A stretch of DNA of 64,000 bases, from positions 1-64,000 of the forward strand of contig JACQXY010000008.1 in the NCBI GenBank assembly GCA_016208485.1, read 5' to 3'. Position 1 is the first letter of the stretch, and the number at the start of each line of letters is the position of its first letter. Positions 1 to 64,000 of this stretch are shown piece by piece. Origin of the DNA: Acidobacteriota bacterium. Its GTDB lineage: Bacteria > Actinomycetota > AC-67. The notes under the pieces were generated by a model. The model was given only the letters and a program-made list of their open reading frames with translations. It did not search any database and was not told where the DNA came from. Position numbers and translations under genes: made by a program.

Positions 1-1027
1 CCTGCGCCCCTTGCAGGTGCAACGCCCGCTCACACGCCCAGGTACATGCCTCGGTCGCGAACAGCTTTGCCATCGAGGCTTCGCGCGCGTGCGGCGCCCC
101 GGCGGCCGCGAGCCGCGCCGCCGAGAGCGTGAGCTGCCATGCCGCCTCGAGCCGAGTGGCGATGTCGGCGAGAGTGAAGCGCACGAACTGCTGCCGGGCG
201 AGCGGCCGGCCGAACTGGACCCGCGCGAGCGCGTGGACGAGCGCGTGGTCCAGGGCGGAGCGGCCGAGCCCGACGGCAAAGGACGCCGCCGCGATGCGGC
301 CGAGCGTGAGCACGCGGAGCGCCTCGATGAACCCGGTGCCCTCCGGGCCGAGGAGCGCCCCCTCCGGCACGTGGCAGCCTTCCAGCACGATCTCGGACGA
401 CTCGGCGGCGCCCATCCCGAGCTTCTCCATCGGCGGGCCCGGCCGGAAGCCGTCGCGCGGCAGCTCGACCAGGAAGAGGGACAGGCCCTTCAAGCCGCGC
501 TCCGGCGCGGTAGAGGCGACCACGACGGCGAAGTCGGCGAACGGCGCGTTCGTGATGTAGAGCTTCGAGCCGTCGAGCGTCCAGCCTCCCGCCTCGCGCC
601 TGGCCCGCGTCGCCACGCTCGCGGCGTCCGATCCTGCTCCGGCCTCCGCGTAGGCCCAGCACCCGATCCGCTCCCCGCGCAGCGCCCCCGGCAGGATCGC
701 CGCTCGCTGCTCCGCCCTACCGAGCAAGAGCACCGCGGAGCACGCGAGCGCGGTGTGCACGTAGATGCCGAGCGCCACGCCGGCCGAGCCGCGCGAGAGT
801 TCCGCGCAGAGGATCGCGTACTCGACCGGCCCCCCGCCCGCTCCACCCTCGGCCTCCGGGAACCCGGTGCCGAGCCATCCCATCGCCCCGAGTCGCGCAA
901 GCAGCTCGCGCGGGTAGCGGCCCTCGCGGTCCCATCGCGCGGCGCTCGGAGCGATCTCGCGCGCGGCGAACGCGCGCACCGCCTCCTGCCAGCGCGCCTC
1001 CTCCGGAGAGTGGAGTCCCGCCTCCAT
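1..1027 (-). CDS. Acyl-CoA dehydrogenase, 3' end beyond the window
   Basis: FAD flavoenzyme that would desaturate an acyl-CoA at the alpha-beta bond. About 342 residues are present from the ATG at 1027, against roughly 380 for the family, so only the C-terminus is missing. The middle domain shows the flavin-binding signature around residues 120-135 (EAGAGSD) and the C-terminal helical domain has RVQFGRPLARQQ. The C-terminal catalytic-base position lies off the left edge and cannot be judged. The start overlaps the upstream crotonase stop by one base (TGATG), so it is the last visible gene of a coupled operon. Substrate unknown. Confidence 0.9.
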   Translation of the reverse strand, partial: MEAGLHSPEEARWQEAVRAFAAREIAPSAARWDREGRYPRELLARLGAMGWLGTGFPEAEGGAGGGPVEYAILCAELSRGSAGVALGIYVHTALACSAVLLLGRAEQRAAILPGALRGERIGCWAYAEAGAGSDAASVATRARREAGGWTLDGSKLYITNAPFADFAVVVASTAPERGLKGLSLFLVELPRDGFRPGPPMEKLGMGAAESSEIVLEGCHVPEGALLGPEGTGFIEALRVLTLGRIAAASFAVGLGRSALDHALVHALARVQFGRPLARQQFVRFTLADIATRLEAAWQLTLSAARLAAAGAPHAREASMAKLFATEACTWACERALHLQGAQ

Positions 1028-1830
1028 CACGCCCCCCGGTAGCGCGGCGCGCGCTTCTCGCGAAACGCCGAGAGCCCCTCGCGATGATCCTCGCTCTGCA
1101 GGCACTGAACCTGCGCGAACACCTCGTAGTCGAACTCCTCCTCCATCGCCCGGTCGATCGAGCGCCGGATCGCGCGCTTGGTGAAGGCGAGGGCGCGCGG
1201 CGGTCCCGCCGCGAAGGCGGTGGCGCGCGCCGCGACCGCTGAGTCCAGCTCCGCCGCGGGGACCACGTGGGTGACGAGGCCGACCCGCTCGGCCTCCTCC
1301 GCCCCCACGAACCGCCCCGACATCATCATCTCGGTCGCCCGCCCGAGCCCGACGAGGCGCGGCAGGAAGTAGCCCGCCGACATGTCGCAGCCGGCGAGCC
1401 CGATCCGAACGAACGGCGCGCAGAAGCGCGCGCCCTCCTCGGCGACCCGCACGTCACAGGCCATCGCCAGCCCGAGCCCGCCCCCGACCACGTCGCCGTT
1501 CAGCCGGGCGATCACCGGCTTGCCCATGCCGGAGATCCGGCGGATGGGGTCGAGGTACCGGTCGACGATCCTCTCCCATTCTCCCGGGTCGCGCGGCACC
1601 ATCTCGGCTTGATCGGCGCCCGCGCAGAACGAGCGCCCCGCCCCGGCGAGGATGACCGCGCGCGCCTCCGGCTCCGACGCGACCCGGTCGAGCGCGCCGA
1701 TCAGGGCCTCCAGCGTCGAAAGGGCGATCGCGTTCAGACGCTCCGGCCGGTTGAGGGTAACCGTGGCGACCCCGCCTTCGGTTTCAACGAGCACCTCCTC
1801 GGCCGGCCCGCGCCCTCCAGTGCCGTTCAT
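1027..1830 (-). CDS. Enoyl-CoA hydratase/isomerase family protein (crotonase 1)
   Basis: Crotonase-fold protein of 267 residues. The oxyanion-hole region (SFCAGAD, then GDVVGGGLGLAMACD) is intact. The two catalytic glutamates of rat enoyl-CoA hydratase are absent: the first position is Gly in GGGLGLAM and the second region reads APFVRIG. It therefore probably does not perform classical hydration; isomerase, hydrolase or decarboxylase chemistry is possible. The C-terminal FREKRAPRYRG tail is typical of the family. ATG at 1830 lies 2 bases after the amidohydrolase stop, consistent with co-transcription. Confidence 0.9.
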   Translation of the reverse strand: MNGTGGRGPAEEVLVETEGGVATVTLNRPERLNAIALSTLEALIGALDRVASEPEARAVILAGAGRSFCAGADQAEMVPRDPGEWERIVDRYLDPIRRISGMGKPVIARLNGDVVGGGLGLAMACDVRVAEEGARFCAPFVRIGLAGCDMSAGYFLPRLVGLGRATEMMMSGRFVGAEEAERVGLVTHVVPAAELDSAVAARATAFAAGPPRALAFTKRAIRRSIDRAMEEEFDYEVFAQVQCLQSEDHREGLSAFREKRAPRYRGA

Positions 1831-1832
1831 CG

Positions 1833-2693
1833 TCACCCCTCCAGGCGGAGCGCTCGAAGCGCGTTCTCGCGCACGATCTTGCGGAACACCTCGTCGGAGA
1901 AGTGCAGCCCTTCCAGCTCGGCGAGGGTGCGTTCGAAGGAGAGCAGCGGGTAGTCGGTCGCCCAGATCACCTTGTCCTGCCCCCAGCCCCGCGCGAAATC
2001 GACGAACGGCGCCGGCCAGTGCTTCGGCGCCCGAGCCGAGGTCTCGACGTAGACGTTCGGGTGCTTCCAGGCAAGCGTCATCATCTCCTCGTGCCACGGC
2101 TGCCCGAGGTGGCACCCGAGGATGACGAGGTCCGGGAAGGCGAGCGCGACCTCGTCGAGGTAGATCGGACGCCCGCACTCGGAGGGAAGCAGAGGCCCGG
2201 TGTGGCCGACCTGGATCGCGACCGCCGCACCGAGTTCGGCGCACTTCACGTAGACGGGCCAGTAGTGCTTGTCGGTCGGCGGGAGGCCGGTGGTGCCGTC
2301 ACCGTACATGTACGGTTCCAGCCGGATCACCTTCATCCCGAGGTCGCGCACGAGCCGCTCGACCTCGCGCGCCACCTCCATCGGCTTGCGCAAGGGGTTC
2401 ACCGTCCCCGAGCCGACGAAGCGGTCGGGGCGCCGCGCCACCGCCTCAGCGACCTCCTCGTTCGTCACGACCGGCAGGTCCTTGTGGTAGAAGGCCGAGA
2501 GCACGCAGCGGTCCACGCCGGCCCCGTCCATCTCCTCGATCATCCGCTCGATCGGCATGCCTTCGAAGATCGCGCGCGGGGACCGGTACTTCCGGAAGAT
2601 GTGCAGGTACTCCTGCGGCCACCGCTTCGCTCCCTCCGGGCCGATCCAGCTTCCCCAGGCGTCGATCGCGATCCGTTCCCGTCCCATCCTCAT
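1833..2693 (-). CDS. Amidohydrolase family 2 (ACMSD-like) protein
   Basis: 286-residue TIM-barrel protein resembling amidohydrolase_2 (PF04909), the family of ACMSD and gamma-resorcylate decarboxylase. Family landmarks are IQVGHTGPLL near residue 160, LGCHLGQPW near 190 and VIWATDYPLL near 240 with the conserved Asp. The N-terminal metal-binding HxH is not present: the segment reads IDAWGSWIG, so the metal site is altered. It sits in the acyl-CoA catabolic operon between a BKACE gene and crotonase 1, suggesting hydrolysis or decarboxylation of a cyclic or carboxylated intermediate. Substrate not determinable. An alternative start is the second Met (2687). Confidence 0.82.
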   Translation of the reverse strand: MRMGRERIAIDAWGSWIGPEGAKRWPQEYLHIFRKYRSPRAIFEGMPIERMIEEMDGAGVDRCVLSAFYHKDLPVVTNEEVAEAVARRPDRFVGSGTVNPLRKPMEVAREVERLVRDLGMKVIRLEPYMYGDGTTGLPPTDKHYWPVYVKCAELGAAVAIQVGHTGPLLPSECGRPIYLDEVALAFPDLVILGCHLGQPWHEEMMTLAWKHPNVYVETSARAPKHWPAPFVDFARGWGQDKVIWATDYPLLSFERTLAELEGLHFSDEVFRKIVRENALRALRLEG

Positions 2694-2705
2694 CCTCCTT
2701 CGGAC

Positions 2706-3581
2706 TCAGGCGCCGCGCGTCCCGAACCGCGCGCGCGCCTCCGCCGGGCTCGCCGGCTCGGCGCCCATCTCCCGCAGGATCCGCACCGCCTTCTCCACCA
2801 TCTGCCCGTTCGAGCGCGCCGGCTCGCCCGGGGCGATGTGGATGCTGTCCTCGAGCCCCACGCGCACCTGGCCGCCCATGGCCACCGCCGCACCGAGCAT
2901 CCGGAAGTGGTTCCGCGCGCCGATTGCCGACACGAGCCAGACCGCGCGCGGCGGCAGGCTCTCGACCAGAAACACCAGGTTCCGCACGGAAGCCTCGGTG
3001 CACTCGCCGGGAATCCCCATCACGAGGTTCACGAGCGGCGGCTCGGCGAGGGCGCCGCGCTCGAGGAGCGCGCGGACGTTGTTGAGCATCCCGGCGTGGT
3101 AGATCTCCAGCTCGGGCTTCACGCCGTTGTCCAGGAAGAGGCGGGCGGCTCGCTCGAGTTCCTCGTGCGAGGAGAACAGCGGGACGAAGCGGTCCCGGAC
3201 CCAGCGCCCAGCGCGCTCGTCCCACCGGCCGAGCAGGCTGCCACCCCCGGCGCTCAGCGAGGCGATCTCGGGGCGCAGCTCCGGCACGACCCGCAGACGC
3301 TCCTCCAGCGCGATCCCGGCGACGGCCCCGCCGGTCGTGAGGTTCAGCACCGCGTCGCAGCCGGCGGCGCGCAGCCCCTCGACGATCCGCCGGAACACCG
3401 CCACATCGGAGGTCGCGCGGCCGGCGGCATCGCGCGCGTGGATGTGCAGGATCGCCGCGCCGGCGCGCCATGCCACGAGACCCTGCGCCACAACGTCCTC
3501 CGGGCTCTCCGGCAGGTTCGGGTTCGCCTCTTTGCCCTGCTGCGCGCCGGTGAGGGCGCACGTGACCACGACGCGGTCCAT
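2706..3581 (-). CDS. Beta-keto acid cleavage enzyme (BKACE, DUF849)
   Basis: 291 residues. The BKACE/DUF849 family (prototype Kce, 3-keto-5-aminohexanoate cleavage enzyme) condenses a beta-keto acid with acetyl-CoA to give acetoacetate and a new CoA ester. The zinc-binding HxH is visible in AAILHIHARD (about residues 44-53), and the late acidic motif VGLEDSIHI near 245 is present. The start is ATG 3581, giving the characteristic N-terminus MDRVVVTCALTGA; an in-frame upstream extension lies inside crotonase 2 and is rejected. Two bases separate it from crotonase 2. In this operon it could release a CoA ester from a beta-keto acid produced by ring or chain degradation. Confidence 0.9.
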   Translation of the reverse strand: MDRVVVTCALTGAQQGKEANPNLPESPEDVVAQGLVAWRAGAAILHIHARDAAGRATSDVAVFRRIVEGLRAAGCDAVLNLTTGGAVAGIALEERLRVVPELRPEIASLSAGGGSLLGRWDERAGRWVRDRFVPLFSSHEELERAARLFLDNGVKPELEIYHAGMLNNVRALLERGALAEPPLVNLVMGIPGECTEASVRNLVFLVESLPPRAVWLVSAIGARNHFRMLGAAVAMGGQVRVGLEDSIHIAPGEPARSNGQMVEKAVRILREMGAEPASPAEARARFGTRGA

Positions 3582-3583
3582 GC

Positions 3584-4399
3584 TCACTCCCTCCCGGGCT
3601 CCGGCGGAGGCCCGGCGCGGCCGCCGCTCCCCTCGCGCGCGGTGGGGCGCTTCTCGAGAAACGACGCCATCCCCTCCCGCTGGTCGCGCGTGGCGAAGTT
3701 CAGCACCACCGTGTTGATCGAGAAGTCGATCGCCGCCTCGAGGTCGGTGGTCATCCACTTGTGGATGATCTCCTTCTGGGTCGCCAGCGCCTGCGGGCTC
3801 TTCGCGGCGAGGCGCGCGCGCCAGAGGTCCACCTCCGCCGCGAGGGCCTCGGCCGGCACAACCGCGTGAAGCAGGCCGCGCCGCTCGGCCTTCGCCGCGT
3901 CCCAGAACTCCCCCGTGAGGGCCATCTCGCGCGCGCCCTGGATGCCGATCGCCGCCGGCAGGATCGCCGCCTCGACGATCGCCGGGATCCCCCGGTTGAT
4001 GTTCGGCAGCCCGAAGCGCGACCGGTCGGTCGCGATGCAGACGTCACACGACACCGCCAGCTCGAGTCCCGCTCCGAGGCAGAGGCCGTCTATCGCCGCG
4101 ATCACCGGCTTCTCCGAGGTGCGGAGGGCGAGGAACGTGCGGTGCAGCTCGCGCCCCACCTCCCGGGCCTCGAAACCGGTCAGGTCCTTCACGTACGCGA
4201 TGTCGATCCCCGCCGAGAAGGCCCGGTCCGACGCCGAGCCGACGACGATCACCCGCGCGCGCGGATCCCGCTCCGCCTCCGCGACGGCCGCGCGGATCTC
4301 GGTGAGCATCCGTGCGTCGATTGCGTTCAGCACCTCCGGACGCGCGAGCGTGATCCGAAACGCTCCGTCCTCGATCCCGCACCTTGTGGTCACGCCCAT
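3584..4399 (-). CDS. Enoyl-CoA hydratase/isomerase family protein (crotonase 2)
   Basis: 271-residue crotonase. The first catalytic Glu is kept (LGAGLELAVSCD) but the second is replaced by Asn (FGLPNINRG), so hydratase activity is doubtful and isomerase- or decarboxylase-like chemistry is possible. The oxyanion segment is DRAFSAGIDI. ATG 4399 is preferred because a GGTGAG element stands four bases upstream. A GTG at 4408 would overlap the preceding stop as GTGA and remains possible. The C-terminal tail after FLEKRPTA is Gly/Pro rich. The gene is in the catabolic operon, adjacent to crotonase 3. Confidence 0.9.
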   Translation of the reverse strand: MGVTTRCGIEDGAFRITLARPEVLNAIDARMLTEIRAAVAEAERDPRARVIVVGSASDRAFSAGIDIAYVKDLTGFEAREVGRELHRTFLALRTSEKPVIAAIDGLCLGAGLELAVSCDVCIATDRSRFGLPNINRGIPAIVEAAILPAAIGIQGAREMALTGEFWDAAKAERRGLLHAVVPAEALAAEVDLWRARLAAKSPQALATQKEIIHKWMTTDLEAAIDFSINTVVLNFATRDQREGMASFLEKRPTAREGSGGRAGPPPEPGRE

Positions 4400-4404
4400 T
4401 TCGC

Positions 4405-5196
4405 TCACCGCCCCCGGAACTCGGGCGGCCGCTTCTCGGCGAACGCCCTGAACCCCTCCGCCGCGTCCTCGGTCTGCCGCAGCGGCTCCGCGTGCCGCTG
4501 CTCCAAGCGCAGGGCCTCCTCCAGAGGCAGGTCCGCCCCGCGACGAGCGGCCGCGCGCGCCGCCCGGACCGCGAGCGGAGCGTTTCGCGCGATCCGTTCG
4601 GCGAGCGCGAGCGCCTCGTCCATCGACCGTCCGGCGGGCACGATCCGGCTCACCAAACCGATCCGGAGCGCGGTCGCCGCGTCCACGGGATCGCCGGTCA
4701 AGAGGATCTCCATGGCGGCGCTCGCCGGGATCGCGCGCGGGAGGCGCTGGGTGCCCCCGGCCCCCGGGATGATCCCCCACCGCACCTCCGGGAGCCCGAA
4801 GGTCGCGTGCGGCTCGCAGATGCGCACATCGCACGCGAGCGCCAGCTCGAGGCCTCCGGCCAGGCAGGCCCCGTTCACCGCCGCGATCACCGGCTTGCCG
4901 GGGTCGAGGTTCCGGGTGAGGCCGCCGAGCCCCGGCTCCTGTTCGCCTCGCTCGAGCCGCTCAACCGGCGTCATGGAGCGGTAATGCTCGCCGATCCGCT
5001 TCAGGTCGGCCCCCGCGCAGAAGGCCTTGTCCCCCGCCCCTGTGAGTACCGCGGCTCGAAGCTCGCCGTCATCGCGAAAGGAGGCCCAGGCCTCGGCGAG
5101 CGCGCGGCTCATCTCCGGGCTGAGCGCGTTGCGCGCCTCCGGCCGGTCGATCGTGACGGCGAGGACGTGCCCTATGCGCTCGGTGCGAACGGTCAT
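4405..5196 (-). CDS. Enoyl-CoA hydratase (crotonase 3)
   Basis: 263 residues. This is the only one of the three crotonases in the operon with both catalytic glutamates: AGGLELALACD and FGLPEVRWG, followed by the GAGGTQRLPR motif. It is therefore the best candidate for a genuine 2-enoyl-CoA hydratase. The start ATG overlaps the DUF35 fusion stop as ATGA (5193-5196), a translational-coupling signature. It ends with the common FAEKRPPEFRGR tail. Confidence 0.93.
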   Translation of the reverse strand: MTVRTERIGHVLAVTIDRPEARNALSPEMSRALAEAWASFRDDGELRAAVLTGAGDKAFCAGADLKRIGEHYRSMTPVERLERGEQEPGLGGLTRNLDPGKPVIAAVNGACLAGGLELALACDVRICEPHATFGLPEVRWGIIPGAGGTQRLPRAIPASAAMEILLTGDPVDAATALRIGLVSRIVPAGRSMDEALALAERIARNAPLAVRAARAAARRGADLPLEEALRLEQRHAEPLRQTEDAAEGFRAFAEKRPPEFRGR

Positions 5197-6602
5197 GAGT
5201 CCCCTTCCGGCTCGAATCCCGCGATGTCCAGGATGGTGCCGGCGCGCTCGGCGGCGAAGCGCGCGCGAACCCGCGCACCCGGGCGGACTTCCTCGACGCT
5301 CCCCAGGAGGTGGTGCATCATCGAGGTGCCGGCGCCGTCGAGCCGCACGAGCGCGAAGGTCTCTCTTCCGGGGACCTCGGTCGCGCACAGCAGGGTCCCC
5401 CCCGGCCCCACCCCGACCAACCCCGCGGTCGCCCCGCCGCAGCGCGGGCAGAGCGAGCGCGCAGGACACACGACGCAACCACAGCCCGGGCACCGCGCGC
5501 CGAGGATCCGCCCCTCGTCGCGCAGAGCGGCGAGGAACCGGCTCGAGACGCCTCCGGCCGCGTAGCGGAACGGGACCCTGATCGCGCCCTCCAAGGCCTC
5601 CCCCGCCGGTCCCGCCGTTCCCGGCGGCGCCGGAGCGCCCGCCGGTCCTGTGCGCCCCGGCGCGCCCGTCTGCCTCGCCGGGGCGCGCAGCGCGCGCGAG
5701 AGCACGATCTCGTCCCGGATCGGCCGGCCCCCAACGCCGGTCTCAGGGATTTCGGGCTTCTGGGACCGGTACCCGGCGATCGCGCCCGCGCGCCTCTCCA
5801 CGACCTCGAATCCGTGACGCGCGTAGAAGGCGAGCGCGGGCTCGTTGTCATCGGTGGTCGTCGCGACGAGCCGCTCCGCCCCCGCCGATATCGCGCGGTG
5901 CACGACCGCGTCCAGAAGCGCCGCGCCGAGGCACTCCGCCGGCCGCTCGCGCGCCACGGCGAGCAGCTCCCACTCCTGCCCGCCGTCCACGTAGATCGCG
6001 AGGCCGAAGGGCGCGCCGCCCTCCTCCGCGACGAAACCGGGAGCCTGAACCCCGTCGCGCAGCGCCCCGCGCGACACGATCCGCGGCGAGCCGAAGTGGC
6101 GGGTGAGGATCGCCGCGACCGCATCCCGGTCGCGCGGCTCGAAGGGGCGCAGGCGCACCGACATCGCGCGGAAGCCCTCGATGTCGTCCACGGCGCCGCG
6201 AAGAGTCTCCCCCCAGACAGCGTGAACCCGCTGTCCGATCGCGGGTCTCACCGGGCCGGGTTCCACAAGGAGGTGGTTGATCGTGGTGTCGGCGCCGTCG
6301 GGGCGCACGAGCATCCCGTACGGCGACGGGCGCGCCTTGCCGGTCCGCCCGTCGAGCATCGGCTGGTGCACGACCGTCCAGGCCTCCAGGGTTCCCTCGT
6401 GCGCGACCGGCACCCATCCCGACGGCCGGCGCCGGCACTCCCCGCAGAACGGCCGCGGCGGGAGGTAGCGGCGCCCGCAGCCTTCGCAGCGCAGCGCGAG
6501 GATCCGCCGCTTGCGCAGCCCGGCAAGGAACTCCCCCATCGCCGCGCCGGGGGCGTAGCGCCAGGAGAGGTCCATCCCGAGCGACACCGCGAGCGGGCTC
6601 AC
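5193..6602 (-). CDS. DUF35 OB-fold / GNAT acetyltransferase / DUF35 OB-fold fusion
   Basis: 469 residues with three parts. Residues 10-147 are a DUF35 (ChsH2/BbsA-type) domain with zinc-ribbon cysteines C39, C42, C53 and C56 and an OB fold. Residues 148-305 are a GNAT N-acetyltransferase ending in the NEPALAFYARHGFE signature. A Pro/Gly/Ala linker (306-340) leads to a second DUF35 (341-469) with C371, C374, C385 and C388. DUF35 proteins usually partner thiolase-fold enzymes as substrate or acyl shuttles, and two thiolase-fold genes lie directly upstream. The GTG start at 6602 has GGAGG four bases upstream and overlaps the thiolase stop as GTGA. What the internal GNAT acetylates is unknown. 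Confidence 0.85.
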   Translation of the reverse strand: MSPLAVSLGMDLSWRYAPGAAMGEFLAGLRKRRILALRCEGCGRRYLPPRPFCGECRRRPSGWVPVAHEGTLEAWTVVHQPMLDGRTGKARPSPYGMLVRPDGADTTINHLLVEPGPVRPAIGQRVHAVWGETLRGAVDDIEGFRAMSVRLRPFEPRDRDAVAAILTRHFGSPRIVSRGALRDGVQAPGFVAEEGGAPFGLAIYVDGGQEWELLAVARERPAECLGAALLDAVVHRAISAGAERLVATTTDDNEPALAFYARHGFEVVERRAGAIAGYRSQKPEIPETGVGGRPIRDEIVLSRALRAPARQTGAPGRTGPAGAPAPPGTAGPAGEALEGAIRVPFRYAAGGVSSRFLAALRDEGRILGARCPGCGCVVCPARSLCPRCGGATAGLVGVGPGGTLLCATEVPGRETFALVRLDGAGTSMMHHLLGSVEEVRPGARVRARFAAERAGTILDIAGFEPEGDS

Positions 6603-7756
6603 GGCGCCTCCGATGACAGCACGATCACGTCCGACCACGCGTACACGCCGTACCCGGTGGCGAGGGTCGTGCGCGCCCCAGGGACCTGCCGCGCGCCTCC
6701 CCGCCCGTGGATCTGGAGCGCCGCCTCGGCGACCCGGATCACCCCGGAGGCGCCGACCGGATTGGAGGAGAGCACACCCCCCGAGGGGTTTACCGGCAGC
6801 TCCCCTCCGAGCGACGTCGTGCCCTCCTCAATCAGCCGCCCCGCCTCGCCGGCGCGGCAGAACCCGAGCGCCTCGTACCACGCCAGCTCCGCGTAGGTCA
6901 CCGGCTCGTAGATCTCAGCGACGTCGAGGTCCCGGAGCGGCTCATCGATCCCCGCCTGGGCGTAGGCGGCGCGCGCGGCGTCCCGAAGGGCGCGCATCGT
7001 CACCAGGCGCCGCTCGATATCACCGATGTAGGGCTGCTCGTGCCGGGTGACGGCCGCGCGCACCCACGCCGGCGCCGGGCAGAACTCGCGGGCGCGCTCC
7101 TCGCCGGCGACCACGATCGCCGCGGCGCCGTCGGACTGCGGACACATGTCGAGGAGGTGCACCGGGTGAGCGAGCATCCGCGAGGAGAGCACCTCCTCGA
7201 CCGTGAGGCCGGGCATCTTCAGGTGGGCGAAGGGGTTGCGCGCCGCGTTCCGGCGGGCCTTCACGGCGACGAGCGCCGCCTGCCGTTCCGTCACCCCGCG
7301 CTCCGCCACGTACTGCGAGATCGACAGAGCGAAGTTGCCGATCGCTCCCGAGGCGACGGCGCGATCCCAGAACGGGTCCGTGAGAGCCATGCCGGTTTGC
7401 GTGTGACCCTCGGAGTGCTTCTCGAACCCGACGACAAGAACGAGGTCGAAGGCGCCGGAGGCGACGAGGTGGAACGCAGCGATGCAGGCGCTCGTGCCCG
7501 ACGTGCCGCCGGTCGCGACCTTCAGGCACGTGCGCCCGAGCGCGAACGCGCCCTCGCCGACCCACATCTCCGGGAAGGCACGCCCCTCGAACAACTCCAT
7601 GTTGGAGAGCACGACGGCGTCGAGGTCGCGCGGACGCGCGCCGGCGTCCTCCAGCGCGCGGGAGGCGGCCTCGCGCACGATCTCGGGCTGAGAGACGTCC
7701 GGGCGCCGGCTGGCGTGAATCGTCTGGCCGGTGCCGATCACCGCGACCCGCCTCAC
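6599..7756 (-). CDS. Thiolase / SCP2-type lipid-transfer protein
   Basis: 385-residue thiolase-fold protein (starts VRRVAVIGTGQT). The N-terminal half has a Cys in GTSGTSACIAAFH, at the nucleophile region. The C-terminal half has NPSGGVLSSNPVGASG where classical thiolases have GHP, so the conserved His is missing. This variant is typical of thiolases that act with DUF35 partners (BbsB, Ltp2-like), which lie immediately downstream here. The reaction is probably thiolytic or retro-aldol cleavage of a CoA ester. The GTG start overlaps the upstream stop (GTGA at 7753-7756). Confidence 0.88.
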   Translation of the reverse strand: MRRVAVIGTGQTIHASRRPDVSQPEIVREAASRALEDAGARPRDLDAVVLSNMELFEGRAFPEMWVGEGAFALGRTCLKVATGGTSGTSACIAAFHLVASGAFDLVLVVGFEKHSEGHTQTGMALTDPFWDRAVASGAIGNFALSISQYVAERGVTERQAALVAVKARRNAARNPFAHLKMPGLTVEEVLSSRMLAHPVHLLDMCPQSDGAAAIVVAGEERAREFCPAPAWVRAAVTRHEQPYIGDIERRLVTMRALRDAARAAYAQAGIDEPLRDLDVAEIYEPVTYAELAWYEALGFCRAGEAGRLIEEGTTSLGGELPVNPSGGVLSSNPVGASGVIRVAEAALQIHGRGGARQVPGARTTLATGYGVYAWSDVIVLSSEAP

Positions 7757-8838
7757 GCCGCCGCCCCCCCGGCGCCGGCCCGGAGCACGGCCACCGCCTG
7801 CCCCTGACCGGCGGGCCCCCAGGTCCCGTGCGCGATCCCCCATCGCGAGTTCCCCGGCTCCCGCAGCGCGCGCGCCGCGGCCGCGAGCCGAGAGAGCCCC
7901 GCCGCGACCGGCACGGCCCCGCCGAAAAGCCCCCCGCCCGTCGACATCGCCGTCCGGGGTCCGATCCCCGCGGCGCGCGCGAACAGCTCCTCCTCGTGCG
8001 GAAACACGCAAGACGGCTCGGCGAGATCGAGCGCTCCCGCGTCGATGCCGGCGAGCGCGTAGGCGCGCGCACAAGCCCCTGCGAGCCCGCCCCAGATCGC
8101 GAGATCGCGATCCCCCGGTGAGTGCGCGTCCAGGTCGAGCCCGAAGCCGGCGACCTGGACCGGCCGCCGAGGCCCCTGCGCGCCGGTCCCGGCTCCGGGC
8201 TCGACGGCGCGCAGCACCACCGCGCAGGCGCCGTCGGCGAGCGGGGCGCACATCCCCTCGCGAAGCGGGGAGGCGAGGGGCGGAGAGCCGAGGATCTCCC
8301 CGGGCGTGCGCGCCTCGCCGCCCCCCGGCTCCGCCGCCGCGCGCCGTTCCGACGCCGCCGCCGCCCAGCGACCCTCCGCTCGGGAGTCCCGCGCCGCGAG
8401 CGCGGCCGCCTGCAGGCCCGCGCACACCAGGAAGTCCGCGCCGAGCGGCTGCAGGTGCACCGGATCCATCGCCCACGCGGAGAGATCCCAGAACCGCGCC
8501 ATCGAGGCCTTCCCGTGCGCTGCGACGAGCACCGTCCGGTAGGCCCCCGCCCGGATCTGGCAGGCGGCGTGGATCGCGGCGCACAACCCATCGCCGGCGA
8601 TCCTGGTCTCGGGCTTCATCACCGCCCCGACGACCTCCGTCACGGCGACGTTCGACGCGGTGAGGCCGTCGAGCAGGTCCGCCGAGGCCGTCACAACGGC
8701 GTCGATTCCTCCGAATCCGATCCCGGCGTCCTCGATCGCGCGCTCGACGGCGTCGAGCACCATCTCGGGGATCGAGCGCGGATCGGCGCGCGCCGGGCCC
8801 GTCTCGCCGACCCCGGCGACGAGCGCGCTCGGGCTCAA
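7753..8838 (-). CDS. Thiolase-like protein, divergent
   Basis: 361 residues. It is thiolase-fold by its N-terminus (VAGVGETG..., then IEDAGIGFGGIDAVVTA) and by GDGLCAAIHAACQIRAGA near the nucleophile position. The C-terminal motif is degenerate (STGGGLFGGAVPVAAG) with no NPSGG-GHP core, so it may be a non-catalytic or specialised partner of the next thiolase. The only start consistent with the upstream boundary is a TTG at 8838, overlapping the acyl-CoA dehydrogenase stop (TTGA) and preceded by GGAGGG. A heteromeric thiolase of two unequal subunits plus DUF35 is a plausible reading. Confidence 0.8.
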   Translation of the reverse strand: MSPSALVAGVGETGPARADPRSIPEMVLDAVERAIEDAGIGFGGIDAVVTASADLLDGLTASNVAVTEVVGAVMKPETRIAGDGLCAAIHAACQIRAGAYRTVLVAAHGKASMARFWDLSAWAMDPVHLQPLGADFLVCAGLQAAALAARDSRAEGRWAAAASERRAAAEPGGGEARTPGEILGSPPLASPLREGMCAPLADGACAVVLRAVEPGAGTGAQGPRRPVQVAGFGLDLDAHSPGDRDLAIWGGLAGACARAYALAGIDAGALDLAEPSCVFPHEEELFARAAGIGPRTAMSTGGGLFGGAVPVAAGLSRLAAAARALREPGNSRWGIAHGTWGPAGQGQAVAVLRAGAGGAAA

Positions 8839-9995
8839 CGCCCCTCCGTCCTGGGCAGCAAACCCGCCTCGCGCGCGATGATCTCCCGCATGATCTCGCT
8901 CGTGCCGGCGCCGATGCTGAACGCGAGCGAGTCCCGGTAGAGCCGCGTGATCGGAACCTCCTCCATGTAGCCGTACCCGCCGAAGATCTGCGCGCAGTCG
9001 TGGGCGATCCCGACCATCGCCTCGGCGGCGAAGAGCTTCGCCATCGAGATCTCCTTCTCGCACCGCTCACCGCGCACCGACAGATCGAGCGCGCGCTCGG
9101 TCAGCGCCTCCGCCGCCTCGATGGTCGCCAGCGCGTCGGCCAGCCGGTGGCGCCATGCCTGGAACCCGAGGATCGGCCGCCCGAACGCCTGCCGCTCGAG
9201 CCCGTAGCCGCGCGCCTTCTCCCACATCTCCCTCATCTGCGCGCCGCACATCACGGCGAGCACCAGGCGCTCTCCGGCGAACCCCTCCATGATCAGGCGG
9301 AACCCGCCGCCCTCCGGGCCGAGGAGGTTCCGCGCCGGCACCCGGCACTCCTCGAAGGAAAGCTCCCCGGTGTCCGAGGCATGCGTGCCGAGCTTCTCCA
9401 GCCTCCGCCCGCGCACGAACCCGGGGGCGTCGGCCGGAATCAGCAGAATGGAGATCCCCCCGTGCCCCGGCTCTCCGGTCCGCACGGCGGTCGTCACCCA
9501 GTCGCAGGTCGTGGCGTTCGTGATGAACGTCTTCGACCCGCTCACGACGTAGTCGCCGCCGTCGCGCGCCGCGCGCGTCGCGATCGCCGCCACGTCGCTG
9601 CCGGCGCCCGGCTCGGTCACCCCGAGAGCGCCGACCCGCTCGCCCGTGATCGCCGGGCCGAGGAACTCGCGCTTCTGCTCGGGCGTCCCGGAGCGGTCGA
9701 TCACCTTGGTGGCGAACTCGGCGTGGGCGAGGATCGAGACCGGCACCCCGATCGAGCCGCATCGCACGAGCTCGCGCACCATGGTCGCGGTGTACCGGAA
9801 GTCCCGCCCCGCCCCGCCGTACTCGGGGGAGAGGCGGACGCCCAGGAACCCAAGCTCTCCCAGCCGGCTGAAGAGGTCTCGGGGGATTCGCCCGGCACGC
9901 TCCCACTCCAGAACGTTCGGCGTGATCTCCCGATCCACGAGACGCCGCAGCGTCTGCCGAAACATCTCGCGCTCCTGGTCCTCCGGCTCCCCCAT
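8835..9995 (-). CDS. Acyl-CoA dehydrogenase, isovaleryl/long-chain type
   Basis: 386 residues, full length; first gene of the operon. The flavin motif GVTEPGAGSD is present. The C-terminal segment reads SIGAGTSEI, so the MCAD-type catalytic Glu is absent there. A Glu in GERLVLAVM near residue 240 matches the alternative base position used by isovaleryl-CoA and long-chain acyl-CoA dehydrogenases. This points to a branched or long substrate and sets it apart from the dehydrogenase at the other end of the operon. The ATG lies 38 bases downstream of a good -10 box. Confidence 0.93.
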   Translation of the reverse strand: MGEPEDQEREMFRQTLRRLVDREITPNVLEWERAGRIPRDLFSRLGELGFLGVRLSPEYGGAGRDFRYTATMVRELVRCGSIGVPVSILAHAEFATKVIDRSGTPEQKREFLGPAITGERVGALGVTEPGAGSDVAAIATRAARDGGDYVVSGSKTFITNATTCDWVTTAVRTGEPGHGGISILLIPADAPGFVRGRRLEKLGTHASDTGELSFEECRVPARNLLGPEGGGFRLIMEGFAGERLVLAVMCGAQMREMWEKARGYGLERQAFGRPILGFQAWRHRLADALATIEAAEALTERALDLSVRGERCEKEISMAKLFAAEAMVGIAHDCAQIFGGYGYMEEVPITRLYRDSLAFSIGAGTSEIMREIIAREAGLLPRTEGR

Positions 9996-10032
9996 CCCGC
10001 CCCTCCCGGGCCAGGCGACATCGGTCCGTTCG

Positions 10033-10062
10033 ACGCTAGACCGAGCGCTGCTCAGTTGTCAA
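10033..10062 (-). promoter_or_regulatory. Promoter of the acyl-CoA catabolic operon
   Basis: On the minus strand a perfect -35 hexamer TTGACA (10062-10057) is followed, after 18 bases, by TAGCGT (10038-10033). It is the best promoter between the first dehydrogenase gene (start 9995) and the membrane-protein gene. The -35 lies inside a tandem repeat that probably serves as operator. Confidence 0.6.
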
Positions 10063-10072
10063 GCGCTGCTCA
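10044..10072 (-). promoter_or_regulatory. Tandem 11-bp operator-like repeat
   Basis: The 11-mer TGAGCAGCGCT (minus-strand reading) occurs twice with an 18-bp period, at 10072-10062 and 10054-10044, and straddles the -35 box. Spacing close to two helical turns on one face suggests a dimeric repressor, perhaps a TetR/FadR-type acyl-CoA sensor encoded outside the window. No regulator gene lies adjacent. Confidence 0.5.
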
Positions 10073-10291
10073 CCCTTGACCCGGCGGCGAACGTATCTTC
10101 TACTCAGCGCCTCCCTCCCCATTGCCCAAGGAGGCGTCCGTCGAGGCCTTGCGTGGCCGGAGGCCGGCGCGATCGCGACCGGGGTGATCGAAGCGCGAAG
10201 GCTTGCGGCCCACCCCTTCCGCGGGCCTCGGTGTCCCACACGCCGGTTCGTTACCGCCATGCCGGAGCCTCTGCTGTCCGCTGGCACCCTC

Positions 10292-11047
10292 CTATGGAGC
10301 TTTGGAAGGGTCCTGCGCGATCCCCCTGACGACCCACGCCGGGGGCGAAAAGCCGAGGATCAGCAGCGGTGCCGAACCGACCGCTACGAGTTGAAGCACG
10401 AGGTTGGCGGCCCGAACCATGCCCGCGCTGGATCCACCTGCCGAGATTCGCGTCGCGACCAGCGGGACGATGATCACGCCGACAAACAGCAGGAGCGATC
10501 CGAAGCCGATGGACAACATGCGGAACCGAGCGCGCCCCCGCATCCGCCGCCCGTACACAAGGAACAGGACGCACAGGCTTCCGAATGCAACCGACAGCCA
10601 AGCGAATCCCTCAACCAGGGCCACCGTGTACGGGATCAGATTCCGGACTCCCTTGAACCTGACCAACTCCGTGCTCACGAACGCATACTCGGGTTTCTCG
10701 ACGGCAGCCAGCGCCAGGTTCAAGGCTGTTATCGCGGCCACCGAGGCCCGAACCCATCGCGGAAACGGGACGAAGTCGCCGAGGAACTGGAGGAAGTAAT
10801 AGACGGAGAGAAGAAGCAGGATGCCCACGGCGGCGGACAGGCCTCTCGGCGGGATCAGCGCGCGTTGGCTGTAGACGGTCCCCGAAACGGCGTTGCCGAC
10901 CTGCGCCAGTCCAAGCAGCCCGGTCGCGAGGGCAAGGTGCGCTCGAGGTCGTGCGCGATCTGCGATCCACGCTCTGACGCTGAGCGCTCCGACCAGGACG
11001 AACAAAGCAGACGCCAGGTGGTGCAGAACTTCGGTGGTCGCCCTCAA
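10292..11047 (-). CDS. Seven-helix integral membrane protein, possibly a truncated sensor
   Basis: 251 residues with about seven hydrophobic helices (roughly 8-26, 36-54, 70-90, 101-120, 140-165, 178-200, 212-235) and no soluble domain. It ends shortly after a SPPAWVVRG motif. In related actinobacterial sensors such a motif marks the junction to a cytoplasmic GAF, kinase or diguanylate-cyclase part. Here a stop follows within about 12 residues, so it is either a stand-alone membrane module or a remnant. Base composition is slightly less GC-rich than its neighbours. Function unknown. Confidence 0.7.
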   Translation of the reverse strand: MRATTEVLHHLASALFVLVGALSVRAWIADRARPRAHLALATGLLGLAQVGNAVSGTVYSQRALIPPRGLSAAVGILLLLSVYYFLQFLGDFVPFPRWVRASVAAITALNLALAAVEKPEYAFVSTELVRFKGVRNLIPYTVALVEGFAWLSVAFGSLCVLFLVYGRRMRGRARFRMLSIGFGSLLLFVGVIIVPLVATRISAGGSSAGMVRAANLVLQLVAVGSAPLLILGFSPPAWVVRGIAQDPSKAP

Positions 11048-11084
11048 TACGGCGCCCCCTGGTCGCCCCGGTGCACACCCCCTG

Positions 11085-11158
<74 letters not shown>

Positions 11159-11234
11159 GCGGATCTTGAGGCTACCAGACGCCCGCGCGCGCGCGCCTCC
11201 GACATCGCCGGCGGCCGGCCGGAACCCGGCCGGG

Positions 11235-11711
11235 CTACTCCGGCTCGGACAGCGAGACCTCGATGCCGCCGACGACGTCGGCGATCAGGTTGTAGAGGAA
11301 CGCCGCGAACACCGTGACGGCGCTCCACACGACCGTGCCGAGCATGCCGACGAGGAAGAACCACTTGAACAACGCGCCGCCCGAGATCGTGACGTCCAGC
11401 TCCAGCGAGCGGAGCAGCTCCTCCAAGCCCTGGACCACCCTGAAGGCCTTCAGTATCGCGAAGATAACCGCGAGCGCGAAGAGCACGATGAGCAGGAGGC
11501 AGAAGTAGAACACCAGAGAGAACTTGAGCACCGACCACGGGTCGATCTTGCGCACGACGACCCGCGCGCGGCGTGATCGGCGCGACGGCGCGCGGGTGCC
11601 CGCGGCGGCGACGTCCTGCCCTCCCGCGACCGGGCGGGGGCCGACCCTCGCCGAATCTCCCCCGGGCGGCTGCGCTCCGATGCTCACGTCCCCTCCGCGT
11701 CGTTCGGACAT
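11235..11711 (-). CDS. DUF3566 membrane protein
   Basis: 158 residues: a disordered Gly/Pro/Arg-rich N-terminal half, then RKIDPWSVLKFSLVFYF and two transmembrane helices (about 80-102 and 124-148). DUF3566 proteins are actinobacterial and almost always follow gyrA; their role is unknown, though the position suggests a link to division or envelope. ATG 11711 has AAGGA only one base upstream. A GTG at 11687 with a better spaced GGAGG is an equally good start and would remove eight residues. Confidence 0.88.
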   Translation of the reverse strand: MSERRGGDVSIGAQPPGGDSARVGPRPVAGGQDVAAAGTRAPSRRSRRARVVVRKIDPWSVLKFSLVFYFCLLLIVLFALAVIFAILKAFRVVQGLEELLRSLELDVTISGGALFKWFFLVGMLGTVVWSAVTVFAAFLYNLIADVVGGIEVSLSEPE

Positions 11712-11766
11712 GTCCTTATATGCGGAGCGGGGGGGCGCTGACAACAACGCGGGGTTTTCCGGCTCC

Positions 11767-12198
11767 TCAGACGTCGAGGTACACCTCCGCGCGCCAGCCT
11801 TCTCCGGTGGGCTCCAGCCGCAGCCGGTGGTACGTCACGGCCTTCACGTACGGCCCGGCAGGCGCGAACCCCGCGACGGTCAGCGCCTCGCCGGCGGCGC
11901 GCGCCGCGTGCGCGAGAGCCCCGGACTCCTCGCCGAGGTCGACGTCTACTCGGGCCCCGACAACGAATGCCCCCGAGGTCTCGTTCAACCAGAGGCACTC
12001 CTCGAGGAACGCGACCAGCAGGGCCGGTCCATCCTGGGCTTCGACCGAGATCGTCCGCCCTCCGTCGGGCGGGGGCGGCGGGCCGCCGAACACGATCGCC
12101 GCGAGGCCGCGCGCCGCCTCGCTGAAGACCTCCGCGAGGTCGCGCCCACGGGCGGCCAGGCCGGCGTCGGCCGTGTGCGGCAGGATCTCGTAGGACAT
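11767..12198 (-). CDS. Archease
   Basis: 143 residues, normal archease length, with the family's N-terminal HTADAGL motif and a C-terminal beta-rich half ending RAEVYLDV. Archease activates the RNA ligase RtcB by promoting its guanylylation. No rtcB gene is in the window, so its partner must lie elsewhere or the protein serves another role. It lies 23 bases downstream of gyrA on the same strand, between gyrA and the DUF3566 gene, an unusual site for it. Confidence 0.9.
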   Translation of the reverse strand: MSYEILPHTADAGLAARGRDLAEVFSEAARGLAAIVFGGPPPPPDGGRTISVEAQDGPALLVAFLEECLWLNETSGAFVVGARVDVDLGEESGALAHAARAAGEALTVAGFAPAGPYVKAVTYHRLRLEPTGEGWRAEVYLDV

Positions 12199-12221
12199 GC
12201 GCCCGCCGTGCCGGTGCGGCG

Positions 12222-14678
12222 TCAGCCCCCGTTCTCCTCCTCGCCGACGACGCGCGCGATGGCGGCCACGGCGCTGTCCTCGGCGAGGCGCATGACCCGG
12301 ACTCCGGAGGCGGCCCTGCCCTGGCGCGAGATGTCCTTGCAGGCCATCCGGATGACCACCCCGTCGGAGGAGATGAGGAAGACCTCGTGGCCCGGCCGGA
12401 CGACCTCCGCCCCGGCGACGAAGCCGCGCCTCCCGGTGAGCCGGACGGCGCGTACCCCCAGTCCGCCGCGGTGCTTGATCTCGAAGCGATCCACCGGGGT
12501 CCGCTTTCCGAATCCCGCGTCGGTTACGGCGAGCAGCTCGCCGTTCGGGTCGGCGACGTCGAATGACACGACCGCGTCCTCGGCTCGGAGCTTCATGCCG
12601 ATGACTCCCGAGGAGTCCCGGCCCATCGGGCGAACCTCGGACTCCTTGAAGTGGATCCCCTGCCCCTTGCGCGAGACCAGGATCAGCCGGTCGTCTCCCG
12701 AGGTCGCACGCACCCGGACCACCTCGTCGTCGGGGCGGAGCTTCACCGCGATGATCCCGTCGCGTCGCGAGGAGTCGTAGGCCTGGAACTCCGTCTTCTT
12801 CACGATCCCGCGCCGGGTCGCGATCACGAGGTAGCGGTGGATGTCGTAGCCGCGGGTGTCGATGACCGCCGCGATCGTCTCGTCGGCCGCGAGCGGGAGC
12901 AGGTTGCGGATCGAGATCCCGCGCGCCGTGCGGTCCTTCTCGGGGATCTCGTGAGCCTTGATCCGGTAGACCTTCCCTCGGTTGGAGAAGAACAGCACGA
13001 ACGCATGGTTCGTCGTTGTGAGAAGGTGCTCCAGGATGTCGCCTTGCTTCGGCGCCGCGCCGCGCACGCCGCGCCCGCCGCGCCCCTGCGTCCGGTAGAC
13101 CGAGAGCGGCACTCGCTTCACGTAGCCCGAGAGCGAGATCGTGACGGCGACCTCGTCGTCGGGGACGAGGTCCTCGACGTCGATCTCGCCCTCGTCGGAG
13201 CGGATCTCGGTGCGCCGCGGCGTGCCGTACTTCTGCTTGACCTCGGCCAGCTCCTCCTTGACGATCGCGCGCACCTTGCCGGGATCGGCGAGGATCGCCC
13301 GGTACTCCTTGATCTTCTTCACCAGCTCACGGTGCTCGTCCTCGATCTTCTTGCGCTCGAGGGCCGCCAGGCGGCGGAGCTGCATGTCGAGGATCGCGTT
13401 CGCCTGGATCTCGCTCAGCTTGAACGTGGTCATGAGGCCGGCTCGCGCGGCGTCCACGTCGCGGGAGCCGCGGATGAGCTTGATCACCGCGTCGAGGTTC
13501 TCGAGCGCGATCAGCAGGCCCTGCAGGACGTGGTCCCGCTCCTCCGCCTTGCGCAGGCGGTAGCGCGTCCGCCGGTTGACGACCTCGATCTGGTGGGCGA
13601 TGTAGACCTTGATCGCCTCGGTGAGCGGCAGCACGCGCGGGATCCCGTCGACGAGGGCCAGCGTGTTCACCCCGAAGCTGTCCTGGAGCTGGGTATGCTT
13701 GTAGATGTTGTTCAGTACCACCTGGGGAATGGCGTCGCGCTTTAGCTCGATCACCAGCCGCAGGCCGCGCCGGTTCGACTCGTTCCGGACGGCCTTCGCG
13801 CTCGGGGTGATCCCCGTGATCACCTTGCGGTCCACGAGGTCGGCGATCTTTGCGAGCACGCGGTCGCCGGAGACCATGTACGGCAGCTCGGTGACGACGA
13901 TCTGGCTCTTGCCCGACCTCATCTCCTCGATCGTCGCGAGCCCACGCACCTTGATCGAGCCGCGCCCGGTGGTGAAGGCGTCGCGGATCCCGTCGCGCCC
14001 CATGATCATCCCGCCGCCGGGGAAGTCCGGTCCTTTCATGTGCTTCATCAGCCCCGCGACCGTGATGTCGGGATCGTCGATCGCCGCGATCACCGCGTCC
14101 ACCGTCTCGCGCAGATTGTGCGGCGGGATGTTCGTCGCCATCCCGACCGCGATCCCGGAGGAGCCGTTCACCAGCAAGTTCGGGAAGCGCCCCGGGAGCA
14201 CGAGCGGCTCGGTCTCCTCGCCGTCGTAGTTCGGGACGAAGTCCACGGTCTCCTCGTCGATGTCGCGGAGCAGCTCCATCGCGAGCGGCGAGAGCCGGCA
14301 TTCGGTATAGCGCGCGGCCGCCGGCGGGTCCCCGTCGACCGAGCCGAAGTTCCCGTGCCCCTGCACGAGAGGCGCGCGCATCGCGAAGTCCTGGGCCATG
14401 CGCGCGAGCGCGTCGTAGATCGCCTGATCGCCGTGCGGGTGGTACTTGCCCATCACGTCGCCGACGACGCGCGCGCTCTTCTTGAAGGGCGTCCCCGGCC
14501 GCACGCCCTGCATGTTCATGCCGTGCATGATCCGCCGGTGCACGGGCTTCAGGCCGTCGCGCGCGTCGGGCAACGCTCGCCCGACGATCACCGACATCGC
14601 GTAGTCGAGGTAGGAGCGCTTGACCTCGACCTCGATGTCGACGGCCTCGATGTGAGGCTCGAGCGGGACCTGACTCAC
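12222..14678 (-). CDS. gyrA: DNA gyrase subunit A
   Basis: 818 residues. Cuts and passes DNA as part of the A2B2 gyrase that supercoils the chromosome. The catalytic tyrosine is Y124 in AARYTECRL; six beta-pinwheel repeats fill the C-terminal third. The quinolone region reads [10 protein letters not shown], so Gln (residue 85) stands at the E. coli Ser83 position while Asp is kept at the Asp87 position. GTG 14678 with an AGGGGG ribosome site follows the gyrB stop by 10 bases. The C-terminus includes the GyrA-box-like stretch [10 protein letters not shown] near residue 535. Confidence 0.98.
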
Positions 14679-14688
14679 CCCGGACCCC

Positions 14689-16797
<2,109 letters not shown>

Positions 16798-17115
16798 TCA
16801 GGGTCTCCCGCGCGCCTCGCCGGCCACGATCTTCACCTCTCGCACGACCCCGCCCCCGAGGTGCGCGTCGATCCGGCCGGCGAGCGACCGCGCAAGGAGC
16901 GACAGCTCGGTCGCCCAGGCCCCGCTCTCCGCGCGCAACGTGAGGACGCCGCGCACGAGCTTGAGCGGCTCGCTGTGCGCCGCGACCTGCTCGCCCACCA
17001 CGGCCGCCCACTCGTCGCGCAGGCGTCCCGCCGCAAGCCGCTCTCCCCACCCTCGCCCTGCCACGAGCGTCTCGAGCAGCTCGCGGAGCGCCTTCGGCTC
17101 TCCTTCACGCGCCAA
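16798..17115 (-). CDS. DUF721 / DciA-like helicase loader
   Basis: 105 residues, compact, with the DUF721 core (DEWAAVVGEQVAAHSEPLKL...) followed by a C-terminal KH-like segment. DciA is the ancestral bacterial loader of the DnaB replicative helicase. In Actinomycetota the gene sits between recF and gyrB, exactly as here. The start overlaps the end of recF by 11 bases, so translation is probably coupled. The protein is short compared with mycobacterial DciA, lacking a long N-terminal extension. Confidence 0.88.
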   Translation of the reverse strand: MAREGEPKALRELLETLVAGRGWGERLAAGRLRDEWAAVVGEQVAAHSEPLKLVRGVLTLRAESGAWATELSLLARSLAGRIDAHLGGGVVREVKIVAGEARGRP

Positions 17116-18214
17116 GGACCTCGCCCTCCCGCACGAGCAGCGTGCCCCCCCCGAAGGTCTCGGGGATCTCGCCGGGGTCGGCCGCCGTCACGATCGCCTG
17201 GGCGCCCGCCGGCAGCGCCCCGGCGAGTCGCTCTCTCCGCGCCGGGTCGAGCGGGGTGAACGGGTCGTCGAGGAGAAGCACCGGCTCGTCGGCGAAGGCC
17301 TCCGCGATCGCGGCGGCCGCGCCGAGCACCAGCGCCACCGCGATCAACCATCCCTCGCCGAAGGAGGAGTGCGTGCGCGCCACCATCCCGTCCATCGTGA
17401 TCGCCACCTCGTCGCGGTGAGGACCGACGAGCGAGGCCCCGCGCGCAAGCTCGTCGCCGCGCCGCTCCCCGAGGCGACGGCGCATCGCCTCCGCCCACTC
17501 GGCGGCTCCCGCGCGGCCGGCCGGCACCGGCACGTTCGGTTCGTAGGCCACCGCCAGCTCCCCTTGCCCGCCCGCCGCCGCCCACGCCTCCGCGGCGCGC
17601 GGTGCAAGCCGGCGCGCGACGTCTGCGCGCCCGGCGAGCAGCTCCGAGCCAGCGGAGACGAGCGCTTCGTCCCAAGCCTCCAATCCGGCCGGGGGCCGGC
17701 TCGCGCCGGCGGCGTCCCTGAGCAGCGCGGTGCGCTGGCGCAGCGCCCGCTCGTAGTCGCGCGAGACCGCGTGATACCGAGGATGAAGCTGCACGAGCAG
17801 CTCGTCGGCGAACCTCCGGCGAGCCGCCGGATCGCCCCTCACGATCTCCACTCTCTCCGGGGAGAACACCTGCGCGCGGAGAGCCCCGAGCACGTCGCGC
17901 CGGCGCGGCACCGAGGCCCCGCCCCGGCGAGCCCGGGCGCGTCCCCGCGCGACGATCTCGACCTCCACGCGCTCGCGGCGCCCCGCCTGCGAGATGTCCG
18001 CGCGCACGACGGCGCTCGCGGCGCCCCGGCGCAGGAGGGCCGAGTCGCTGGAGGACCGGTGGGACGAGAGCGACGCCACGTACCAGGCCGCCTCCAGGAT
18101 CGAAGTCTTCCCGCACCCGTTCGGGCCGACCAGCGCGGTGCGCTCGCGGGGAAACGCCACGCGGAGCGACTCCCAGAAGCGGAACGAGACCAGCTCGAGG
18201 GCTTCCAGACGCAC
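17105..18214 (-). CDS. recF: DNA replication and repair protein RecF
   Basis: 369 residues. SMC-like ATPase that helps RecOR load RecA at gaps. Walker A GPNGCGKTS is at about 30-38 and Walker B PVLLLDDPFTPLD near 310. The ABC signature is atypical: RecF usually has S-x-G-Q, whereas here SSFGEGW is found, and the D-loop is TPLD rather than SELD. It lies 9 bases downstream of dnaN on the same strand. Confidence 0.95.
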   Translation of the reverse strand: MRLEALELVSFRFWESLRVAFPRERTALVGPNGCGKTSILEAAWYVASLSSHRSSSDSALLRRGAASAVVRADISQAGRRERVEVEIVARGRARARRGGASVPRRRDVLGALRAQVFSPERVEIVRGDPAARRRFADELLVQLHPRYHAVSRDYERALRQRTALLRDAAGASRPPAGLEAWDEALVSAGSELLAGRADVARRLAPRAAEAWAAAGGQGELAVAYEPNVPVPAGRAGAAEWAEAMRRRLGERRGDELARGASLVGPHRDEVAITMDGMVARTHSSFGEGWLIAVALVLGAAAAIAEAFADEPVLLLDDPFTPLDPARRERLAGALPAGAQAIVTAADPGEIPETFGGGTLLVREGEVLGA

Positions 18215-18223
18215 CGGGTGCGG

Positions 18224-19321
18224 CTACCCTCCCACGCGAATCGGCATCGCGAGGTACGTGAACCCCCCGGCGTCATCGGCGCCGCGGATGAGCACCGGTT
18301 TCTGGCCGTCCCGCACGGAGAGCACCACGTCGTTGCCCTCGACCGCCTGCACGCCGTCGAGCAGGTACTGGGGGTTGAAGGAGACCGTCACCGGCTCACC
18401 TTCGTAGGTTCCCTCGACCCGCTCGGAGGCCTGTCCGATGTCTTGGGTGCCGGCCGCGAGCTGTACCCCTTCGGCGCTCAGCTCGACTCTCACCGGAGAC
18501 CCGGACTGTGCGAGAATGCCGACACGCCGCACGGCCTCGATGAAATCGTCGCGCTTGACGCGGAGCCGGTTCGGGAGCTCGCCGGGCACGAGCTGACGCC
18601 AGTTCGGGAACTCCCCCTCGATGAGGCGGGTTCCCAGCCGTCTCCCGGACCCGGCGAACACCGCCTGCGACTCCCCGAGAAGGACCTGAAGCTCTCCCTC
18701 ACCCTCCGCTCCGCGGGCCGCTTCCTGTAGGGCGCGCGCCGGAATTACGCGCCGGACCGGCTCACTCGGTCCCTTCCACGCGATCTCTCGAACCGCAAGC
18801 CGGTACGAGTCGGTCGCCACCAGCATGAGCTTGCCCGCATCCGCCTCTACCAGCGTCCCCGTGAGCACGGGCCGCGCTTCGTCGCGCGAGGCCGCTCGCG
18901 TCACTTGCCCGACGGCCGTCTGGAACAGCGCGCGCTCGAGAGTCCCGCCGGGCGCTTGCGAGACGAACTGCAGGGCCGGGATGTCCTCCACCGGAAGCAG
19001 CCGCAGCGCGAACTCCGCGGAACCGCAGGAGATCTTTGTCTCACTCGCTCCGGCCTCGATCCTCACCACGCCCTGCGGCAACGAGCGCGCGATCTCGCCG
19101 AGCACTCTTCCCGGCACGACGGCGCGGCCGGGTTCCTCCACTCTTGCGCCCGCCGATGTCTCCCCCGAAAGCTCAAGGTCCGTCCCGGCCATCCGGAGGC
19201 CTTCCCCGCGTGCCTCGAGCAACAGCCCTCCGAGCGCGGGGAGCGTCGCGCGCGCGCTCACGCAGCGGAGAACCCAAGCGACCTGCTCGGCGAAAACGTC
19301 CTTCTCGATCGTGATCTTCAT
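18224..19321 (-). CDS. dnaN: DNA polymerase III sliding clamp (beta subunit)
   Basis: 365 residues, three clamp domains. N-terminus MKITIEKDVFAEQV, typical central ATDSYRLAVRE, and C-terminus ending in the conserved YLAMPIRV motif. It dimerises around DNA to tether polymerase III. Located between dnaA and recF as in most bacteria. Confidence 0.98.
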   Translation of the reverse strand: MKITIEKDVFAEQVAWVLRCVSARATLPALGGLLLEARGEGLRMAGTDLELSGETSAGARVEEPGRAVVPGRVLGEIARSLPQGVVRIEAGASETKISCGSAEFALRLLPVEDIPALQFVSQAPGGTLERALFQTAVGQVTRAASRDEARPVLTGTLVEADAGKLMLVATDSYRLAVREIAWKGPSEPVRRVIPARALQEAARGAEGEGELQVLLGESQAVFAGSGRRLGTRLIEGEFPNWRQLVPGELPNRLRVKRDDFIEAVRRVGILAQSGSPVRVELSAEGVQLAAGTQDIGQASERVEGTYEGEPVTVSFNPQYLLDGVQAVEGNDVVLSVRDGQKPVLIRGADDAGGFTYLAMPIRVGG

Positions 19322-19458
19322 GCCTTCACCCCCAAGGACCGATCCTTCATCTAGAAGAAGTATTCATGTGGGAATCGTAGTAGGTGGTGGGGACGCTGTG
19401 GAAAGGCCCTCCTCGCGCAGGCGGGAGGTGGTGGGGCGCTGGGGAAAGCATGTGGACC
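19322..19458. other. dnaN-dnaA intergenic region with two DnaA-box-like sites
   Basis: 137 bases. Two TGTGGA-type sequences, TGTGGAAAG at 19397-19405 and TGTGGACCT at 19451-19459, are one to two mismatches from the DnaA box read on the other strand. In Actinomycetota oriC is commonly placed here, so this spacer may contribute to the origin or to dnaN control. Confidence 0.4.
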
Positions 19459-20835
19459 TCATCGGGACGGCACCAGCTCCCCCGCCGCGCGACCCCGAAT
19501 CCGCGCAGTCAGCTCCTGCACCTGTGAGTAAACGACGCGGCGTTCGCCCATCAGTCTCTTGATCTTTCCCTCCGCGTGCATGACCGTCGTGTGGTCCCTC
19601 CCGCCGAACACCTCACCGACCTTTGGGAGGGACAACGGGGTGAGCTCCCGGCACAAGTACATGGCAACCTGGCGGGCGTGGACCAACTGGCGAACGCGGG
19701 ACGGGCCACCGAGATCGTCGCGAGAGATCCCGAAGTAACCGGCGCACTCGGCGATGATCAGATCGGCCGGGATCTCGTCGGGCCCGTCGGGCGGGAGCAG
19801 CGGGCGGAGAACCTCCTGCGCCAGCTCCATCGTGAGCGGGAGCCTTGAGAGGGACGCGTAGGACACGACCCGGATCAGCCGGCCCTCCAGCTCGCGGATG
19901 TTGTTCTGCACGCGCTCGGCGATGTAGGCGAGGACCTCGTCGGGGACCTGGAACCCCTCGGCCGCCGCCTTCTTTTGCAGGATCGCCACGCGCGTCTCCA
20001 GGTCGGGAGGCTGGACGTCGGTGATCAGGCCCCACTCAAAGCGGGTACGGAGCCGGTCCTCGAGGGGTGCGATCTCCTTTGGGGCCCTGTCCGAGGAGAT
20101 CACGATCTGACGGCCATCGTTGTGGAGGGCGTTGAACGTGTGAAAGAACTCCTCCTGGGTCTGCTCGCCTCGGGCGAGGAACTGGATGTCGTCGACGAGC
20201 AGGAGATCGGCCTCTCGGTAGCGACGGCGAAAGGCTGGCATCCGCTCCTCGCGGACCCCCTGGATGAACTCGTTCATGAACTGCTCGCTCGACACATATC
20301 GCACGACGGCGGTGGGGAACAGGAGGCGGACCTGGTGGCCGATCGCGTGCAACATGTGCGTCTTGCCGAGGCCGGCGCCGCCGTAGATGAACAGCGGGTT
20401 GTAGCTCCGGGCCGGTTGCTCGGCGACGGCGAGAGAGGCGGCGTGGGCGAACCGGTTGGACGGGCCGGTGACGAATGACTCAAACGTGTACTTAGGGTTG
20501 AGTGCGGGCGCCTCAGGGGATCGCGGAGGCGCCGGAGCAGGGCCGGGAGCGGGGGATTGCGGCTCCAATGCCGTCTCTGAATCACCCGGCTCGAGGGCTG
20601 TGAACTCGAGTGACAAGGAGCGTCCCGCTGCGGCGCTGAGCGCTGCTGTCAGAAGCTCCCCATAGTGGGACTGCAGCCATTCCCTCGCAAAGGGCGACGG
20701 TGCCGCAAGGACGATGGAGTCGACCGACATACGTACCGGGCGTGTCCCCTCGATCCAGGCCCGAGCGCCGGGGGACGGCATCCGTCCCCGGACTTCCACG
20801 AGCGCCCTGGCCCAGAGATTCTCGGCCTCCTCCAT
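19459..20835 (-). CDS. dnaA: Chromosomal replication initiator DnaA
   Basis: 458 residues. Domain I (1-80), a Pro-rich linker (about 95-115), an AAA+ domain with Walker A GGAGLGKTHM and Walker B LLLVDDIQF, and a C-terminal DNA-binding domain with the signature GGRDHTTVMHAEGKI. It melts oriC and recruits the helicase. ATG 20835 is preceded by AGGAGG at 8 bases; a longer frame to 20943 would cross the putative DnaA boxes and is rejected. The linker is much shorter than in Streptomyces. Confidence 0.98.
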   Translation of the reverse strand: MEEAENLWARALVEVRGRMPSPGARAWIEGTRPVRMSVDSIVLAAPSPFAREWLQSHYGELLTAALSAAAGRSLSLEFTALEPGDSETALEPQSPAPGPAPAPPRSPEAPALNPKYTFESFVTGPSNRFAHAASLAVAEQPARSYNPLFIYGGAGLGKTHMLHAIGHQVRLLFPTAVVRYVSSEQFMNEFIQGVREERMPAFRRRYREADLLLVDDIQFLARGEQTQEEFFHTFNALHNDGRQIVISSDRAPKEIAPLEDRLRTRFEWGLITDVQPPDLETRVAILQKKAAAEGFQVPDEVLAYIAERVQNNIRELEGRLIRVVSYASLSRLPLTMELAQEVLRPLLPPDGPDEIPADLIIAECAGYFGISRDDLGGPSRVRQLVHARQVAMYLCRELTPLSLPKVGEVFGGRDHTTVMHAEGKIKRLMGERRVVYSQVQELTARIRGRAAGELVPSR

Positions 20836-21141
20836 GGATCGGGCCTCCTGTCCACAGTTAGCGTCCACAGGATGTGGAAAACATTCAACAAGCCTCCGGG
20901 GCTGCGCGTGGCACCGAGCAGAGGGAAGGCGAAAAGCTTCCAAAGCCCTCCGTTTCGGTGAAGCCCGGAGCGGCGAGCGGGCGGGAGTATAGCCACCGAC
21001 CCCTGTGGATACAAGAACGGGAACTTACTGGATCGGCGGGGTCCCGGAGGACGAAAGTCCAGCGTGCTGGCCCTTTCTTGACCTCGCTCTCCGCGGGCGC
21101 GTACACTGCGTCGGCCCAGGAAATGAGACGGAAGCCCTACT
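20836..21141. other. Probable replication origin (oriC)
   Basis: 306 bases between the divergent dnaA and rpmH genes with no open frame of its own. Four DnaA-box-like 9-mers are present: CTGTCCACA (20848-20856), GCGTCCACA (20861-20869), TGTGGAAAA (20873-20881, reverse orientation) and TGTGGATAC (21004-21012, reverse). Three of these are one mismatch from TTRTCCACA. Genes diverge on both sides and parS/parAB lie about 3 kb away. The rpmH and dnaA promoters must also be here. Confidence 0.65.
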
Positions 21142-21276
21142 GTGAAGCGCACTTTCCAGCCCCATACCCGTCGACGCAAGCGGACGCACGGCTTCCGCGC
21201 GCGCATGCGGACGCGCGCGGGCCGGCTCGTCCTGGCGCGCAGGCGGCGCAAGGGCCGCGCGCGTCTGACGGTCTAG
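21142..21276 (+). CDS. rpmH: 50S ribosomal protein L34
   Basis: 44 residues with the diagnostic start [14 protein letters not shown] and the [19 protein letters not shown] body; more than a third of the residues are Arg or Lys. GTG start at 21142. First gene of the rightward rpmH-rnpA-yidD-yidC-khpB cluster. Confidence 0.97.
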
Positions 21277-21338
21277 CCGGAGCGGAAGCGGCGCGAGCGC
21301 AAGTGCGCTCCCTGCCCGCGGGACGACGGGGACCTGCC

Positions 21339-21716
21339 GTGCGACGGGAGAACCGCATCACGTCGGGGCGCGAGTTCTCGGCCGTGATGGCGGGGGGCGT
21401 CCGCATCGCGGGGGAGTCGGTCGTCTGTTTCCTGAAGGCCGCAAGGGCTGGAGGAGAGGCACGCGTCGGGATAACCGCCAGCCGTAAGGTGGGGGGCGCG
21501 GTCGCCAGGAATCGTGCGAAACGCCTCCTGCGGGAGGCAGCGAGGCGGGCGCTGGTCCGGATGCCGGCTGGAAGCGAGGCCGTGTTGGTGGCAACGCAGG
21601 CTATCAATGGTAGGGCTTGCCAGTTCGTCTGTCGAGACGTTGAGACTACAGTGCAGAAGGCAGTCGAACGCGCCGCGGCGCGCTCAGACGGCTCGGGGGT
21701 CATAGGATCATCATGA
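21339..21716 (+). CDS. rnpA: Ribonuclease P protein component
   Basis: 125 residues. Basic protein that binds the RNase P RNA to mature tRNA 5' ends. The signature ARNRAKRLLREAARR (about 53-67) is the conserved RNR helix, and a REFSAVMAGG segment precedes it. Start GTG 21339 has GGGGA six bases upstream; an in-frame GTG at 21303 would add 12 residues and cannot be excluded. The stop overlaps yidD as ATGA. Confidence 0.95.
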   Translation: MRRENRITSGREFSAVMAGGVRIAGESVVCFLKAARAGGEARVGITASRKVGGAVARNRAKRLLREAARRALVRMPAGSEAVLVATQAINGRACQFVCRDVETTVQKAVERAAARSDGSGVIGSS

Positions 21717-21967
21717 GTGGACTACTTATCGCCATACTGCGCCTCTACCAGCTGTCGATCGGCAGAACCCTCGGACAGCGGTGCCGCTTCTACCCGAGTT
21801 GCTCAAGCTACGCGATCGGCGCGATCCGGCTGAACGGCCCTCTTCTGGGGTCGGGGCAGGCCATGTGGCGGTTGGTTCGATGCGGACCATGGACGGCTGG
21901 TGGGGTGGACGACCCCTTGCAGGCGACGCGGCGGCGCCGTCTGCGACGTTTCGGGATGGGATCCTAG
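21713..21967 (+). CDS. yidD: Membrane protein insertion efficiency factor YidD
   Basis: 84 residues with the family core RCRFYPSCSSYA near 24-35 and LRLYQLSIG in the N-terminal amphipathic part. It assists YidC-dependent membrane insertion. Overlaps rnpA by ATGA and its stop abuts the yidC ATG, giving tight coupling. Confidence 0.95.
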   Translation: MSGLLIAILRLYQLSIGRTLGQRCRFYPSCSSYAIGAIRLNGPLLGSGQAMWRLVRCGPWTAGGVDDPLQATRRRRLRRFGMGS

Positions 21968-23122
21968 ATGGCCGAGGCCTGGGGCGGGATACTCCAAGGG
22001 CTCGGTGGAGCTCTCGCGGGCATCTATACGGCTATTCCGTCCTATGCCGTGGCGATCATCGTGCTCACGGTGGGAGTGCGACTGCTGCTGATCCCTCTCA
22101 CGGTGAAGCAGATCCGCTCCATGAACGCGATGCAGAAGATCCAACCGCACCTGAAGCAGCTCCAGCAGAAGCATAAGGGCGACCGCCAGAAGCTCAACGA
22201 AGAGATGATGACCCTGTACCGGGAGCACGGGGTGAACCCGCTCGGCGGTTGCTTCCCGATCATCATGCAGGCCCCTGTCTTCATCGCACTCTTCTCCGTG
22301 CTGAGGGCCGCGACCCCGGCGATCGCGCTGCCCGCCCCCGGGGCGAGCATCCCTGCGGAGGTTGCAGCCAAGAACACGGTCTGCCGGCCCGGCGGTGACC
22401 CGTCGGTGACCGGGCAGGGGTCCATGCAGATCGTTTGCACTCCTGAGGGCGGGCAGGCTCTCACCATCCAGATCAAGGAATGGCAGGACCGAAAGGCACG
22501 CTCGATCGGCTCCCTTCCCTACCTAACTCGGTGCCAGGCCCGGAAGGAGTCCGCCGACTCGACCACGGTCAGGGACTTCGTGTGTCAGTCTCCGGTGGGC
22601 ACCGGCCACCTCCCGAGAGACAGCAGGCTGTTCGGCGAGATCATCGCGGATCACACGCGCTTCGCCGGCATGGAGATGGCCTGTTCTCCGACGGACGCGG
22701 CCTCCAAAGTGAAGATCCAGCAGTGCGCGCCCCCGGGAACCAAGGCGGGTGGCACCGCTCTCGCCGGCTACTACACGCTCGTGCTGTTGATGGTAGGGAC
22801 CACCTACTACCAGCAGAAACAGATGTCGGCGCGAGCCCAGGGACCACAGGCGGCCCAGATGCAGATGATGACCAGGATCATGCCGGTCTTCCTGGGATTC
22901 ATCTCTCTGAACATCCCGGCAGGGGTGCTCATCTACTGGGCCGTCTCGAACGTATGGACCATCGGCCAGCAAACCGTGTTCCTGAGGAAGCAGGGTCCCG
23001 TCCCCGCCATTTCCGGCGGAGACGGCAAGGGGCCGAAGCAGGCTCCCGCTCTGGGTCGTCCCGCCAAGCGGCAGCGTCCGGGCGGTGATGGGAAGCGGAA
23101 CAAAGGCAAGCGCCAGCGATGA
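21968..23122 (+). CDS. yidC: Membrane protein insertase YidC with enlarged, Cys-rich outer loop
   Basis: 384 residues, Oxa1/YidC family. A first membrane helix (about 25-46) is followed by the cytoplasmic coiled hairpin (47-92), a second helix (95-113), and helices at about 266-283 and 303-330. The segment between helices 2 and 3 (about 114-265) is around 150 residues, several times longer than in typical Gram-positive YidC. It contains six cysteines (139, 157, 189, 206, 239, 253), suggesting disulfides outside the cell. The C-terminus is a basic tail (GKRNKGKRQR) suited to ribosome contact. ATG at 21968 directly follows yidD. Confidence 0.95.
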   Translation: MAEAWGGILQGLGGALAGIYTAIPSYAVAIIVLTVGVRLLLIPLTVKQIRSMNAMQKIQPHLKQLQQKHKGDRQKLNEEMMTLYREHGVNPLGGCFPIIMQAPVFIALFSVLRAATPAIALPAPGASIPAEVAAKNTVCRPGGDPSVTGQGSMQIVCTPEGGQALTIQIKEWQDRKARSIGSLPYLTRCQARKESADSTTVRDFVCQSPVGTGHLPRDSRLFGEIIADHTRFAGMEMACSPTDAASKVKIQQCAPPGTKAGGTALAGYYTLVLLMVGTTYYQQKQMSARAQGPQAAQMQMMTRIMPVFLGFISLNIPAGVLIYWAVSNVWTIGQQTVFLRKQGPVPAISGGDGKGPKQAPALGRPAKRQRPGGDGKRNKGKRQR

Positions 23123-23922
23123 ACGACGCCGTCGAGACCACAGGAAAAACCGTCGAGGATGCGATCGACGCAGCCCTCGAGCAGCTTGGGGCTACTGAGG
23201 ACGAGGTCGAGATCCAGATCCTCGCCGAGGGGGGCCCCCGCGGGATCTTTGGCCGGCGCGTGGAAGCTGCCCGCGTGCGGGTCAAGCGCCGCGACGAGCG
23301 GACCCCTGAGGACCTCGCCCTGCTCGAGGAGGAGGGACCCGAGCTGCTGGAAGGGCCGACGCCTCCGGAGTTCACGGAGCAAGCGGAGGCCGCCAAGGAA
23401 TTCCTGGCGGGGCTACTGGGAGCCATCGGGTTGGAGGGCGAGGTCACCGTGGCCACCGGCCCCCTGGCCGTCACCGCCGATGTGGCCGGGCCCGAGATGG
23501 GACTCCTGATCGGCCGCCGAGGAGCGACTCTCGAGGCGGTGCAGGAGCTGGTTCGCGCCGCGGTGCAGCGCAAGACGGCCACGCGGCCGCGGGTCAACCT
23601 GGATATCGAGGGATACCGCTCGCGGCTGCGCTCTGGTCTGGAGCGGAGAGCCCGCGATGCGGCCGCGCGAGCGCGCCGGTCGCAGCGACCCGTCACCTTG
23701 GAGCCCATGAGCGCCTTCCAACGCAAGGTCGTCCACGACGCGCTGGCGGGGTTCGACGGAGTCGCGACCTCGAGCGAGGGGGAAGATCCTAGTCGGCGCG
23801 TGGTGATCCGGCCGAAGGGGGAACCCAGACGAGGTTCGGCGCCGCGCGGAGGCGGTTCTCGCGGCTCCGGCGCGCGCGGACAGCGGGGTGCCGGCTCACG
23901 GCAGCCCCCGGACTACCGGTAG
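23119..23922 (+). CDS. khpB: KhpB/Jag RNA-binding protein
   Basis: 267 residues: Jag-N domain (5-60, with GGPRGIFGRR), KH domain (about 100-160, with GLLIGRRGATLEA), R3H domain (about 190-225), and a Gly/Arg-rich tail from 235. It binds RNA, usually as a partner of KhpA, and affects division and wall synthesis. The start overlaps yidC as ATGA (23119-23122). Confidence 0.93.
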   Translation: MNDAVETTGKTVEDAIDAALEQLGATEDEVEIQILAEGGPRGIFGRRVEAARVRVKRRDERTPEDLALLEEEGPELLEGPTPPEFTEQAEAAKEFLAGLLGAIGLEGEVTVATGPLAVTADVAGPEMGLLIGRRGATLEAVQELVRAAVQRKTATRPRVNLDIEGYRSRLRSGLERRARDAAARARRSQRPVTLEPMSAFQRKVVHDALAGFDGVATSSEGEDPSRRVVIRPKGEPRRGSAPRGGGSRGSGARGQRGAGSRQPPDYR

Positions 23923-23941
23923 CTCCAGTCTCGCTTCAACG

Positions 23942-24085
23942 CTAGATCAGCCGGATCCCCCGCGTCCCGCCCTCGGCGACCACGGCGCTCAAGTCGTACC
24001 GGAACGTTCTCGCGTTCCCCTCGAAACGGACACCCCTCGGGACGCCGACCTGGCCGGCGACGTAGGATGTTTCGCGAGAAACCAT
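23942..24085 (-). CDS. Possible 47-residue protein antisense to the rsmG start
   Basis: Small minus-strand frame (MVSRETSYVAGQVGVPRGV...) ending TRGIRLI, filling the gap between khpB and rsmG. Its codons are the GC-ending ones used by real genes here (GTC, GCC, GGC, GAG, CTG), which is why it is listed. Its ATG overlaps the rsmG ATG on the opposite strand and it spans the parS-like site. No homologue is recognised and no good ribosome site is seen. It may be a chance frame. Confidence 0.3.
   Translation of the reverse strand: MVSRETSYVAGQVGVPRGVRFEGNARTFRYDLSAVVAEGGTRGIRLI
24069..24082. promoter_or_regulatory. parS-like centromere site
   Basis: GTTTCGCGAGAAAC matches 12 of 14 positions of the bacterial parS core GTTTCACGTGAAAC; both outer pentamers (GTTTC/GAAAC) are exact and only the central ACGT differs (GCGA). 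It lies about 1.8 kb before parB and 3 kb from the putative oriC, where parS sites cluster. ParB-CTP would load here to segregate the origin region. Confidence 0.6.
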
Positions 24086-24821
24086 GAAGCCGCCGACTCT
24101 GCGACTGAAGAACATGGAGAACGAGGTGACCCCTTCCGCGCGCGCGCTCGACTCGATAGCTGACTCGGCCGGAGCCGAGCATACTGACCGCGACCTGGCA
24201 CTCCTGTGTTTGATGCTCCGTCGCATGTGGATCCCGGAGAGCACGGCCTCTCTCCTGCTCGCTCACGCAGCCGCGGTAGCTCGAGGCGCGATGCGCCTCG
24301 GATTGATCTCGCCGCGAGACGAAGGCGCGGTGGTGTCACGCCACACGGCGGACTCGCTCTTGTTTGCGCTGGCCAGACCGCCTGTTCCTCGTGAGAGGTG
24401 GGTTGACGTCGGCAGCGGTGCGGGCTTTCCCGGTCTGGCCCTTGCCTGCTGCTACCCTGAGACGGAGTTCGTGCTCGCCGAACCGCTTCGCAGGCGGGCC
24501 GGATTCCTCGAGCTGACCGTGGCCTCGCTCGGCTTGGAGAATGCGGAGGTGCGTTCTGTGCGGCTGCCGGATGCGAATCCAGACCCAGCCCTTGGCGGGG
24601 AGTTCGATGTGGCAGTGGCTCGCGCGCTCGCGGACCCTTCGGAGAGCCTGAAACGCCTTCTCGATGTAGTTCGACAAGACGGGGAGGCAATCGTCGCCGC
24701 CGGGAGGTCGGCGCAGATTCCAAGCGGAGCCCGGGAAGTGGAGGTAAAGATTGAGGGCGTCGACTCTCCAGGTCGACTATTCATTGCACGGCGAGCTGTC
24801 TCGTCCTCGGGGGTACCTTGA
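24084..24821 (+). CDS. rsmG: 16S rRNA (guanine-527-N7)-methyltransferase RsmG
   Basis: 245 residues. SAM-dependent methyltransferase (GidB) with the motif-I sequence VDVGSGAGFPGLALA near 110 and the upstream RHTADSLL segment typical of the family. Modifies G527 of 16S rRNA. ATG 24084 is the longest start; an in-frame ATG at 24114 is equally plausible, since no clear ribosome site marks either. The parS-like site lies in the leader. Confidence 0.93.
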   Translation: MKPPTLRLKNMENEVTPSARALDSIADSAGAEHTDRDLALLCLMLRRMWIPESTASLLLAHAAAVARGAMRLGLISPRDEGAVVSRHTADSLLFALARPPVPRERWVDVGSGAGFPGLALACCYPETEFVLAEPLRRRAGFLELTVASLGLENAEVRSVRLPDANPDPALGGEFDVAVARALADPSESLKRLLDVVRQDGEAIVAAGRSAQIPSGAREVEVKIEGVDSPGRLFIARRAVSSSGVP

Positions 24822-24874
24822 GGATTGCCTGGTACTATCTGCCTATATCAGGCCTGGCACGATCTAGGAGTATC

Positions 24875-25846
24875 ATGGATGCTGAGGGGTTGACGGAAAT
24901 CCGCGCCGGGCACGTGGTTGCTTTCGCGAATCAGAAGGGCGGAGTGGGCAAGACCACGACGGCCGTGAACCTGGGCGCCTGCCTTGCGGAGCTAGGGCGG
25001 CGGGTGCTGCTCGTGGACCTGGATCCCCAAGGAAACGCGAGCACCGGAGTCGGCGTGGACCGCGCGACCGTCAAGATCGGCACCTACGAGGTCCTCGCCG
25101 GCTCGAACACCGGCGACGCGATCGTCGGGACTCCGGCGGCGGGGCTCGACGTGCTCCCCTCGACTCTGGACCTCGCCGGCGCCGAGATCGAGCTGACGAG
25201 CGCGTTCGCCCGCGAGGGGAAGCTGCGCGCGGCCCTTGCCGCGGTCCGAGGACGTTACGACTTCGTTCTGGTGGACTCGCCGCCGTCGCTCGGGCTGCTC
25301 ACCGTGAATGCCCTCACCGCCGCCGACGCCGTCTGCGTGCCGATCCAGTGCGAGTACTACGCGCTCGAGGGGCTCGGCCAGCTCCTGCGGACCATCGAGC
25401 TTGTGCGCGAGAGCCTGAATCCGCAGCTTGCGCTCGGCGGCGTCGCGCTCACGATGTTCGACGCCAGGACCAAGCTCGCCGAGCAGGTCGCCGCCGAGGT
25501 GCGGCTGCACTTCGGCGGTGCGGTGTTTGAGTCGGTGATTCCTCGCAGCGTGCGGCTCTCGGAGGCGCCGGGCTTCGGCAAGCCGGTCATCCTGTACGAC
25601 GGCGCCTCCCGGGGGGCGCAGGCCTACCGGGCGCTCGCGCGCGAGGCGCTCGGGCGCTGGGAACCCCGGCCCGCGGAGCCCCGGCCCGCCGAGCCCCAGC
25701 CCGCCGAGCCCCAGCCGGCGGCCGAGCCGCCGGAGAACGCGGTGGCGTCGGTCGCCTGCGGCGCCGCGCCCGGCACTAGGGAGAGCCCCGCTCCGGGGGA
25801 AGGCTCGGTTCCGGACACGGAAGGAGAACAGGAATGGGCCAAGTGA
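24875..25846 (+). CDS. parA: Chromosome partitioning ATPase ParA (Soj)
   Basis: 323 residues. Deviant Walker A NQKGGVGKTTT near 18-28, then DLDPQGNAS and the switch region VDSPPSLGLLTVNAL. It forms the DNA-bound ATP gradient that pulls ParB-parS. Start ATG 24875 has AGGAG four bases upstream. After the ATPase domain (to about 263) there is a Pro/Ala/Glu-rich tail of some 60 residues with a five-residue repeat (EPxPA). The 3' end overlaps parB by 13 bases. Confidence 0.95.
   Translation: MDAEGLTEIRAGHVVAFANQKGGVGKTTTAVNLGACLAELGRRVLLVDLDPQGNASTGVGVDRATVKIGTYEVLAGSNTGDAIVGTPAAGLDVLPSTLDLAGAEIELTSAFAREGKLRAALAAVRGRYDFVLVDSPPSLGLLTVNALTAADAVCVPIQCEYYALEGLGQLLRTIELVRESLNPQLALGGVALTMFDARTKLAEQVAAEVRLHFGGAVFESVIPRSVRLSEAPGFGKPVILYDGASRGAQAYRALAREALGRWEPRPAEPRPAEPQPAEPQPAAEPPENAVASVACGAAPGTRESPAPGEGSVPDTEGEQEWAK
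25661..25720 (+). repeat. Four 15-bp tandem repeats in parA
   Basis: Four consecutive 15-bp units of the form GAGCCCCAGCCCGCC (first two with CGG for CAG) encode EPRPA-EPRPA-EPQPA-EPQPA in the ParA tail. Repeat number could vary by slippage. Confidence 0.85.
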
Positions 25847-26727
25847 AGGGAGGGCTCGGACGCGGGCTCGCGGCGTTGCTGCCGACCGGCGCCGGCACGC
25901 TTCGGGAGATCCCGCTCGACGAGATCGGCCCGAACCCCCGGCAGCCCCGGCGGGAGATCGACCCGCTCAGCCTTGAGGAGCTCGCCGGCTCGATCCGCGC
26001 GGTGGGGCTGCTCCAGCCGGTCATCGTGCGACGGCGCGCGGAGGGCGACGGCACGGCCGGGCCCGCTTACGAGCTGGTCGTGGGCGAGCGACGCTGGCGC
26101 GCGTCCCGCCGCGCCGGGCTCGAGCGCATCCCGGCCATCGTCCGCGAGGCCGACGACCACGCCCTGCTTCGCGACGCCCTCATCGAGAATCTCCAGCGCG
26201 TGGACCTGAACGCGCTGGAGGAGGCCGCGGCCTACCGGCAGCTCGTGGACGACCTCGGCGTGACCCACGAAGAGGTGGCCGCGCGCGTCGGCAAGAGCCG
26301 CGCCGCGATCACCAACGCGCTCCGTCTGCTCGCGCTCGCGCCGGGCGTGCAGATGCGGATCGCCTCCGGCGCGCTGACGGCGGCGCACGGACGGGCGATC
26401 GCCGCCCTCGCCGACCCGGAGGCCCAGGCGCGCGCGGCCGGGCGCGCGGTGGCCGAGGGGCTGAGCGTGAAGGGGACCGAGGAGCTGGTGCGCACTCTTG
26501 CCGCGGCCGGAACGCCTCTGTCGGTGCGGGGAGCGGCGAGCCGGCCGCCACGCGCGGCGGGAATCCTGGAGGCGGAGGCCGCTCTCTCCGATATGCTTGA
26601 CACCACGGTGAGGATCGAGGCGGGGCGGCGCCGGGGGAGGCTCATCATCGAGTTTGCCGGCCCAGGCGACCTGAACCGGATCGTGCGCAAGATCACCGGG
26701 GAGCCTGCCGCGCCCGGGTCCGGCTGA
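25834..26727 (+). CDS. parB: Chromosome partitioning protein ParB (Spo0J)
   Basis: 297 residues. N-terminal [11 protein letters not shown] segment that contacts ParA, CTPase motifs (GERRWRAS near 86, ENLQRVDLN near 118), helix-turn-helix (about 140-165, [13 protein letters not shown]), and a C-terminal dimerisation domain. Overlaps parA by 13 bases. The parS-like site at 24069 is its probable target. Confidence 0.95.
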
Positions 26728-26747
26728 CCGCCGCCGAGGGGGATCCG

Positions 26748-27914
26748 ATGGAGTTCCGCAGGATCGACCGCCTCCCTCCATACGTGTTCAACGTCGTGAA
26801 CGAGCTGAAGCTCGCCGCTCGCCGCGCCGGAGAGGACATCGTCGACCTCGGCATGGGAAACCCCGATCTCGCGTCGCCGGCTCGGGTGGTGGACAAGCTC
26901 GTCGAGGCGGCCCAGAACCCTCGGAACCATCGGTACTCGGCCTCGCGCGGCATTCCGAAGCTCCGCAAGGCCATCGCGGACTGGTACGGGCGGCGCTACG
27001 GCGTTCCGCTCGACCCGGAGACCGAGGTCGTCGCTGCGATCGGGGCGAAGGAGGCGATGAGCCACCTCGCGTGGGCGCTCGTCGCGCCGGGAGATACTTG
27101 CCTCGTGCCCGAGCCCACGTACCCGATCCACACCTTCTCGATGGCGCTCGCCGGCGCCGACGTCCAGGCCGTGCCGCTCGCCGCGGAGGCGGACTTCTTC
27201 GCGAGCCTGCTCGACGCCTACGAGCGCTCGTGGCCGCGCCCGCGCGCGGTCGTCACGAGCTTCCCGCACAACCCGACTACCGCGATCGTGGACCGGTCGT
27301 TCTTCGAGCGGCTGGTCGAGTTCGCGCGGGAGCGCGACCTCATGGTCGTGCACGATTTCGCCTACGCCGACCTCGGGTTCGACTTCGACCCGCCGAGCTT
27401 CCTGCAGGTGCCCGGCGCCAAGGAGGTCGGCGTGGAGCTGTTCTCGCTCTCGAAGTCCTTCTCGATGCCCGGCTGGCGGATCGCCTTCGTCGTCGGCAAT
27501 CCCCAGATCGTCGCGGCGCTCGCGCGCCTGAAGAGCTACCTCGACTACGGCGTGTTCCAGCCGGTGCAGATCGCCGCGATCATCGCGCTCAACGAGTGCG
27601 AGGGGGAGACGAAGATTTACCGGGACATCTACCGCGCGAGGCGAGACACTCTCATCGACGGGCTCGCCCGGGCCGGCTGGACGGTGCCGTCCCCGCGCGC
27701 CACGATGTTCGTCTGGGCGGAGATCCCCGAGGAGCACGCCGCCGCAGGCTCCCTCGAGTTCGCGAAGAAGATGCTCGCCGAAGGCGGGGTCGCCGTTTCC
27801 CCCGGCATCGGATTCGGACGCGCCGGCGATCGTTTCGTTCGGTTCGCGCTCGTCGAGAACGAGCACCGCATCCGGCAGGCGACGCGGGGGATCAAGAAGG
27901 CGCTCGGCGGATGA
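26748..27914 (+). CDS. PLP-dependent aminotransferase, class I/II (AlaC-like)
   Basis: 388 residues, fold-type I aminotransferase. The PLP lysine is in [12 protein letters not shown] (about 238), with NPTT at the cofactor site (SFPHNPTT) and a C-terminal carboxylate-binding region ending [13 protein letters not shown]. It resembles AlaC/glutamate-pyruvate aminotransferases. ATG 26748 is 20 bases after parB. Together with the next two overlapping genes it extends the parAB operon. Confidence 0.9.
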
Positions 27915-28033
27915 GCAGGGCGGCGGCCGAGGCCCGGCGGGGGCTAATCGGCTTCCTGCTCGGAGTCGCGCTCGGCATGATCGTGCGGCTGTTCGTCCGG
28001 CCGGAGGACCGGGCCGCGCGCCCGGAGGCCTGA
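27911..28033 (+). CDS. Small single-pass membrane protein, 40 residues
   Basis: Short frame, [24 protein letters not shown]..., with one hydrophobic helix at about 12-31 and charged ends ([12 protein letters not shown]). The ATG overlaps the aminotransferase stop (ATGA) and its stop overlaps the GNAT ATG (TGATG). This nested arrangement, with GC-ending codons throughout, supports a real gene. Function unknown. Confidence 0.65.
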
Positions 28034-28653
28034 TGGCCCGCCAGTTCATCCGCGACCTCACCGTCGGGGACCTGAGCGCGCTCCCAACGCGCTGCCGAGG
28101 CTGCCTCTTCTGGGAGCTTGCCCCGATCGAGCGGGCATTCGCCTCCGAGCACGACCCGGAGTTCGAGAAGGAGGCGTGGTTCTCCGAGGTGAGCCTGGTC
28201 GTCGGGGCCTGCGGGAAGGTCGCCTACTCCGACAACGACCCCGTCGGCTACGCGCTCTTCGGGCCCCCGGAGATCTTCCCGGGCGCCCTGTCGTTCCCCG
28301 CGCGCGTGTCCAAGGACGCGCTGCTCCTCGCGACGCTGCACGTGCTCCCCGTCGCCGAGCGCGAGGGCATCGGACGGGCGCTCGTGCACGCGGCGCTCCG
28401 GGAGGCGAAGGGGCGCGGCAAGCGCGCGGTGGAGGCGTTCGGCGACCGCCAGTGGCGCCACCCCGATTGCGTCATCCCGGCGGAGTTCCTCGAGAAGGTC
28501 GGCTTCCGCGTGCGCCGCGAGCACGTGCGCTTCCCGCTCCTGCGGATCGACGTGCGCTCGCTCGGGCGGATCGCCGAGGACGCGGCGGCCGCGGTGGAGA
28601 AGCTGCTCGAGTCGGTGTTCCGGCCCGAGCCGGCCGCCAAGGCCGCGCCGTAG
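28033..28653 (+). CDS. GNAT family N-acetyltransferase
   Basis: 206 residues. N-terminal LPTRCRGCLFWE motif with two cysteines, acetyl-CoA loop region EREGIGRALVHAAL near 111-124, and FLEKVGFRVRREH near 155. A GNAT gene of this type follows parB in many Actinomycetota. It overlaps the small membrane-protein gene by one base. Substrate unknown. Confidence 0.88.
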   Translation: MARQFIRDLTVGDLSALPTRCRGCLFWELAPIERAFASEHDPEFEKEAWFSEVSLVVGACGKVAYSDNDPVGYALFGPPEIFPGALSFPARVSKDALLLATLHVLPVAEREGIGRALVHAALREAKGRGKRAVEAFGDRQWRHPDCVIPAEFLEKVGFRVRREHVRFPLLRIDVRSLGRIAEDAAAAVEKLLESVFRPEPAAKAAP

Positions 28654-28687
28654 CCCTTCGAGGGCCGGCCGGGAGGTTTCCCGCCCG

Positions 28688-28693
28688 TATACT
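28688..28693 (+). promoter_or_regulatory. Leaderless-type -10 box of the MNT-HEPN pair
   Basis: TATACT ends seven bases before the MNT ATG (28701) and no ribosome site intervenes, so transcription probably starts at or next to the start codon. Confidence 0.6.
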
Positions 28694-28700
28694 GCGACCG

Positions 28701-29015
28701 ATGGAGAGGGAACCGAGCCTGGACGAGCTCCGCGCGCTGGCCGCGCGTCTCGCCCGGGCGGTGGGGGCCAATCTGGTCGTGCTCTTCGGCTCCCGCGCCC
28801 GGGGAGAGGGGCGCGTGGGGAGCGACGTGGACCTGCTCTACATCGTGCCAGATGGAGCCGACCTTCTCGCCCTCGGGCCCGTGGCGGAGATGGCCCTCCG
28901 ACCGCGACCCTGGCCCGTGGACCTCGTTCCGATGCGGGAGAGCCACTGGAAGGCGCGGGCCTCGGTCCTTGCCAGGCAGGTGGCGGCGGAAGGGATCGTT
29001 CTGTATGCCGCCTGA
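28701..29015 (+). CDS. MNT-type nucleotidyltransferase (MntA-like antitoxin)
   Basis: 104 residues. Minimal nucleotidyltransferase with GSRARGEGRVGSDVDLL (the GSxARG...SDxDL metal motif) and a later Asp in PVDLVP. In MNT-HEPN modules the MNT protein adds AMP to the HEPN toxin to silence it. The 3' end overlaps the HEPN gene by 11 bases. It has its own leaderless-type promoter, so it is a module inserted downstream of the parAB operon. Confidence 0.88.
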   Translation: MEREPSLDELRALAARLARAVGANLVVLFGSRARGEGRVGSDVDLLYIVPDGADLLALGPVAEMALRPRPWPVDLVPMRESHWKARASVLARQVAAEGIVLYAA

Positions 29016-29550
29016 CCGTGACGAGGCGCTGCGGTGGGCCGCATATGCGGAGGAGGATTGGGAGTACGGTGTCGCGGGCATCGAGCGCTTCCCTCGCGGA
29101 GCGGGTTGGAACCTCCACCAGGCCGCGGAGAAGTACCTCAAGGCCGTGCTGCTGGGCGAGGGGTGGGACCCGCCACGCACGCACGATCTCCTGCACCTGC
29201 TCGACGCGATCCACCCGGACCGTGGCGACGAGCTGGAGAGAGCGCTCAGCGCTCTGGCCCCGTTCGGTGTCGCCAGCCGCTATCCGGGCGACCTCCCCCG
29301 AGTCACTCCCGATGAGGCTGCGCGAGCGCGCGATGCCGCAGCGGTCGTGCGGCGCTTCGCCGGCGCGCGCCCTGGTGCGGCCGGTGTCTGGCGAGACCGG
29401 AGGAAGTCGCCGCAGCACTCATCAAGGAGGCCGACCTCGCGGAGGAGGGACGGCGACAGCGCGCCGACATCCCTCGCCCGGAGGCGCCGACGCCGGCGAA
29501 GGTCTACACACGGTGGGACGCGACCTTCGGAACCCACGGGCCGCGCGTGA
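29005..29550 (+). CDS. HEPN domain protein (HepT-like toxin), with off-frame tail
   Basis: The first 115 or so residues are a HEPN domain: AEEDWEYGVAGIERFP, NLHQAAEKYLKAVLL, RTHDLLHLLD. HEPN toxins of this type are RNases with an R-x(4-6)-H motif, which may correspond to the RTHDLLH region here. The last 60 residues are Arg/Ser-rich and look like out-of-frame translation. Over the same bases the frame used by the next gene reads as normal protein. The gene probably ended near 29370 originally or carries a frameshift. The 3' end overlaps the next frame as GTGA. Confidence 0.78.
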   Translation: MPPDRDEALRWAAYAEEDWEYGVAGIERFPRGAGWNLHQAAEKYLKAVLLGEGWDPPRTHDLLHLLDAIHPDRGDELERALSALAPFGVASRYPGDLPRVTPDEAARARDAAAVVRRFAGARPGAAGVWRDRRKSPQHSSRRPTSRRRDGDSAPTSLARRRRRRRRSTHGGTRPSEPTGRA

Positions 29551-29729
29551 AGCTCATCGTCACCGCCGCGCTCGGGCTCGGTGCGCTCCTCGGCGCGCTA
29601 TTCCTGATCGGCGTGCTGCGGAGCGGTCTGACGCAGGTCGGGCCGTTCGCGCTCACCTACTTCGTGCTCTACGTGGTCGGAGCGGGGTACCTCCTCTCGC
29701 AGATCTGGCGCCGCGAGCGGAGGCGCTGA
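29547..29729 (+). CDS. Small two-helix membrane protein, apparently lacking its N-terminus
   Basis: 60 residues from GTG 29547 with two transmembrane helices (about 3-22 and 30-51) and a basic end (WRRERRR). The same frame stays open upstream to 29316 and encodes a protein-like stretch (for example EEVAAALIKEADLAEEG and KVYTRWDATFGTHG), but without an ATG, GTG or TTG. The gene seems to have lost its 5' end where the MNT-HEPN pair sits, or the two genes are joined by a frameshift. Function unknown. Confidence 0.5.
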   Translation: MKLIVTAALGLGALLGALFLIGVLRSGLTQVGPFALTYFVLYVVGAGYLLSQIWRRERRR

Positions 29730-29766
29730 TGGCCCGCCTCTGCCCCCGCAAGCTCCGGCGGGGCGC

Positions 29767-30210
29767 TCAACTCCGCCGCGCGCGCGGTGCGAGCGGGTTC
29801 ACCCACCGGACCTCGTCGAACCGGGCGAAGTCGCTGTCGGCCGACGCCACCGCCAGGCCGTGCTCCAGCGCGAGCGCGGCGAGCGCCGCGTCCGGGATGG
29901 CATTCCCGCGCAGCCGGTAGGTGCGGATCAACCGGCCGAGTATCTCGGCGTGGCGGTCGGTCGGCTGCGGGATCCAAGCGGACCCGGCTGCCAGCCAGTC
30001 CTCGACGTGCTGCCACGCCGCCTCAGGGTCGAGCGGCCGCTTGGATGCGCGCGGGTGCGTGCTGATCCGGACGAAAGCGATCAGCGATGGCCACGGGAGG
30101 CCGGTGCGCGCGGGCCCGTTGAGCCGAGCCGTGAGCCAGGCGCGGGCGGCGGCGTGGAAGGGGCTCTCCTCGTCGACGGCGAAGAGCAGCAGGTTGGCGT
30201 CGACGATCAT
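29767..30210 (-). CDS. vapC: VapC family PIN-domain toxin (module 1)
   Basis: 147 residues. PIN RNase with the first catalytic Asp in MIVDANLLLFAVD and late acidic residues in AIPDAALAALALEHG and ASADSDFARF. The segment WPSLIAFVRISTHPR is typical of the VapC subgroup whose second acidic position is not Glu. It begins directly after the vapB1 stop. Cleaves RNA when released from VapB. Confidence 0.9.
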   Translation of the reverse strand: MIVDANLLLFAVDEESPFHAAARAWLTARLNGPARTGLPWPSLIAFVRISTHPRASKRPLDPEAAWQHVEDWLAAGSAWIPQPTDRHAEILGRLIRTYRLRGNAIPDAALAALALEHGLAVASADSDFARFDEVRWVNPLAPRARRS

Positions 30211-30441
30211 CTATGGGGCGCCGGGACCGTCGAGCAGCTCAAGGGCCTCGGCCACGTTCGTGACATCGATCTTGAGACCGAGTCGTTGCGTGCGCTGCTT
30301 GAACGACCGCCTGCGGGTTCGAGCGCTCAGGCCCGCGCGGACGAGGTCGTTGATCACCTCGCGAAGCCCGAGGCCGCGCTCACGCCGCAGCCGCTGGACT
30401 GCGGCCGCGACGTCGTCGTCCAGGATGATCGTCGTCCTCAT
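30211..30441 (-). CDS. vapB: VapB family antitoxin (module 1)
   Basis: 76 residues, ribbon-helix-helix N-terminus (MRTTIILDDDVAAAVQRLRR) and a C-terminal toxin-binding tail. A minus-strand TACGCT (30453-30448) stands six bases before the ATG, so the transcript is probably leaderless. It is divergent from the subtilase gene. Confidence 0.88.
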   Translation of the reverse strand: MRTTIILDDDVAAAVQRLRRERGLGLREVINDLVRAGLSARTRRRSFKQRTQRLGLKIDVTNVAEALELLDGPGAP

Positions 30442-30580
30442 GGACCGAGCGTAGCACAGCGATGCAAGAGGGGCAGCATCACGATGCCTGGGCTGCGCCG
30501 CCGGGGGGCGTTGAGCAGCGGGACCATAGCTGGCTGCCTGTAGCGGTATCCTGTTCGCGCTCGAACCGGGTTGCCGAGCA
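30442..30580. promoter_or_regulatory. Divergent promoter region of vapBC1 and the subtilase gene
   Basis: 139 bases. On the minus strand TACGCT (30453-30448) is the vapB1 -10. On the plus strand GTATCCT near 30546-30552 may serve the subtilase gene. No operator palindrome was recognised. Confidence 0.4.
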
Positions 30581-33055
30581 ATGAGGGGAACTATGTGGTC
30601 TGGAGGAACCGCTCAGGGTTGGCACGTTCTCCGGGGCGACGCAGCAACGGGGCCCTTCATGTGGGAGGAGATGTGTGACTCGGCGCGCGCTGGGAGTATC
30701 TCCCCGGACGACCTGGTGTGGCACGAGACGCTGCCCGACTGGGTGCCGGCCTCGACGATCCCCGGGTTGATCCCAGATGCGGTGCCGACCACCGCCCCCG
30801 ATCTGCAAGCAACTCCCGCGGCGACAGGTCAGGCGGCCGTCCCCCATGTCCCAAAGGTGAAGGGGCCCAAGCGCCGGAAGCTCGGACGCAGAGCAGTTGC
30901 GGCGCTGGTGGCCCTCCTCCTGATCGGAGGAGGGATCGTGTACCTGCGCTCGGGCGGCGACTCCGGGTCGGGGCTCGGCCGCGTTTCCTACACGGCGCCC
31001 CGGCCGGGCGACGTGATGGCGACCAGGGCGTGGGGCCGGGTCCCGATCAACCAGCTCGCCGTCGTGCTCGAGGACGGCCGCGGACGCGGGGACGCGGAGC
31101 GGGTCGCAAAGGCGCTCGGCGGCGCGGTCATCGGCGAGATGGAGTACGTCAACCTCTACCAACTGCGGGTCGCCGCCGCGAACGAGGCGGAGCTTGCCGG
31201 ACGGCTCGAGCAGGCCCGGGCCGCGCGGGGCGTCGCGCTCGCGTTCCCCAACCAGGAGACCCGTCCCGACGAGGAGATCGGGGGAGAGCGGCAGAGCGCG
31301 CTCAACGAGCCGGTCTATCAGGGAGAGAACGGGAAGCCGTACGCCATGATCGGCGTGGAGCGGGCCTGGAACTACCTGCGCGGGGCCGGCATGACCATGA
31401 ACGACGTGCAGGTCGGGGTCGTCGACAACGGGCTCTACCGCGGCCAGGACGAGTTCGGCGGGGACACCCAGGTCGAGACCGCCGACGCCGGCGACGAGCT
31501 TGCCCAGGCCGATCAGAAGAAGGACGGGAAGCCGAAGCCGTACGGGAGCCACGGCACAGCCGTGACCGGGATCATCGCCGCCGACCCGGGCAACGGTGGA
31601 CAGACCGGCGTGGCTTCGGTGCTGGGCAAGAAGCTCAAGGTGAGGATGACCAACATCTGGGGTCCGAAGTACGGTTCGAACACGCCCGCCGCCGCCGACC
31701 CCAACGATCCGACCAAGGTGACCTACGCGAGGGGCGGAGGGACCTTCGCGCTCGGGGATCTCCAAGCCCTGCAGGCGCAGGTCGAGGCCGGCTCGACGAT
31801 CATCAACTGCTCCTGGGGCAACTCGGAGGCGAACCCCGAGACGGCGGCCGCATACCGGAAGTTCTTCCAGAAGATGGCCAAGGACCGGCCCGACGTCCTG
31901 TTCGTCGCCTCCGCGGGCAACGACGGCAAGGCGCTGGACGGAACGAAGCGGTACCCGAGCGGCCTCGCGCTGCCGAACATGATCACCGTCGGCGCCCTCG
32001 ACAACGACGGTTCGCGCGTGGACTACAGCAACATGAAGAGCGACAATTTCGAGGTCACGCTCGCGGCCCCCGGCCACCGGGTCGTCTCGGGTGTGTCGGC
32101 CTCGGGCGAGGTCTCGAACTTCAACGGCGGGACGAGCTTCTCGACTCCCCAAGTCACGGCGGCCGCCTCGATGATGCGCTCGCTCAACCCGAAGCTCACC
32201 GCCGGCCAGATCAAGGCCATCCTGGTGGAGACGGCGGCTCCGGGGGTGACCGACGACGAGAAGCGGATGAGCGTGCCGGTTCCCAAGTCCGTCGGCGCCG
32301 GGGTGCTGCGAGTGGACAAGGCGGTGCTCAGGGTGATCAACGATCTGCGGGCCGAGCGGAAGGAACCCCCGCTGGCCGAGGACTTCCTCGAGAACCTCGG
32401 CGTGATCGATGCGGTCGCCATCACCGGGGAGCCCGGCGAGTACGCGGTGAAGGGAATCGTCAAGGCCGTCGGTGAGGGCGGAACCGACGTCACGATCTCG
32501 CTCGCCGGCGAAGGCGCCATCGGAGGGACCACGACCCAGCACCTCGATGCCGCCGGCGAGACGCGCTGGAGCGTCACCTTGACGAAGGACACCGCCACCA
32601 TCAGCGTGCGCCGCCTGGACAACGGCGCGGCGAGCGTGATCACCATCGAGGTCATCGACCTGAACGGGCACTGGGCCGGGACGTTCACGATCACGAAGAT
32701 CGAGTTCGCCGCCGGCACCGCGGGGAAGGGCGGGGTCCCCGGGTTGCTCAGGGCGTTGATAGGGAAGGCCGTCCCCATGACGCTCGACGTCACGGCGGAT
32801 GTGGGAGGGGGCGGCTCGGTCACCCTGGCCGTCTCAGGGTTCGGGGGCGTCAAGGGCTCGCTGGAGACGGGTCCCCTCCAGTGGAGCGGGAACAGCCTGA
32901 GCTTCTCTACGCAGGGCGTTACCACCTGGAAGGGGCGCGCCAGCCGAGAAGGTGACGCCGAGGTGATCACTGGAACCACCGAGGGTCCCGCAGCCTTCGT
33001 GGGCGGCCGCACGATCGGCATGGCGCGCGCGATCTGGAAGGCCGCAAGGTCGTAG
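30581..33055 (+). CDS. GYF_2-domain membrane-anchored subtilisin-like serine protease
   Basis: 824 residues. Residues 12-62 form a GYF_2/DUF4339-type module (WHVLRGDAATGPF...LVWHETLPDWV). A Pro/Ala linker and basic cluster precede one transmembrane helix (105-122). A propeptide-like region follows, then an S8 protease domain with Asp282 (VGVVDNG), His324 (GSHGTAV), Asn447 (ASAGND) and Ser521 (GTSFSTPQV). The C-terminal 200 residues are beta-rich and of unknown role. The topology puts the GYF module in the cytoplasm and the protease outside. It is an accessory gene between vapBC1 and the amidase gene, convergent with the latter. Confidence 0.92.
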   Translation: MRGTMWSGGTAQGWHVLRGDAATGPFMWEEMCDSARAGSISPDDLVWHETLPDWVPASTIPGLIPDAVPTTAPDLQATPAATGQAAVPHVPKVKGPKRRKLGRRAVAALVALLLIGGGIVYLRSGGDSGSGLGRVSYTAPRPGDVMATRAWGRVPINQLAVVLEDGRGRGDAERVAKALGGAVIGEMEYVNLYQLRVAAANEAELAGRLEQARAARGVALAFPNQETRPDEEIGGERQSALNEPVYQGENGKPYAMIGVERAWNYLRGAGMTMNDVQVGVVDNGLYRGQDEFGGDTQVETADAGDELAQADQKKDGKPKPYGSHGTAVTGIIAADPGNGGQTGVASVLGKKLKVRMTNIWGPKYGSNTPAAADPNDPTKVTYARGGGTFALGDLQALQAQVEAGSTIINCSWGNSEANPETAAAYRKFFQKMAKDRPDVLFVASAGNDGKALDGTKRYPSGLALPNMITVGALDNDGSRVDYSNMKSDNFEVTLAAPGHRVVSGVSASGEVSNFNGGTSFSTPQVTAAASMMRSLNPKLTAGQIKAILVETAAPGVTDDEKRMSVPVPKSVGAGVLRVDKAVLRVINDLRAERKEPPLAEDFLENLGVIDAVAITGEPGEYAVKGIVKAVGEGGTDVTISLAGEGAIGGTTTQHLDAAGETRWSVTLTKDTATISVRRLDNGAASVITIEVIDLNGHWAGTFTITKIEFAAGTAGKGGVPGLLRALIGKAVPMTLDVTADVGGGGSVTLAVSGFGGVKGSLETGPLQWSGNSLSFSTQGVTTWKGRASREGDAEVITGTTEGPAAFVGGRTIGMARAIWKAARS

Positions 33056-33155
33056 CCAGCACTCGATCGGCAGGCGGCCTCGCCGTCGCTCGGGCACCGG
33101 GCCCCAGACCCTGGACGGACGCCACGGCTGTGGTGACCGGCGTGGAACCGGCGCG

Positions 33156-34244
33156 TCAGGCGCGCGCCGGCTCGGCCGGGAAGCGCCGGAGCGCCCCGGC
33201 GATCGCCCCGGCGAGGCGCGCGACGAAGGCGGGATCGGAGAGCAGACTCTCCTCCTCGGGGTTCGTGAGGAATCCGGGCTCGACCTGCACGGCAGGCATT
33301 CGCGTTTCCCGGAGCACCGCGAAGGTCTTCGGGTGCGCGCCGGCGTGGGTCAGGCCGAGCGCGGCGGCTTCGTCGAGGATGGTCTCGGCGAGCCGGCGGC
33401 CGGCCGCGGACTCCCAGCGCTCGTTGCCGTAGAAATAGACGGCGGCTCCGCCGGCGCGCGGATCCTCCGCCCCGCCGGCGTGCAGCGCGATGTACAGGTC
33501 GGCGCCGACCCGCTGCGCGAGGGCCGCGCGCTCGTGCTCCGACGGGCCCGCGTGCTCATCGCGGGTGAAGAAGACCGCGGCGCCGGAGGCCGCCAGCTCC
33601 GCCTCCAGCGCGAGCGCGAGGTCGAAGGCGAACCGGTCCTCGCGCAGCCCGCTCGGGCCCGACCGGCCGTGGTCGGCGCCTCCGTGGCCTGGATCGAGGA
33701 CGAGCCGCATGCCGGCGAGGGTCTGTGGGAGCCGGCGGAGCGCCTCGCGCTCGCGGATGTGGGCGACCGGCGTCTCGCCGGCACGGGCGGGGAGGCCCTT
33801 CAGCGCGCGGACGGTGAAGTCGCCGAGGATGCCGTCGGCCGGCAGGCCGTAGTTCGCCTGGAACTCCCTCAGCGCGCGGGTCGCCTGCGGGCCGAAGATC
33901 CCGTCCACGCGCCCGGCGTCGAAGCCGAGCGCGGAGAGACGCGCCTGGAGGTCGCGCACGTCGTCGCCGCGGAGCTGGGGCGAGCGAAGGTACAAGGTGC
34001 GGTCGCCGAGCTTCCAGGATGCCTCGACCAGCTCGCGCCAGGTATCCCGTCCGACGATCCCGTCCACGACGAGCCCGCGGCGTTGCTGGAACTCCCGCAC
34101 CGCTCGCTCGGTCGAGGGGCCGAACGCGCCGCGCTCGTCGGCGTCGATCGCCGAGCCGAGCGCGAGGAGCCGCGCCTGGAGGTCGCGGACCGCGTCGCCG
34201 CGATGTCCGCCGCGCAGGAGGAGGGGTGGGGGGCGCTCGGCCAC
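33156..34244 (-). CDS. N-acetylmuramoyl-L-alanine amidase with two peptidoglycan-binding domains (CwlM-like)
   Basis: 362 residues. Two PG_binding_1 repeats (about 10-72 and 85-150, each with a VDGIxGxxT-type motif) precede an Amidase_3 domain (about 172-355). Zinc and catalytic residues are present: DPGHGGADHG, the Glu after it (LREDRF), IALHAGG and QVEPGFLTN. In mycobacteria the syntenic CwlM regulates MurA rather than acting as an enzyme; the intact catalytic set here leaves activity possible. The start is GTG 34244; ribosome site weak. It lies 14 bases after the thioredoxin stop, as in the conserved trxB-trxA-cwlM block. Confidence 0.92.
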   Translation of the reverse strand: MAERPPPLLLRGGHRGDAVRDLQARLLALGSAIDADERGAFGPSTERAVREFQQRRGLVVDGIVGRDTWRELVEASWKLGDRTLYLRSPQLRGDDVRDLQARLSALGFDAGRVDGIFGPQATRALREFQANYGLPADGILGDFTVRALKGLPARAGETPVAHIREREALRRLPQTLAGMRLVLDPGHGGADHGRSGPSGLREDRFAFDLALALEAELAASGAAVFFTRDEHAGPSEHERAALAQRVGADLYIALHAGGAEDPRAGGAAVYFYGNERWESAAGRRLAETILDEAAALGLTHAGAHPKTFAVLRETRMPAVQVEPGFLTNPEEESLLSDPAFVARLAGAIAGALRRFPAEPARA

Positions 34245-34258
34245 GCGCCCATTGTGCC

Positions 34259-34630
34259 TTACCCGGCGGCCGTAGACGACCCGGGGGTTGCCAGGAACTC
34301 CTCGATCTCGCCCAGGATCTTGGCCTTGCCGCGCGCGCCGACGATCCGGCGCTTCTCGGCGCCGTTCACGAACAGCAGCATCGAGGGGATGGACATGATC
34401 CCGTACTGGCGCGCGGTCTCGGGGCTCGAGTCGACGTCGAGCTTCGCCACGACGAGCGAGCCCTTCTTCTCTGCCGCGATCTCCTCGAGGGTGGGAGCCA
34501 CCATGTGGCAGGGTCCGCACCAATCCGCCCAGAAGTCGACCAGGACCGGCCCCTCGCTCTTCAGGACCTTGGCCTCGAAATCGTCGTCGCTCACCTGGAT
34601 CGTCGCGCCTGCCAACGTTCGCACCTCCAT
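34259..34630 (-). CDS. trxA: Thioredoxin
   Basis: 123 residues with active site WCGPC (37-41) in VDFWADWCGPC and cis-Pro segment SIPSMLLF. Reduces protein disulfides using electrons from TrxB. In the conserved actinobacterial order trxB sits next to trxA; here about 6.1 kb of inserted genes separate them. ATG 34630 is used; the upstream extension is not coding-like. Confidence 0.93.
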   Translation of the reverse strand: MEVRTLAGATIQVSDDDFEAKVLKSEGPVLVDFWADWCGPCHMVAPTLEEIAAEKKGSLVVAKLDVDSSPETARQYGIMSIPSMLLFVNGAEKRRIVGARGKAKILGEIEEFLATPGSSTAAG

Positions 34631-34911
34631 GTTGATCGGGGACCACACCTTCGCCTCTGGCGCGATGAGACTACCGCATCGCCGCCAGTCATAAACGCCC
34701 AGGTCGCTCGGGGTATTCCGCGCCCGAAGAAGGATTCCGCGCGGGAGAAAGGGCGAGCATGGGGGCTGGAAGCTGTTGTTCGGCGAGTGGGCCGAGTTCG
34801 TCGAGGCGAAGGTCGGGCTCGAGGTCTTGGCCCGCCCCGCGCCGGCCGGGGAGGATTCCGACCCTCCGGTAGCGAATACCCCTCCAACCGCTCGCACCCA
34901 GGGAGGAACTC

Positions 34912-36735
34912 ATGAGAAGGATCCTGCTTATCGCGCTTCTGGTGGCCATGGTGCCCGTGACCGGCGGGTTGGGACGGGCCGCACCGCCACCGGCCGGCCC
35001 CATGCAGTACGTGGCTGTGGACGACGGGACGGAGATCGCGGTCCGGCTCTGCTACCCGGACGGCTACGTCGAAGGCACCAAGTACCCAGCGCTCGTCCAG
35101 ATCGATGGATACGGCGGGGCAGCGTCCCTGAACAGTAACTGCTACGCCGGGATGCATGACTACGTGTCGGTGGCGATATCGCTCCGGGGCACCGGCTGCT
35201 CGGGTGGTCAGCTGTCGCTGTTCGGCGACCGGTCCTCCCAGGACGGCGCGTGGATCATCGACAACTGGATCCCGAGCCAGGGATGGTCGAACGGCAAGGT
35301 CGGCATCATCGGCCACTCCTACGGCGGCCTCACCGGCTTCCTCGTCGCGTCGTTCGCGACGACCGAACACCTTAAGGCCGTGGCGGTCTCGGGCCTCATC
35401 GATGACTTCTACCGCGGCATCGTCTATCCGGGTGGGGTGCTGAACTACGGTTTTCCGCTCCTTTGGGGGGCGGGGCTCCGGCCCTTCGCCGAGCACATGG
35501 CCAACGCGTCATTCATCGCGAGCGATTCGCACTGCGCCGCCAACTACGCCCAGCACCAAGGCTCGGACGCGGCGCCGACGCCGGACCTCCTGCTAGGGAC
35601 GTACGGCTCACCGTTCACGAGGGATCCGGTGACCGGCGCCGACGCGTGGGGGATCACCCACAGCCTCCTTGCGCATGAGAAGAACATCAAGGCGCCGATG
35701 GAGCTTGGCCAGCAGTACCAGGACGAGCAGACCGGTCCGCGTGGCGGCCATGTCCTGTGGGAGAACATCCCGGCCGGAGTGCCGAAGCGCATCGTGATCT
35801 CGACGGGACGCCACAACCCGAGCGCTTCGGTGGGCACCAAGATGGACTGGCTCGACTGCTGGATCCTCAAGGATGGCCAGGACTGCGGCGATGCGACTGA
35901 CCCTGCAAAGCGAGTGATGCTGTACTTCGAGTCGGAGGGCAACGACCGGCTGGCGCCGTACTTCGCGAGCGACTGGCCCCTCCCCGGAACCGACTGGGAG
36001 CGCTACAAGCTCTGCGCCGGCGGCACCCTCGTGGAGAGGAGCGCGGCGACCACGGCCTGTGACGGCGAGGTCTCGTATGCATCCACCGGCGCCGGTCGGC
36101 ACATGACGGGCGACCTCGGGCAGGCGGTGTCGAACCCTGCCCCGCTCGCGCCCTACGGCTTCACAACCGGGTTGCCGGACACCGCGCGGTACACGCTCGA
36201 TTTCAGCCAGGACACCGCGCTCGCGGGCCCGCTCGAGCTTTCGCTCTGGGCGAAGCTGTCGTCGCCGGACGGCAACTTCTGGGCGGAGGTCCTGGACCTG
36301 GACACTTCGACGGGTGCGACGACCTTCGTGCAGCGAGGCCTGCTCCGTGGGGCGGCTAACGGCGGTTTCGACGAGTCGAGGTCGCAGAAGACGCCGGGCG
36401 GAGAGATCTACCGGCCGTACTACTCCTACGCCGGCCTGACTCCGATCGTGCCGGAGTCGCCGACCAAGTTCGAGATCGAGATCTTCCCGCTCGGCCACGT
36501 GTGGCGAGCCGGGCACCAGTTGGTGCTGCAGCTCCACGCTCCGCCGGCGAACGACCCGATCTCCACCTACGCCTACGAGCCGACGACGCCGGGCGTGGTC
36601 ACGATCCTCCAGGACGCCGACCACCCGACGACTCTGCTGCTGCCGTTCATGCCGACGCTCCCCCCGCACCGGGCCACCGCGCCCGCGTGTGGTGCGGTCA
36701 ACGGCGAGGTGTGTGTGACGCCGGCGCTCGGCTGA
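34912..36735 (+). CDS. Secreted CocE/NonD (peptidase S15-type) hydrolase
   Basis: 607 residues. Signal peptide 1-23 (MRRILLIALLVAMVPVTGG). Alpha/beta hydrolase domain with nucleophile Ser136 in GHSYGG, then a cap, and a C-terminal jelly-roll domain from about 400 (X-Pro dipeptidyl-peptidase C-terminal fold, with FEIEIFPLGHVWRAGHQL). Several Cys pairs suit an exported protein. Hydrolyses an ester or X-Pro bond; substrate unknown. GGGAGGAACTC precedes the ATG. It is inserted between trxA and trxB. Confidence 0.88.
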   Translation: MRRILLIALLVAMVPVTGGLGRAAPPPAGPMQYVAVDDGTEIAVRLCYPDGYVEGTKYPALVQIDGYGGAASLNSNCYAGMHDYVSVAISLRGTGCSGGQLSLFGDRSSQDGAWIIDNWIPSQGWSNGKVGIIGHSYGGLTGFLVASFATTEHLKAVAVSGLIDDFYRGIVYPGGVLNYGFPLLWGAGLRPFAEHMANASFIASDSHCAANYAQHQGSDAAPTPDLLLGTYGSPFTRDPVTGADAWGITHSLLAHEKNIKAPMELGQQYQDEQTGPRGGHVLWENIPAGVPKRIVISTGRHNPSASVGTKMDWLDCWILKDGQDCGDATDPAKRVMLYFESEGNDRLAPYFASDWPLPGTDWERYKLCAGGTLVERSAATTACDGEVSYASTGAGRHMTGDLGQAVSNPAPLAPYGFTTGLPDTARYTLDFSQDTALAGPLELSLWAKLSSPDGNFWAEVLDLDTSTGATTFVQRGLLRGAANGGFDESRSQKTPGGEIYRPYYSYAGLTPIVPESPTKFEIEIFPLGHVWRAGHQLVLQLHAPPANDPISTYAYEPTTPGVVTILQDADHPTTLLLPFMPTLPPHRATAPACGAVNGEVCVTPALG

Positions 36736-36912
36736 GCTTCGGGGTGCCGGCGGCCCGGCCCTATGGGTGAGGCGCGGCCGGACTCGCGCGCCGGTTGTCC
36801 GCTCTGCCCTCGCCCGGCGAGCATCCCTGGACTTGTTGCATCCCCTGGAGTAGTTGCGCAAGAGACTGTCAGGTATCCTTGCGAAACAGGTGGGGATTGG
36901 AAAGGAAGACCG

Positions 36913-38031
36913 GTGCGGGGGCGAACGGTCAAGGTGCCGTGGCAGGGACGGAACGTCGAAGCGTACGTTCCTCCGCTCGTCTCACGCCTCGCGCCGGCAC
37001 TCACACCACGCACGATCCGCCAAACGGAGCGAGCCGCGGCGGCCGTCGTCCGTCTGGGCGACAGGGAGGCCGCCGGGCTGGGGCCGGCCGCGCGTCTTCT
37101 CTTGCGGTCCGAAGGTCTCGCGTCCAGCTTCATCGAGGGTGTGCGAGCGAGCGTCGCCGACGTCGCCGTCGCCGAGGCGGACGAGGCGATCGGTGGCGCG
37201 CCCGGCTGGGTCGCGGACAATCTCGCCGCGGTCGGTGAGGCGCTCGGAGACCGGGGGCCGCTGACGGCCGGCGCCCTCAAGAGATGGCACAGGCGCCTGA
37301 TGCGCAACAGCGGCTTGGAACCCAACCTCATCGGGCGGTGGCGCGACCGTCAGGGCTGGATCGGCGGCGCGAGCCCGCTCGTGGCCGCCTACGTTCCGCC
37401 GCCCGCCGAGAGAATCGACCGCCTGATGTCGGATCTCATCGCCTTCGCCGGACGCGAAGACCTGGACCCGATCACGCTCGCGGCGGTCCTGCACGCTCAG
37501 TTCGAGACCATCCATCCTTTCGCGGACGGCAACGGACGCGTCGGCCGGATCCTCATCGCATGGACGCTCAAGCGACGGATGCGCGTGCCGGTTCCTCCCC
37601 CCGTGTCGGTGCAGTTCGCGCGAGACATCGGCGGCTATCTCTCGGGCCTGACGATGTACCGGCGAGGGGCGATCGACCGGTGGGTCGGCTGGTTTGCCGG
37701 AGAGGTGGAGCGCGCGGCGGCGGTGAGCGGAGGGACCCTGGAGTCGGTTGAGGAGCTCCGCGCGGATTGGCGCCGCCGGCTGGCCGACGTCCGGCGCGAC
37801 GCGGCCGCGGTGAGGATCGTGGATCACTTGATCGAGCATCCCGTGATGAATGCCGGAGTCGTCGCAGGCCTGCTCCACGTCAGCGAGCAAGCGGGCCGAG
37901 CGGCCCTGAACCTGCTCGGCGCCAGGGGCATCGTCTCGGAGGTCCGGATCCAGCCCGCCGAGCGGGTTCGCCCGGGACGGCCGCACCGTTGGTGGGTCGC
38001 CGGGGAGCTGCTCGGCCTTCTCGGACGGTGA
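36913..38031 (+). CDS. Fic family protein with N-terminal inhibitory motif
   Basis: 372 residues. Fic motif HPFADGNGRVGR at 201-212 with catalytic His201; Fic_N region upstream with SSFIEG (71-76), matching the [S/T]xxxE[G/N] auto-inhibitory helix of class II Fic proteins. The C-terminal 70 residues contain a winged-helix DNA-binding domain (VMNAGVVAGLLHVSEQAGRAAL). The protein would transfer AMP to a target and may regulate its own gene. GTG 36913 with AAAGGAAG upstream is preferred to a frame starting at 36763. Confidence 0.88.
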   Translation: MRGRTVKVPWQGRNVEAYVPPLVSRLAPALTPRTIRQTERAAAAVVRLGDREAAGLGPAARLLLRSEGLASSFIEGVRASVADVAVAEADEAIGGAPGWVADNLAAVGEALGDRGPLTAGALKRWHRRLMRNSGLEPNLIGRWRDRQGWIGGASPLVAAYVPPPAERIDRLMSDLIAFAGREDLDPITLAAVLHAQFETIHPFADGNGRVGRILIAWTLKRRMRVPVPPPVSVQFARDIGGYLSGLTMYRRGAIDRWVGWFAGEVERAAAVSGGTLESVEELRADWRRRLADVRRDAAAVRIVDHLIEHPVMNAGVVAGLLHVSEQAGRAALNLLGARGIVSEVRIQPAERVRPGRPHRWWVAGELLGLLGR

Positions 38032-38088
38032 GGCGGGAGGTGCCTGCGGAGCGACCCCGCACCGGCCGCCGCCCCGCGCGCGGCGCGC

Positions 38089-39222
38089 TCAGATCGGCGT
38101 GCCGTGCGCCGCGATGCGCTCGAGGTCCAGCTCGACTCCGAGCCCGGGCGCTTGGGGAAGCGCGACGCAACCGTCGGGGTCGAGGCCGATCGGGCTCGCG
38201 AGCATCGCGTCGCGCGCCTCGGGGACCCAGCCGGGCGGGTCGTAGGGGTACTCGAGCAGCCCGCCCGGCGCGGCCGCGAGCACGTGGAGGTTCGCCGCCA
38301 GCCCGAGCCCGTTCGACCAGGTGTGCGGCGCGAAGCCGATCCGGGCCGCGCGCGCGAGCGTCGCGATCTCGAGCGCCCCGGAGATGCCGCCGGTGAACGT
38401 CGCGTCGGGCTGGATGATGTCCACCGCCCCCCGCTCGATCATCTCGCGGCAGGGCCAGACGTCGCCGGCAAGCTCGCCGCCGGCGATCGGGGTGGTCGTG
38501 GCCGCGCGCAGCGCCTGGTAGCCGTCGAAGTCGAACTGGTCGAGCGGCTCCTCCAGCCAGGCGACTCCGAGCTCGACGTAGGCGCGCGCCGTGGCGAGCG
38601 CGCGCTCGAAGTCCCAGCGCGGGCCGTCGCCGAAGACGTCCACCCGCCAGCCCTGGTTGGCGTCGGCCGCGATACCGATCCCGCCGCCGACCGCGTCGCG
38701 CACGGCGCGAACCTCCGCGACGTCCTCGGCAACGGTCGCATGGCGCGGGCGGAGCTTGACCGCCTTGAAGCCGCGCTCGACCGCGGCGAGCGCGTCCTCG
38801 GCCCGCCGGCCCGGGTCGCGCAGCTCGCCGAACGAGGCATAGGCGGGGACGCGGTCGCAGGATCCTCCGAGGTACCGGTAGAGCGGCAGCCCGGCCGCCT
38901 TCGCCGCAAGATCGTAGATCGCGGTCTCGACGAACCAGACCCGCAGCCCGAGCACGCGCACCGCGCTCTCGAGGAGCGGCCGGATCTCGGCCGGCCGGGT
39001 GGGGTCGCGCCCGGTGAGGAAGGCGCGCATCAGGTTCACCGGTCCGCGCGCCTCGTCGGCGAAGGCGATCCAGCCCGCGTACCCTTCGAGTCCCTCGTCG
39101 GTTGCCAGGCGGTAGATCACGCAGGAGTTGGCCCGGCTCGCGAGCCCCGGCACCCAAGACGGCGAGAACGGCGCCGGCAGCGGGAAGTGACAGATCCAGG
39201 CGTCGATGCGCTCGATCTTCAT
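38089..39222 (-). CDS. Mandelate racemase/muconate lactonising enzyme family (enolase superfamily)
   Basis: 377 residues. N-terminal capping domain, then a barrel with KAVKLRP (base Lys, KxR), metal ligands Asp in IAADANQGW, Glu in WLEEPLDQ and Glu in IAGGELAGD, and a second base in FAPHTWSNGLG. The KxR plus His pattern fits the acid-sugar dehydratase/racemase group. Substrate unknown; the adjacent genes give no pathway. ATG 39222 gives the standard MKIERIDAW start. Confidence 0.9.
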   Translation of the reverse strand: MKIERIDAWICHFPLPAPFSPSWVPGLASRANSCVIYRLATDEGLEGYAGWIAFADEARGPVNLMRAFLTGRDPTRPAEIRPLLESAVRVLGLRVWFVETAIYDLAAKAAGLPLYRYLGGSCDRVPAYASFGELRDPGRRAEDALAAVERGFKAVKLRPRHATVAEDVAEVRAVRDAVGGGIGIAADANQGWRVDVFGDGPRWDFERALATARAYVELGVAWLEEPLDQFDFDGYQALRAATTTPIAGGELAGDVWPCREMIERGAVDIIQPDATFTGGISGALEIATLARAARIGFAPHTWSNGLGLAANLHVLAAAPGGLLEYPYDPPGWVPEARDAMLASPIGLDPDGCVALPQAPGLGVELDLERIAAHGTPI

Positions 39223-39232
39223 GGCTGCCGGC

Positions 39233-39952
39233 TCAGACGCCGGCTGGTCGCGGCGGCTGCGGGGGAGGCGGGGTGAGGCCAAAGGCCGAAGGCAGCGGGA
39301 CGCCGAGCCCCCGCAGGATCGCGTCCTCCATCGCGAGGTCATCCTCGAAGTGGCCGTTGCCGTCCATCATCATGGCGTAGCGCCACCAGATCGTGAACAG
39401 CCCGAAGGTTATCACCGACAGGACGCAGTAGGCCGCGGTGCTCCGGTCGGGCACCGGGCTTCGGCGCTGCGGCACCGAGACCGGGTAGCCGAGCCGGGTC
39501 ATGACCCACTCGGCGTTGGCGAAGTACGCCGACTCCCACTGGTCGTAGAAGCGGAGATCCTTGTTGAGGAAGTGGTTGATGTAGCCACCGACGATGCCGA
39601 AGACCAGGCGGAGGATCGTCCATAGGATCGGCTCGCGCATGTTCCTGCGTTCGAAGGCCTCCATCTCCGCGTGGACGCGCGAGAGGTTGTCGAGGCCGCC
39701 TGCGACCTCCGCCCTGCGCCCGAGCGACTCCGCACGCTGGTTGAGGGTGTGCCAAAGGTAGGACTGGACGGCGAGGCGGCGCCGGATGTGCTCCTGGCGC
39801 CGCTGCACCAGGCGGTACGTTGCGTAGTGGGCGTAGATGCCGAAGGTGAGGATCGTCCAGCCGATGTAGGTCCCCCAGTCGAAGCGGTAGTCGGTGGTCT
39901 CCCGCCGGGCGGCCTCGGCCGCGAGGAGCTGGTCGTAGCTGAGCTGGCTCAT
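39233..39952 (-). CDS. DUF4234-like membrane protein with duplicated unit
   Basis: 239 residues. Two similar hydrophobic units, WTILTFGIYAHYATYRLVQRR near 31-51 and SVITFGLFTIWWRYAMMMD near 180-200, each followed by a charged stretch with HI/HF. They are separated by helices around 110-130. This duplicated TFG(I/L) pattern resembles DUF4234. The C-terminus is Pro-rich (LTPPPPQPPRP). It starts ATG 39952 and ends 10 bases before the enolase-superfamily gene on the same strand. Function unknown. Confidence 0.65.
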   Translation of the reverse strand: MSQLSYDQLLAAEAARRETTDYRFDWGTYIGWTILTFGIYAHYATYRLVQRRQEHIRRRLAVQSYLWHTLNQRAESLGRRAEVAGGLDNLSRVHAEMEAFERRNMREPILWTILRLVFGIVGGYINHFLNKDLRFYDQWESAYFANAEWVMTRLGYPVSVPQRRSPVPDRSTAAYCVLSVITFGLFTIWWRYAMMMDGNGHFEDDLAMEDAILRGLGVPLPSAFGLTPPPPQPPRPAGV

Positions 39953-40044
39953 CCCGTCCGGTAGCCTCGGCCCTAGGGGCGCGCGTGTCAAGCAACAGGG
40001 CAGGCGCGCCGGCAGTGAAGGGCGCCGGCGAGTCGCGCCGGGGA

Positions 40045-40464
40045 TCAGGCGTCGGCCGGCAGGATCGTGAAGGCTCGGCCGCGGATGGGCCGGACGGCGC
40101 GGAAGTGGCGCTCGTCCAAGGTGAGGAGCCGCGTCGTGTGGTGGCGGGCGGCGAGCACGACGAGCGACGCGTCGGCGAGCCCCAGCCCGAGGTCGCGGTA
40201 CCTGCCGACGATCCGCGCAGCCGCTTCCACGTCGTCGGGTCCGAAGGGATCGAGTTGGTAGGCGCCCTCGACCACCTCGGCGAGCAGCGCCGACTCCGCG
40301 TCGGCCCCGACTCGCGTCGCCAGCAGGAAGTCCATCTCGGCGAGAACGAAGGGGGAGAGGATGAAGGGGCCCGGGTCTGCCTCGAGAGCTTCTCTCGCGG
40401 CCGAGTGCATGCGCTGCCCGGCGTCGATTGCGGCGAGGAGGCCGCTCGTGTCGAGGACGATCAC
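40045..40464 (-). CDS. vapC: VapC family PIN-domain toxin (module 2)
   Basis: 139 residues with PIN acidic residues in VIVLDTSGLLAAID, LAEMDFLLATR, LGLADASLVVLAA and LTLDERHF. The GTG start at 40464 overlaps the vapB2 stop (GTGA). RNase toxin. Confidence 0.9.
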   Translation of the reverse strand: MIVLDTSGLLAAIDAGQRMHSAAREALEADPGPFILSPFVLAEMDFLLATRVGADAESALLAEVVEGAYQLDPFGPDDVEAAARIVGRYRDLGLGLADASLVVLAARHHTTRLLTLDERHFRAVRPIRGRAFTILPADA

Positions 40465-40682
40465 TCGCCGAAGCCCACCAGCGCCTCGTCCACCCTCTCG
40501 GCGAGGGTCGCCTCCCCGCTCGACGAGAACAGGGGCAGGCGCGGGCGGTTCGGTCGCTGGTTCTCGACGAGACGGGCGACGGCCTCTCGGATCAGGTCCG
40601 CCTCGGTCCGTCCCCGGCGCCGCGCGAGCCGTGACAGTCCGCGCTTCAGCTCCTCCTGCAGGTACACGGTGGTCTTGACCAT
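40461..40682 (-). CDS. vapB: Ribbon-helix-helix antitoxin (module 2)
   Basis: 73 residues: KTTVYLQEELKRGLSRLAR is a ribbon-helix-helix start, followed by RTEADLIREAVARLV and an acidic tail. ATG 40682. A near-palindrome overlaps the promoter (40687-40712). Confidence 0.88.
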   Translation of the reverse strand: MVKTTVYLQEELKRGLSRLARRRGRTEADLIREAVARLVENQRPNRPRLPLFSSSGEATLAERVDEALVGFGE

Positions 40683-40686
40683 GGAC

Positions 40687-40712
40687 GTATGGTACCACCT
40701 ATAGTGCCATAC
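40687..40712. promoter_or_regulatory. Operator-like inverted repeat before vapBC2
   Basis: Arms GTATGG (40687-40692) and CCATAC (40707-40712) are exact inverse repeats, with partial symmetry inwards, enclosing the minus-strand TATAGG that could be the -10. It fits autoregulation by a VapBC complex. Confidence 0.5.
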
Positions 40713-40727
40713 GCGCGGGGAGTCTTC

Positions 40728-41651
40728 TCAGCGGCCCTGGGTCTCGAGCCAGCGCTCGGCGTCGATCGCCGCGGCGCAGCCGCTGCCGGCGGCGGTGATG
40801 GCCTGCCGGTAGATCCGGTCCACGGCGTCGCCGCAGGCGAAGACTCCCTCGACCGAGGTCGCGGTCGTCGGGTGGCGGACCTCGATGTAGCCGCCTGAGT
40901 CGAGGTCGAGCTGCCCGCGGAACAGGCCGGTCGTCGGCTGGTGGCCGATCGCGACGAAGAGGCCACCGGTCGCAAGCTCGGTCGTCTCCTCGGTCCGGAC
41001 GTTGCGCAGGAGCAGCCGGTCGACGGCGCCTTCGCCCCGGACCTCCTCGATGACCGAGTCCCAGATGACATCGATCTTCGGGTTCGCAAGCGCGCGCGCG
41101 GCCATTATCTTGGAGGCGCGCAGGCGGTCCCGCCGGTGCACGATCGAGACGTGGGTCGCGAAGCGCGTGAGGAAGATCGCCTCCTCGACCGCGGAGTCGC
41201 CCCCGCCGGCCACCACGAGCGGGACGCCCCGGAAGAAGAAGCCGTCGCAGGTCGCGCAGGTCGAGACACCGCGGCCGAGATGTTCGCGCTCCCCGGGAGC
41301 CCCGAGCATGCGTGCGGTCGCCCCGGTCGCGACGATGAGCACGGAGGCCTCGTGGGTCGCCTCGCCGACCTCGACGACGAACGGCCGGCGGGAGAGGTCG
41401 ACGCGGGTGGCGTCGGCGGTGACGAACTTCGCTCCGAAACGCGCGGCCTGCGCGCGGATCTTCTCCATCAGCTCCGGACCGTGGATCCCGTCGGGGAAAC
41501 CGGGGAAGTTCTCGATCTCGGTCGTGAGCATGAGCTGGCCCATCGGGGCGGCGCCCTCGACGACGAGCGGGTCGAGGGTCGCGCGCGCGGCGTAGAGCGC
41601 CGCGGTGAGCCCCGCGGGCCCCGAGCCGACGATCACGATCTTCTCCGCCAC
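40728..41651 (-). CDS. trxB: Thioredoxin reductase
   Basis: 307 residues, low-molecular-weight type. FAD motif GSGPAGLTAALYAAR at 9-23, redox motif CATC at 132-135, NADPH motif GGGDSAVEEA near 155, and C-terminal GVFACGDAVD for FAD. Reduces TrxA with NADPH. GTG start with AAGGG upstream. Separated from trxA by inserted genes. Confidence 0.96.
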   Translation of the reverse strand: MAEKIVIVGSGPAGLTAALYAARATLDPLVVEGAAPMGQLMLTTEIENFPGFPDGIHGPELMEKIRAQAARFGAKFVTADATRVDLSRRPFVVEVGEATHEASVLIVATGATARMLGAPGEREHLGRGVSTCATCDGFFFRGVPLVVAGGGDSAVEEAIFLTRFATHVSIVHRRDRLRASKIMAARALANPKIDVIWDSVIEEVRGEGAVDRLLLRNVRTEETTELATGGLFVAIGHQPTTGLFRGQLDLDSGGYIEVRHPTTATSVEGVFACGDAVDRIYRQAITAAGSGCAAAIDAERWLETQGR

Positions 41652-42213
41652 GAGATCCCTTCCGCGAGAGGCGCGAGCCGGCGAGAAACGGCAGGGATTC
41701 TAACGCAGGGGAGCCGCCGGACCTTCCCGAGCTCGGTCGATCGGGGGTTCCCCGTGGACGTGCGGCTCCCGCGGGCCTCGTGAATGGTCGGGTAGTCGAG
41801 GCAGCCCCGCTTGGCGAGCATGTAATCCGCGCAGCGATCGGCGTTCACCCGGCGCGGGGATCGAGGCTGAGACAGGTGGCCGTGCGCCGAATCGAGGCGC
41901 CGACCGGCGATGCCTCCCCCTTCAGCACCGCGAGCGCCCCCTGGGCGCCCCACGCCTCCGCCGCTCGATTTCCTGCTCAGCGCTGGCACACTCGCCCGTC
42001 GTGAGTGGCCGCTGTGTAACGGACCCCCGGGATCTCACGATGTGGCCGCGTTCGGGCTGAATGCAGACCCAACTGCGGACCGCGGGTGGCGCGCGACTAG
42101 CGTGCCGGAAGCCGCCCTGCCCGACGGGTTCTAGCCGCGCGCCTCGCGGGTTCGTGACACTGTCACACCCGGGGGGTAGACTTCCAGGTGCACTTCGGAC
42201 CAGGGAGGCGAAG
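41652..42213. other. 562-bp gap upstream of trxB
   Basis: No full gene seen. A minus-strand frame has a protein-like patch (ADRCADYMLAKRGCLDYP, near 41795-41850) that may be a decayed coding fragment. A 13-bp inverted repeat (42154-42166) and a TAGACT box (42177-42182) near the right end probably serve the next small gene. The trxB promoter should be near 41660-41760 but no good hexamers were found. Confidence 0.35.
42154..42166. promoter_or_regulatory. Inverted repeat GTGACA-C-TGTCAC
   Basis: Perfect 6-bp arms around one base, placed 10 bases before a TAGACT -10-like box and 48 bases before the small gene at 42214. Likely an operator for that small gene and the HAD gene. Confidence 0.5.
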
Positions 42214-42396
42214 GTGTCGGGAAGGTCGTCGGGCCGCAAGCAGGATACGCGGGAGCCTACTGCAGCCGTCCGCCCAACCGTTGATTCGATCGTTGCTCAA
42301 CTGGCCGCGCTCACCCGCGAGCCCCAGCGAACGCCAGTCCCCAAGAGCGACACGAGTCCGGCGCCAGAGCCGCAGCGAACCTCGCCACGTCCGTAA
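42214..42396 (+). CDS. Small Pro/Arg-rich protein, 60 residues
   Basis: GTG start with GGAGG five bases upstream. The sequence is mostly disordered (SGRSSGRKQDTREP..., APEPQRTSPRP) with a short helix-like VDSIVAQLAAL. It ends 6 bases before the HAD gene ATG on the same strand. The codon use of this pair is less GC-biased than its neighbours, pointing to transfer. Function unknown. Confidence 0.5.
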   Translation: MSGRSSGRKQDTREPTAAVRPTVDSIVAQLAALTREPQRTPVPKSDTSPAPEPQRTSPRP

Positions 42397-42402
42397 CAGC
42401 CC

Positions 42403-43147
42403 ATGGCCGGCGATCCAGCTATCGCTCTCATCTTCGATTTCGACGACACCCTAGTCCCCGACACAACAACTCTACTGCTCAAGCATTTCGGTGTGGACGC
42501 TGATCACTTCTGGGGCAGTCAGGTCAAGCCGCTTGTGGAGAGCGGCTATGATGCGACGCTGGGTTGGCTCAAGTGTTTTCTCGCTTTGGTGGGCGAAGGA
42601 AGACCCCTGGGTCGCCTTAGCAACGCCGACCTCGAGCGATTTGGCGAAGAGTTGGGTGACCGCACGTACCCAGGCCTTCCGGCCTTCTTTGGAGAGATTC
42701 GCACGACAGCCGAGGCTATCCTCCCGAACGTTCGCGTTGAGTTCTACATCATCTCTGGCGGCCTCCGCCCAGTAGTCACGGGCGTTCCCTTCGTTCGAGA
42801 ACACTTCCGCCACGTGTACGCGTGCGAGTTGGGTGAAGACGATGGTGGTGTGGTTCGGCACATCAAGCGCGCCGTCACCTTTACCGAGAAGACTCGCTAT
42901 GTCTTTGAGATCAACAAAGGGATCCCACCAGGCGAATCGGCGAAGAATCCCTATCTCGTAAACAAGGACGTGAAGCAGGAGCAGCGGCGGGTCCCCCTTG
43001 AGAACATGATCTACGTCGGCGACGGCCTCACGGATGTTCCTTGTATGTCTCTACTTCCCCGAGTACAACAAGGACAAGAACCTGGGAAGAGTCCTCCATC
43101 TCGCAGTCGCCGCGCGCTGTACTGCTATTGCCTCGCGCAGTCAGTAG
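42403..43147 (+). pseudogene. HAD-superfamily phosphatase gene with a +1 frameshift near its 3' end
   Basis: HAD motifs are complete: I FDFDDTLVPD (12-21), II YIISGG near 123, III/IV GDGLTDVPC near 208-216. The reading frame then runs into Arg-rich antisense of the anti-sigma gene. Shifting +1 at the run CTT-CCC-CGA (43054-43062) restores a plausible C-terminus (FPEYNKDKNLGRVLHLAV...) ending at TAG 43145-43147. This may be a sequencing or real indel in the CCCC run, or programmed +1 slippage, since CCC can re-pair on the same run. Codon use is less GC-rich than in neighbours, suggesting acquisition. Confidence 0.65.
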
Positions 43148-43251
43148 CGGCTCGCTCACCCAAGGCACACTCAAGCGGTTCATGCCTGTCGACGACAGGC
43201 TGGTCGCGCTCCCGCCACGCCGTGCCGGCAGGGCGCCTGCCTCCGGGTGGA

Positions 43252-44007
43252 TCAGGAGAGCTTGCGCTGCGCGAAGTAGAGGACCCCGCAGTCGGAGGGC
43301 CGGAGCACCCACAGCTCGACGCGCTCGCTCGAGCCGAAGCCCACGAGATAGGCGGGCTCTCCGTTGAACGAGGCGATCTCATACAGCACGGGGGTGAGGC
43401 CGGAGCCGGCGCCCAGCACGTTCGCAGCGCAGGCCTCGATGCCGGTGCCGGCGGGAGATCCCCCGCGGGCGGCGGAGTGGGGCCCGGTCGCTCCGCCTCC
43501 GGCGGTGTCCTCCGCGGGCGCCCCCGAGAAGACCGGGGCCGCGAGGCCGGGCGGGGCCGCGAGCGCGTCCAGCCGCGCGCCGATCGTGGTTTCGTCGTAG
43601 CTCGCCCCCGAGTCGACGACCGAGAGCATCGCGGATTCCGCCGTGAGCGCCTGCTCGCGCAGCGCCTGCTCGCCGGTCCCCGTCGGGCTCCGCTGCGTGA
43701 TCGCGACCACGGCGACCAGCGCGGCGGCCGCCGCGGCGATCGCCGGGGAGAAGCGCGCGATTCCGCGCGCGGCCGCTCCGCCACGTCGCGCCCGGAAGAC
43801 GGCATCGCGCAGCGCGCGCGAGTCCAGGTCGGACGGCTGGGGCCGCTCGAGCAGGGCGAGATCGGCCGCGGTCGCGCGCAGCGCGTCCAGGACGAGCCGG
43901 CACGACCGGCAGGTCGCGAGGTGCGCCTCCAGGGTCGCGCGCGCGGCCGCCTCCAGCTCTCCGTCGATGTAGAGGGAGAGCTGCTCGAGCTGCTCGTGGG
44001 CGTTCAT
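43252..44007 (-). CDS. Anti-sigma factor with zinc-binding N-terminus
   Basis: 251 residues. ZAS domain with HLATCRSCRLV (HxxxCxxC), then one transmembrane helix (about 87-104) and an extracytoplasmic domain with two Cys (EACAANVL and PSDCGVL). It would hold the ECF sigma factor encoded upstream, releasing it on an envelope signal. It begins 9 bases after the sigma stop. Corresponds in position to RsmA of mycobacteria. Confidence 0.88.
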   Translation of the reverse strand: MNAHEQLEQLSLYIDGELEAAARATLEAHLATCRSCRLVLDALRATAADLALLERPQPSDLDSRALRDAVFRARRGGAAARGIARFSPAIAAAAAALVAVVAITQRSPTGTGEQALREQALTAESAMLSVVDSGASYDETTIGARLDALAAPPGLAAPVFSGAPAEDTAGGGATGPHSAARGGSPAGTGIEACAANVLGAGSGLTPVLYEIASFNGEPAYLVGFGSSERVELWVLRPSDCGVLYFAQRKLS

Positions 44008-44016
44008 GTCGTCTCC

Positions 44017-44637
44017 CTACGTTAGAGGGCTCCCCTCCTCTCCTGGTTCCGATCTGTCGAGGTACCCGAGCATTCCGGCAAGCTCCAGGCGCGCCCGATG
44101 GATCCGGCTCTTCACCGTTCCGAGAGGGATGCCCAGGACGCCGGCGATCTCGGAGTAGCCGAGCTGCTCGAGATCGTGCAGGACGATGGTGGCCCGGTGG
44201 TCGGGGGAGAGGCGAGCCAGGGCCGCGCGCACGGCCCCGGCGCGCTCGGCGCGCTCGGCGCTCTCCTCCGGGCCGGGGCCGGGATCGGGCCGGTCGCAGA
44301 CGTCATCGAGCGCGCGGGTCTCGCGCCGGCCGCGCCGCCGCAGCAGGTCGAGCGACGCGTTCACCGCGATCCGGTGCAGCCACGTCGAGAGCCTCGCGTC
44401 GGCGCGGAACGCGCGCAGGCCTCGCATCGCCGACACGAACGTCTCCTGCGCCACGTCCCGCGCGTCCTCGGGCTCGCCGCACATCCGGAGCGCCACCGCC
44501 CACACCTGGCGTTCGTAGCGGGCCACGATCTCGCCGAACGCGTGCGGATCGCCGGCGAGGTGGCGCGCGACTAGAGCGGCGTCTTCCGGAGCAGCCCGCG
44601 GAGCCGTCTCCCCGCGCGCCTCCGATACCCCGGTCAC
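44017..44637 (-). CDS. ECF sigma factor (SigM-like position)
   Basis: 206 residues. Sigma region 2 (RDVAQETFVSAMRGLRAFR...LSTWLHRIAVNASLD) and region 4 (LGYSEIAGVLGIPLGTVKSRIHRAR). GTG 44637 overlaps the alanine racemase stop (GTGA). With the anti-sigma gene and trxB downstream, the order is that of sigM-rsmA-trxB2 in mycobacteria, suggesting a role in envelope or redox stress. Confidence 0.93.
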   Translation of the reverse strand: MTGVSEARGETAPRAAPEDAALVARHLAGDPHAFGEIVARYERQVWAVALRMCGEPEDARDVAQETFVSAMRGLRAFRADARLSTWLHRIAVNASLDLLRRRGRRETRALDDVCDRPDPGPGPEESAERAERAGAVRAALARLSPDHRATIVLHDLEQLGYSEIAGVLGIPLGTVKSRIHRARLELAGMLGYLDRSEPGEEGSPLT

Positions 44638-45701
44638 GAGTACACCCGCTCGATCGAGGCACTCACGAGGAGCCGGCGCGCGGGGATGCGCGCGACCGCT
44701 CCCACCGCGACCTCATCGAGGCCCTCCAGGGAGACCGTCACGGCCTGCATGGCGATCCGGCCGACGACCGGCGCGCGGCGGGACCCGAAGAAGACGGCGC
44801 GCCCCGACTCCCTGCGCCCGAGCGCCACCGCCGCGGCCCGTCCTCCGAGCCGCAGGGCGCCGCGGAGCGTCTCCGTACGGGCGAGCGGCTCGACCCCGAA
44901 CCCGTCGGCGTAGCCGACGGGGAGCGTGGCGACCCGGGTCGGCCGGGGCGCCCGCCACTCCCCTCCGTACCCGACCGCCGCGCCGGCCGGCAGGCGACGA
45001 ACCGAGACCGCGCGCGCTAGCCACCCGAACGTGTCCCTCAGCGGGAACGGCACATGCGCGCCGGGCGGGTTCTGCCCGTAGAGGAGCGTGCCGATCCGGA
45101 CGAGATCGAGGCGCGCGCCGGGCAGCGCGAGCATCGCGGCGGAGTTGGCGGCGTGGAAGAGGCACTTGATGCTGGCGTCGCGTACCGCCTCGCGCACGGC
45201 GACGAAGCGCGCGAGCTGCCGGGGGCCGTCCGGCCCCGCGGCTCCGGCGAAGTGGGTCCAGACCGCTTCCAGGGTGGCGTGCTCGGCGATGCGGCGCGCG
45301 GCCTCGACCGCCTCCTCCGGGCGCACGCCGAACCTGCCCATGCCGGTGTCGACCTTGAGGTGTGCGCGCGCGTTCCGCGGGAGCCGCTCGATCTCCTCGA
45401 CCGCGCAGACCGCGAAGGCGCAACCGAGCTTGACCGCCGCGGCCGGGTCCGGGGGCGGGGTGAGGAGGAGGAGCGGCGCGTCCACTCCCGAGTCCCGCAG
45501 CGTGCGCGCCTCCTCGATCCGCGTGACGGCGAGCATCGCGGCGCCGGCCCGGGCGAACGTCTCGGCGACCGGGACGAGGCCGTGGCCGTATGCGTTCGCC
45601 TTGACGACGGCGCAGACCGGGACCCCGGCGTGCTCCCTCGCCGCGCGCAGGTTCCCCTCCAGCGCGCCGAGCGATACCTCGACCCAGGTGGTCGGATCCA
45701 T
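44634..45701 (-). CDS. alr: Alanine racemase
   Basis: 355 residues. PLP lysine Lys34 in AVVKANAYGHG; second catalytic Tyr in AVGYGGEWRAP; substrate-region LDLVRIGTLLYG. Makes D-alanine for peptidoglycan. Start ATG 45701 overlaps the FemX stop (TGATG) and its end overlaps the sigma gene, so wall precursor synthesis and the sigma factor are in one operon. Confidence 0.94.
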   Translation of the reverse strand: MDPTTWVEVSLGALEGNLRAAREHAGVPVCAVVKANAYGHGLVPVAETFARAGAAMLAVTRIEEARTLRDSGVDAPLLLLTPPPDPAAAVKLGCAFAVCAVEEIERLPRNARAHLKVDTGMGRFGVRPEEAVEAARRIAEHATLEAVWTHFAGAAGPDGPRQLARFVAVREAVRDASIKCLFHAANSAAMLALPGARLDLVRIGTLLYGQNPPGAHVPFPLRDTFGWLARAVSVRRLPAGAAVGYGGEWRAPRPTRVATLPVGYADGFGVEPLARTETLRGALRLGGRAAAVALGRRESGRAVFFGSRRAPVVGRIAMQAVTVSLEGLDEVAVGAVARIPARRLLVSASIERVYS

Positions 45702-46771
45702 CAGTCCCCCGCGCCGGCGGCGCCTCGCCGGAGGCGCTTGGCGAGCGCGATCGCGCGCGGCGCCGCGACCCGCCACAGAGCGTACCAGCCGGGCCGCAAG
45801 GGAAGGTCGAGCTGGCCGGCGTACTGGACGGTGCGCGCGCCGAAGCCCTCCTTGAAGCGACCCAGGCCGGCGAGGCGCTCGTCCGCCGGTTTGCCGTCGC
45901 GCACGGGGGAGACGCCGCGGAAGTCGTAGAGGGCGAGGCCGCGCTCCTTCGCCCATCGGATGGCGTGCCATTGCAGGAGGTGGTTCGGCATCGAGTTGCG
46001 CTCCTCGTTCGAGGAGGCGCCGTAGACGTAGATCGCCCTGTCCCCCATGACGAAGAGCATGACGCCGGCGATCGGGCGCCCGCCGCGCTCGGCGAGGAAC
46101 GTGCGGAGGATCCCAGCCGGCTCCAGGTTGTCCCAGATCGCCTGGTAGTAGGAGCGGTCGCGGATGAGGAAGCCGTCGCGGCGCGCGGTCTCGCGGAGCA
46201 GGTCGCAGAAGACGCCGAGGTCGCCCCGGGCCGCCTCGCGAACCTCGACGCCGCGGCGCTCGGCGAGGCGGACGTTGTAGCGCCACTTCGACTTGAAGCC
46301 GCCGAAGATCTCCTCGAGCGGCGGGGAGAGGTCGAGCACCATCACCGTGCTCGGCTGGACGCCGCCGAACCCGCCGGCGTCCACGCGCCGCAGCCCGGCG
46401 GCGGCGAGCGCGCGGGCGCCCTCCGAGCCGGCCTCGACCGGAGGGTCGCAGGTGAAGGCGAATGCTGGACGGGCGTGCTCCCGCACGCCCCGCAACAGCG
46501 CCGCGAGCACGTCCGGGCGCGCGAGGTCGAGGACCGGGCCGCGCGGCGCGTAGGCGATCGGCGGGAAGCCGCGCGCCGGGCGCGCCGTCAAGACCGAGCA
46601 GGTCCCGGCGACCTCGCCGGCCTCGAGCGCCATGAGGCGGAGCGGCCGCCAGCCGCTCGCGCGCTTGACCTCTCCCCACTCCCAGGACTGAAGCGCGTCG
46701 GCGAGCGGGGAGGAGGAGACGAACGCGTCGAAGCGCGCGCGGTCGTCGGCGATCTCGACTCGAATGGGCAC
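45701..46771 (-). CDS. FemX/FemAB-like peptidoglycan aminoacyltransferase
   Basis: 356 residues. GNAT-type double domain of the FemABX family: LQSWEWGEVKRASGWRP near 32-48, FKSKWRYNVRLAERRGVEV near 163-181, and LYDFRGVSP near 291. Uses aminoacyl-tRNA to add residues to the stem peptide. The start is taken as GTG 46771, with a minus-strand TAGTAT (46784-46779) seven bases ahead, implying a leaderless transcript. A longer frame to 46885 crosses that box and is not used. Confidence 0.88.
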   Translation of the reverse strand: MPIRVEIADDRARFDAFVSSSPLADALQSWEWGEVKRASGWRPLRLMALEAGEVAGTCSVLTARPARGFPPIAYAPRGPVLDLARPDVLAALLRGVREHARPAFAFTCDPPVEAGSEGARALAAAGLRRVDAGGFGGVQPSTVMVLDLSPPLEEIFGGFKSKWRYNVRLAERRGVEVREAARGDLGVFCDLLRETARRDGFLIRDRSYYQAIWDNLEPAGILRTFLAERGGRPIAGVMLFVMGDRAIYVYGASSNEERNSMPNHLLQWHAIRWAKERGLALYDFRGVSPVRDGKPADERLAGLGRFKEGFGARTVQYAGQLDLPLRPGWYALWRVAAPRAIALAKRLRRGAAGAGD

Positions 46772-46891
46772 CGGCGCGATACTAGCGGCAGGAGCGAGAA
46801 GGCCGCCGGGGCCCCTCAGGGGAGCATCCACCGGGCGCGCGGCGGCGGTTCCTCGTAGGGCATGCGCTGCAGACATAGCGGACATGCAACT

Positions 46892-46910
46892 ACTCTAAGA
46901 AGTTTAGAGT
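46892..46910. repeat. Perfect 7-bp inverted repeat
   Basis: ACTCTAA (46892-46898), loop GAAGT, TTAGAGT (46904-46910). It lies between the end of the secreted-protein gene and the femX start on the minus strand. AT-rich for a terminator here, so an operator is as likely. Confidence 0.5.
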
Positions 46911-46968
46911 GCGGGCCGAAAGAGCCGCCGGAAAGGGGCTTCAGGCGGATACTCTCCGGGAACGCGCG

Positions 46969-47835
46969 CTACCCGGAGAAGAGGGTCCAGTCGTCGCCGA
47001 TCGGCGCCCACGCCCCGATGATGGGAGACCCGTTTGCGAGCGCGTTTTGGAGGGCCGCCCCGGTGAACCCCCAGGACCACTGCCCCGCGGGACCGGCGAA
47101 CTGGGCATCCCCGTAGCCGAACGCCGCTCCGTACACCAGGGCGTCCGCCGCGGCTCCGAGCGCGGTCCCCGACCTCCCGTCGGGCGAGTTCCAGGTCCAC
47201 GCGCAGGCGCGGCACGACCAGAGATCGACGGCGCCGACGAGCCCTTGGCCGGTCGTATGGGATACCGCGACCGTCCCGGCCGCGGCCGTCCCGGCCCCGA
47301 CCCCCACGCCCCCGTTGGCGGGATCGGCGATCTTCATCACCGTCGTCCCCTGCCCCGAGGACGTGACCACCTCGATGGAGCCTCCGGAAGCCGCATAGTC
47401 GACGGAGAAGTCGAGGGTCGCGTTCCCCAGGAAGTTGAGCAGTGAGTAGGACTCGCCCGGGGCGAGGTCTTGACCAATGAGGATCCATCTGAAGCGGATG
47501 GAACCCCCGTCCGGGGGCGTCACTCGGATGCTCTGGCTGCCGGCTCCCTGGGTCGTTGTGAGCGACAAGCCGTCGCCGCCGACGTTCCCCACGTCGACGA
47601 AGCTGAAACCCGCCCCGGCGAATCCGTTGCCGAAGGCCACGGGGCCTGCCGCTCCCGAGCCGGTGCCGGTTCCACTCAGCGCGACGACGGCGAGCTTCGC
47701 TCCCTGGGGGCCCGCCGTGATCTTCACGAGCACCCAGTCGGTGGACGCCGCCCGCGCGGGCGAGGCGAGCGCCGCCAGCGCGGTGGCGAGCAGCGCGATG
47801 AGCGAGAACCTGAACCTGCCGGGCCTCGGAGCCAT
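46969..47835 (-). CDS. Secreted protein of unknown function
   Basis: 288 residues. Signal peptide to about residue 29 (FSLIALLATALAALASPARA). The mature part is Gly/Ser/Thr-rich and beta-like, with only two cysteines (CRAC). No family recognised. It sits between the pseudokinase and femX genes in the envelope block. Confidence 0.7.
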   Translation of the reverse strand: MAPRPGRFRFSLIALLATALAALASPARAASTDWVLVKITAGPQGAKLAVVALSGTGTGSGAAGPVAFGNGFAGAGFSFVDVGNVGGDGLSLTTTQGAGSQSIRVTPPDGGSIRFRWILIGQDLAPGESYSLLNFLGNATLDFSVDYAASGGSIEVVTSSGQGTTVMKIADPANGGVGVGAGTAAAGTVAVSHTTGQGLVGAVDLWSCRACAWTWNSPDGRSGTALGAAADALVYGAAFGYGDAQFAGPAGQWSWGFTGAALQNALANGSPIIGAWAPIGDDWTLFSG

Positions 47836-47932
47836 GTCTGCCCCCTCCTCTCAGGTCCCGATGGACGGATGCCAACGGCCCCAAGGGGGGAGTTCGACGC
47901 GGAAATCCTCCTGCCGCTGGGCCCGGCGCGCC

Positions 47933-49315
47933 CTACCCGCCGGCGCCGAAGAATTCGACCTCGGACACGAACGCGCGCCAGGGGAACTCGCTCTGGCTGT
48001 CGTCTTGGGCGAGCCGGGTGATCCAGAGCAGGAAGTAGCGTCCGCGCGGCGCGCGGGGCAGGGGGACGATCGTGTCCTCGCTCGCGGTGAAGCTCCCGAT
48101 GAGCCGGTAGTCGGCGACGCGCGTGCCGTCGGAGTCGGCCGCGCGCCACTCCGCGGCCCAGCCGGGAAGCGTCGAGCGCACGCGAATCCGCGCGAGCGCG
48201 CGGGGTGCGCCGAGGTCGAAGACGAGGCCGACCCCGTGCTTGCCTCCGCCGAGGTCGGCGCTACGGTATCCGACGGTCTTCCAGGAGGTGAGCGGGTTGC
48301 CGTCGGCGGCGTCGGCCGCGATTCGCGGGTTCTCCTCGCCGTTGCCCGGTGGGGGGTCGAAGTCGGCCACCGACGCGACCGCGAGCGGCGCCGCCGATGG
48401 GGCGTGCGAGCGCGGGGGTCGCGAGCGGCCGAGGTCGGCCGGGATCTTCGTGCCGAGCACGATCGCGACCGCGGCGAGCGCGAGGATGAAGGCGACCGGC
48501 GCGAGCCAGCGAAACTCGGAGGTGCGCGCGAGCAGCGGTTCGCGAGCCCGCGGCGCCTCCGCGCGCGCGAAGGGCGCGAGCGAGGCCATGAACGAATCGA
48601 GACGCGGCCTCTCCGCGGGATCCGCGGAGAGGGACCGCGTGAGGAGCGCGTCGAGAGCCGCGGGGAGGCGGCGGCGCAGAGAGCGCGCGGGGGCCGTCAT
48701 CCGGTCGGGCGCGCGGCCGGTCACCATCTGGTACGTGAGCGCGGCCAGGGCGAAGCGGTCGGCAACGTCCGGGGAGGGTTCCCGCTCGCGCGGAAGGTAC
48801 CCGGGCGGACGGGCGTGCCCGACCGGCGCGGGGACCTCGGCGAGGCCGGCGCCGAGCACTTTCGGCCGCCCCTCCACGTCGAGGGCGACCGTGGCCGGGG
48901 AGAGCGCGCCGTGCCAGCCGCCGTCCTCGTGCAGGGCCTCGAGGGCGCGCGCCACGGCGAGCGCGATCCGGGCGGCCTCGGAGACATCGAGGGGGCCGGC
49001 GTCCATGCGGTCGGCGAGCCGCCCGCCGGGGGCGGCCTCGAGCACGACGAACTCGGGGTCGGTCCCGATGTCGTAGATCTGCAGCAGGCCGGGGTGCGAG
49101 AGCTGCGCGGCGCGCGCCGCGGCGCGCCGGAAGGCGTGGCGGGCCTCCTGCGCCCTTGCGATCAGCGGCGCGAGAGTCTGCACGGCGACCGGGCGGTCGA
49201 GCACCCGGTCGCGCGCGCTCCAGACGTCGCCGAGCGGGCTGGTCCAAGCGACGCGCTGAAGGAGGTACCGCCCGGCGACGAGTCTGCCGGGCTCGGGGGA
49301 TGCCGAAGTCGCCAT
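47933..49315 (-). CDS. Membrane pseudokinase with discoidin-like outer domain (MviN C-terminal homologue)
   Basis: 460 residues. Protein-kinase-like domain (about 14-255) without kinase chemistry: the catalytic-loop region reads WHGALSPATVALD instead of HRD, and the DFG position reads LGAGLAE. One transmembrane helix (about 270-290). The outer domain (320-458) is discoidin-like with NPLTSWKTVGY and FVSEVEFFG. In M. tuberculosis these parts are fused to the end of MurJ (MviN, Rv3910) and the pseudokinase binds FhaA. Here they are a separate gene two genes downstream of murJ. Probably an adaptor controlling lipid II flipping. Confidence 0.85.
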   Translation of the reverse strand: MATSASPEPGRLVAGRYLLQRVAWTSPLGDVWSARDRVLDRPVAVQTLAPLIARAQEARHAFRRAAARAAQLSHPGLLQIYDIGTDPEFVVLEAAPGGRLADRMDAGPLDVSEAARIALAVARALEALHEDGGWHGALSPATVALDVEGRPKVLGAGLAEVPAPVGHARPPGYLPREREPSPDVADRFALAALTYQMVTGRAPDRMTAPARSLRRRLPAALDALLTRSLSADPAERPRLDSFMASLAPFARAEAPRAREPLLARTSEFRWLAPVAFILALAAVAIVLGTKIPADLGRSRPPRSHAPSAAPLAVASVADFDPPPGNGEENPRIAADAADGNPLTSWKTVGYRSADLGGGKHGVGLVFDLGAPRALARIRVRSTLPGWAAEWRAADSDGTRVADYRLIGSFTASEDTIVPLPRAPRGRYFLLWITRLAQDDSQSEFPWRAFVSEVEFFGAGG

Positions 49316-49320
49316 CGGCG

Positions 49321-49722
49321 CTACTGGACGGGCGCCGAGTGCGTGCTCCGGGCCAAGGTCCAGCGCCTGAGCGCCTCGATCTTGTGGATGAAGATGGTCT
49401 TCGCGCGCTTCTCGACCGTGACGATCACTTCGCGCCCGTCGGCCGACACGCGGAAGTCCACGACGCGCGCCTCGCTCCGCCGGGCGACATCTTCGGCGGC
49501 CCGCTCGGCCGCAGCCTCCGAGTGGAATCGCGCGTATTCCGATCCCGCCTCGGTCGCGGCGTCGATCGCGATCCCGTCGACCTGGACTCTCGCGATCAGG
49601 ACCGAGCCGGCCTCGAAAACGGCGACGCCGAAGAGCGCGAGGATGATCAGCAGCCGCAGGAGCCAGCTCGTCACGATGCCGCCGCTCTCGGGGCGCGCGA
49701 GGGAGAAGGAACGGGCGGCCAT
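49321..49722 (-). CDS. TadE/TadG-like single-pass membrane protein
   Basis: 133 residues. One N-terminal helix (about 18-40, SWLLRLLIILALFGVAVFEAG) and an outer part resembling TadE/G pseudopilins (VQVDGIAIDAATEAGSEYAR, then FRVSADGREVIVTVEKRA). The ATG overlaps the murJ stop (TGATG) and its end is 5 bases before the pseudokinase gene. Function unknown; the position suggests an envelope role with murJ. Confidence 0.65.
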   Translation of the reverse strand: MAARSFSLARPESGGIVTSWLLRLLIILALFGVAVFEAGSVLIARVQVDGIAIDAATEAGSEYARFHSEAAAERAAEDVARRSEARVVDFRVSADGREVIVTVEKRAKTIFIHKIEALRRWTLARSTHSAPVQ

Positions 49723-51431
49723 CACCGGAGGGCGCGATCCTGACGGCCGCGACGGAGCAGCGACCGAAGCTCCTCGGAACGGAGCGCGGAGACCACGACT
49801 CCGTAGAGTACTAAACCCACTCCGACCCCGGCGCCGACCTCCGCCAGCCGCGTGGCGAGCGAGGCCGTCCCGATCCGGTCGGAAACGATGCGCGCGGCTA
49901 CCCATGCCCCTCCTCCGGTAACGGCAGAGGCGAGCGCGATCTTTAGGTGGGAGGCGGCGAGACGCCGTCCGTCCAGGCCCCCGAGCCGGCGGCGAAGGAT
50001 CGCGCCCCCCATCGCCGCCGCGAGGACGTAGGAGATCGCGTGGGCGAGGCCGAGTCCGGGAACTCCGAGCGGGGGGTAGAGAGCCAACGCCGCGGCGATG
50101 TTCACCGAGTTCGCCGCGATGATCACGATCCAGGGGGTGCGCGTGTCCTGCATCGCGTAGAACGCGCGCATCACCTGCTGGAAGGCGGCGTAGGCCGCGA
50201 GGCCCAGGGCCATGTACGCGAAGGTGTCGGCGAATAGCCGCGTCGAGCGGCCGGAGAACACCCCGTGCTCGAGGAGCAGGCGCACGATGGGGAAGGAGAG
50301 CGCGACGAAGCCGGCCGCGGCCGGCATGACCACGAACGCGGTCGTGCGCAGTCCGAGCGACAGATCTCGCCGGAACGCTTCTCGGTCGCCTCGCACGTGG
50401 TGCTCGGCGAGCGAGGGGACGAGCGCGGTCATCACGCTCACCGCGAAGATCCCGTAGGGGAGCTGGTAGAGGATGAACGAGGTGTCGTACGCGGCGACGC
50501 CCCCCTGGCGCCCGTTCGCGAGCATCTTCACGACCCACAGGCCGACCTGGTTCACGATCACGTAGCCGAGGGAGTATTTCGCCAGGCGGGCGACCCGGCG
50601 GAGGGCGGGGTGGTGCCAGTCGGTTTCCCGCAGCCGGAGGCGACCGGGCAGCGCGCGCACGCCCGGCGCGAGCGCGAGAGTCATCGCGGCGACGCCGGCC
50701 GTCGTGCCGAGGCCGAGCAGGAGCTTGTCCGAGACGGCGAGCCCGGCGAGCGTCGGGGTCCGCGCCCCGTGCATCGCGCGGAAGGCGATGAAGGTCGCGG
50801 TCGCGATCAGGTTGTTGAGGACGGGGGCGAACATCGGGAGCGCGAAGCGGCGGTGGGCGTTCAGGAGGCCGGTGAGCACGGCTCCGAGCGCGTAGAAGAT
50901 CATCTGGGGCATGAACAGCCGGAGGAGGAACGCCCCGACCGCCTCCTGCTGGGCCCGGACCACGGGGTCGGCGATGCGGAACGTGTAGATCTTGATCAGC
51001 CAAGGGGCCAGCACCACGCTGACCGCGCTGAAGGCGGCCGCGACGACCGCGGAAACCGTGACCATGGTCGAGGCGAGAGCCCAGGATTCCTCGCGCGCTC
51101 GGGTCGTGATGTACTCGACGAATACGGGCACGAACAGGGTCGCGAGGACTTCCCCGAGCACCAGTTGGTAGACGATGTTCGGGAGGGTGTTCGCGAGCTG
51201 GTAGGTGTCGGGGAGCTTCGACTCGGCTCCCCCGATCGCCCACGCCATCACACCGAGGCGGACGAACCCGGTGAGGCGGCTGAGCGTCGTGCCGGCGGTC
51301 ATCACCGCGGTCGCCCGGGAGAGCGACGCGGTGGGGCCCTTCCCGCCGGGCGCGCCGGCCGCGATGCTCGCGGCGGTGAGGTCCTCGGTCGGGATCGGGT
51401 CGTCGCCGGGCGGGCCGGTTGGATCGGCCAT
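49722..51431 (-). CDS. murJ: Lipid II flippase MurJ
   Basis: 569 residues, about 14 transmembrane helices, MOP superfamily. Contains RLTGFVRLGVMAW near 52-64 and the YQLANTLPNIVYQLVLGEVL segment typical of MviN/MurJ. Flips lipid II for peptidoglycan synthesis. The N-terminal 35 residues are disordered. It ends after the membrane domain (SLLRRGRQDRALR) and lacks the fused pseudokinase of mycobacteria. A minus-strand TATCCT (51444-51439) seven bases before the ATG suggests a leaderless transcript. Confidence 0.95.
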   Translation of the reverse strand: MADPTGPPGDDPIPTEDLTAASIAAGAPGGKGPTASLSRATAVMTAGTTLSRLTGFVRLGVMAWAIGGAESKLPDTYQLANTLPNIVYQLVLGEVLATLFVPVFVEYITTRAREESWALASTMVTVSAVVAAAFSAVSVVLAPWLIKIYTFRIADPVVRAQQEAVGAFLLRLFMPQMIFYALGAVLTGLLNAHRRFALPMFAPVLNNLIATATFIAFRAMHGARTPTLAGLAVSDKLLLGLGTTAGVAAMTLALAPGVRALPGRLRLRETDWHHPALRRVARLAKYSLGYVIVNQVGLWVVKMLANGRQGGVAAYDTSFILYQLPYGIFAVSVMTALVPSLAEHHVRGDREAFRRDLSLGLRTTAFVVMPAAAGFVALSFPIVRLLLEHGVFSGRSTRLFADTFAYMALGLAAYAAFQQVMRAFYAMQDTRTPWIVIIAANSVNIAAALALYPPLGVPGLGLAHAISYVLAAAMGGAILRRRLGGLDGRRLAASHLKIALASAVTGGGAWVAARIVSDRIGTASLATRLAEVGAGVGVGLVLYGVVVSALRSEELRSLLRRGRQDRALR

Positions 51432-51444
51432 CGGCGCGAGGATA

Positions 51445-53442
51445 TCAGCCGGGGGTCCGGGGGCCGGGGAGGGGGTTGGTCGTCGCGGGGCGGGCGCGCC
51501 GCCGACGGAGGACTCGCCGCACCCAGGCGCCGAGAAGGAAGAGCGCTCCTCCTCCCGTCGCGGCGAGCGCGACGGCCCCCACCGCCGTCGAGCGCACCAC
51601 GACGCGCCCGGTGGCGATGGTTTCCCCCCCCACGGTCTGCAGCAGGACGGTGACCGGGAAGGAGCCGGTCGCGCGCGCCACGGCCGGGAACTCGAGGGTC
51701 GCGATCCGCGCGCCGGTCTCGAGGAGGCGGCTCTCCCCGGCGGGGAACGTGGCCTTCACCGAGCTGAGACGAACCCTGAGCCGGATCTCGAGCCCCGTGC
51801 CGTTCACCACCGTGACCGGCAGGGCGCCCCGGCGGGAGGTGAGCGTCACCTGCCGGTCTGGCGCGCGGATCGTTCCGAGGAAATCCCGGGCCTTCCGGCG
51901 CGCGGTCTCGGCGATGGCGACCCCGCCGGCCGGAGCGATGGACCAATCGGCCGACTCCGAGTCGAGGATCAGCCGGTCGAGAGCGTCGATGCCGGCTGCG
52001 GGGCCGACCACGACCGCGCGCGCCACGTCGACCGCCCGCCGCGCCGCCCGGGCGGCCGCGAGGTAGGGCAGCTCCGGGAGCGCTCCCGCAGGCGCGAGCG
52101 GGAGCGGGGCCTCCTCGGACTGGAGCGACGAGAAGGCCTCCCCTACAGTTCGCATTCGGATCCAGGGCGCGGCGGTGAGCGAGCGGAGGAGGGCGATCGC
52201 CGTCCTCGACCCCGGAAGGACGTCGCTCGCGACCACAATCACTCGCGCCGAGGCGAGCAAGGGCAGCTCGAAGAAGGAGCTGGCGGTCTCGGCCAGCACT
52301 CCCTGGGCGACGAGCACGGGATCTCCCGGCCCGCGGAGGCGCTCGCGGATCTCAGGGTCGACGAGGAGCGCATCGAAGGCGACTCCGGGGGCGGCGCTCA
52401 CGCGCACCGGACGCGAGGGGCCGAACAAGGCTCCCTCGAGCGCCTGGTCCTCGATCGGCGGGAGCAGCGCGGGGTCGAGGATGACCCGGCGCACGCCGAG
52501 AGGGGCCGCGAGGGTCGCCGCGCGCGGGTCGAGCCGGAATCCGGGTGGCGCGAGCAGCGAGAGGTCGGGCCGGCGGCCGAGCACGCGGGCAGCGGTGTCG
52601 GCGCTCTCGGACATCTGGCGGGCGACGTCGCCGTCCAGGCCCGCACCGGCGAGCGCCGTGAGATCCGCGCGCCCGTAGGGGAGCGCGGCCAGTTCCACCG
52701 ACGGCGATTCGGCGAGGGCCCGCAGGCCGGCGAGCAGGTCCGAGGCGAGCGGGGAGCCCGCCGCCCCCGCGGAGGCGGAGTCGAGGAGCGATCCGGTGAC
52801 GGCGACGGTCGCGCGCACCGACGTCCGGGCGAGCGCCGCCGCGGCGCGCGCGAGGCCGCTGCGGCGAAGGCTCGCCTCCAGGGCGGCGGGATCGGGTTTC
52901 CCATCCGCGTCGAAAGCCGGCGGGCGGTGCACCGACCAGATCCAGGCGACGTTGAGCTGCTGCGGCGGCGGCCTGGAGAAGAACGGCACCGCGGTGAACC
53001 AGCGGCTCAGGATGCGGCGGTCGTCCTGCAGGCGGATCTCGATCGGATAGACGCCCCCGCGCGCCCGCGGGGGGCGGAACGACGTCGCGAGCTGGCCGAG
53101 GTCGCGCGTGACGGCGACCCGCTGCGTGGCGCCCGCTTGCAACGGCGCGGCCAGGTCCTCGGTCACGGTGGCGATGAGGGAACTCCGGGGCCGGCCGTCG
53201 AGGGCGGCGCGCAGCTCGCTGCGGGACAGGACCCGCCCGTAGACCGACACCCCGATCGAGGGGTTCTCGAGCGGGAGCGCGGAGCGGTTCGAGAGCGTGA
53301 CCGCAATCTCGAGCGGCCGGTCGGGCGCCGTCCAGGGGGACACCCGTTCGAACCGGAGGTCGATCTCGGCCGGCGGTTGAGCGGTTGCCGGGAGCGCCGC
53401 GACCACGAGGGCCGCGGCCGTCGCGGCGAGGGCCGTGCGCAT
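51445..53442 (-). CDS. DUF6049 family exported membrane protein
   Basis: 665 residues. Signal peptide 1-21 (ALAATAAALVVAALPATA), a long extracytoplasmic region of Ig-like and polysaccharide-deacetylase-like segments, a transmembrane helix near 620-640 (VGAVALAATGGGALFLLGAW), and a basic cytoplasmic tail. Homologous in position to Rv3909 between the NUDIX and murJ genes. Function unknown, likely envelope. A minus-strand TAGCAT (53455-53450) is seven bases before the ATG. Confidence 0.82.
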   Translation of the reverse strand: MRTALAATAAALVVAALPATAQPPAEIDLRFERVSPWTAPDRPLEIAVTLSNRSALPLENPSIGVSVYGRVLSRSELRAALDGRPRSSLIATVTEDLAAPLQAGATQRVAVTRDLGQLATSFRPPRARGGVYPIEIRLQDDRRILSRWFTAVPFFSRPPPQQLNVAWIWSVHRPPAFDADGKPDPAALEASLRRSGLARAAAALARTSVRATVAVTGSLLDSASAGAAGSPLASDLLAGLRALAESPSVELAALPYGRADLTALAGAGLDGDVARQMSESADTAARVLGRRPDLSLLAPPGFRLDPRAATLAAPLGVRRVILDPALLPPIEDQALEGALFGPSRPVRVSAAPGVAFDALLVDPEIRERLRGPGDPVLVAQGVLAETASSFFELPLLASARVIVVASDVLPGSRTAIALLRSLTAAPWIRMRTVGEAFSSLQSEEAPLPLAPAGALPELPYLAAARAARRAVDVARAVVVGPAAGIDALDRLILDSESADWSIAPAGGVAIAETARRKARDFLGTIRAPDRQVTLTSRRGALPVTVVNGTGLEIRLRVRLSSVKATFPAGESRLLETGARIATLEFPAVARATGSFPVTVLLQTVGGETIATGRVVVRSTAVGAVALAATGGGALFLLGAWVRRVLRRRRARPATTNPLPGPRTPG

Positions 53443-53452
53443 CGGGCCGATG

Positions 53453-53887
53453 CTACTCCAATCGCCCCGGGTCCTCGCGGCCTCGGGCCAGAGCGTCGCG
53501 CACGACCGCGCGCTCGCTCGGGAAGGCGCAAGCGCCCGCGGCCTCGCGTCCGGGGAACCACCGCGCCTCCTCGACCTCCCTGTCGTGCGCCGCGGTATCC
53601 CCTCCGGTCGGGCGCATCAGGAAGAAGGTAACGAACTTGTGGTAGCGCGTGTCCTTGACGGAGAACCAGTAGTCGATGGTGCGGAGGGGTTCCACCATCG
53701 CGACTTCGAGGCCGGTCTCCTCCCGCACCTCGCGGAGCGCGGCGTCCTCGGGCCGCTCACCCGGCTCGAGGACTCCCTTGGGGAGCACCCACCGGTCATC
53801 GCCGCGCGCGCGCACCCGGACGAGGACCACCCATCCGCGCGCGTCGACCACGACGCCCCCGGCGCTGCGCGCGATCTCGGTGCGCAC
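53453..53887 (-). CDS. NUDIX hydrolase
   Basis: 144 residues with a full Nudix box: GVLEPGERPEDAALREVREE followed by TGLEV (about 38-62). Hydrolyses a nucleoside diphosphate derivative; substrate unknown. GTG start with GGAGGG upstream. Its position next to DUF6049 and pcnA matches Rv3908 in mycobacteria. Confidence 0.93.
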   Translation of the reverse strand: MRTEIARSAGGVVVDARGWVVLVRVRARGDDRWVLPKGVLEPGERPEDAALREVREETGLEVAMVEPLRTIDYWFSVKDTRYHKFVTFFLMRPTGGDTAAHDREVEEARWFPGREAAGACAFPSERAVVRDALARGREDPGRLE

Positions 53888-54136
53888 AGACCCTCCCTCG
53901 GCATTGGAGCGCCCCGTCGCACGGTGACGGGGTTCACCTGAAGTGGCTCCGGCCGAAGAGCAATCCTATTGCGTGCGAGAGGGCGGGCGCCCCCTCGCCC
54001 GGAGGACCCACGCAACCTCAGCAGGTTGGGAGCGCGATTGCCGGGTTCTCAATCGGTGGGTACCTGAGTGGTGCCCGGTGTCGGCGGCCGGCGCCCCTCT
54101 TGACCGCTCGGTATTTACCGTATTACCATTAAGGCG
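53888..54136. other. Divergent intergenic region, NUDIX and toxin-antitoxin-like pair
   Basis: 249 bases with no gene seen. The right end carries the promoter of the pair at 54137. Nothing else recognised. Confidence 0.4.
54100..54128 (+). promoter_or_regulatory. Promoter/operator of the toxin-antitoxin-like pair
   Basis: TTGACC at 54100-54105 and TATTAC at 54121-54126 (15-bp spacer). The downstream part contains two half-sites GTATTTACC and GTATTACC in tandem (54111-54128), suited to a ribbon-helix-helix autoregulator. Confidence 0.45.
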
Positions 54137-54676
54137 GTGAGTGAGCATGAGTTTCATGGGATCGCTTTGGAGGATCTCCCCGTGGTCGATGTCGATTGGG
54201 CTCACACTGCCCGGAAGATTCGGACTCGGTCGCAGCGTGATCCGGGCGACATCGACATCGAGTCCGAATGGGCAACGGAGGCCGCCAAGGATCCCCGTGC
54301 GCTCGTGGGACTGGGCAGTAGCCGCTCTGGCTGGTCGGTGGAGGTGATCGGGTGGTCGGAGAATGCGGGTCGGCATCTCTGCGTCTGGATCACGCCGAAG
54401 GCCCGCCGGAGCATTCGGTCCGGTCTGTGGTGGGGGGCCTCGGCTGTCTCGGCTACTGGCTCAGAGGTCAAGATGTACGAAGCGGACGAGGCGGTTCCGC
54501 GCCGTGCAAGAGGAGGAAGTCATGAAACAGCGCGAGATCGAGGAGTTTCTTGCCGGCGAAGCGGAGGAGCTCGAGCGCCGGAGGGAGGAGCCCAAGCGTT
54601 ATGTGCGCCGGCGTGGTCGGCCTCCCCTGCCCGCGGAGCTTCGGGCCGGGCAGGTCTACTCGATCCGCATCCCTAG
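54137..54676 (+). CDS. Putative toxin of a toxin-first pair
   Basis: The first 120 residues look like a small toxin of a type often paired with a ribbon-helix-helix antitoxin. They include ESEWATEAAKDPRALVGLG and VEVIGWSENAGRHLCVW, then GLWWGASAVSA. After about residue 120 the sequence becomes Arg/Gly-rich and runs 155 bases into the next gene in another frame. The natural stop was therefore probably lost by a frameshift near 54490, or the tail is accidental. GTG start 54137 with AAGG close by. Exact toxin family uncertain. Confidence 0.55.
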   Translation: MSEHEFHGIALEDLPVVDVDWAHTARKIRTRSQRDPGDIDIESEWATEAAKDPRALVGLGSSRSGWSVEVIGWSENAGRHLCVWITPKARRSIRSGLWWGASAVSATGSEVKMYEADEAVPRRARGGSHETARDRGVSCRRSGGARAPEGGAQALCAPAWSASPARGASGRAGLLDPHP

Positions 54677-54953
54677 CCCGGAGATCGAGCGGATTCGCGC
54701 GCTGGCGAGGCGACTCGAGTGCCCACCGGCAGTGATGATGCGCGAATGGGTGTTGGAGCGCCTCGCCAAGGAATCGAGGCTTGGGTCCGGGGCGACCGTT
54801 GCTCTGGTCGAACCATGTCGGCAGGTCAGACGGGCAGAACGTCTTGCCGCATCTCGACGTCCCGTCGCGGCGGCGTACGAGAGAGCGGCTGGAGCTGCGG
54901 GGAAGAGGGCTGCGAAGAACACCAGGGCGAAGGGTCGCCGTTCGAGGGCGTGA
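54522..54953 (+). CDS. Ribbon-helix-helix antitoxin-like protein
   Basis: 143 residues. Ribbon-helix-helix core at about 45-85 (YSIRIPSPEIERIRALARRL) followed by a basic C-terminus (KRAAKNTRAKGRRSR). A perfect AGGAGG stands six bases upstream of ATG 54522. It is longer than most antitoxins because of the basic tail. Would neutralise the preceding toxin and repress the pair. Confidence 0.68.
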   Translation: MKQREIEEFLAGEAEELERRREEPKRYVRRRGRPPLPAELRAGQVYSIRIPSPEIERIRALARRLECPPAVMMREWVLERLAKESRLGSGATVALVEPCRQVRRAERLAASRRPVAAAYERAAGAAGKRAAKNTRAKGRRSRA

Positions 54954-55055
54954 ACCTCGTCCGCGCGCGCAGGCCCCGGTCCGAGTTCCCCGGCGCCGGC
55001 CCCACCCGCGTAAAGCCCTCCGGTCCGGCGGCCGAGACAACTGGGGGAAAACGCC

Positions 55056-56129
55056 ATGGAGATCGATGAGCTGCTCGACGCCGCCGCGGCGGCGAAGGCC
55101 TCCGACGTCCACCTCCGGGCCGGCGCGCCGCCCTACCTCCGCGTGGACGGCGAGCTCGAGGCGATCGAGGCCCCGGCGCTCGGGCCCCAGGAGGTCGAGA
55201 CCCTCGCCCACTCCCTCATGACGGCGGGCCAGGTGCGCCGCTTCGACGAGACGAGCGAGGCCGACTTCGCCTACACCACGCCGGCCGGGGTTCGCTACCG
55301 GGTCAACGTCTTTCGCCAGCGAGGGGTGGTCGGCGCGGCGCTGCGGCGCGTCCAGCCGGGCGGGGCGACCTTCGAGGATCTCGGACTGCCGCCGGCGGCG
55401 CGCTCGCTCGCCGAGGAGCGGCGCGGGCTCGTCCTGGTCACCGGGATGACCGGCTCGGGCAAGACGACGACGACCGCGGCGATGGTCCAGCACATCAACG
55501 CCACGCGCGCCTGCCACGTGGTGACGATCGAGGACCCGATCGAGGTGCTCCACGCCGACGATCGCGCGATCATCGATCAGCGCGAGATCGGCATCGACAC
55601 CGCCGACTTCCACGTGGCGCTCAAGCACGTGATGCGTCAGGACCCCGACGTGATCTTCATTGGGGAGATGCGAGACGTGGAGACCGTGGAGGCCGCCCTG
55701 CGCGCCGCCGAGACCGGCCACCTCGTGATCTCGACCCTCCACACGATCGACGCGACCGAGACCGTCAACCGGATCATCGACTTCTTCCCTCCGCACCAGC
55801 AGCTCCAGGCGCGCCTCACGCTCGCCGGGTCGCTGAAGGGGATCGTCTCGCAGCGCCTGCTCAAGCGCGCCGACGGGCGCGGGCGGGTCCCGGCGGTCGA
55901 GATCATGGTCATGAACGGCCGGATCTTCGACATGATCGTGAACCCGGATCAGACCAACCTGATCGAGTCGGTGATCCAGGAAGGCGAGTACTACGGGATG
56001 CAGACGTTCGACCAGCACCTCATGCAGCTCATCAAGGACGGCACGGTCACGATCGAGGAAGCGATCTCGGCGGCCACGAGCCCGCACGACATGGCCGTGT
56101 CGCTGCGGCGGATGGGCTTGACCGAATAG
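55056..56129 (+). CDS. pilT: PilT-like type IV pilus retraction ATPase
   Basis: 357 residues. N-terminal PAS-like domain, then Walker A GMTGSGKTTTT (130-140), Asp box around VVTIEDPIEVLH, Walker B DPDVIFIGEMRD and His box HLVISTLHTIDA. A hexameric secretion-family ATPase. No other pilus genes are in the window, except possibly the TadE-like protein, so it may be an orphan or work in trans. Confidence 0.92.
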   Translation: MEIDELLDAAAAAKASDVHLRAGAPPYLRVDGELEAIEAPALGPQEVETLAHSLMTAGQVRRFDETSEADFAYTTPAGVRYRVNVFRQRGVVGAALRRVQPGGATFEDLGLPPAARSLAEERRGLVLVTGMTGSGKTTTTAAMVQHINATRACHVVTIEDPIEVLHADDRAIIDQREIGIDTADFHVALKHVMRQDPDVIFIGEMRDVETVEAALRAAETGHLVISTLHTIDATETVNRIIDFFPPHQQLQARLTLAGSLKGIVSQRLLKRADGRGRVPAVEIMVMNGRIFDMIVNPDQTNLIESVIQEGEYYGMQTFDQHLMQLIKDGTVTIEEAISAATSPHDMAVSLRRMGLTE

Positions 56130-56170
56130 GCGCTCGGGGCGCGCGGGCCGGACGAGGGACCCTCGAAGGC

Positions 56171-56192
56171 CTTAGTCAACTGATTGACTAAG
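56171..56192. promoter_or_regulatory. Perfect operator palindrome of phd-vapC with embedded -35
   Basis: CTTAGTCAA (56171-56179), CTGA, TTGACTAAG (56184-56192): 9-bp perfect arms. The right arm supplies the -35 TTGACT (56184-56189), and TACTCT (56207-56212) is the -10 after a 17-bp spacer. The antitoxin GTG lies six bases beyond, so mRNA is probably leaderless and binding would block polymerase. Confidence 0.75.
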
Positions 56193-56218
56193 CACCCGGA
56201 GAGCGGTACTCTGACCGC

Positions 56219-56446
56219 GTGGACACCGTCAGCGTGCATGAAGCGAAGACTCACCTCTCGCGGCTGCTCCAGCAAGTGGAGGCCGGCGAGGAGGTCCTCA
56301 TCGCCCGCGCCGGGCAACCGGTCGCCCGGCTCGTTTCCACCCGCCCGAAACTGCCGCGCGCGCCGGGACGCCTCAAGGGTGAGGTGCGGATCGCGGCCGA
56401 CTTCGACGCGCCGCTGCCCGAGGGGCTGTGGACGTCCGGGCTGTGA
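56219..56446 (+). CDS. Phd/YefM family antitoxin
   Basis: 75 residues: VSVHEAKTHLSRLLQQVEAGEE is the Phd/YefM DNA-binding start, then VLIARAGQPVARLV, and a C-terminal toxin-binding tail (DFDAPLPEGLWTSGL). GTG start without a ribosome site. Overlaps vapC3 as GTGA. Confidence 0.9.
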   Translation: MDTVSVHEAKTHLSRLLQQVEAGEEVLIARAGQPVARLVSTRPKLPRAPGRLKGEVRIAADFDAPLPEGLWTSGL

Positions 56447-56817
56447 ACGGCCTCCTCGACACGCACGCGCTCCTGTGGTGGATCACCGATGACCGGCGCC
56501 TCACCCGGCGCGCGCGCGGGGTCATCGCCGCCGGCGGGATCCTGGTGAGCGTCGTCTCGCTCTGGGAGATCGAGATCAAGCGCGGGCTCGGCCGGATCGA
56601 GGCCGACACGCGGGCGATTCTCGACGAGGTGTCGCGCACGGATGGATTCCACTGGCTGGACGTGAGGCCCTCCCACGTGGCCGGCCTGGCGGATCTGCCC
56701 CCGGGGCACGGGGATCCCTTCGATCGCATGCTGGTGGCGCAAGCGCGGCAGGCCCACGTGCCCCTGGTCACGCGCGACAAGGCGCTCCGGGGGTATGCGA
56801 TCGAACTCGTCTGGTAG
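56443..56817 (+). CDS. vapC: PIN-domain toxin partnered with Phd
   Basis: 124 residues. PIN acidic residues in GLLDTHALLWW, VSLWEIEIKRG, GDPFDRMLVAQA and LVTRDKALR; ends LVW. This PIN subgroup (COG3744-like) normally pairs with Phd/YefM antitoxins as here. GTG 56443 overlaps the antitoxin stop; an upstream in-frame GTG at 56428 is less likely. Confidence 0.9.
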   Translation: MNGLLDTHALLWWITDDRRLTRRARGVIAAGGILVSVVSLWEIEIKRGLGRIEADTRAILDEVSRTDGFHWLDVRPSHVAGLADLPPGHGDPFDRMLVAQARQAHVPLVTRDKALRGYAIELVW

Positions 56818-56876
56818 CAACCGTCCGCTACCGACATCGCGACCATCCTCGAGTACCCCCCCCGAACGCTCGTCCC

Positions 56877-56896
56877 GCGCGCCGCGCGCGGCGCGC
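56877..56896. repeat. 20-bp GC palindrome between vapC3 and pcnA
   Basis: Perfect palindrome of 10-bp arms with no loop (GCGCGCCGCG/CGCGGCGCGC). It may be a terminator for the toxin gene or a binding site ahead of pcnA. Confidence 0.4.
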
Positions 56897-56924
56897 GCTC
56901 GCCCCCTGCGCCGCGCGCGGGGGC

Positions 56925-56930
56925 TATCCT
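56925..56930 (+). promoter_or_regulatory. Leaderless-type -10 box of pcnA
   Basis: TATCCT ends six bases before the pcnA ATG (56937), with no Shine-Dalgarno sequence between. Confidence 0.55.
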
Positions 56931-56936
56931 GGGCGG

Positions 56937-58367
56937 ATGCGGAAGCTTCCCACCGACCTCGCCGCGCGCCTTCGCGACCTCGTGCGGCTCTCACCGGTCG
57001 TCACCGACCTCGCGAACCGGTTCGAGGCGGCAGGACACCAGATCTACCTCGTCGGGGGGAGCGTGCGCGACGCCCTGCTCGGGCGGCTCGGGGCCGACCT
57101 CGACCTTGCGACCGACGCGCGCCCGGAGGAGGTCCTCGAGATCGTGCGTCCCTGGAGCGACGCGCACTGGATCGTCGGGATCGCGTTCGGCACGGTCGGC
57201 GCGCAGAAGCGGAAGGTGCGCCTGGAGATTACCACGTTCCGCGGCGAGCGCTACCGCGAGGACTCCCGCAATCCCGAGGTCCACCACGTCCCGACCATCG
57301 AGGCCGACCTCGCGCGGCGCGATTTCACGATCAACGCCATGGCGCTGCGCCTGCCCGACCGGACGTTCGTGGACCCCCACGGCGGGCTCGCCGACCTGGC
57401 GGCGAAGCGACTGCGGACCCCGCTCACGCCGGCCGAGTCTTTCTCCGACGACCCGCTGCGGATGTTGCGCGCGGCCCGCTTCGTGGCCGCGCTCGGCGTT
57501 TCACCCGACGCGGGTGTCGTCGACGCGATGCGCGCGCAGCGGAGCCGCCTCGGGATTGTGTCGGCCGAGCGCATCCGCGACGAGCTGACGAAGATCCTCG
57601 AGTCCCCGGCCCCTTCGAAGGGGCTCGACCTCGCGACGCAGACCGGGCTCTCGGAGCAGTTCCTTCCCGAGCTGCCGGCGCTTCGCCTGGAGCAGGATCC
57701 GGTCCACCGGCACAAGGACGTCTACCGCCACACCCTGGCCGTCGTGGACAAGATTGCGGCCTCCGACCCCGAGTCCGAGCCGGACACCGTGCTGCGCATG
57801 GCCGCGCTGCTGCACGACGTCGGGAAGCCCGCCACCCGCCGCTTCGAGGGCGAGGGGGGCGTGTCGTTCCACCACCATGAGGTCGTCGGCGCGCAGATCG
57901 CCGAGCGCCGCCTGCGCGAACTGCGCTTCCCGAAGGACTTCGCCGACCCGGTGGTCGCCCTCATCGAGATGCACCTGCGGTTCCACACCTTCCGGCTCGG
58001 CTGGACCGACTCCGCCGTGCGGCGCTACGTGCGCGACGCCGGCGGTCTGCTCGACCGGCTGAACCGGCTCGTGCGCGCCGACTGCACCACGCGCAACCCG
58101 TTCCGCGCGCGCCAGCTCTCCTCGGCCATGGACGAGCTGGAGGCGCGGATCGCCCACCTCGCCGCGGAGGAGGACTTGAAGAGGATCCGCCCGCCGCTCG
58201 ACGGCCACGAGGTGATGAGCCGCCTCGGCGTGCCGCCGGGTCCGGTGATCGGGGAGGCCCTTCACCACCTCCTCGATCTGCGCCTCGAGCGCGGCGAGAT
58301 CCCGCGCGAGGAGGCGCTCCGCCTCCTCGACGAGTGGGCCGCCGAGCGCGGGCTCGGCGCGCGGTAG
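56937..58367 (+). CDS. pcnA: CCA tRNA nucleotidyltransferase with HD domain
   Basis: 476 residues. Nucleotidyltransferase head with GGSVRDALLGR and DLDLATDARPEE, RRDFTINAMAL, then an HD domain with LLHDVGKPATR and later VALIEMHLRFH. Adds or repairs the CCA end of tRNAs, needed here since the tRNA-Ile in this window lacks an encoded CCA. The C-terminal segment GVPPGPVIGEALHHLLDLRLE is typical. Plus strand as in the mycobacterial order. Confidence 0.95.
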   Translation: MRKLPTDLAARLRDLVRLSPVVTDLANRFEAAGHQIYLVGGSVRDALLGRLGADLDLATDARPEEVLEIVRPWSDAHWIVGIAFGTVGAQKRKVRLEITTFRGERYREDSRNPEVHHVPTIEADLARRDFTINAMALRLPDRTFVDPHGGLADLAAKRLRTPLTPAESFSDDPLRMLRAARFVAALGVSPDAGVVDAMRAQRSRLGIVSAERIRDELTKILESPAPSKGLDLATQTGLSEQFLPELPALRLEQDPVHRHKDVYRHTLAVVDKIAASDPESEPDTVLRMAALLHDVGKPATRRFEGEGGVSFHHHEVVGAQIAERRLRELRFPKDFADPVVALIEMHLRFHTFRLGWTDSAVRRYVRDAGGLLDRLNRLVRADCTTRNPFRARQLSSAMDELEARIAHLAAEEDLKRIRPPLDGHEVMSRLGVPPGPVIGEALHHLLDLRLERGEIPREEALRLLDEWAAERGLGAR

Positions 58368-58454
58368 CGGCGCGCGGGGCCTCGCCCAAACGCCGCACTT
58401 TGCCGGTCCTCTCTTCTTGTCCCGAGGGTCCGCTTCAGGGGCCTCCGAGTGGGC

Positions 58455-58483
58455 TTGACATGTTCTTTTTTCGTGGTATGCAT
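58455..58483 (+). promoter_or_regulatory. Strong promoter upstream of the secreted-protein gene
   Basis: Consensus -35 TTGACA (58455-58460), 16-base spacer with a T-run, and -10 TATGCA (58477-58482). A start near 58490 gives a leader of about 118 nt before the ATG at 58608, long enough for regulation. No riboswitch class recognised. Confidence 0.6.
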
Positions 58484-58607
58484 GCTCCGTAGCGTTTTGA
58501 GGGTGGCTCGGAAGTAAGGCGGGAAGGGGGTGGGGTACCAGGGGAGGATCCGTCATCGCGGCCTTGCATCGTGAGGGGGCTTGATTCCTTCCCAAGAGGA
58601 GGCAAGC

Positions 58608-59051
58608 ATGGTGGGTGGGAAGGCAGGAGTCCAACCCTCAACGAGTTCCCGCATCGCGACCGTCCTCGGCACAGCAAGGAGGTGGCTCGTCGTGGCGGCG
58701 GTGCTGGGTGCCGCCCTCGGGTCCGGTCTGCAACCGATGGAGGCGCAGGCCACCAGCCGGTGCTTCAACGAGACCCCGCCAGGCGACGTCGGCGCGGGGT
58801 TGTATGGACCCGGCGGTTGGTACTACGTCGGAGTTGACACCGGGATCTACGGGGACGGCCCCGGGGCGTGCATTATTACTCCCAACGATCCTAACCCTGG
58901 GACCGTTGTCATGGCCCGGCATTCCCGCTCCACGGGCTACACCTACGGGAAGATCCCCGTGTGCGTCGGCACCATCTGCAAAGACGCTCCCGGTATCCCG
59001 GTGATGGTGGATACCGGGTACGACATCTATACGGACGGAACGCAAAGCTGA
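58608..59051 (+). CDS. Small secreted protein of unknown function
   Basis: 147 residues. Signal peptide to about 46 (WLVVAAVLGAALGSGLQPMEAQA). The mature part has paired cysteines (TSRCFNE, GACIITP, PVCVGTICKD) and Gly/Tyr-rich stretches. AGGAGG five bases before ATG 58608 makes that start clear. No family recognised. Followed by a perfect stem-loop. Confidence 0.72.
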   Translation: MVGGKAGVQPSTSSRIATVLGTARRWLVVAAVLGAALGSGLQPMEAQATSRCFNETPPGDVGAGLYGPGGWYYVGVDTGIYGDGPGACIITPNDPNPGTVVMARHSRSTGYTYGKIPVCVGTICKDAPGIPVMVDTGYDIYTDGTQS

Positions 59052-59072
59052 GCTTCAGCACGGTGCTGAAGC
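59052..59072 (+). terminator. Stem-loop directly after the secreted-protein stop
   Basis: GCTTCAGCAC, one base, GTGCTGAAGC: perfect 10-bp arms beginning at the base after the TGA. No T-run follows, which is usual for GC-rich terminators; it could alternatively mark the left edge of the neighbouring mobile cassette. Confidence 0.5.
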
Positions 59073-59122
59073 GCGATGCTTCCGCCGTGCCTCTCTACCT
59101 CCATCCTGACCACCGGCGGCGG

Positions 59123-59143
59123 CTTCACCGCCCGCCGGTGAAG
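59123..59143 (+). repeat. Second stem-loop, 8-bp arms
   Basis: CTTCACCG (59123-59130), loop CCCGC, CGGTGAAG (59136-59143), nested within a CACCGGCGG/CCGCCGGTG repeat. It lies in the non-coding stretch (59052-59340) left of the recombinase cassette; role unknown. Confidence 0.4.
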
Positions 59144-59340
59144 ACCCGGAGAAGTGTCTAGCAATGACTACCGCAGCGTCAGGGATAGCAGCCGCAGGCG
59201 CCCGCTGGGTTGTCACCGATGATCGCTGCGTAGGCGGTGTAGTCGCATCGCCGCCGCTTGATGCGACGCGCCGTGCCGAGCCCATGAGGCCGATAATGCT
59301 AGACACAACGGCTCGACTCAGTTATCGTTGTGCGGGAGGA

Positions 59341-59748
59341 GTGCGGACGTTGGGGGCGGCGGGGCTCCTGCATCCACATCCGGACGAAGTGGCCGCGGTT
59401 CTGTTCGCCGGTCCGAACCGGTTCTTCCTAGCGGCCGACAAGGTGCAGGTGAAATACGAGATGCTTCGGGCGCACGGCGTCGATGGGGTGAGCGTCACCG
59501 AAGCCGCCGAGTTCCACGGCTACTCGCGCGCCGCGTTCTATCTGGTGGCGACATCGTTCGAGGAACGGGGGATGGCGGGCCTGGTGGACGAGCGGCGGGG
59601 GCGTCGAGGGCCGGTGAAGCTCACACCGCAGGTCGTGGCCTTCCTGCGCGGGGCCGAGGTCGCGACACCCGAGTTGGTCGCCGAGGTCGAGCGCCGCTTC
59701 GGGATGCGTCTGCATCGGCGGACCGTCGAGCGGGCGAGGCGCGTATGA
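59341..59748 (+). CDS. Helix-turn-helix protein of the recombinase cassette
   Basis: About 135 residues. Sequence FAGPNRFFLAADKVQVKYEML, then a helix-turn-helix (VSVTEAAEFHGYSRAAFYLV), a GLVDERRGRRGPVKLTP linker and a C-terminal segment ending LHRRTVERARR, reminiscent of transposase DNA-binding parts. The start is uncertain: GTG 59341 directly follows GGGAGGA and TTG 59350 has better spacing; an ATG at 59284 is also open. Probably regulates or assists the recombinase. Confidence 0.7.
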   Translation: MRTLGAAGLLHPHPDEVAAVLFAGPNRFFLAADKVQVKYEMLRAHGVDGVSVTEAAEFHGYSRAAFYLVATSFEERGMAGLVDERRGRRGPVKLTPQVVAFLRGAEVATPELVAEVERRFGMRLHRRTVERARRV

Positions 59749-60041
59749 GCCGGTTCTGGCCGGCGCGGGAGACTCCTCAACTCGACTACGAAGCTCTCCG
59801 GGAAGCGGCGATCGCCGGGGTGCCGCTTGCTGGCGAGGCGGCGGCGCGGTTCGAGGCGCGCGGGTTGGCTGGGCTCGTGTGCGCCAGGCCGGGCGAGTTG
59901 ATCTTCGAAGCGGTGCTGCTCGGCGCACGCCGCCCCGCGTGGACGCCGTATGTCGATCCGCGCCTGGATGCGCTGGCGGCTGGCTACGCGCTGCTGCTCG
60001 CCCACCCGGACCGCTCGCATCGCGAGGAGGTTCTCGTATGA
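59745..60041 (+). CDS. Conserved small protein of the recombinase cassette
   Basis: 98 residues (MSRFWPARETPQLDYEALRE...), mostly helical, with FEARGLAGLVC and a C-terminal ALLLAHPDRSHREEV. Overlaps both neighbours by ATGA (59745 and 60038). No domain recognised; likely an accessory or directionality factor, by position only. Confidence 0.6.
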   Translation: MSRFWPARETPQLDYEALREAAIAGVPLAGEAAARFEARGLAGLVCARPGELIFEAVLLGARRPAWTPYVDPRLDALAAGYALLLAHPDRSHREEVLV

Positions 60042-62233
60042 GAGTGGCGCTCTACGCGCGGGTCTCGACCGAAGCGCAGGAGGCACGCGGCACGATAGGC
60101 TCGCAACTCGAGGTGCTGCGGACGCGGGTGCGGGCCGAAGGAGACGAGCTGGTGGCCGAGTTCATCGACGATGGATACTCGGGAGCACGGCTTGACCGTC
60201 CCGGTCTTGACGCGCTGCGGGACGCGGCCGAGGCGCGCCTGATCGATGGGGTCTGGTGCCTCTCACCCGACCGGCTCGCGCGCGTCTACGCCTATCAGGT
60301 CATCGTATGCGACGAGCTGGCGCGACACGGGGTCGCGGTGCTGTTCTCCGACGCACCCCCAATCGGAGATGATCCGCAAGCGCGGCTGCTCACGCAGGTG
60401 CAGGGCGTCATCGCTGAATATGAGCGGGCGAAGATGGCCGAACGCTACCGGCGGGGCAAGCTTTGGCGGTCCAAAGAGGGTGAGGTCATCTCCTGGAAGG
60501 CACCATACGGGTATCGGCGCGTCTTGCGATCGGCCGGCAAACCGGCGCACCTTGACGTCTACGAACCCGAGGCCGTGGTCGTGCGGGAGATCTTCTCCGA
60601 CTACGTCACCGGCGGTCATTCGATCCGTGAGATCACGCGACGGCTCAACGCTCGCGAGGTTCCCTCGCCGACCGGCAACCCGGTGTGGGGCACCTCAACC
60701 GTCTCACGGCTGCTGCGCAACGACGCCTACGTCGGATGCGTCTACTACAACCGCACCCAGGTCGCTTCGCCAACGAGGCCGGCAAAGCATCCGACCACAC
60801 CACGTCCTCGGTCTCGCGAGGAGTGGATCGCCATCCCCGTGCCGCCCATCGTCGCCAGTGAGGTGTTCGAGGCGGCGGCTGGCGTGAGCCGTGACAACTC
60901 GAAGTGGAGTCCTCGCAATGCTGAGCCGGGCGTCTGGCTGCTCCGCGGGCTCGTCCGCTGCGGTGCGTGCGGCGTCGGGGTGAACTGCCACAGGATGCGA
61001 GGCCGAAACGGTACCACCCACCGCTACTACTACTGCCGCAACCACGATCCACTCCGCGCCGGAGGCGAGGACCGGCGCTGCCCCGAACGCAACGTTCGCG
61101 CCGACGCGCTTGACGCATTCGTCTTCGATCAGGTCCGTGAGGCGCTGCTCCGCCCCGAGACGCTCATCGCCGGCGAAGCCGCGATCGGCGCACGTGCGCC
61201 TGCCACTGACGACGAGCTCTTGGCCACGCAACTGGAGCGTCTGGACCGCAAGCGCGACGCCACCGAAGCCGAGCGGCGTCGCCTCACCGACCTCTACCAG
61301 TCCGGCCTGGTCGAACTCAGCGAGATCAAACGCCGCGTCCACGAGATCGACGCGCGACGCCGTCAACTCGACCAACAGCGATCCGCGCTGGCCGAACGGC
61401 ACCGGGCCCTCGCACAGCACAACCGGCTGCGCCGACGCGTCGGCGAGTTCGCAACCCGCATTGCCCGCACCATCGACCGGCTCGATTTCGACGAGCGTCA
61501 ACAACTCCTTCGACTCCTCGTCGAAGAAGTGCGCGTCGCCGGACATCGGGTTGAGATTCGGCTCCGCATCCCCTTCGACGATCCGGAGAATGAACCGCCA
61601 ACTCCCGATCATTCCCGCCGGCGGCAAGGACCGCGGAAGCCTTCGGACGGAGCGTCAAGGGAAGACCGTTTGCGTTCCTTCGGTGACCATCTACGGTGCG
61701 GGGTGGAACGCGCTGTACATCAAGGTTGGGTGAGCTTGACGCAGGAGGAGAGCCTGGCGGGCCGGGGGGGATCCAGGAGGATCCCCCCCGGCCCTGGCTC
61801 TCCTCCTGCTCCTTGCCGCGGCGCCGCTTCCGGCCCGAAGCGAGGGCCGCCCCGACTGCGAGAGCCCGAAGACCTGCCCCGTCTACCATCTCTATCAGCC
61901 GCCCATCCGCTGGCGCGCCGCGTCGGACGGAGTCGTGCGCATTCCCTACGACATCTTCCCTGTTCAGCCCAGGATGCCGGAGGATCGCGCGATCGCTGCC
62001 ATCCGGGCGGCCGTGGCGACTTGGGAGGCCTACAACCCGAAGTTGCGCTTCGTCTATCTTGGGGTGCGGTCGACGCCCCCGTGGTCCGGCGACGGTCGGA
62101 ACTCAATCGGTTTCGCGGATCCCATCATGACGGGCCTCCTACTGCCGACGTCGGTGGCCGGGCGCGCCGGGTGGTGGGTGCAGGAGGAGCCGTACATCAG
62201 TTGTCATGGGCGGCTGCGCACCCGGACGAATGA
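60038..62233 (+). CDS. Large serine recombinase; C-terminal end ambiguous
   Basis: N-terminal resolvase domain with catalytic Ser in YARVSTEAQ (about residue 10), IDDGYSGARLDRPGLD and LSPDRLAR. Then a recombinase domain (SIREITRRLNAREVPSP), a zinc-ribbon (RCGACGVGVNCH near 308-319 with later CRNHD and RCPE cysteines), and a coiled coil (about 400-480). Family-like sequence ends near residue 560 (about 61720). The frame stays open to 62233, but the last 170 residues look like off-frame translation of the neighbouring metalloprotease gene. ATG overlaps the previous gene. Confidence 0.88.
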   Translation: MRVALYARVSTEAQEARGTIGSQLEVLRTRVRAEGDELVAEFIDDGYSGARLDRPGLDALRDAAEARLIDGVWCLSPDRLARVYAYQVIVCDELARHGVAVLFSDAPPIGDDPQARLLTQVQGVIAEYERAKMAERYRRGKLWRSKEGEVISWKAPYGYRRVLRSAGKPAHLDVYEPEAVVVREIFSDYVTGGHSIREITRRLNAREVPSPTGNPVWGTSTVSRLLRNDAYVGCVYYNRTQVASPTRPAKHPTTPRPRSREEWIAIPVPPIVASEVFEAAAGVSRDNSKWSPRNAEPGVWLLRGLVRCGACGVGVNCHRMRGRNGTTHRYYYCRNHDPLRAGGEDRRCPERNVRADALDAFVFDQVREALLRPETLIAGEAAIGARAPATDDELLATQLERLDRKRDATEAERRRLTDLYQSGLVELSEIKRRVHEIDARRRQLDQQRSALAERHRALAQHNRLRRRVGEFATRIARTIDRLDFDERQQLLRLLVEEVRVAGHRVEIRLRIPFDDPENEPPTPDHSRRRQGPRKPSDGASREDRLRSFGDHLRCGVERAVHQGWVSLTQEESLAGRGGSRRIPPGPGSPPAPCRGAASGPKRGPPRLREPEDLPRLPSLSAAHPLARRVGRSRAHSLRHLPCSAQDAGGSRDRCHPGGRGDLGGLQPEVALRLSWGAVDAPVVRRRSELNRFRGSHHDGPPTADVGGRARRVVGAGGAVHQLSWAAAHPDE
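61740..62183 (+). pseudogene. Matrixin-like metalloprotease, N-terminal half
   Basis: Encodes a signal peptide (ALALLLLLAAAPLPARSEG), a prodomain-free start (CESPKTCPVYHLYQPPIRW) and the matrixin N-terminal fold (IPYDIFP..., AAIRAAVATWEAYNPKLRF, NSIGFADP). No ATG/GTG/TTG is in frame. Skipping one base in the G7 or C7 run would connect it to GTG 61730 and give a good signal peptide with an RR pair. The frame is interrupted after WWVQ at 62183 by an IS110 element; its other half resumes at 63716. Confidence 0.75.
61741..61809. repeat. 69-bp near-perfect hairpin
   Basis: Inner arms of 14 bp (61761-61774 and 61779-61792, including G7/C7 runs and GGATCC) around an AGGA loop. Outer arms of 14 bp (61741-61754 and 61796-61809, GCAGGAGGAGAGCC and its complement). 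Only a small asymmetric bulge separates them. It covers the start of the signal-peptide coding region of the metalloprotease gene. Confidence 0.9.
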
Positions 62234-62450
62234 AAATGTGACCGCGGCCGGCTCGTGATCCATACTCTGCTCGTGTCGCCTTGACGACGCCGGTGTTTCC
62301 TTGGTGCCGGAAAGACCGAGCATCAGTTTGGCGCGGGAGCCTCGGGGCACCCACTACTGTTGCCGTGAGCACGGGACTCAGAGTCCTTCACGCAGAGGCT
62401 CCTCTTGGCGACACGCGCTGTCGGGTGTCGAGGGAGAGGAGGGGGTGTTC
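62184..62450 (+). ncRNA. Putative bridge RNA region of the IS110 element
   Basis: In the IS110 group the non-coding left end is transcribed into a structured bridge RNA with target- and donor-binding loops that guides the recombinase. This copy has a 267-bp left end without a gene. The loops were not resolved by eye; the assignment rests on element architecture. Confidence 0.45.
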
Positions 62451-63695
62451 ATGCGGCGGCTCATCGAGCGCGTCTGCGGTCTGGACGTCCACAAGGACTC
62501 GGTCACCGCGTGCGTGCGGGTTCCGGGCCCGGGCGGGGAATCGCTGCAGGAGATCCGCACGTTCCAGGCGACCACCAGAGGCCTGCTTGCCTTGCGGGAC
62601 TGGCTTGCCGCCCACAAGGTGACGCACGTGGCGATGGAGTCCACGGGGGTGTATTGGAAGAGGCCGTTCTTCTTGCTGGAGGACGAGTTCACCTGCTGGC
62701 TCATCAACGCCCAGCACATCAAGCGGGTCCCCGGCCGCAAGACCGATGTGGCCGATGCCGAGTGGATCTGCGACCTCGCCCAGCACGGGCTCGTGCGCCC
62801 GAGCTTCGTTCCGCCGCGCGAGATCCGCGACCTGCGCGACCTCACCCGCTACCGCAAGGCCCTGGTGCAGGAGCGCACCCGGGAGGTGCAGCGCCTGGAG
62901 AAGGTTCTCCAGGACGCCGGCATCAAGCTCTCCTCGGTCGCCTCCAAGGTGCTCGGGGTCTCCGGGCGGGCGATGATCGAGGCGCTGTGTCGGGGTGGCA
63001 CCGACCCTGAGGCGCTCGCCGAGCTCGCCAAGGGCAGGCTGCGGGCGAAGCTCCCCGCGCTCTGCGAGGCGCTCGAAGGATCGTTCCGGGCTCATCACGC
63101 GCTCATGGCCTCGCGCATCCTCGCCCACATCGACTACCTGGAGGAGAGCATCGAGGACATCTCCGGCGAGATCGAGCGGGCGATGGACCCTTTCGCTCGC
63201 CAGATTGAGCTGCTGGACTCGATCCCGGGCGTGGGCCGCAAAGCCGCCCAGATCATCCTCGCTGAGATCGGCGTCGACATGAGCGGCGTCTTCCCCTCCG
63301 CCGGCCACCTCGCCTCCTGGGCGGGGATGTGCCCGGGCAACGACGAGTCGGGCGGCAAGCGCCGCTCGGGTCGCTCCCGCAAAGGCGACCGGCACCTGCG
63401 CGACATCCTCACCCAGGTCGCCTGGGCCGCCGTCCGCACCGAGGACAGCTACTACCGGGCCCAGTACAACCGTCTCGCGCGCCATCTGGGCAAGAAGAAG
63501 GCGATCAAGGCCGTCGGCCACTCGATCCTCGTCGCGATCTATCACATCCTCTCCGAAGGCGTGCCCCACCAGGATCTCGGCGCCGACTACTTCACCCGGC
63601 GCGACAACCCCGCCGCGCACACTCGACGCCTCGTCCGCCAACTCGAGGGCTTGGGTCACAAGGTCACCCTCGAACCCCTCGCCGAGTCCGCCTGA
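62451..63695 (+). CDS. IS110-family transposase/recombinase (DEDD)
   Basis: 414 residues. N-terminal RuvC-like DEDD domain with CGLDVHKDSVTAC (first Asp), VAMESTGVYWK (Glu) and RKTDVADAEWI (Asp pair). Coiled region 140-260. C-terminal Tnp2 domain with DSIPGVGRKAAQIILAEIG and the conserved serine-bearing region LASWAGMCPGNDESGGKRRSG. ATG 62451 with GAGGAGG upstream. Appears intact, so the element may still be active. Confidence 0.95.
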   Translation: MRRLIERVCGLDVHKDSVTACVRVPGPGGESLQEIRTFQATTRGLLALRDWLAAHKVTHVAMESTGVYWKRPFFLLEDEFTCWLINAQHIKRVPGRKTDVADAEWICDLAQHGLVRPSFVPPREIRDLRDLTRYRKALVQERTREVQRLEKVLQDAGIKLSSVASKVLGVSGRAMIEALCRGGTDPEALAELAKGRLRAKLPALCEALEGSFRAHHALMASRILAHIDYLEESIEDISGEIERAMDPFARQIELLDSIPGVGRKAAQIILAEIGVDMSGVFPSAGHLASWAGMCPGNDESGGKRRSGRSRKGDRHLRDILTQVAWAAVRTEDSYYRAQYNRLARHLGKKKAIKAVGHSILVAIYHILSEGVPHQDLGADYFTRRDNPAAHTRRLVRQLEGLGHKVTLEPLAESA

Positions 63696-63715
63696 CCGCA
63701 TCCCGACCCGACCTG

Positions 63716-64000
63716 GGAGGTGATGTCACCGACTATTTTCGACTCAGGGAGTCCGACATCTGGCTGAACATATCTACGAACTGGACGTGGGACCCCTGCC
63801 CGCCGCGCGACGGCACCTGCGCGGACGTGCCCCAGGAACCCTTCGGGAGTCTCGGTGTGGGAGCCATTCTCCACGCCTGGGCCACCCCCGTCGCCCAAAT
63901 GGATCTTCAGGGGGTGACCGCTCATGAACTGGGGCACATGCTCGGGCTCGACCACACGAACGAGGCGCCATATTGCGTGCTCACCATGTGGGGTGGACCC
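63716..64000 (+). pseudogene. Matrixin-like metalloprotease, C-terminal half (runs off the window)
   Basis: Continues the interrupted gene: GGDVTDYFRLRESDIWLNIS, Cys-containing loop, then the zinc site HELGHMLGLDH (HExGHxxGxxH, from 63923) and a Met after it (CVLTM, the Met-turn region). The strong motif shows the protease was functional before insertion. It has no start of its own and reaches the right edge. Confidence 0.85.

What the first reader, a model, noticed from the sequence alone, without database searches (positions are those of the whole stretch)
61740..64000. Zinc metalloprotease gene split by an intact-looking IS110 element
The matrixin N-half (to WWVQ, 62183) and C-half (from GGDV, 63716, with HELGHMLGLDH) rejoin in frame when 1,532 bp carrying an IS110 transposase are removed. 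This gives a nucleotide-level view of an IS110 insertion site and its target. The absence of a target duplication and of inverted repeats agrees with IS110 biology.
Basis: partly seen in the sequence, partly recalled or inferred. Interest (0 to 1): 0.72.

Follow-up and report, generated by a model that had tools for sequence, protein, structure and literature searches.

The report
IS110 insertion in bacterial matrixin gene
A small RNA-guided jumping gene of the IS110 family sits inside a bacterial protease gene. Its own guide RNA spells out the site it landed in, and it reads the two sides of that site in the opposite order to the best-studied member, IS621.

Summary
The core observation holds: an apparently complete IS110-family element splits a matrixin gene. 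The junction is wrong. An uninterrupted paralogue on contig C8 of the same genome, plus the element's own bridge-RNA guides, place the ends at 62199-62200 / 63746-63747 (core AG), not 62183/63716. The element is 1,547 bp with one core copy, not 1,532. Because 15 bp is five codons, both junctions rejoin in frame; the proposed 'GGDV...' residues are element sequence.

The 5' non-coding end encodes a bridge RNA. Its 3' target guide (CATC-AG plus handshake TT) matches the left flank, core and left end. Its 5' target guide pairs 8/9 with the right flank. Its donor guide matches the right end.

The same layout occurs across dozens of relatives with ~410-aa transposases, and is explicit in a ten-copy family in Alicyclobacillus. 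Relative to IS621 the guides are swapped between flanks: the IS1111 order, but with the RNA upstream as in IS110 types. The three core papers whose text I consulted do not describe this combination.

Also missed: the matrixin frame has no in-window start codon (+1 shift in a large hairpin against C8), and a serine-recombinase cassette interrupts the gene just upstream. No activity is shown.

The parts
62201..63745 (+). IS110-family insertion element, between two copies of core dinucleotide AG (1,547 bp with one core copy)
   Evidence: Empty-site scan against C8 paralogue; guide matches at both ends
62199..62200 (+). Left core AG (within TCAG 62197-62200 shared by both junctions)
   Evidence: core letters AG/AA/AC vary together in target loop, donor loop and ends of relatives
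63746..63747 (+). Right core AG (within TCAG 63744-63747)
62281..62411 (+). Predicted bridge RNA (approximate limits), upstream of and on the same strand as the transposase gene
   Evidence: Conserved in alignment of 74 relatives; RNAalifold consensus with 7 of 18 pairs showing two-sided changes; no Rfam match other than spurious miRNA hits to the 61.7-kb hairpin
62293..62301 (+). Target loop 5' guide GUGUUUC-CU: pairs with top strand of right flank AG-GGAGTCC (8/9: 5 Watson-Crick, 3 G-U)
   Evidence: register z about 7 across 54 relatives, best of all registers scanned
62318..62328 (+). Target loop 3' guide GAGCATC-AG plus handshake UU; identical at 9/11 positions to left flank + core + left end (CATC-AG-TT contiguous)
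   Evidence: 1 in 71 other guides match as well; 58/72 relatives match at >=8/11 against 14% of mismatched guides
62373..62381 (+). Donor loop 3' guide GGGACTC-AG, matching right end of element CGACTC-AG (62380-62381 = core)
62288..62333 (+). Target-binding loop: closing stem 62288-62291/62330-62333, 5' guide, apical stem-loop from 62302, 3' guide
   Evidence: RNAalifold consensus
62451..63695 (+). Transposase gene, 414 aa, DEDD (D12, E63, D99, D102) and S300 present
62232..62237 (+). Subterminal repeat GAAAAT in left end (31 bp from core)
63735..63740 (+). Subterminal repeat ATTTTC in right end (5 bp from core)
   Evidence: TTTTC precedes the donor sequence in most relatives
61791..62200 (+). 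Matrixin N part up to the insertion (frame lacks an in-frame start in the window)
63746..64000 (+). Matrixin C part with HELGHMLGLDH; runs to a stop at 64199-64201 of contig C11, outside the window

Best explanation
This is an IS110-family insertion sequence that integrated into a matrixin-type secreted protease gene by bridge-RNA-guided, serine-assisted recombination at a two-base AG core. The bridge RNA in its left end reads the target with two guides. [quoted passage not shown] The donor loop recognises the element's own joined ends. Shown: element ends, empty site, guide matches, conserved RNA structure, intact catalytic residues. Inferred: that the RNA is made, that the protein is active, and that insertion used this RNA. 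Relative to IS621 the guides are swapped between flanks. That is the order reported for IS1111 elements, but here the RNA lies upstream of the transposase gene.
For: Uninterrupted paralogue in the same genome gives the empty site and equal protein length across it. Own target and donor guides match the window's left flank and right end at exactly that junction. Own 5' guide pairs 8/9 with the right flank; only 2 of 53 other guides do as well. Across relatives: left guide at >=8/11 in 58/72 vs 14% null; right-flank register z about 7. Ten copies in Alicyclobacillus fastidiosus share left CATA-AG and mostly right AG-GGGG(G)C, matching RNA GTGCATA-AG and GCCCCCU; in Ktedonobacter robiniae the left consensus TTTGCCCG-AA matches its guide. 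The same inspection on IS621 gives the published left-then-right order and on IS4321 the right-then-left order with downstream RNA. DEDD and S residues present. Published mechanism: PMC11208160, PMC11208158, PMC11187229.
Against: No expression or activity data. The C8 empty site is a diverged paralogue, not the same locus in a sister strain, and alone separates junctions by only 0.5 score units. The left guide has 2 mismatches in 11 and the right guide relies on 3 G-U pairs. The donor loop's 5' guide showed no significant pairing with the left end. Only one full copy in this genome, so the window element's own target consensus cannot be derived.
Confidence: 0.9

Rival explanations
1. One reading: 1,532 bp removed between 62183 and 63716.
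For: It also rejoins in frame, because it differs from the other junction by 15 bp.
Against: Scores 954.5 against 974.0 in the global alignment to C8. It leaves 30 bp of right end, including the conserved TATTTTC-guide-AG motif of relatives, inside the gene. It lacks a shared core and does not match either guide.
Confidence: 0.03
2. The element is a dead relic: it inserted long ago and the guide matches are leftover, so it no longer moves.
For: Single full copy in the genome; a degraded cousin on C65 shows that such elements decay here.
Against: Open 414-aa frame with all catalytic residues, intact RNA loops and both ends.
Confidence: 0.25
3. The insertion is a misassembly that joins an unrelated IS110 contig to a matrixin contig.
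For: Draft assembly; contig C11 ends 882 bp after the window and the paralogue lies at the start of contig C8.
Against: Both halves of one gene lie on either side, in order and in frame, and the element's guides match the flanks; chance joining would not do this.
Confidence: 0.03
4. The matrixin was already broken before the insertion (frameshift at its start, loss of the gene upstream), so the element landed in a decaying gene pair.
For: Net +1 bp against C8 in the G/C-run hairpin puts GTG 61730 out of frame with the signal peptide. The upstream partner gene is split by a serine-recombinase cassette. The C8 copy has its own frameshift near its 3' end.
Against: Homopolymer runs are prone to sequencing and assembly error; the order of events cannot be dated.
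Confidence: 0.4

Closest known systems
IS621 / ISCro4 (IS110 group, solved structures 8wt6 and 9t56)
   Same: DEDD RuvC plus Tnp domain with the same catalytic residues; RNA upstream of the transposase gene; target loop of stem, guide, stem-loop, guide, stem; two-base core with T invariant on one strand (NT here when read on the bottom strand); handshake guide 3' of the core
   Different: Transposase 414 aa against 326; in transposase orientation the core is AN, and the 5' guide reads the right flank while the 3' guide reads the left flank, the reverse of IS621
IS4321 / IS1111 group
   Same: Guide order: top-strand complement of the right flank first, then left-flank match (PMC11187229; checked here on IS4321)
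   Different: IS1111 types carry the RNA downstream of the gene and long subterminal repeats (11-13 bp; 11-bp ATGGTCACTCC in IS4321); here the RNA is upstream and the repeat is 6 bp
L007, IS110 transposase of a groundwater Chloroflexi MAG
   Same: 71% protein identity, sister in the tree (98/96), same RNA layout and right end
   Different: Different guides and insertion site

Membership tests
IS110 family (sensu lato) | DEDD transposase with N-terminal DEDD/RuvC and C-terminal Transposase_20 with catalytic Ser | tested here: met
IS110 family (sensu lato) | No target duplication beyond a shared core dinucleotide | tested here: met
   AG core; TCAG shared, taken as a chance extension of it
IS110 family (sensu lato) | Non-coding end encodes a bridge/seek RNA with target and donor guides | tested here: met
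   sequence and covariation only; transcription not testable here
IS110 type (IS621, ISEc21) | RNA region upstream of the transposase gene | tested here: met
   62281-62411, gene starts 62451
IS110 type (IS621, ISEc21) | Bottom-strand guide (left flank) precedes top-strand guide (right flank) in the RNA | tested here: not met
   Order reversed in window element and clade; IS621 control gives the published order
IS1111 type | Top-strand guide precedes bottom-strand guide | tested here: met
   IS4321 control
IS1111 type | RNA downstream of the gene and long subterminal inverted repeats with 7/3-bp extensions | tested here: not met
   RNA upstream; only GAAAAT/ATTTTC at 31 and 5 bp from the cores
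Matrixin peptidase M10 (interrupted gene) | HExxHxxGxxH zinc site and Pfam PF00413 match | tested here: met
   C part 27.4 bits vs cut-off 24; N part alone gives no Pfam match
IS110 family (sensu lato) | Circular intermediate with promoter formed at the joined ends | not testable with these tools
   needs culture or reads

The most novel reading that the evidence does not exclude
The window element represents a broad clade (~410-aa transposases, found in Actinomycetota, Chloroflexota, Bacillota, Acidobacteriota and others) in which the bridge RNA sits upstream of the gene, as in IS110 types, but reads the target with IS1111 polarity. This would be an intermediate between the two published architectures, and means that guide order does not follow from RNA position.
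Probability: 0.55. Interest if true: 0.6.

Novelty: new variant of a known kind. Interest (0 to 1): 0.48.

Why it matters
The two published groups differ both in where the guide RNA lies and in the order of its guides, and the authors of the bridge-RNA paper proposed that the RNA moved between the ends of a common ancestor. A clade with the upstream position and the IS1111 guide order separates these two traits and gives that proposal a testable intermediate. In practice, guide-reading rules from IS621 would mis-assign left and right target in this clade, so programmable use or annotation of such elements needs the reversed rule. The window also shows that an element's own guides plus a paralogue can fix IS110 ends to the base, which databases often get wrong (PMC11187229).

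Tried and rejected
Looking for the right-flank guide 3' of the left-flank guide, as in IS621: no significant register there. A first register one base off (core paired at 62302) scored z 2.7 and was replaced by 62301. Donor loop 5' guide against the left end: no significant register. Rfam: only spurious miRNA matches to the 61.7-kb hairpin. A minus-strand RNA: rejected because G-U partners and the handshake position fit only the plus strand (inference and PMC11208158). Other genomes of the same family hold no full copy of the element, only one 50-bp weak match, and no close matrixin for a sister empty site. Viral contigs added 11 relatives, three of which went into the tree but none into the guide statistics; a second viral query returned no relative. 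Shigella and similar plasmid hits were not fetched.

Full report
WHAT IS THERE. The window is contig C11:1-64000 of a 2.66-Mb, 86-contig genome; C11 ends at 64882. ORF 62451-63695 encodes a 414-aa transposase with Pfam DEDD_Tnp_IS110 and Transposase_20, NCBIfam NF033542 and sequence similarity to IS621 and ISCro4 of known structure. The residues aligned with IS621 D11, E60, D102, D105 and S241 are D12, E63, D99, D102 and S300. One full copy exists in this genome; C65 carries a fragment (57% protein identity).

EMPTY SITE. The same genome has an uninterrupted paralogue of the split matrixin on contig C8 (507-1318; N half 80%, C half 65-92% identity), and the gene before it on C8 is a homologue of the gene before it here. 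Scanning break-points against C8 gives a best plateau 62196-62200 | 63744-63748, a 4-bp TCAG at both ends. The rejoined protein reads GWWVQEEPYI-R-ESDIWLNISTNW against VFVDSKGYITESDIVLNASTNW, with the insertion site falling in an ungapped stretch. The proposed 62183/63716 junction also stays in frame (15 bp apart) but aligns worse and retains 30 bp of element. The margin between the best and second local junction is small, so the guide evidence below carries the case.

BRIDGE RNA. The 250 bp upstream of the gene hold a conserved RNA region in 74 relatives. A consensus fold of 12 members gives a target loop of stem (62288-62291/62330-62333), 5' guide, apical stem-loop and 3' guide, followed by a second, donor stem-loop; 7 of 18 pairs show two-sided changes. 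In each relative the 3' guide of the target loop plus core and two handshake bases was searched in its own left-flank window: mean 8.5/11 identical against 6.8 for guides of other elements, 58/72 at 8 or more against 14%. The donor guide was searched in its own right end: mean 8.0 against 6.8, and the hit usually follows TTTTC. In the window these hits fall at CATC-AG-TT (left) and GACTC-AG (right), the same ends as the empty site. The core letters AG, AA or AC change together in target loop, donor loop and ends.

GUIDE POLARITY. Complementarity between RNA and the right flank was scanned over all registers with permutation. One place stands out: 62293-62301, 5' of the left-flank guide (z about 7, 54 relatives). 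The window's guide pairs with AG-GGAGTCC at 8 of 9 positions, three of them G-U; 2 of 53 other guides do as well. Ten copies of a relative in Alicyclobacillus fastidiosus settle the order: left flanks share CATA-AG (often GCATA-AG), right flanks are mostly AG-GGGG(G)C, and the single RNA reads GCCCCCU ... GTGCATA-AG. Ktedonobacter robiniae copies share left TTTGCCCG-AA, again matching the 3' guide. Controls: in IS621 (L141) the 5' guide ATCGGGC-CT matches the left flank ATCAGGC-CT and the 3' guide TGCGT-AG-AT is the reverse complement of right end and flank. In IS4321 (R751) AAAACGGAA, complementary to the right flank TTCCGTTTT, precedes the left-flank-like stretch, in the RNA region downstream of the gene. 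So this clade has the order reported for IS1111 but the RNA position reported for IS110 types (PMC11187229; PMC11208160). A tree of 44 transposases keeps the ~410-aa clade apart from IS621-like and IS4321 proteins, although long branches make deeper placement unsure. I did not find this combination in the three core papers' text I consulted; their figures and supplements could not be read, so prior knowledge cannot be excluded.

STATE OF THE INTERRUPTED GENE. In the paralogue the matrixin starts with a GTG overlapping the stop of the gene before it, followed by a signal-peptide-like stretch. In the window the same GTG (61730) is out of frame with the signal peptide by a net +1 bp inside a very stable hairpin with G7/C7 runs. 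This is either an earlier frameshift or a homopolymer error. The C8 copy has a frameshift of its own near its end. The gene before the matrixin (58581-59029 + 61688-61733) is itself split by a serine-recombinase cassette (59030-61687), with junction 59029/61688 by the same paralogue. The matrixin is a secreted-protease-like gene of a bacterium whose nearest IS110 relatives are environmental; nothing suggested a toxin, so joining its flanks in a script to display the empty site was within the rules.

LIMITS. Everything on RNA function is inferred from sequence. Guide positions were found by search, so identity counts on selected hits are inflated; the permutation and mismatched-guide nulls, and the ten-copy family, are the unbiased tests. 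The donor loop 5' guide was not resolved.

Noticed in passing
59030-61687: A second mobile element: a large serine recombinase (60038 onwards; Resolvase, Recombinase, Zn_ribbon_recom) with an HTH gene, inserted in the gene upstream of the matrixin; C8 shows the uninterrupted form, junction 59029/61688, CATCTA present at both ends. Single copy in the genome.
   Followed up: partly
60038-62233: The recombinase frame has no stop at the element's right end and runs on into the host gene region to 62233; its proper C-terminus is unclear.
   Followed up: no
61742-61806: Very stable hairpin (folded stretch 61729-61825, MFE -79.3 kcal/mol) at the start of the matrixin coding region; C8 keeps a hairpin at the same place with different arm sequences (-52.4), suggesting selection on structure.
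   Followed up: partly
58581-59029 + 61688-61733: Small secreted-protein-like gene coupled (GTGA overlap) to the matrixin in both copies; only these two loci in the genome.
   Followed up: partly
L097:1140-1160: The C8 matrixin copy has a frameshift after LTMAPPGAGYEPGT, so neither member of the pair is a clean open frame.
   Followed up: no
L100:3490-3845: Degraded IS110 fragment on contig C65, 57% protein identity to the window transposase, fused to unrelated frame.
   Followed up: no
L158-L161 (Ktedonobacter robiniae): Partial right-end copies (last about 226 bp, 98%) lie directly next to several full copies, as if elements inserted into or next to older ends.
   Followed up: no
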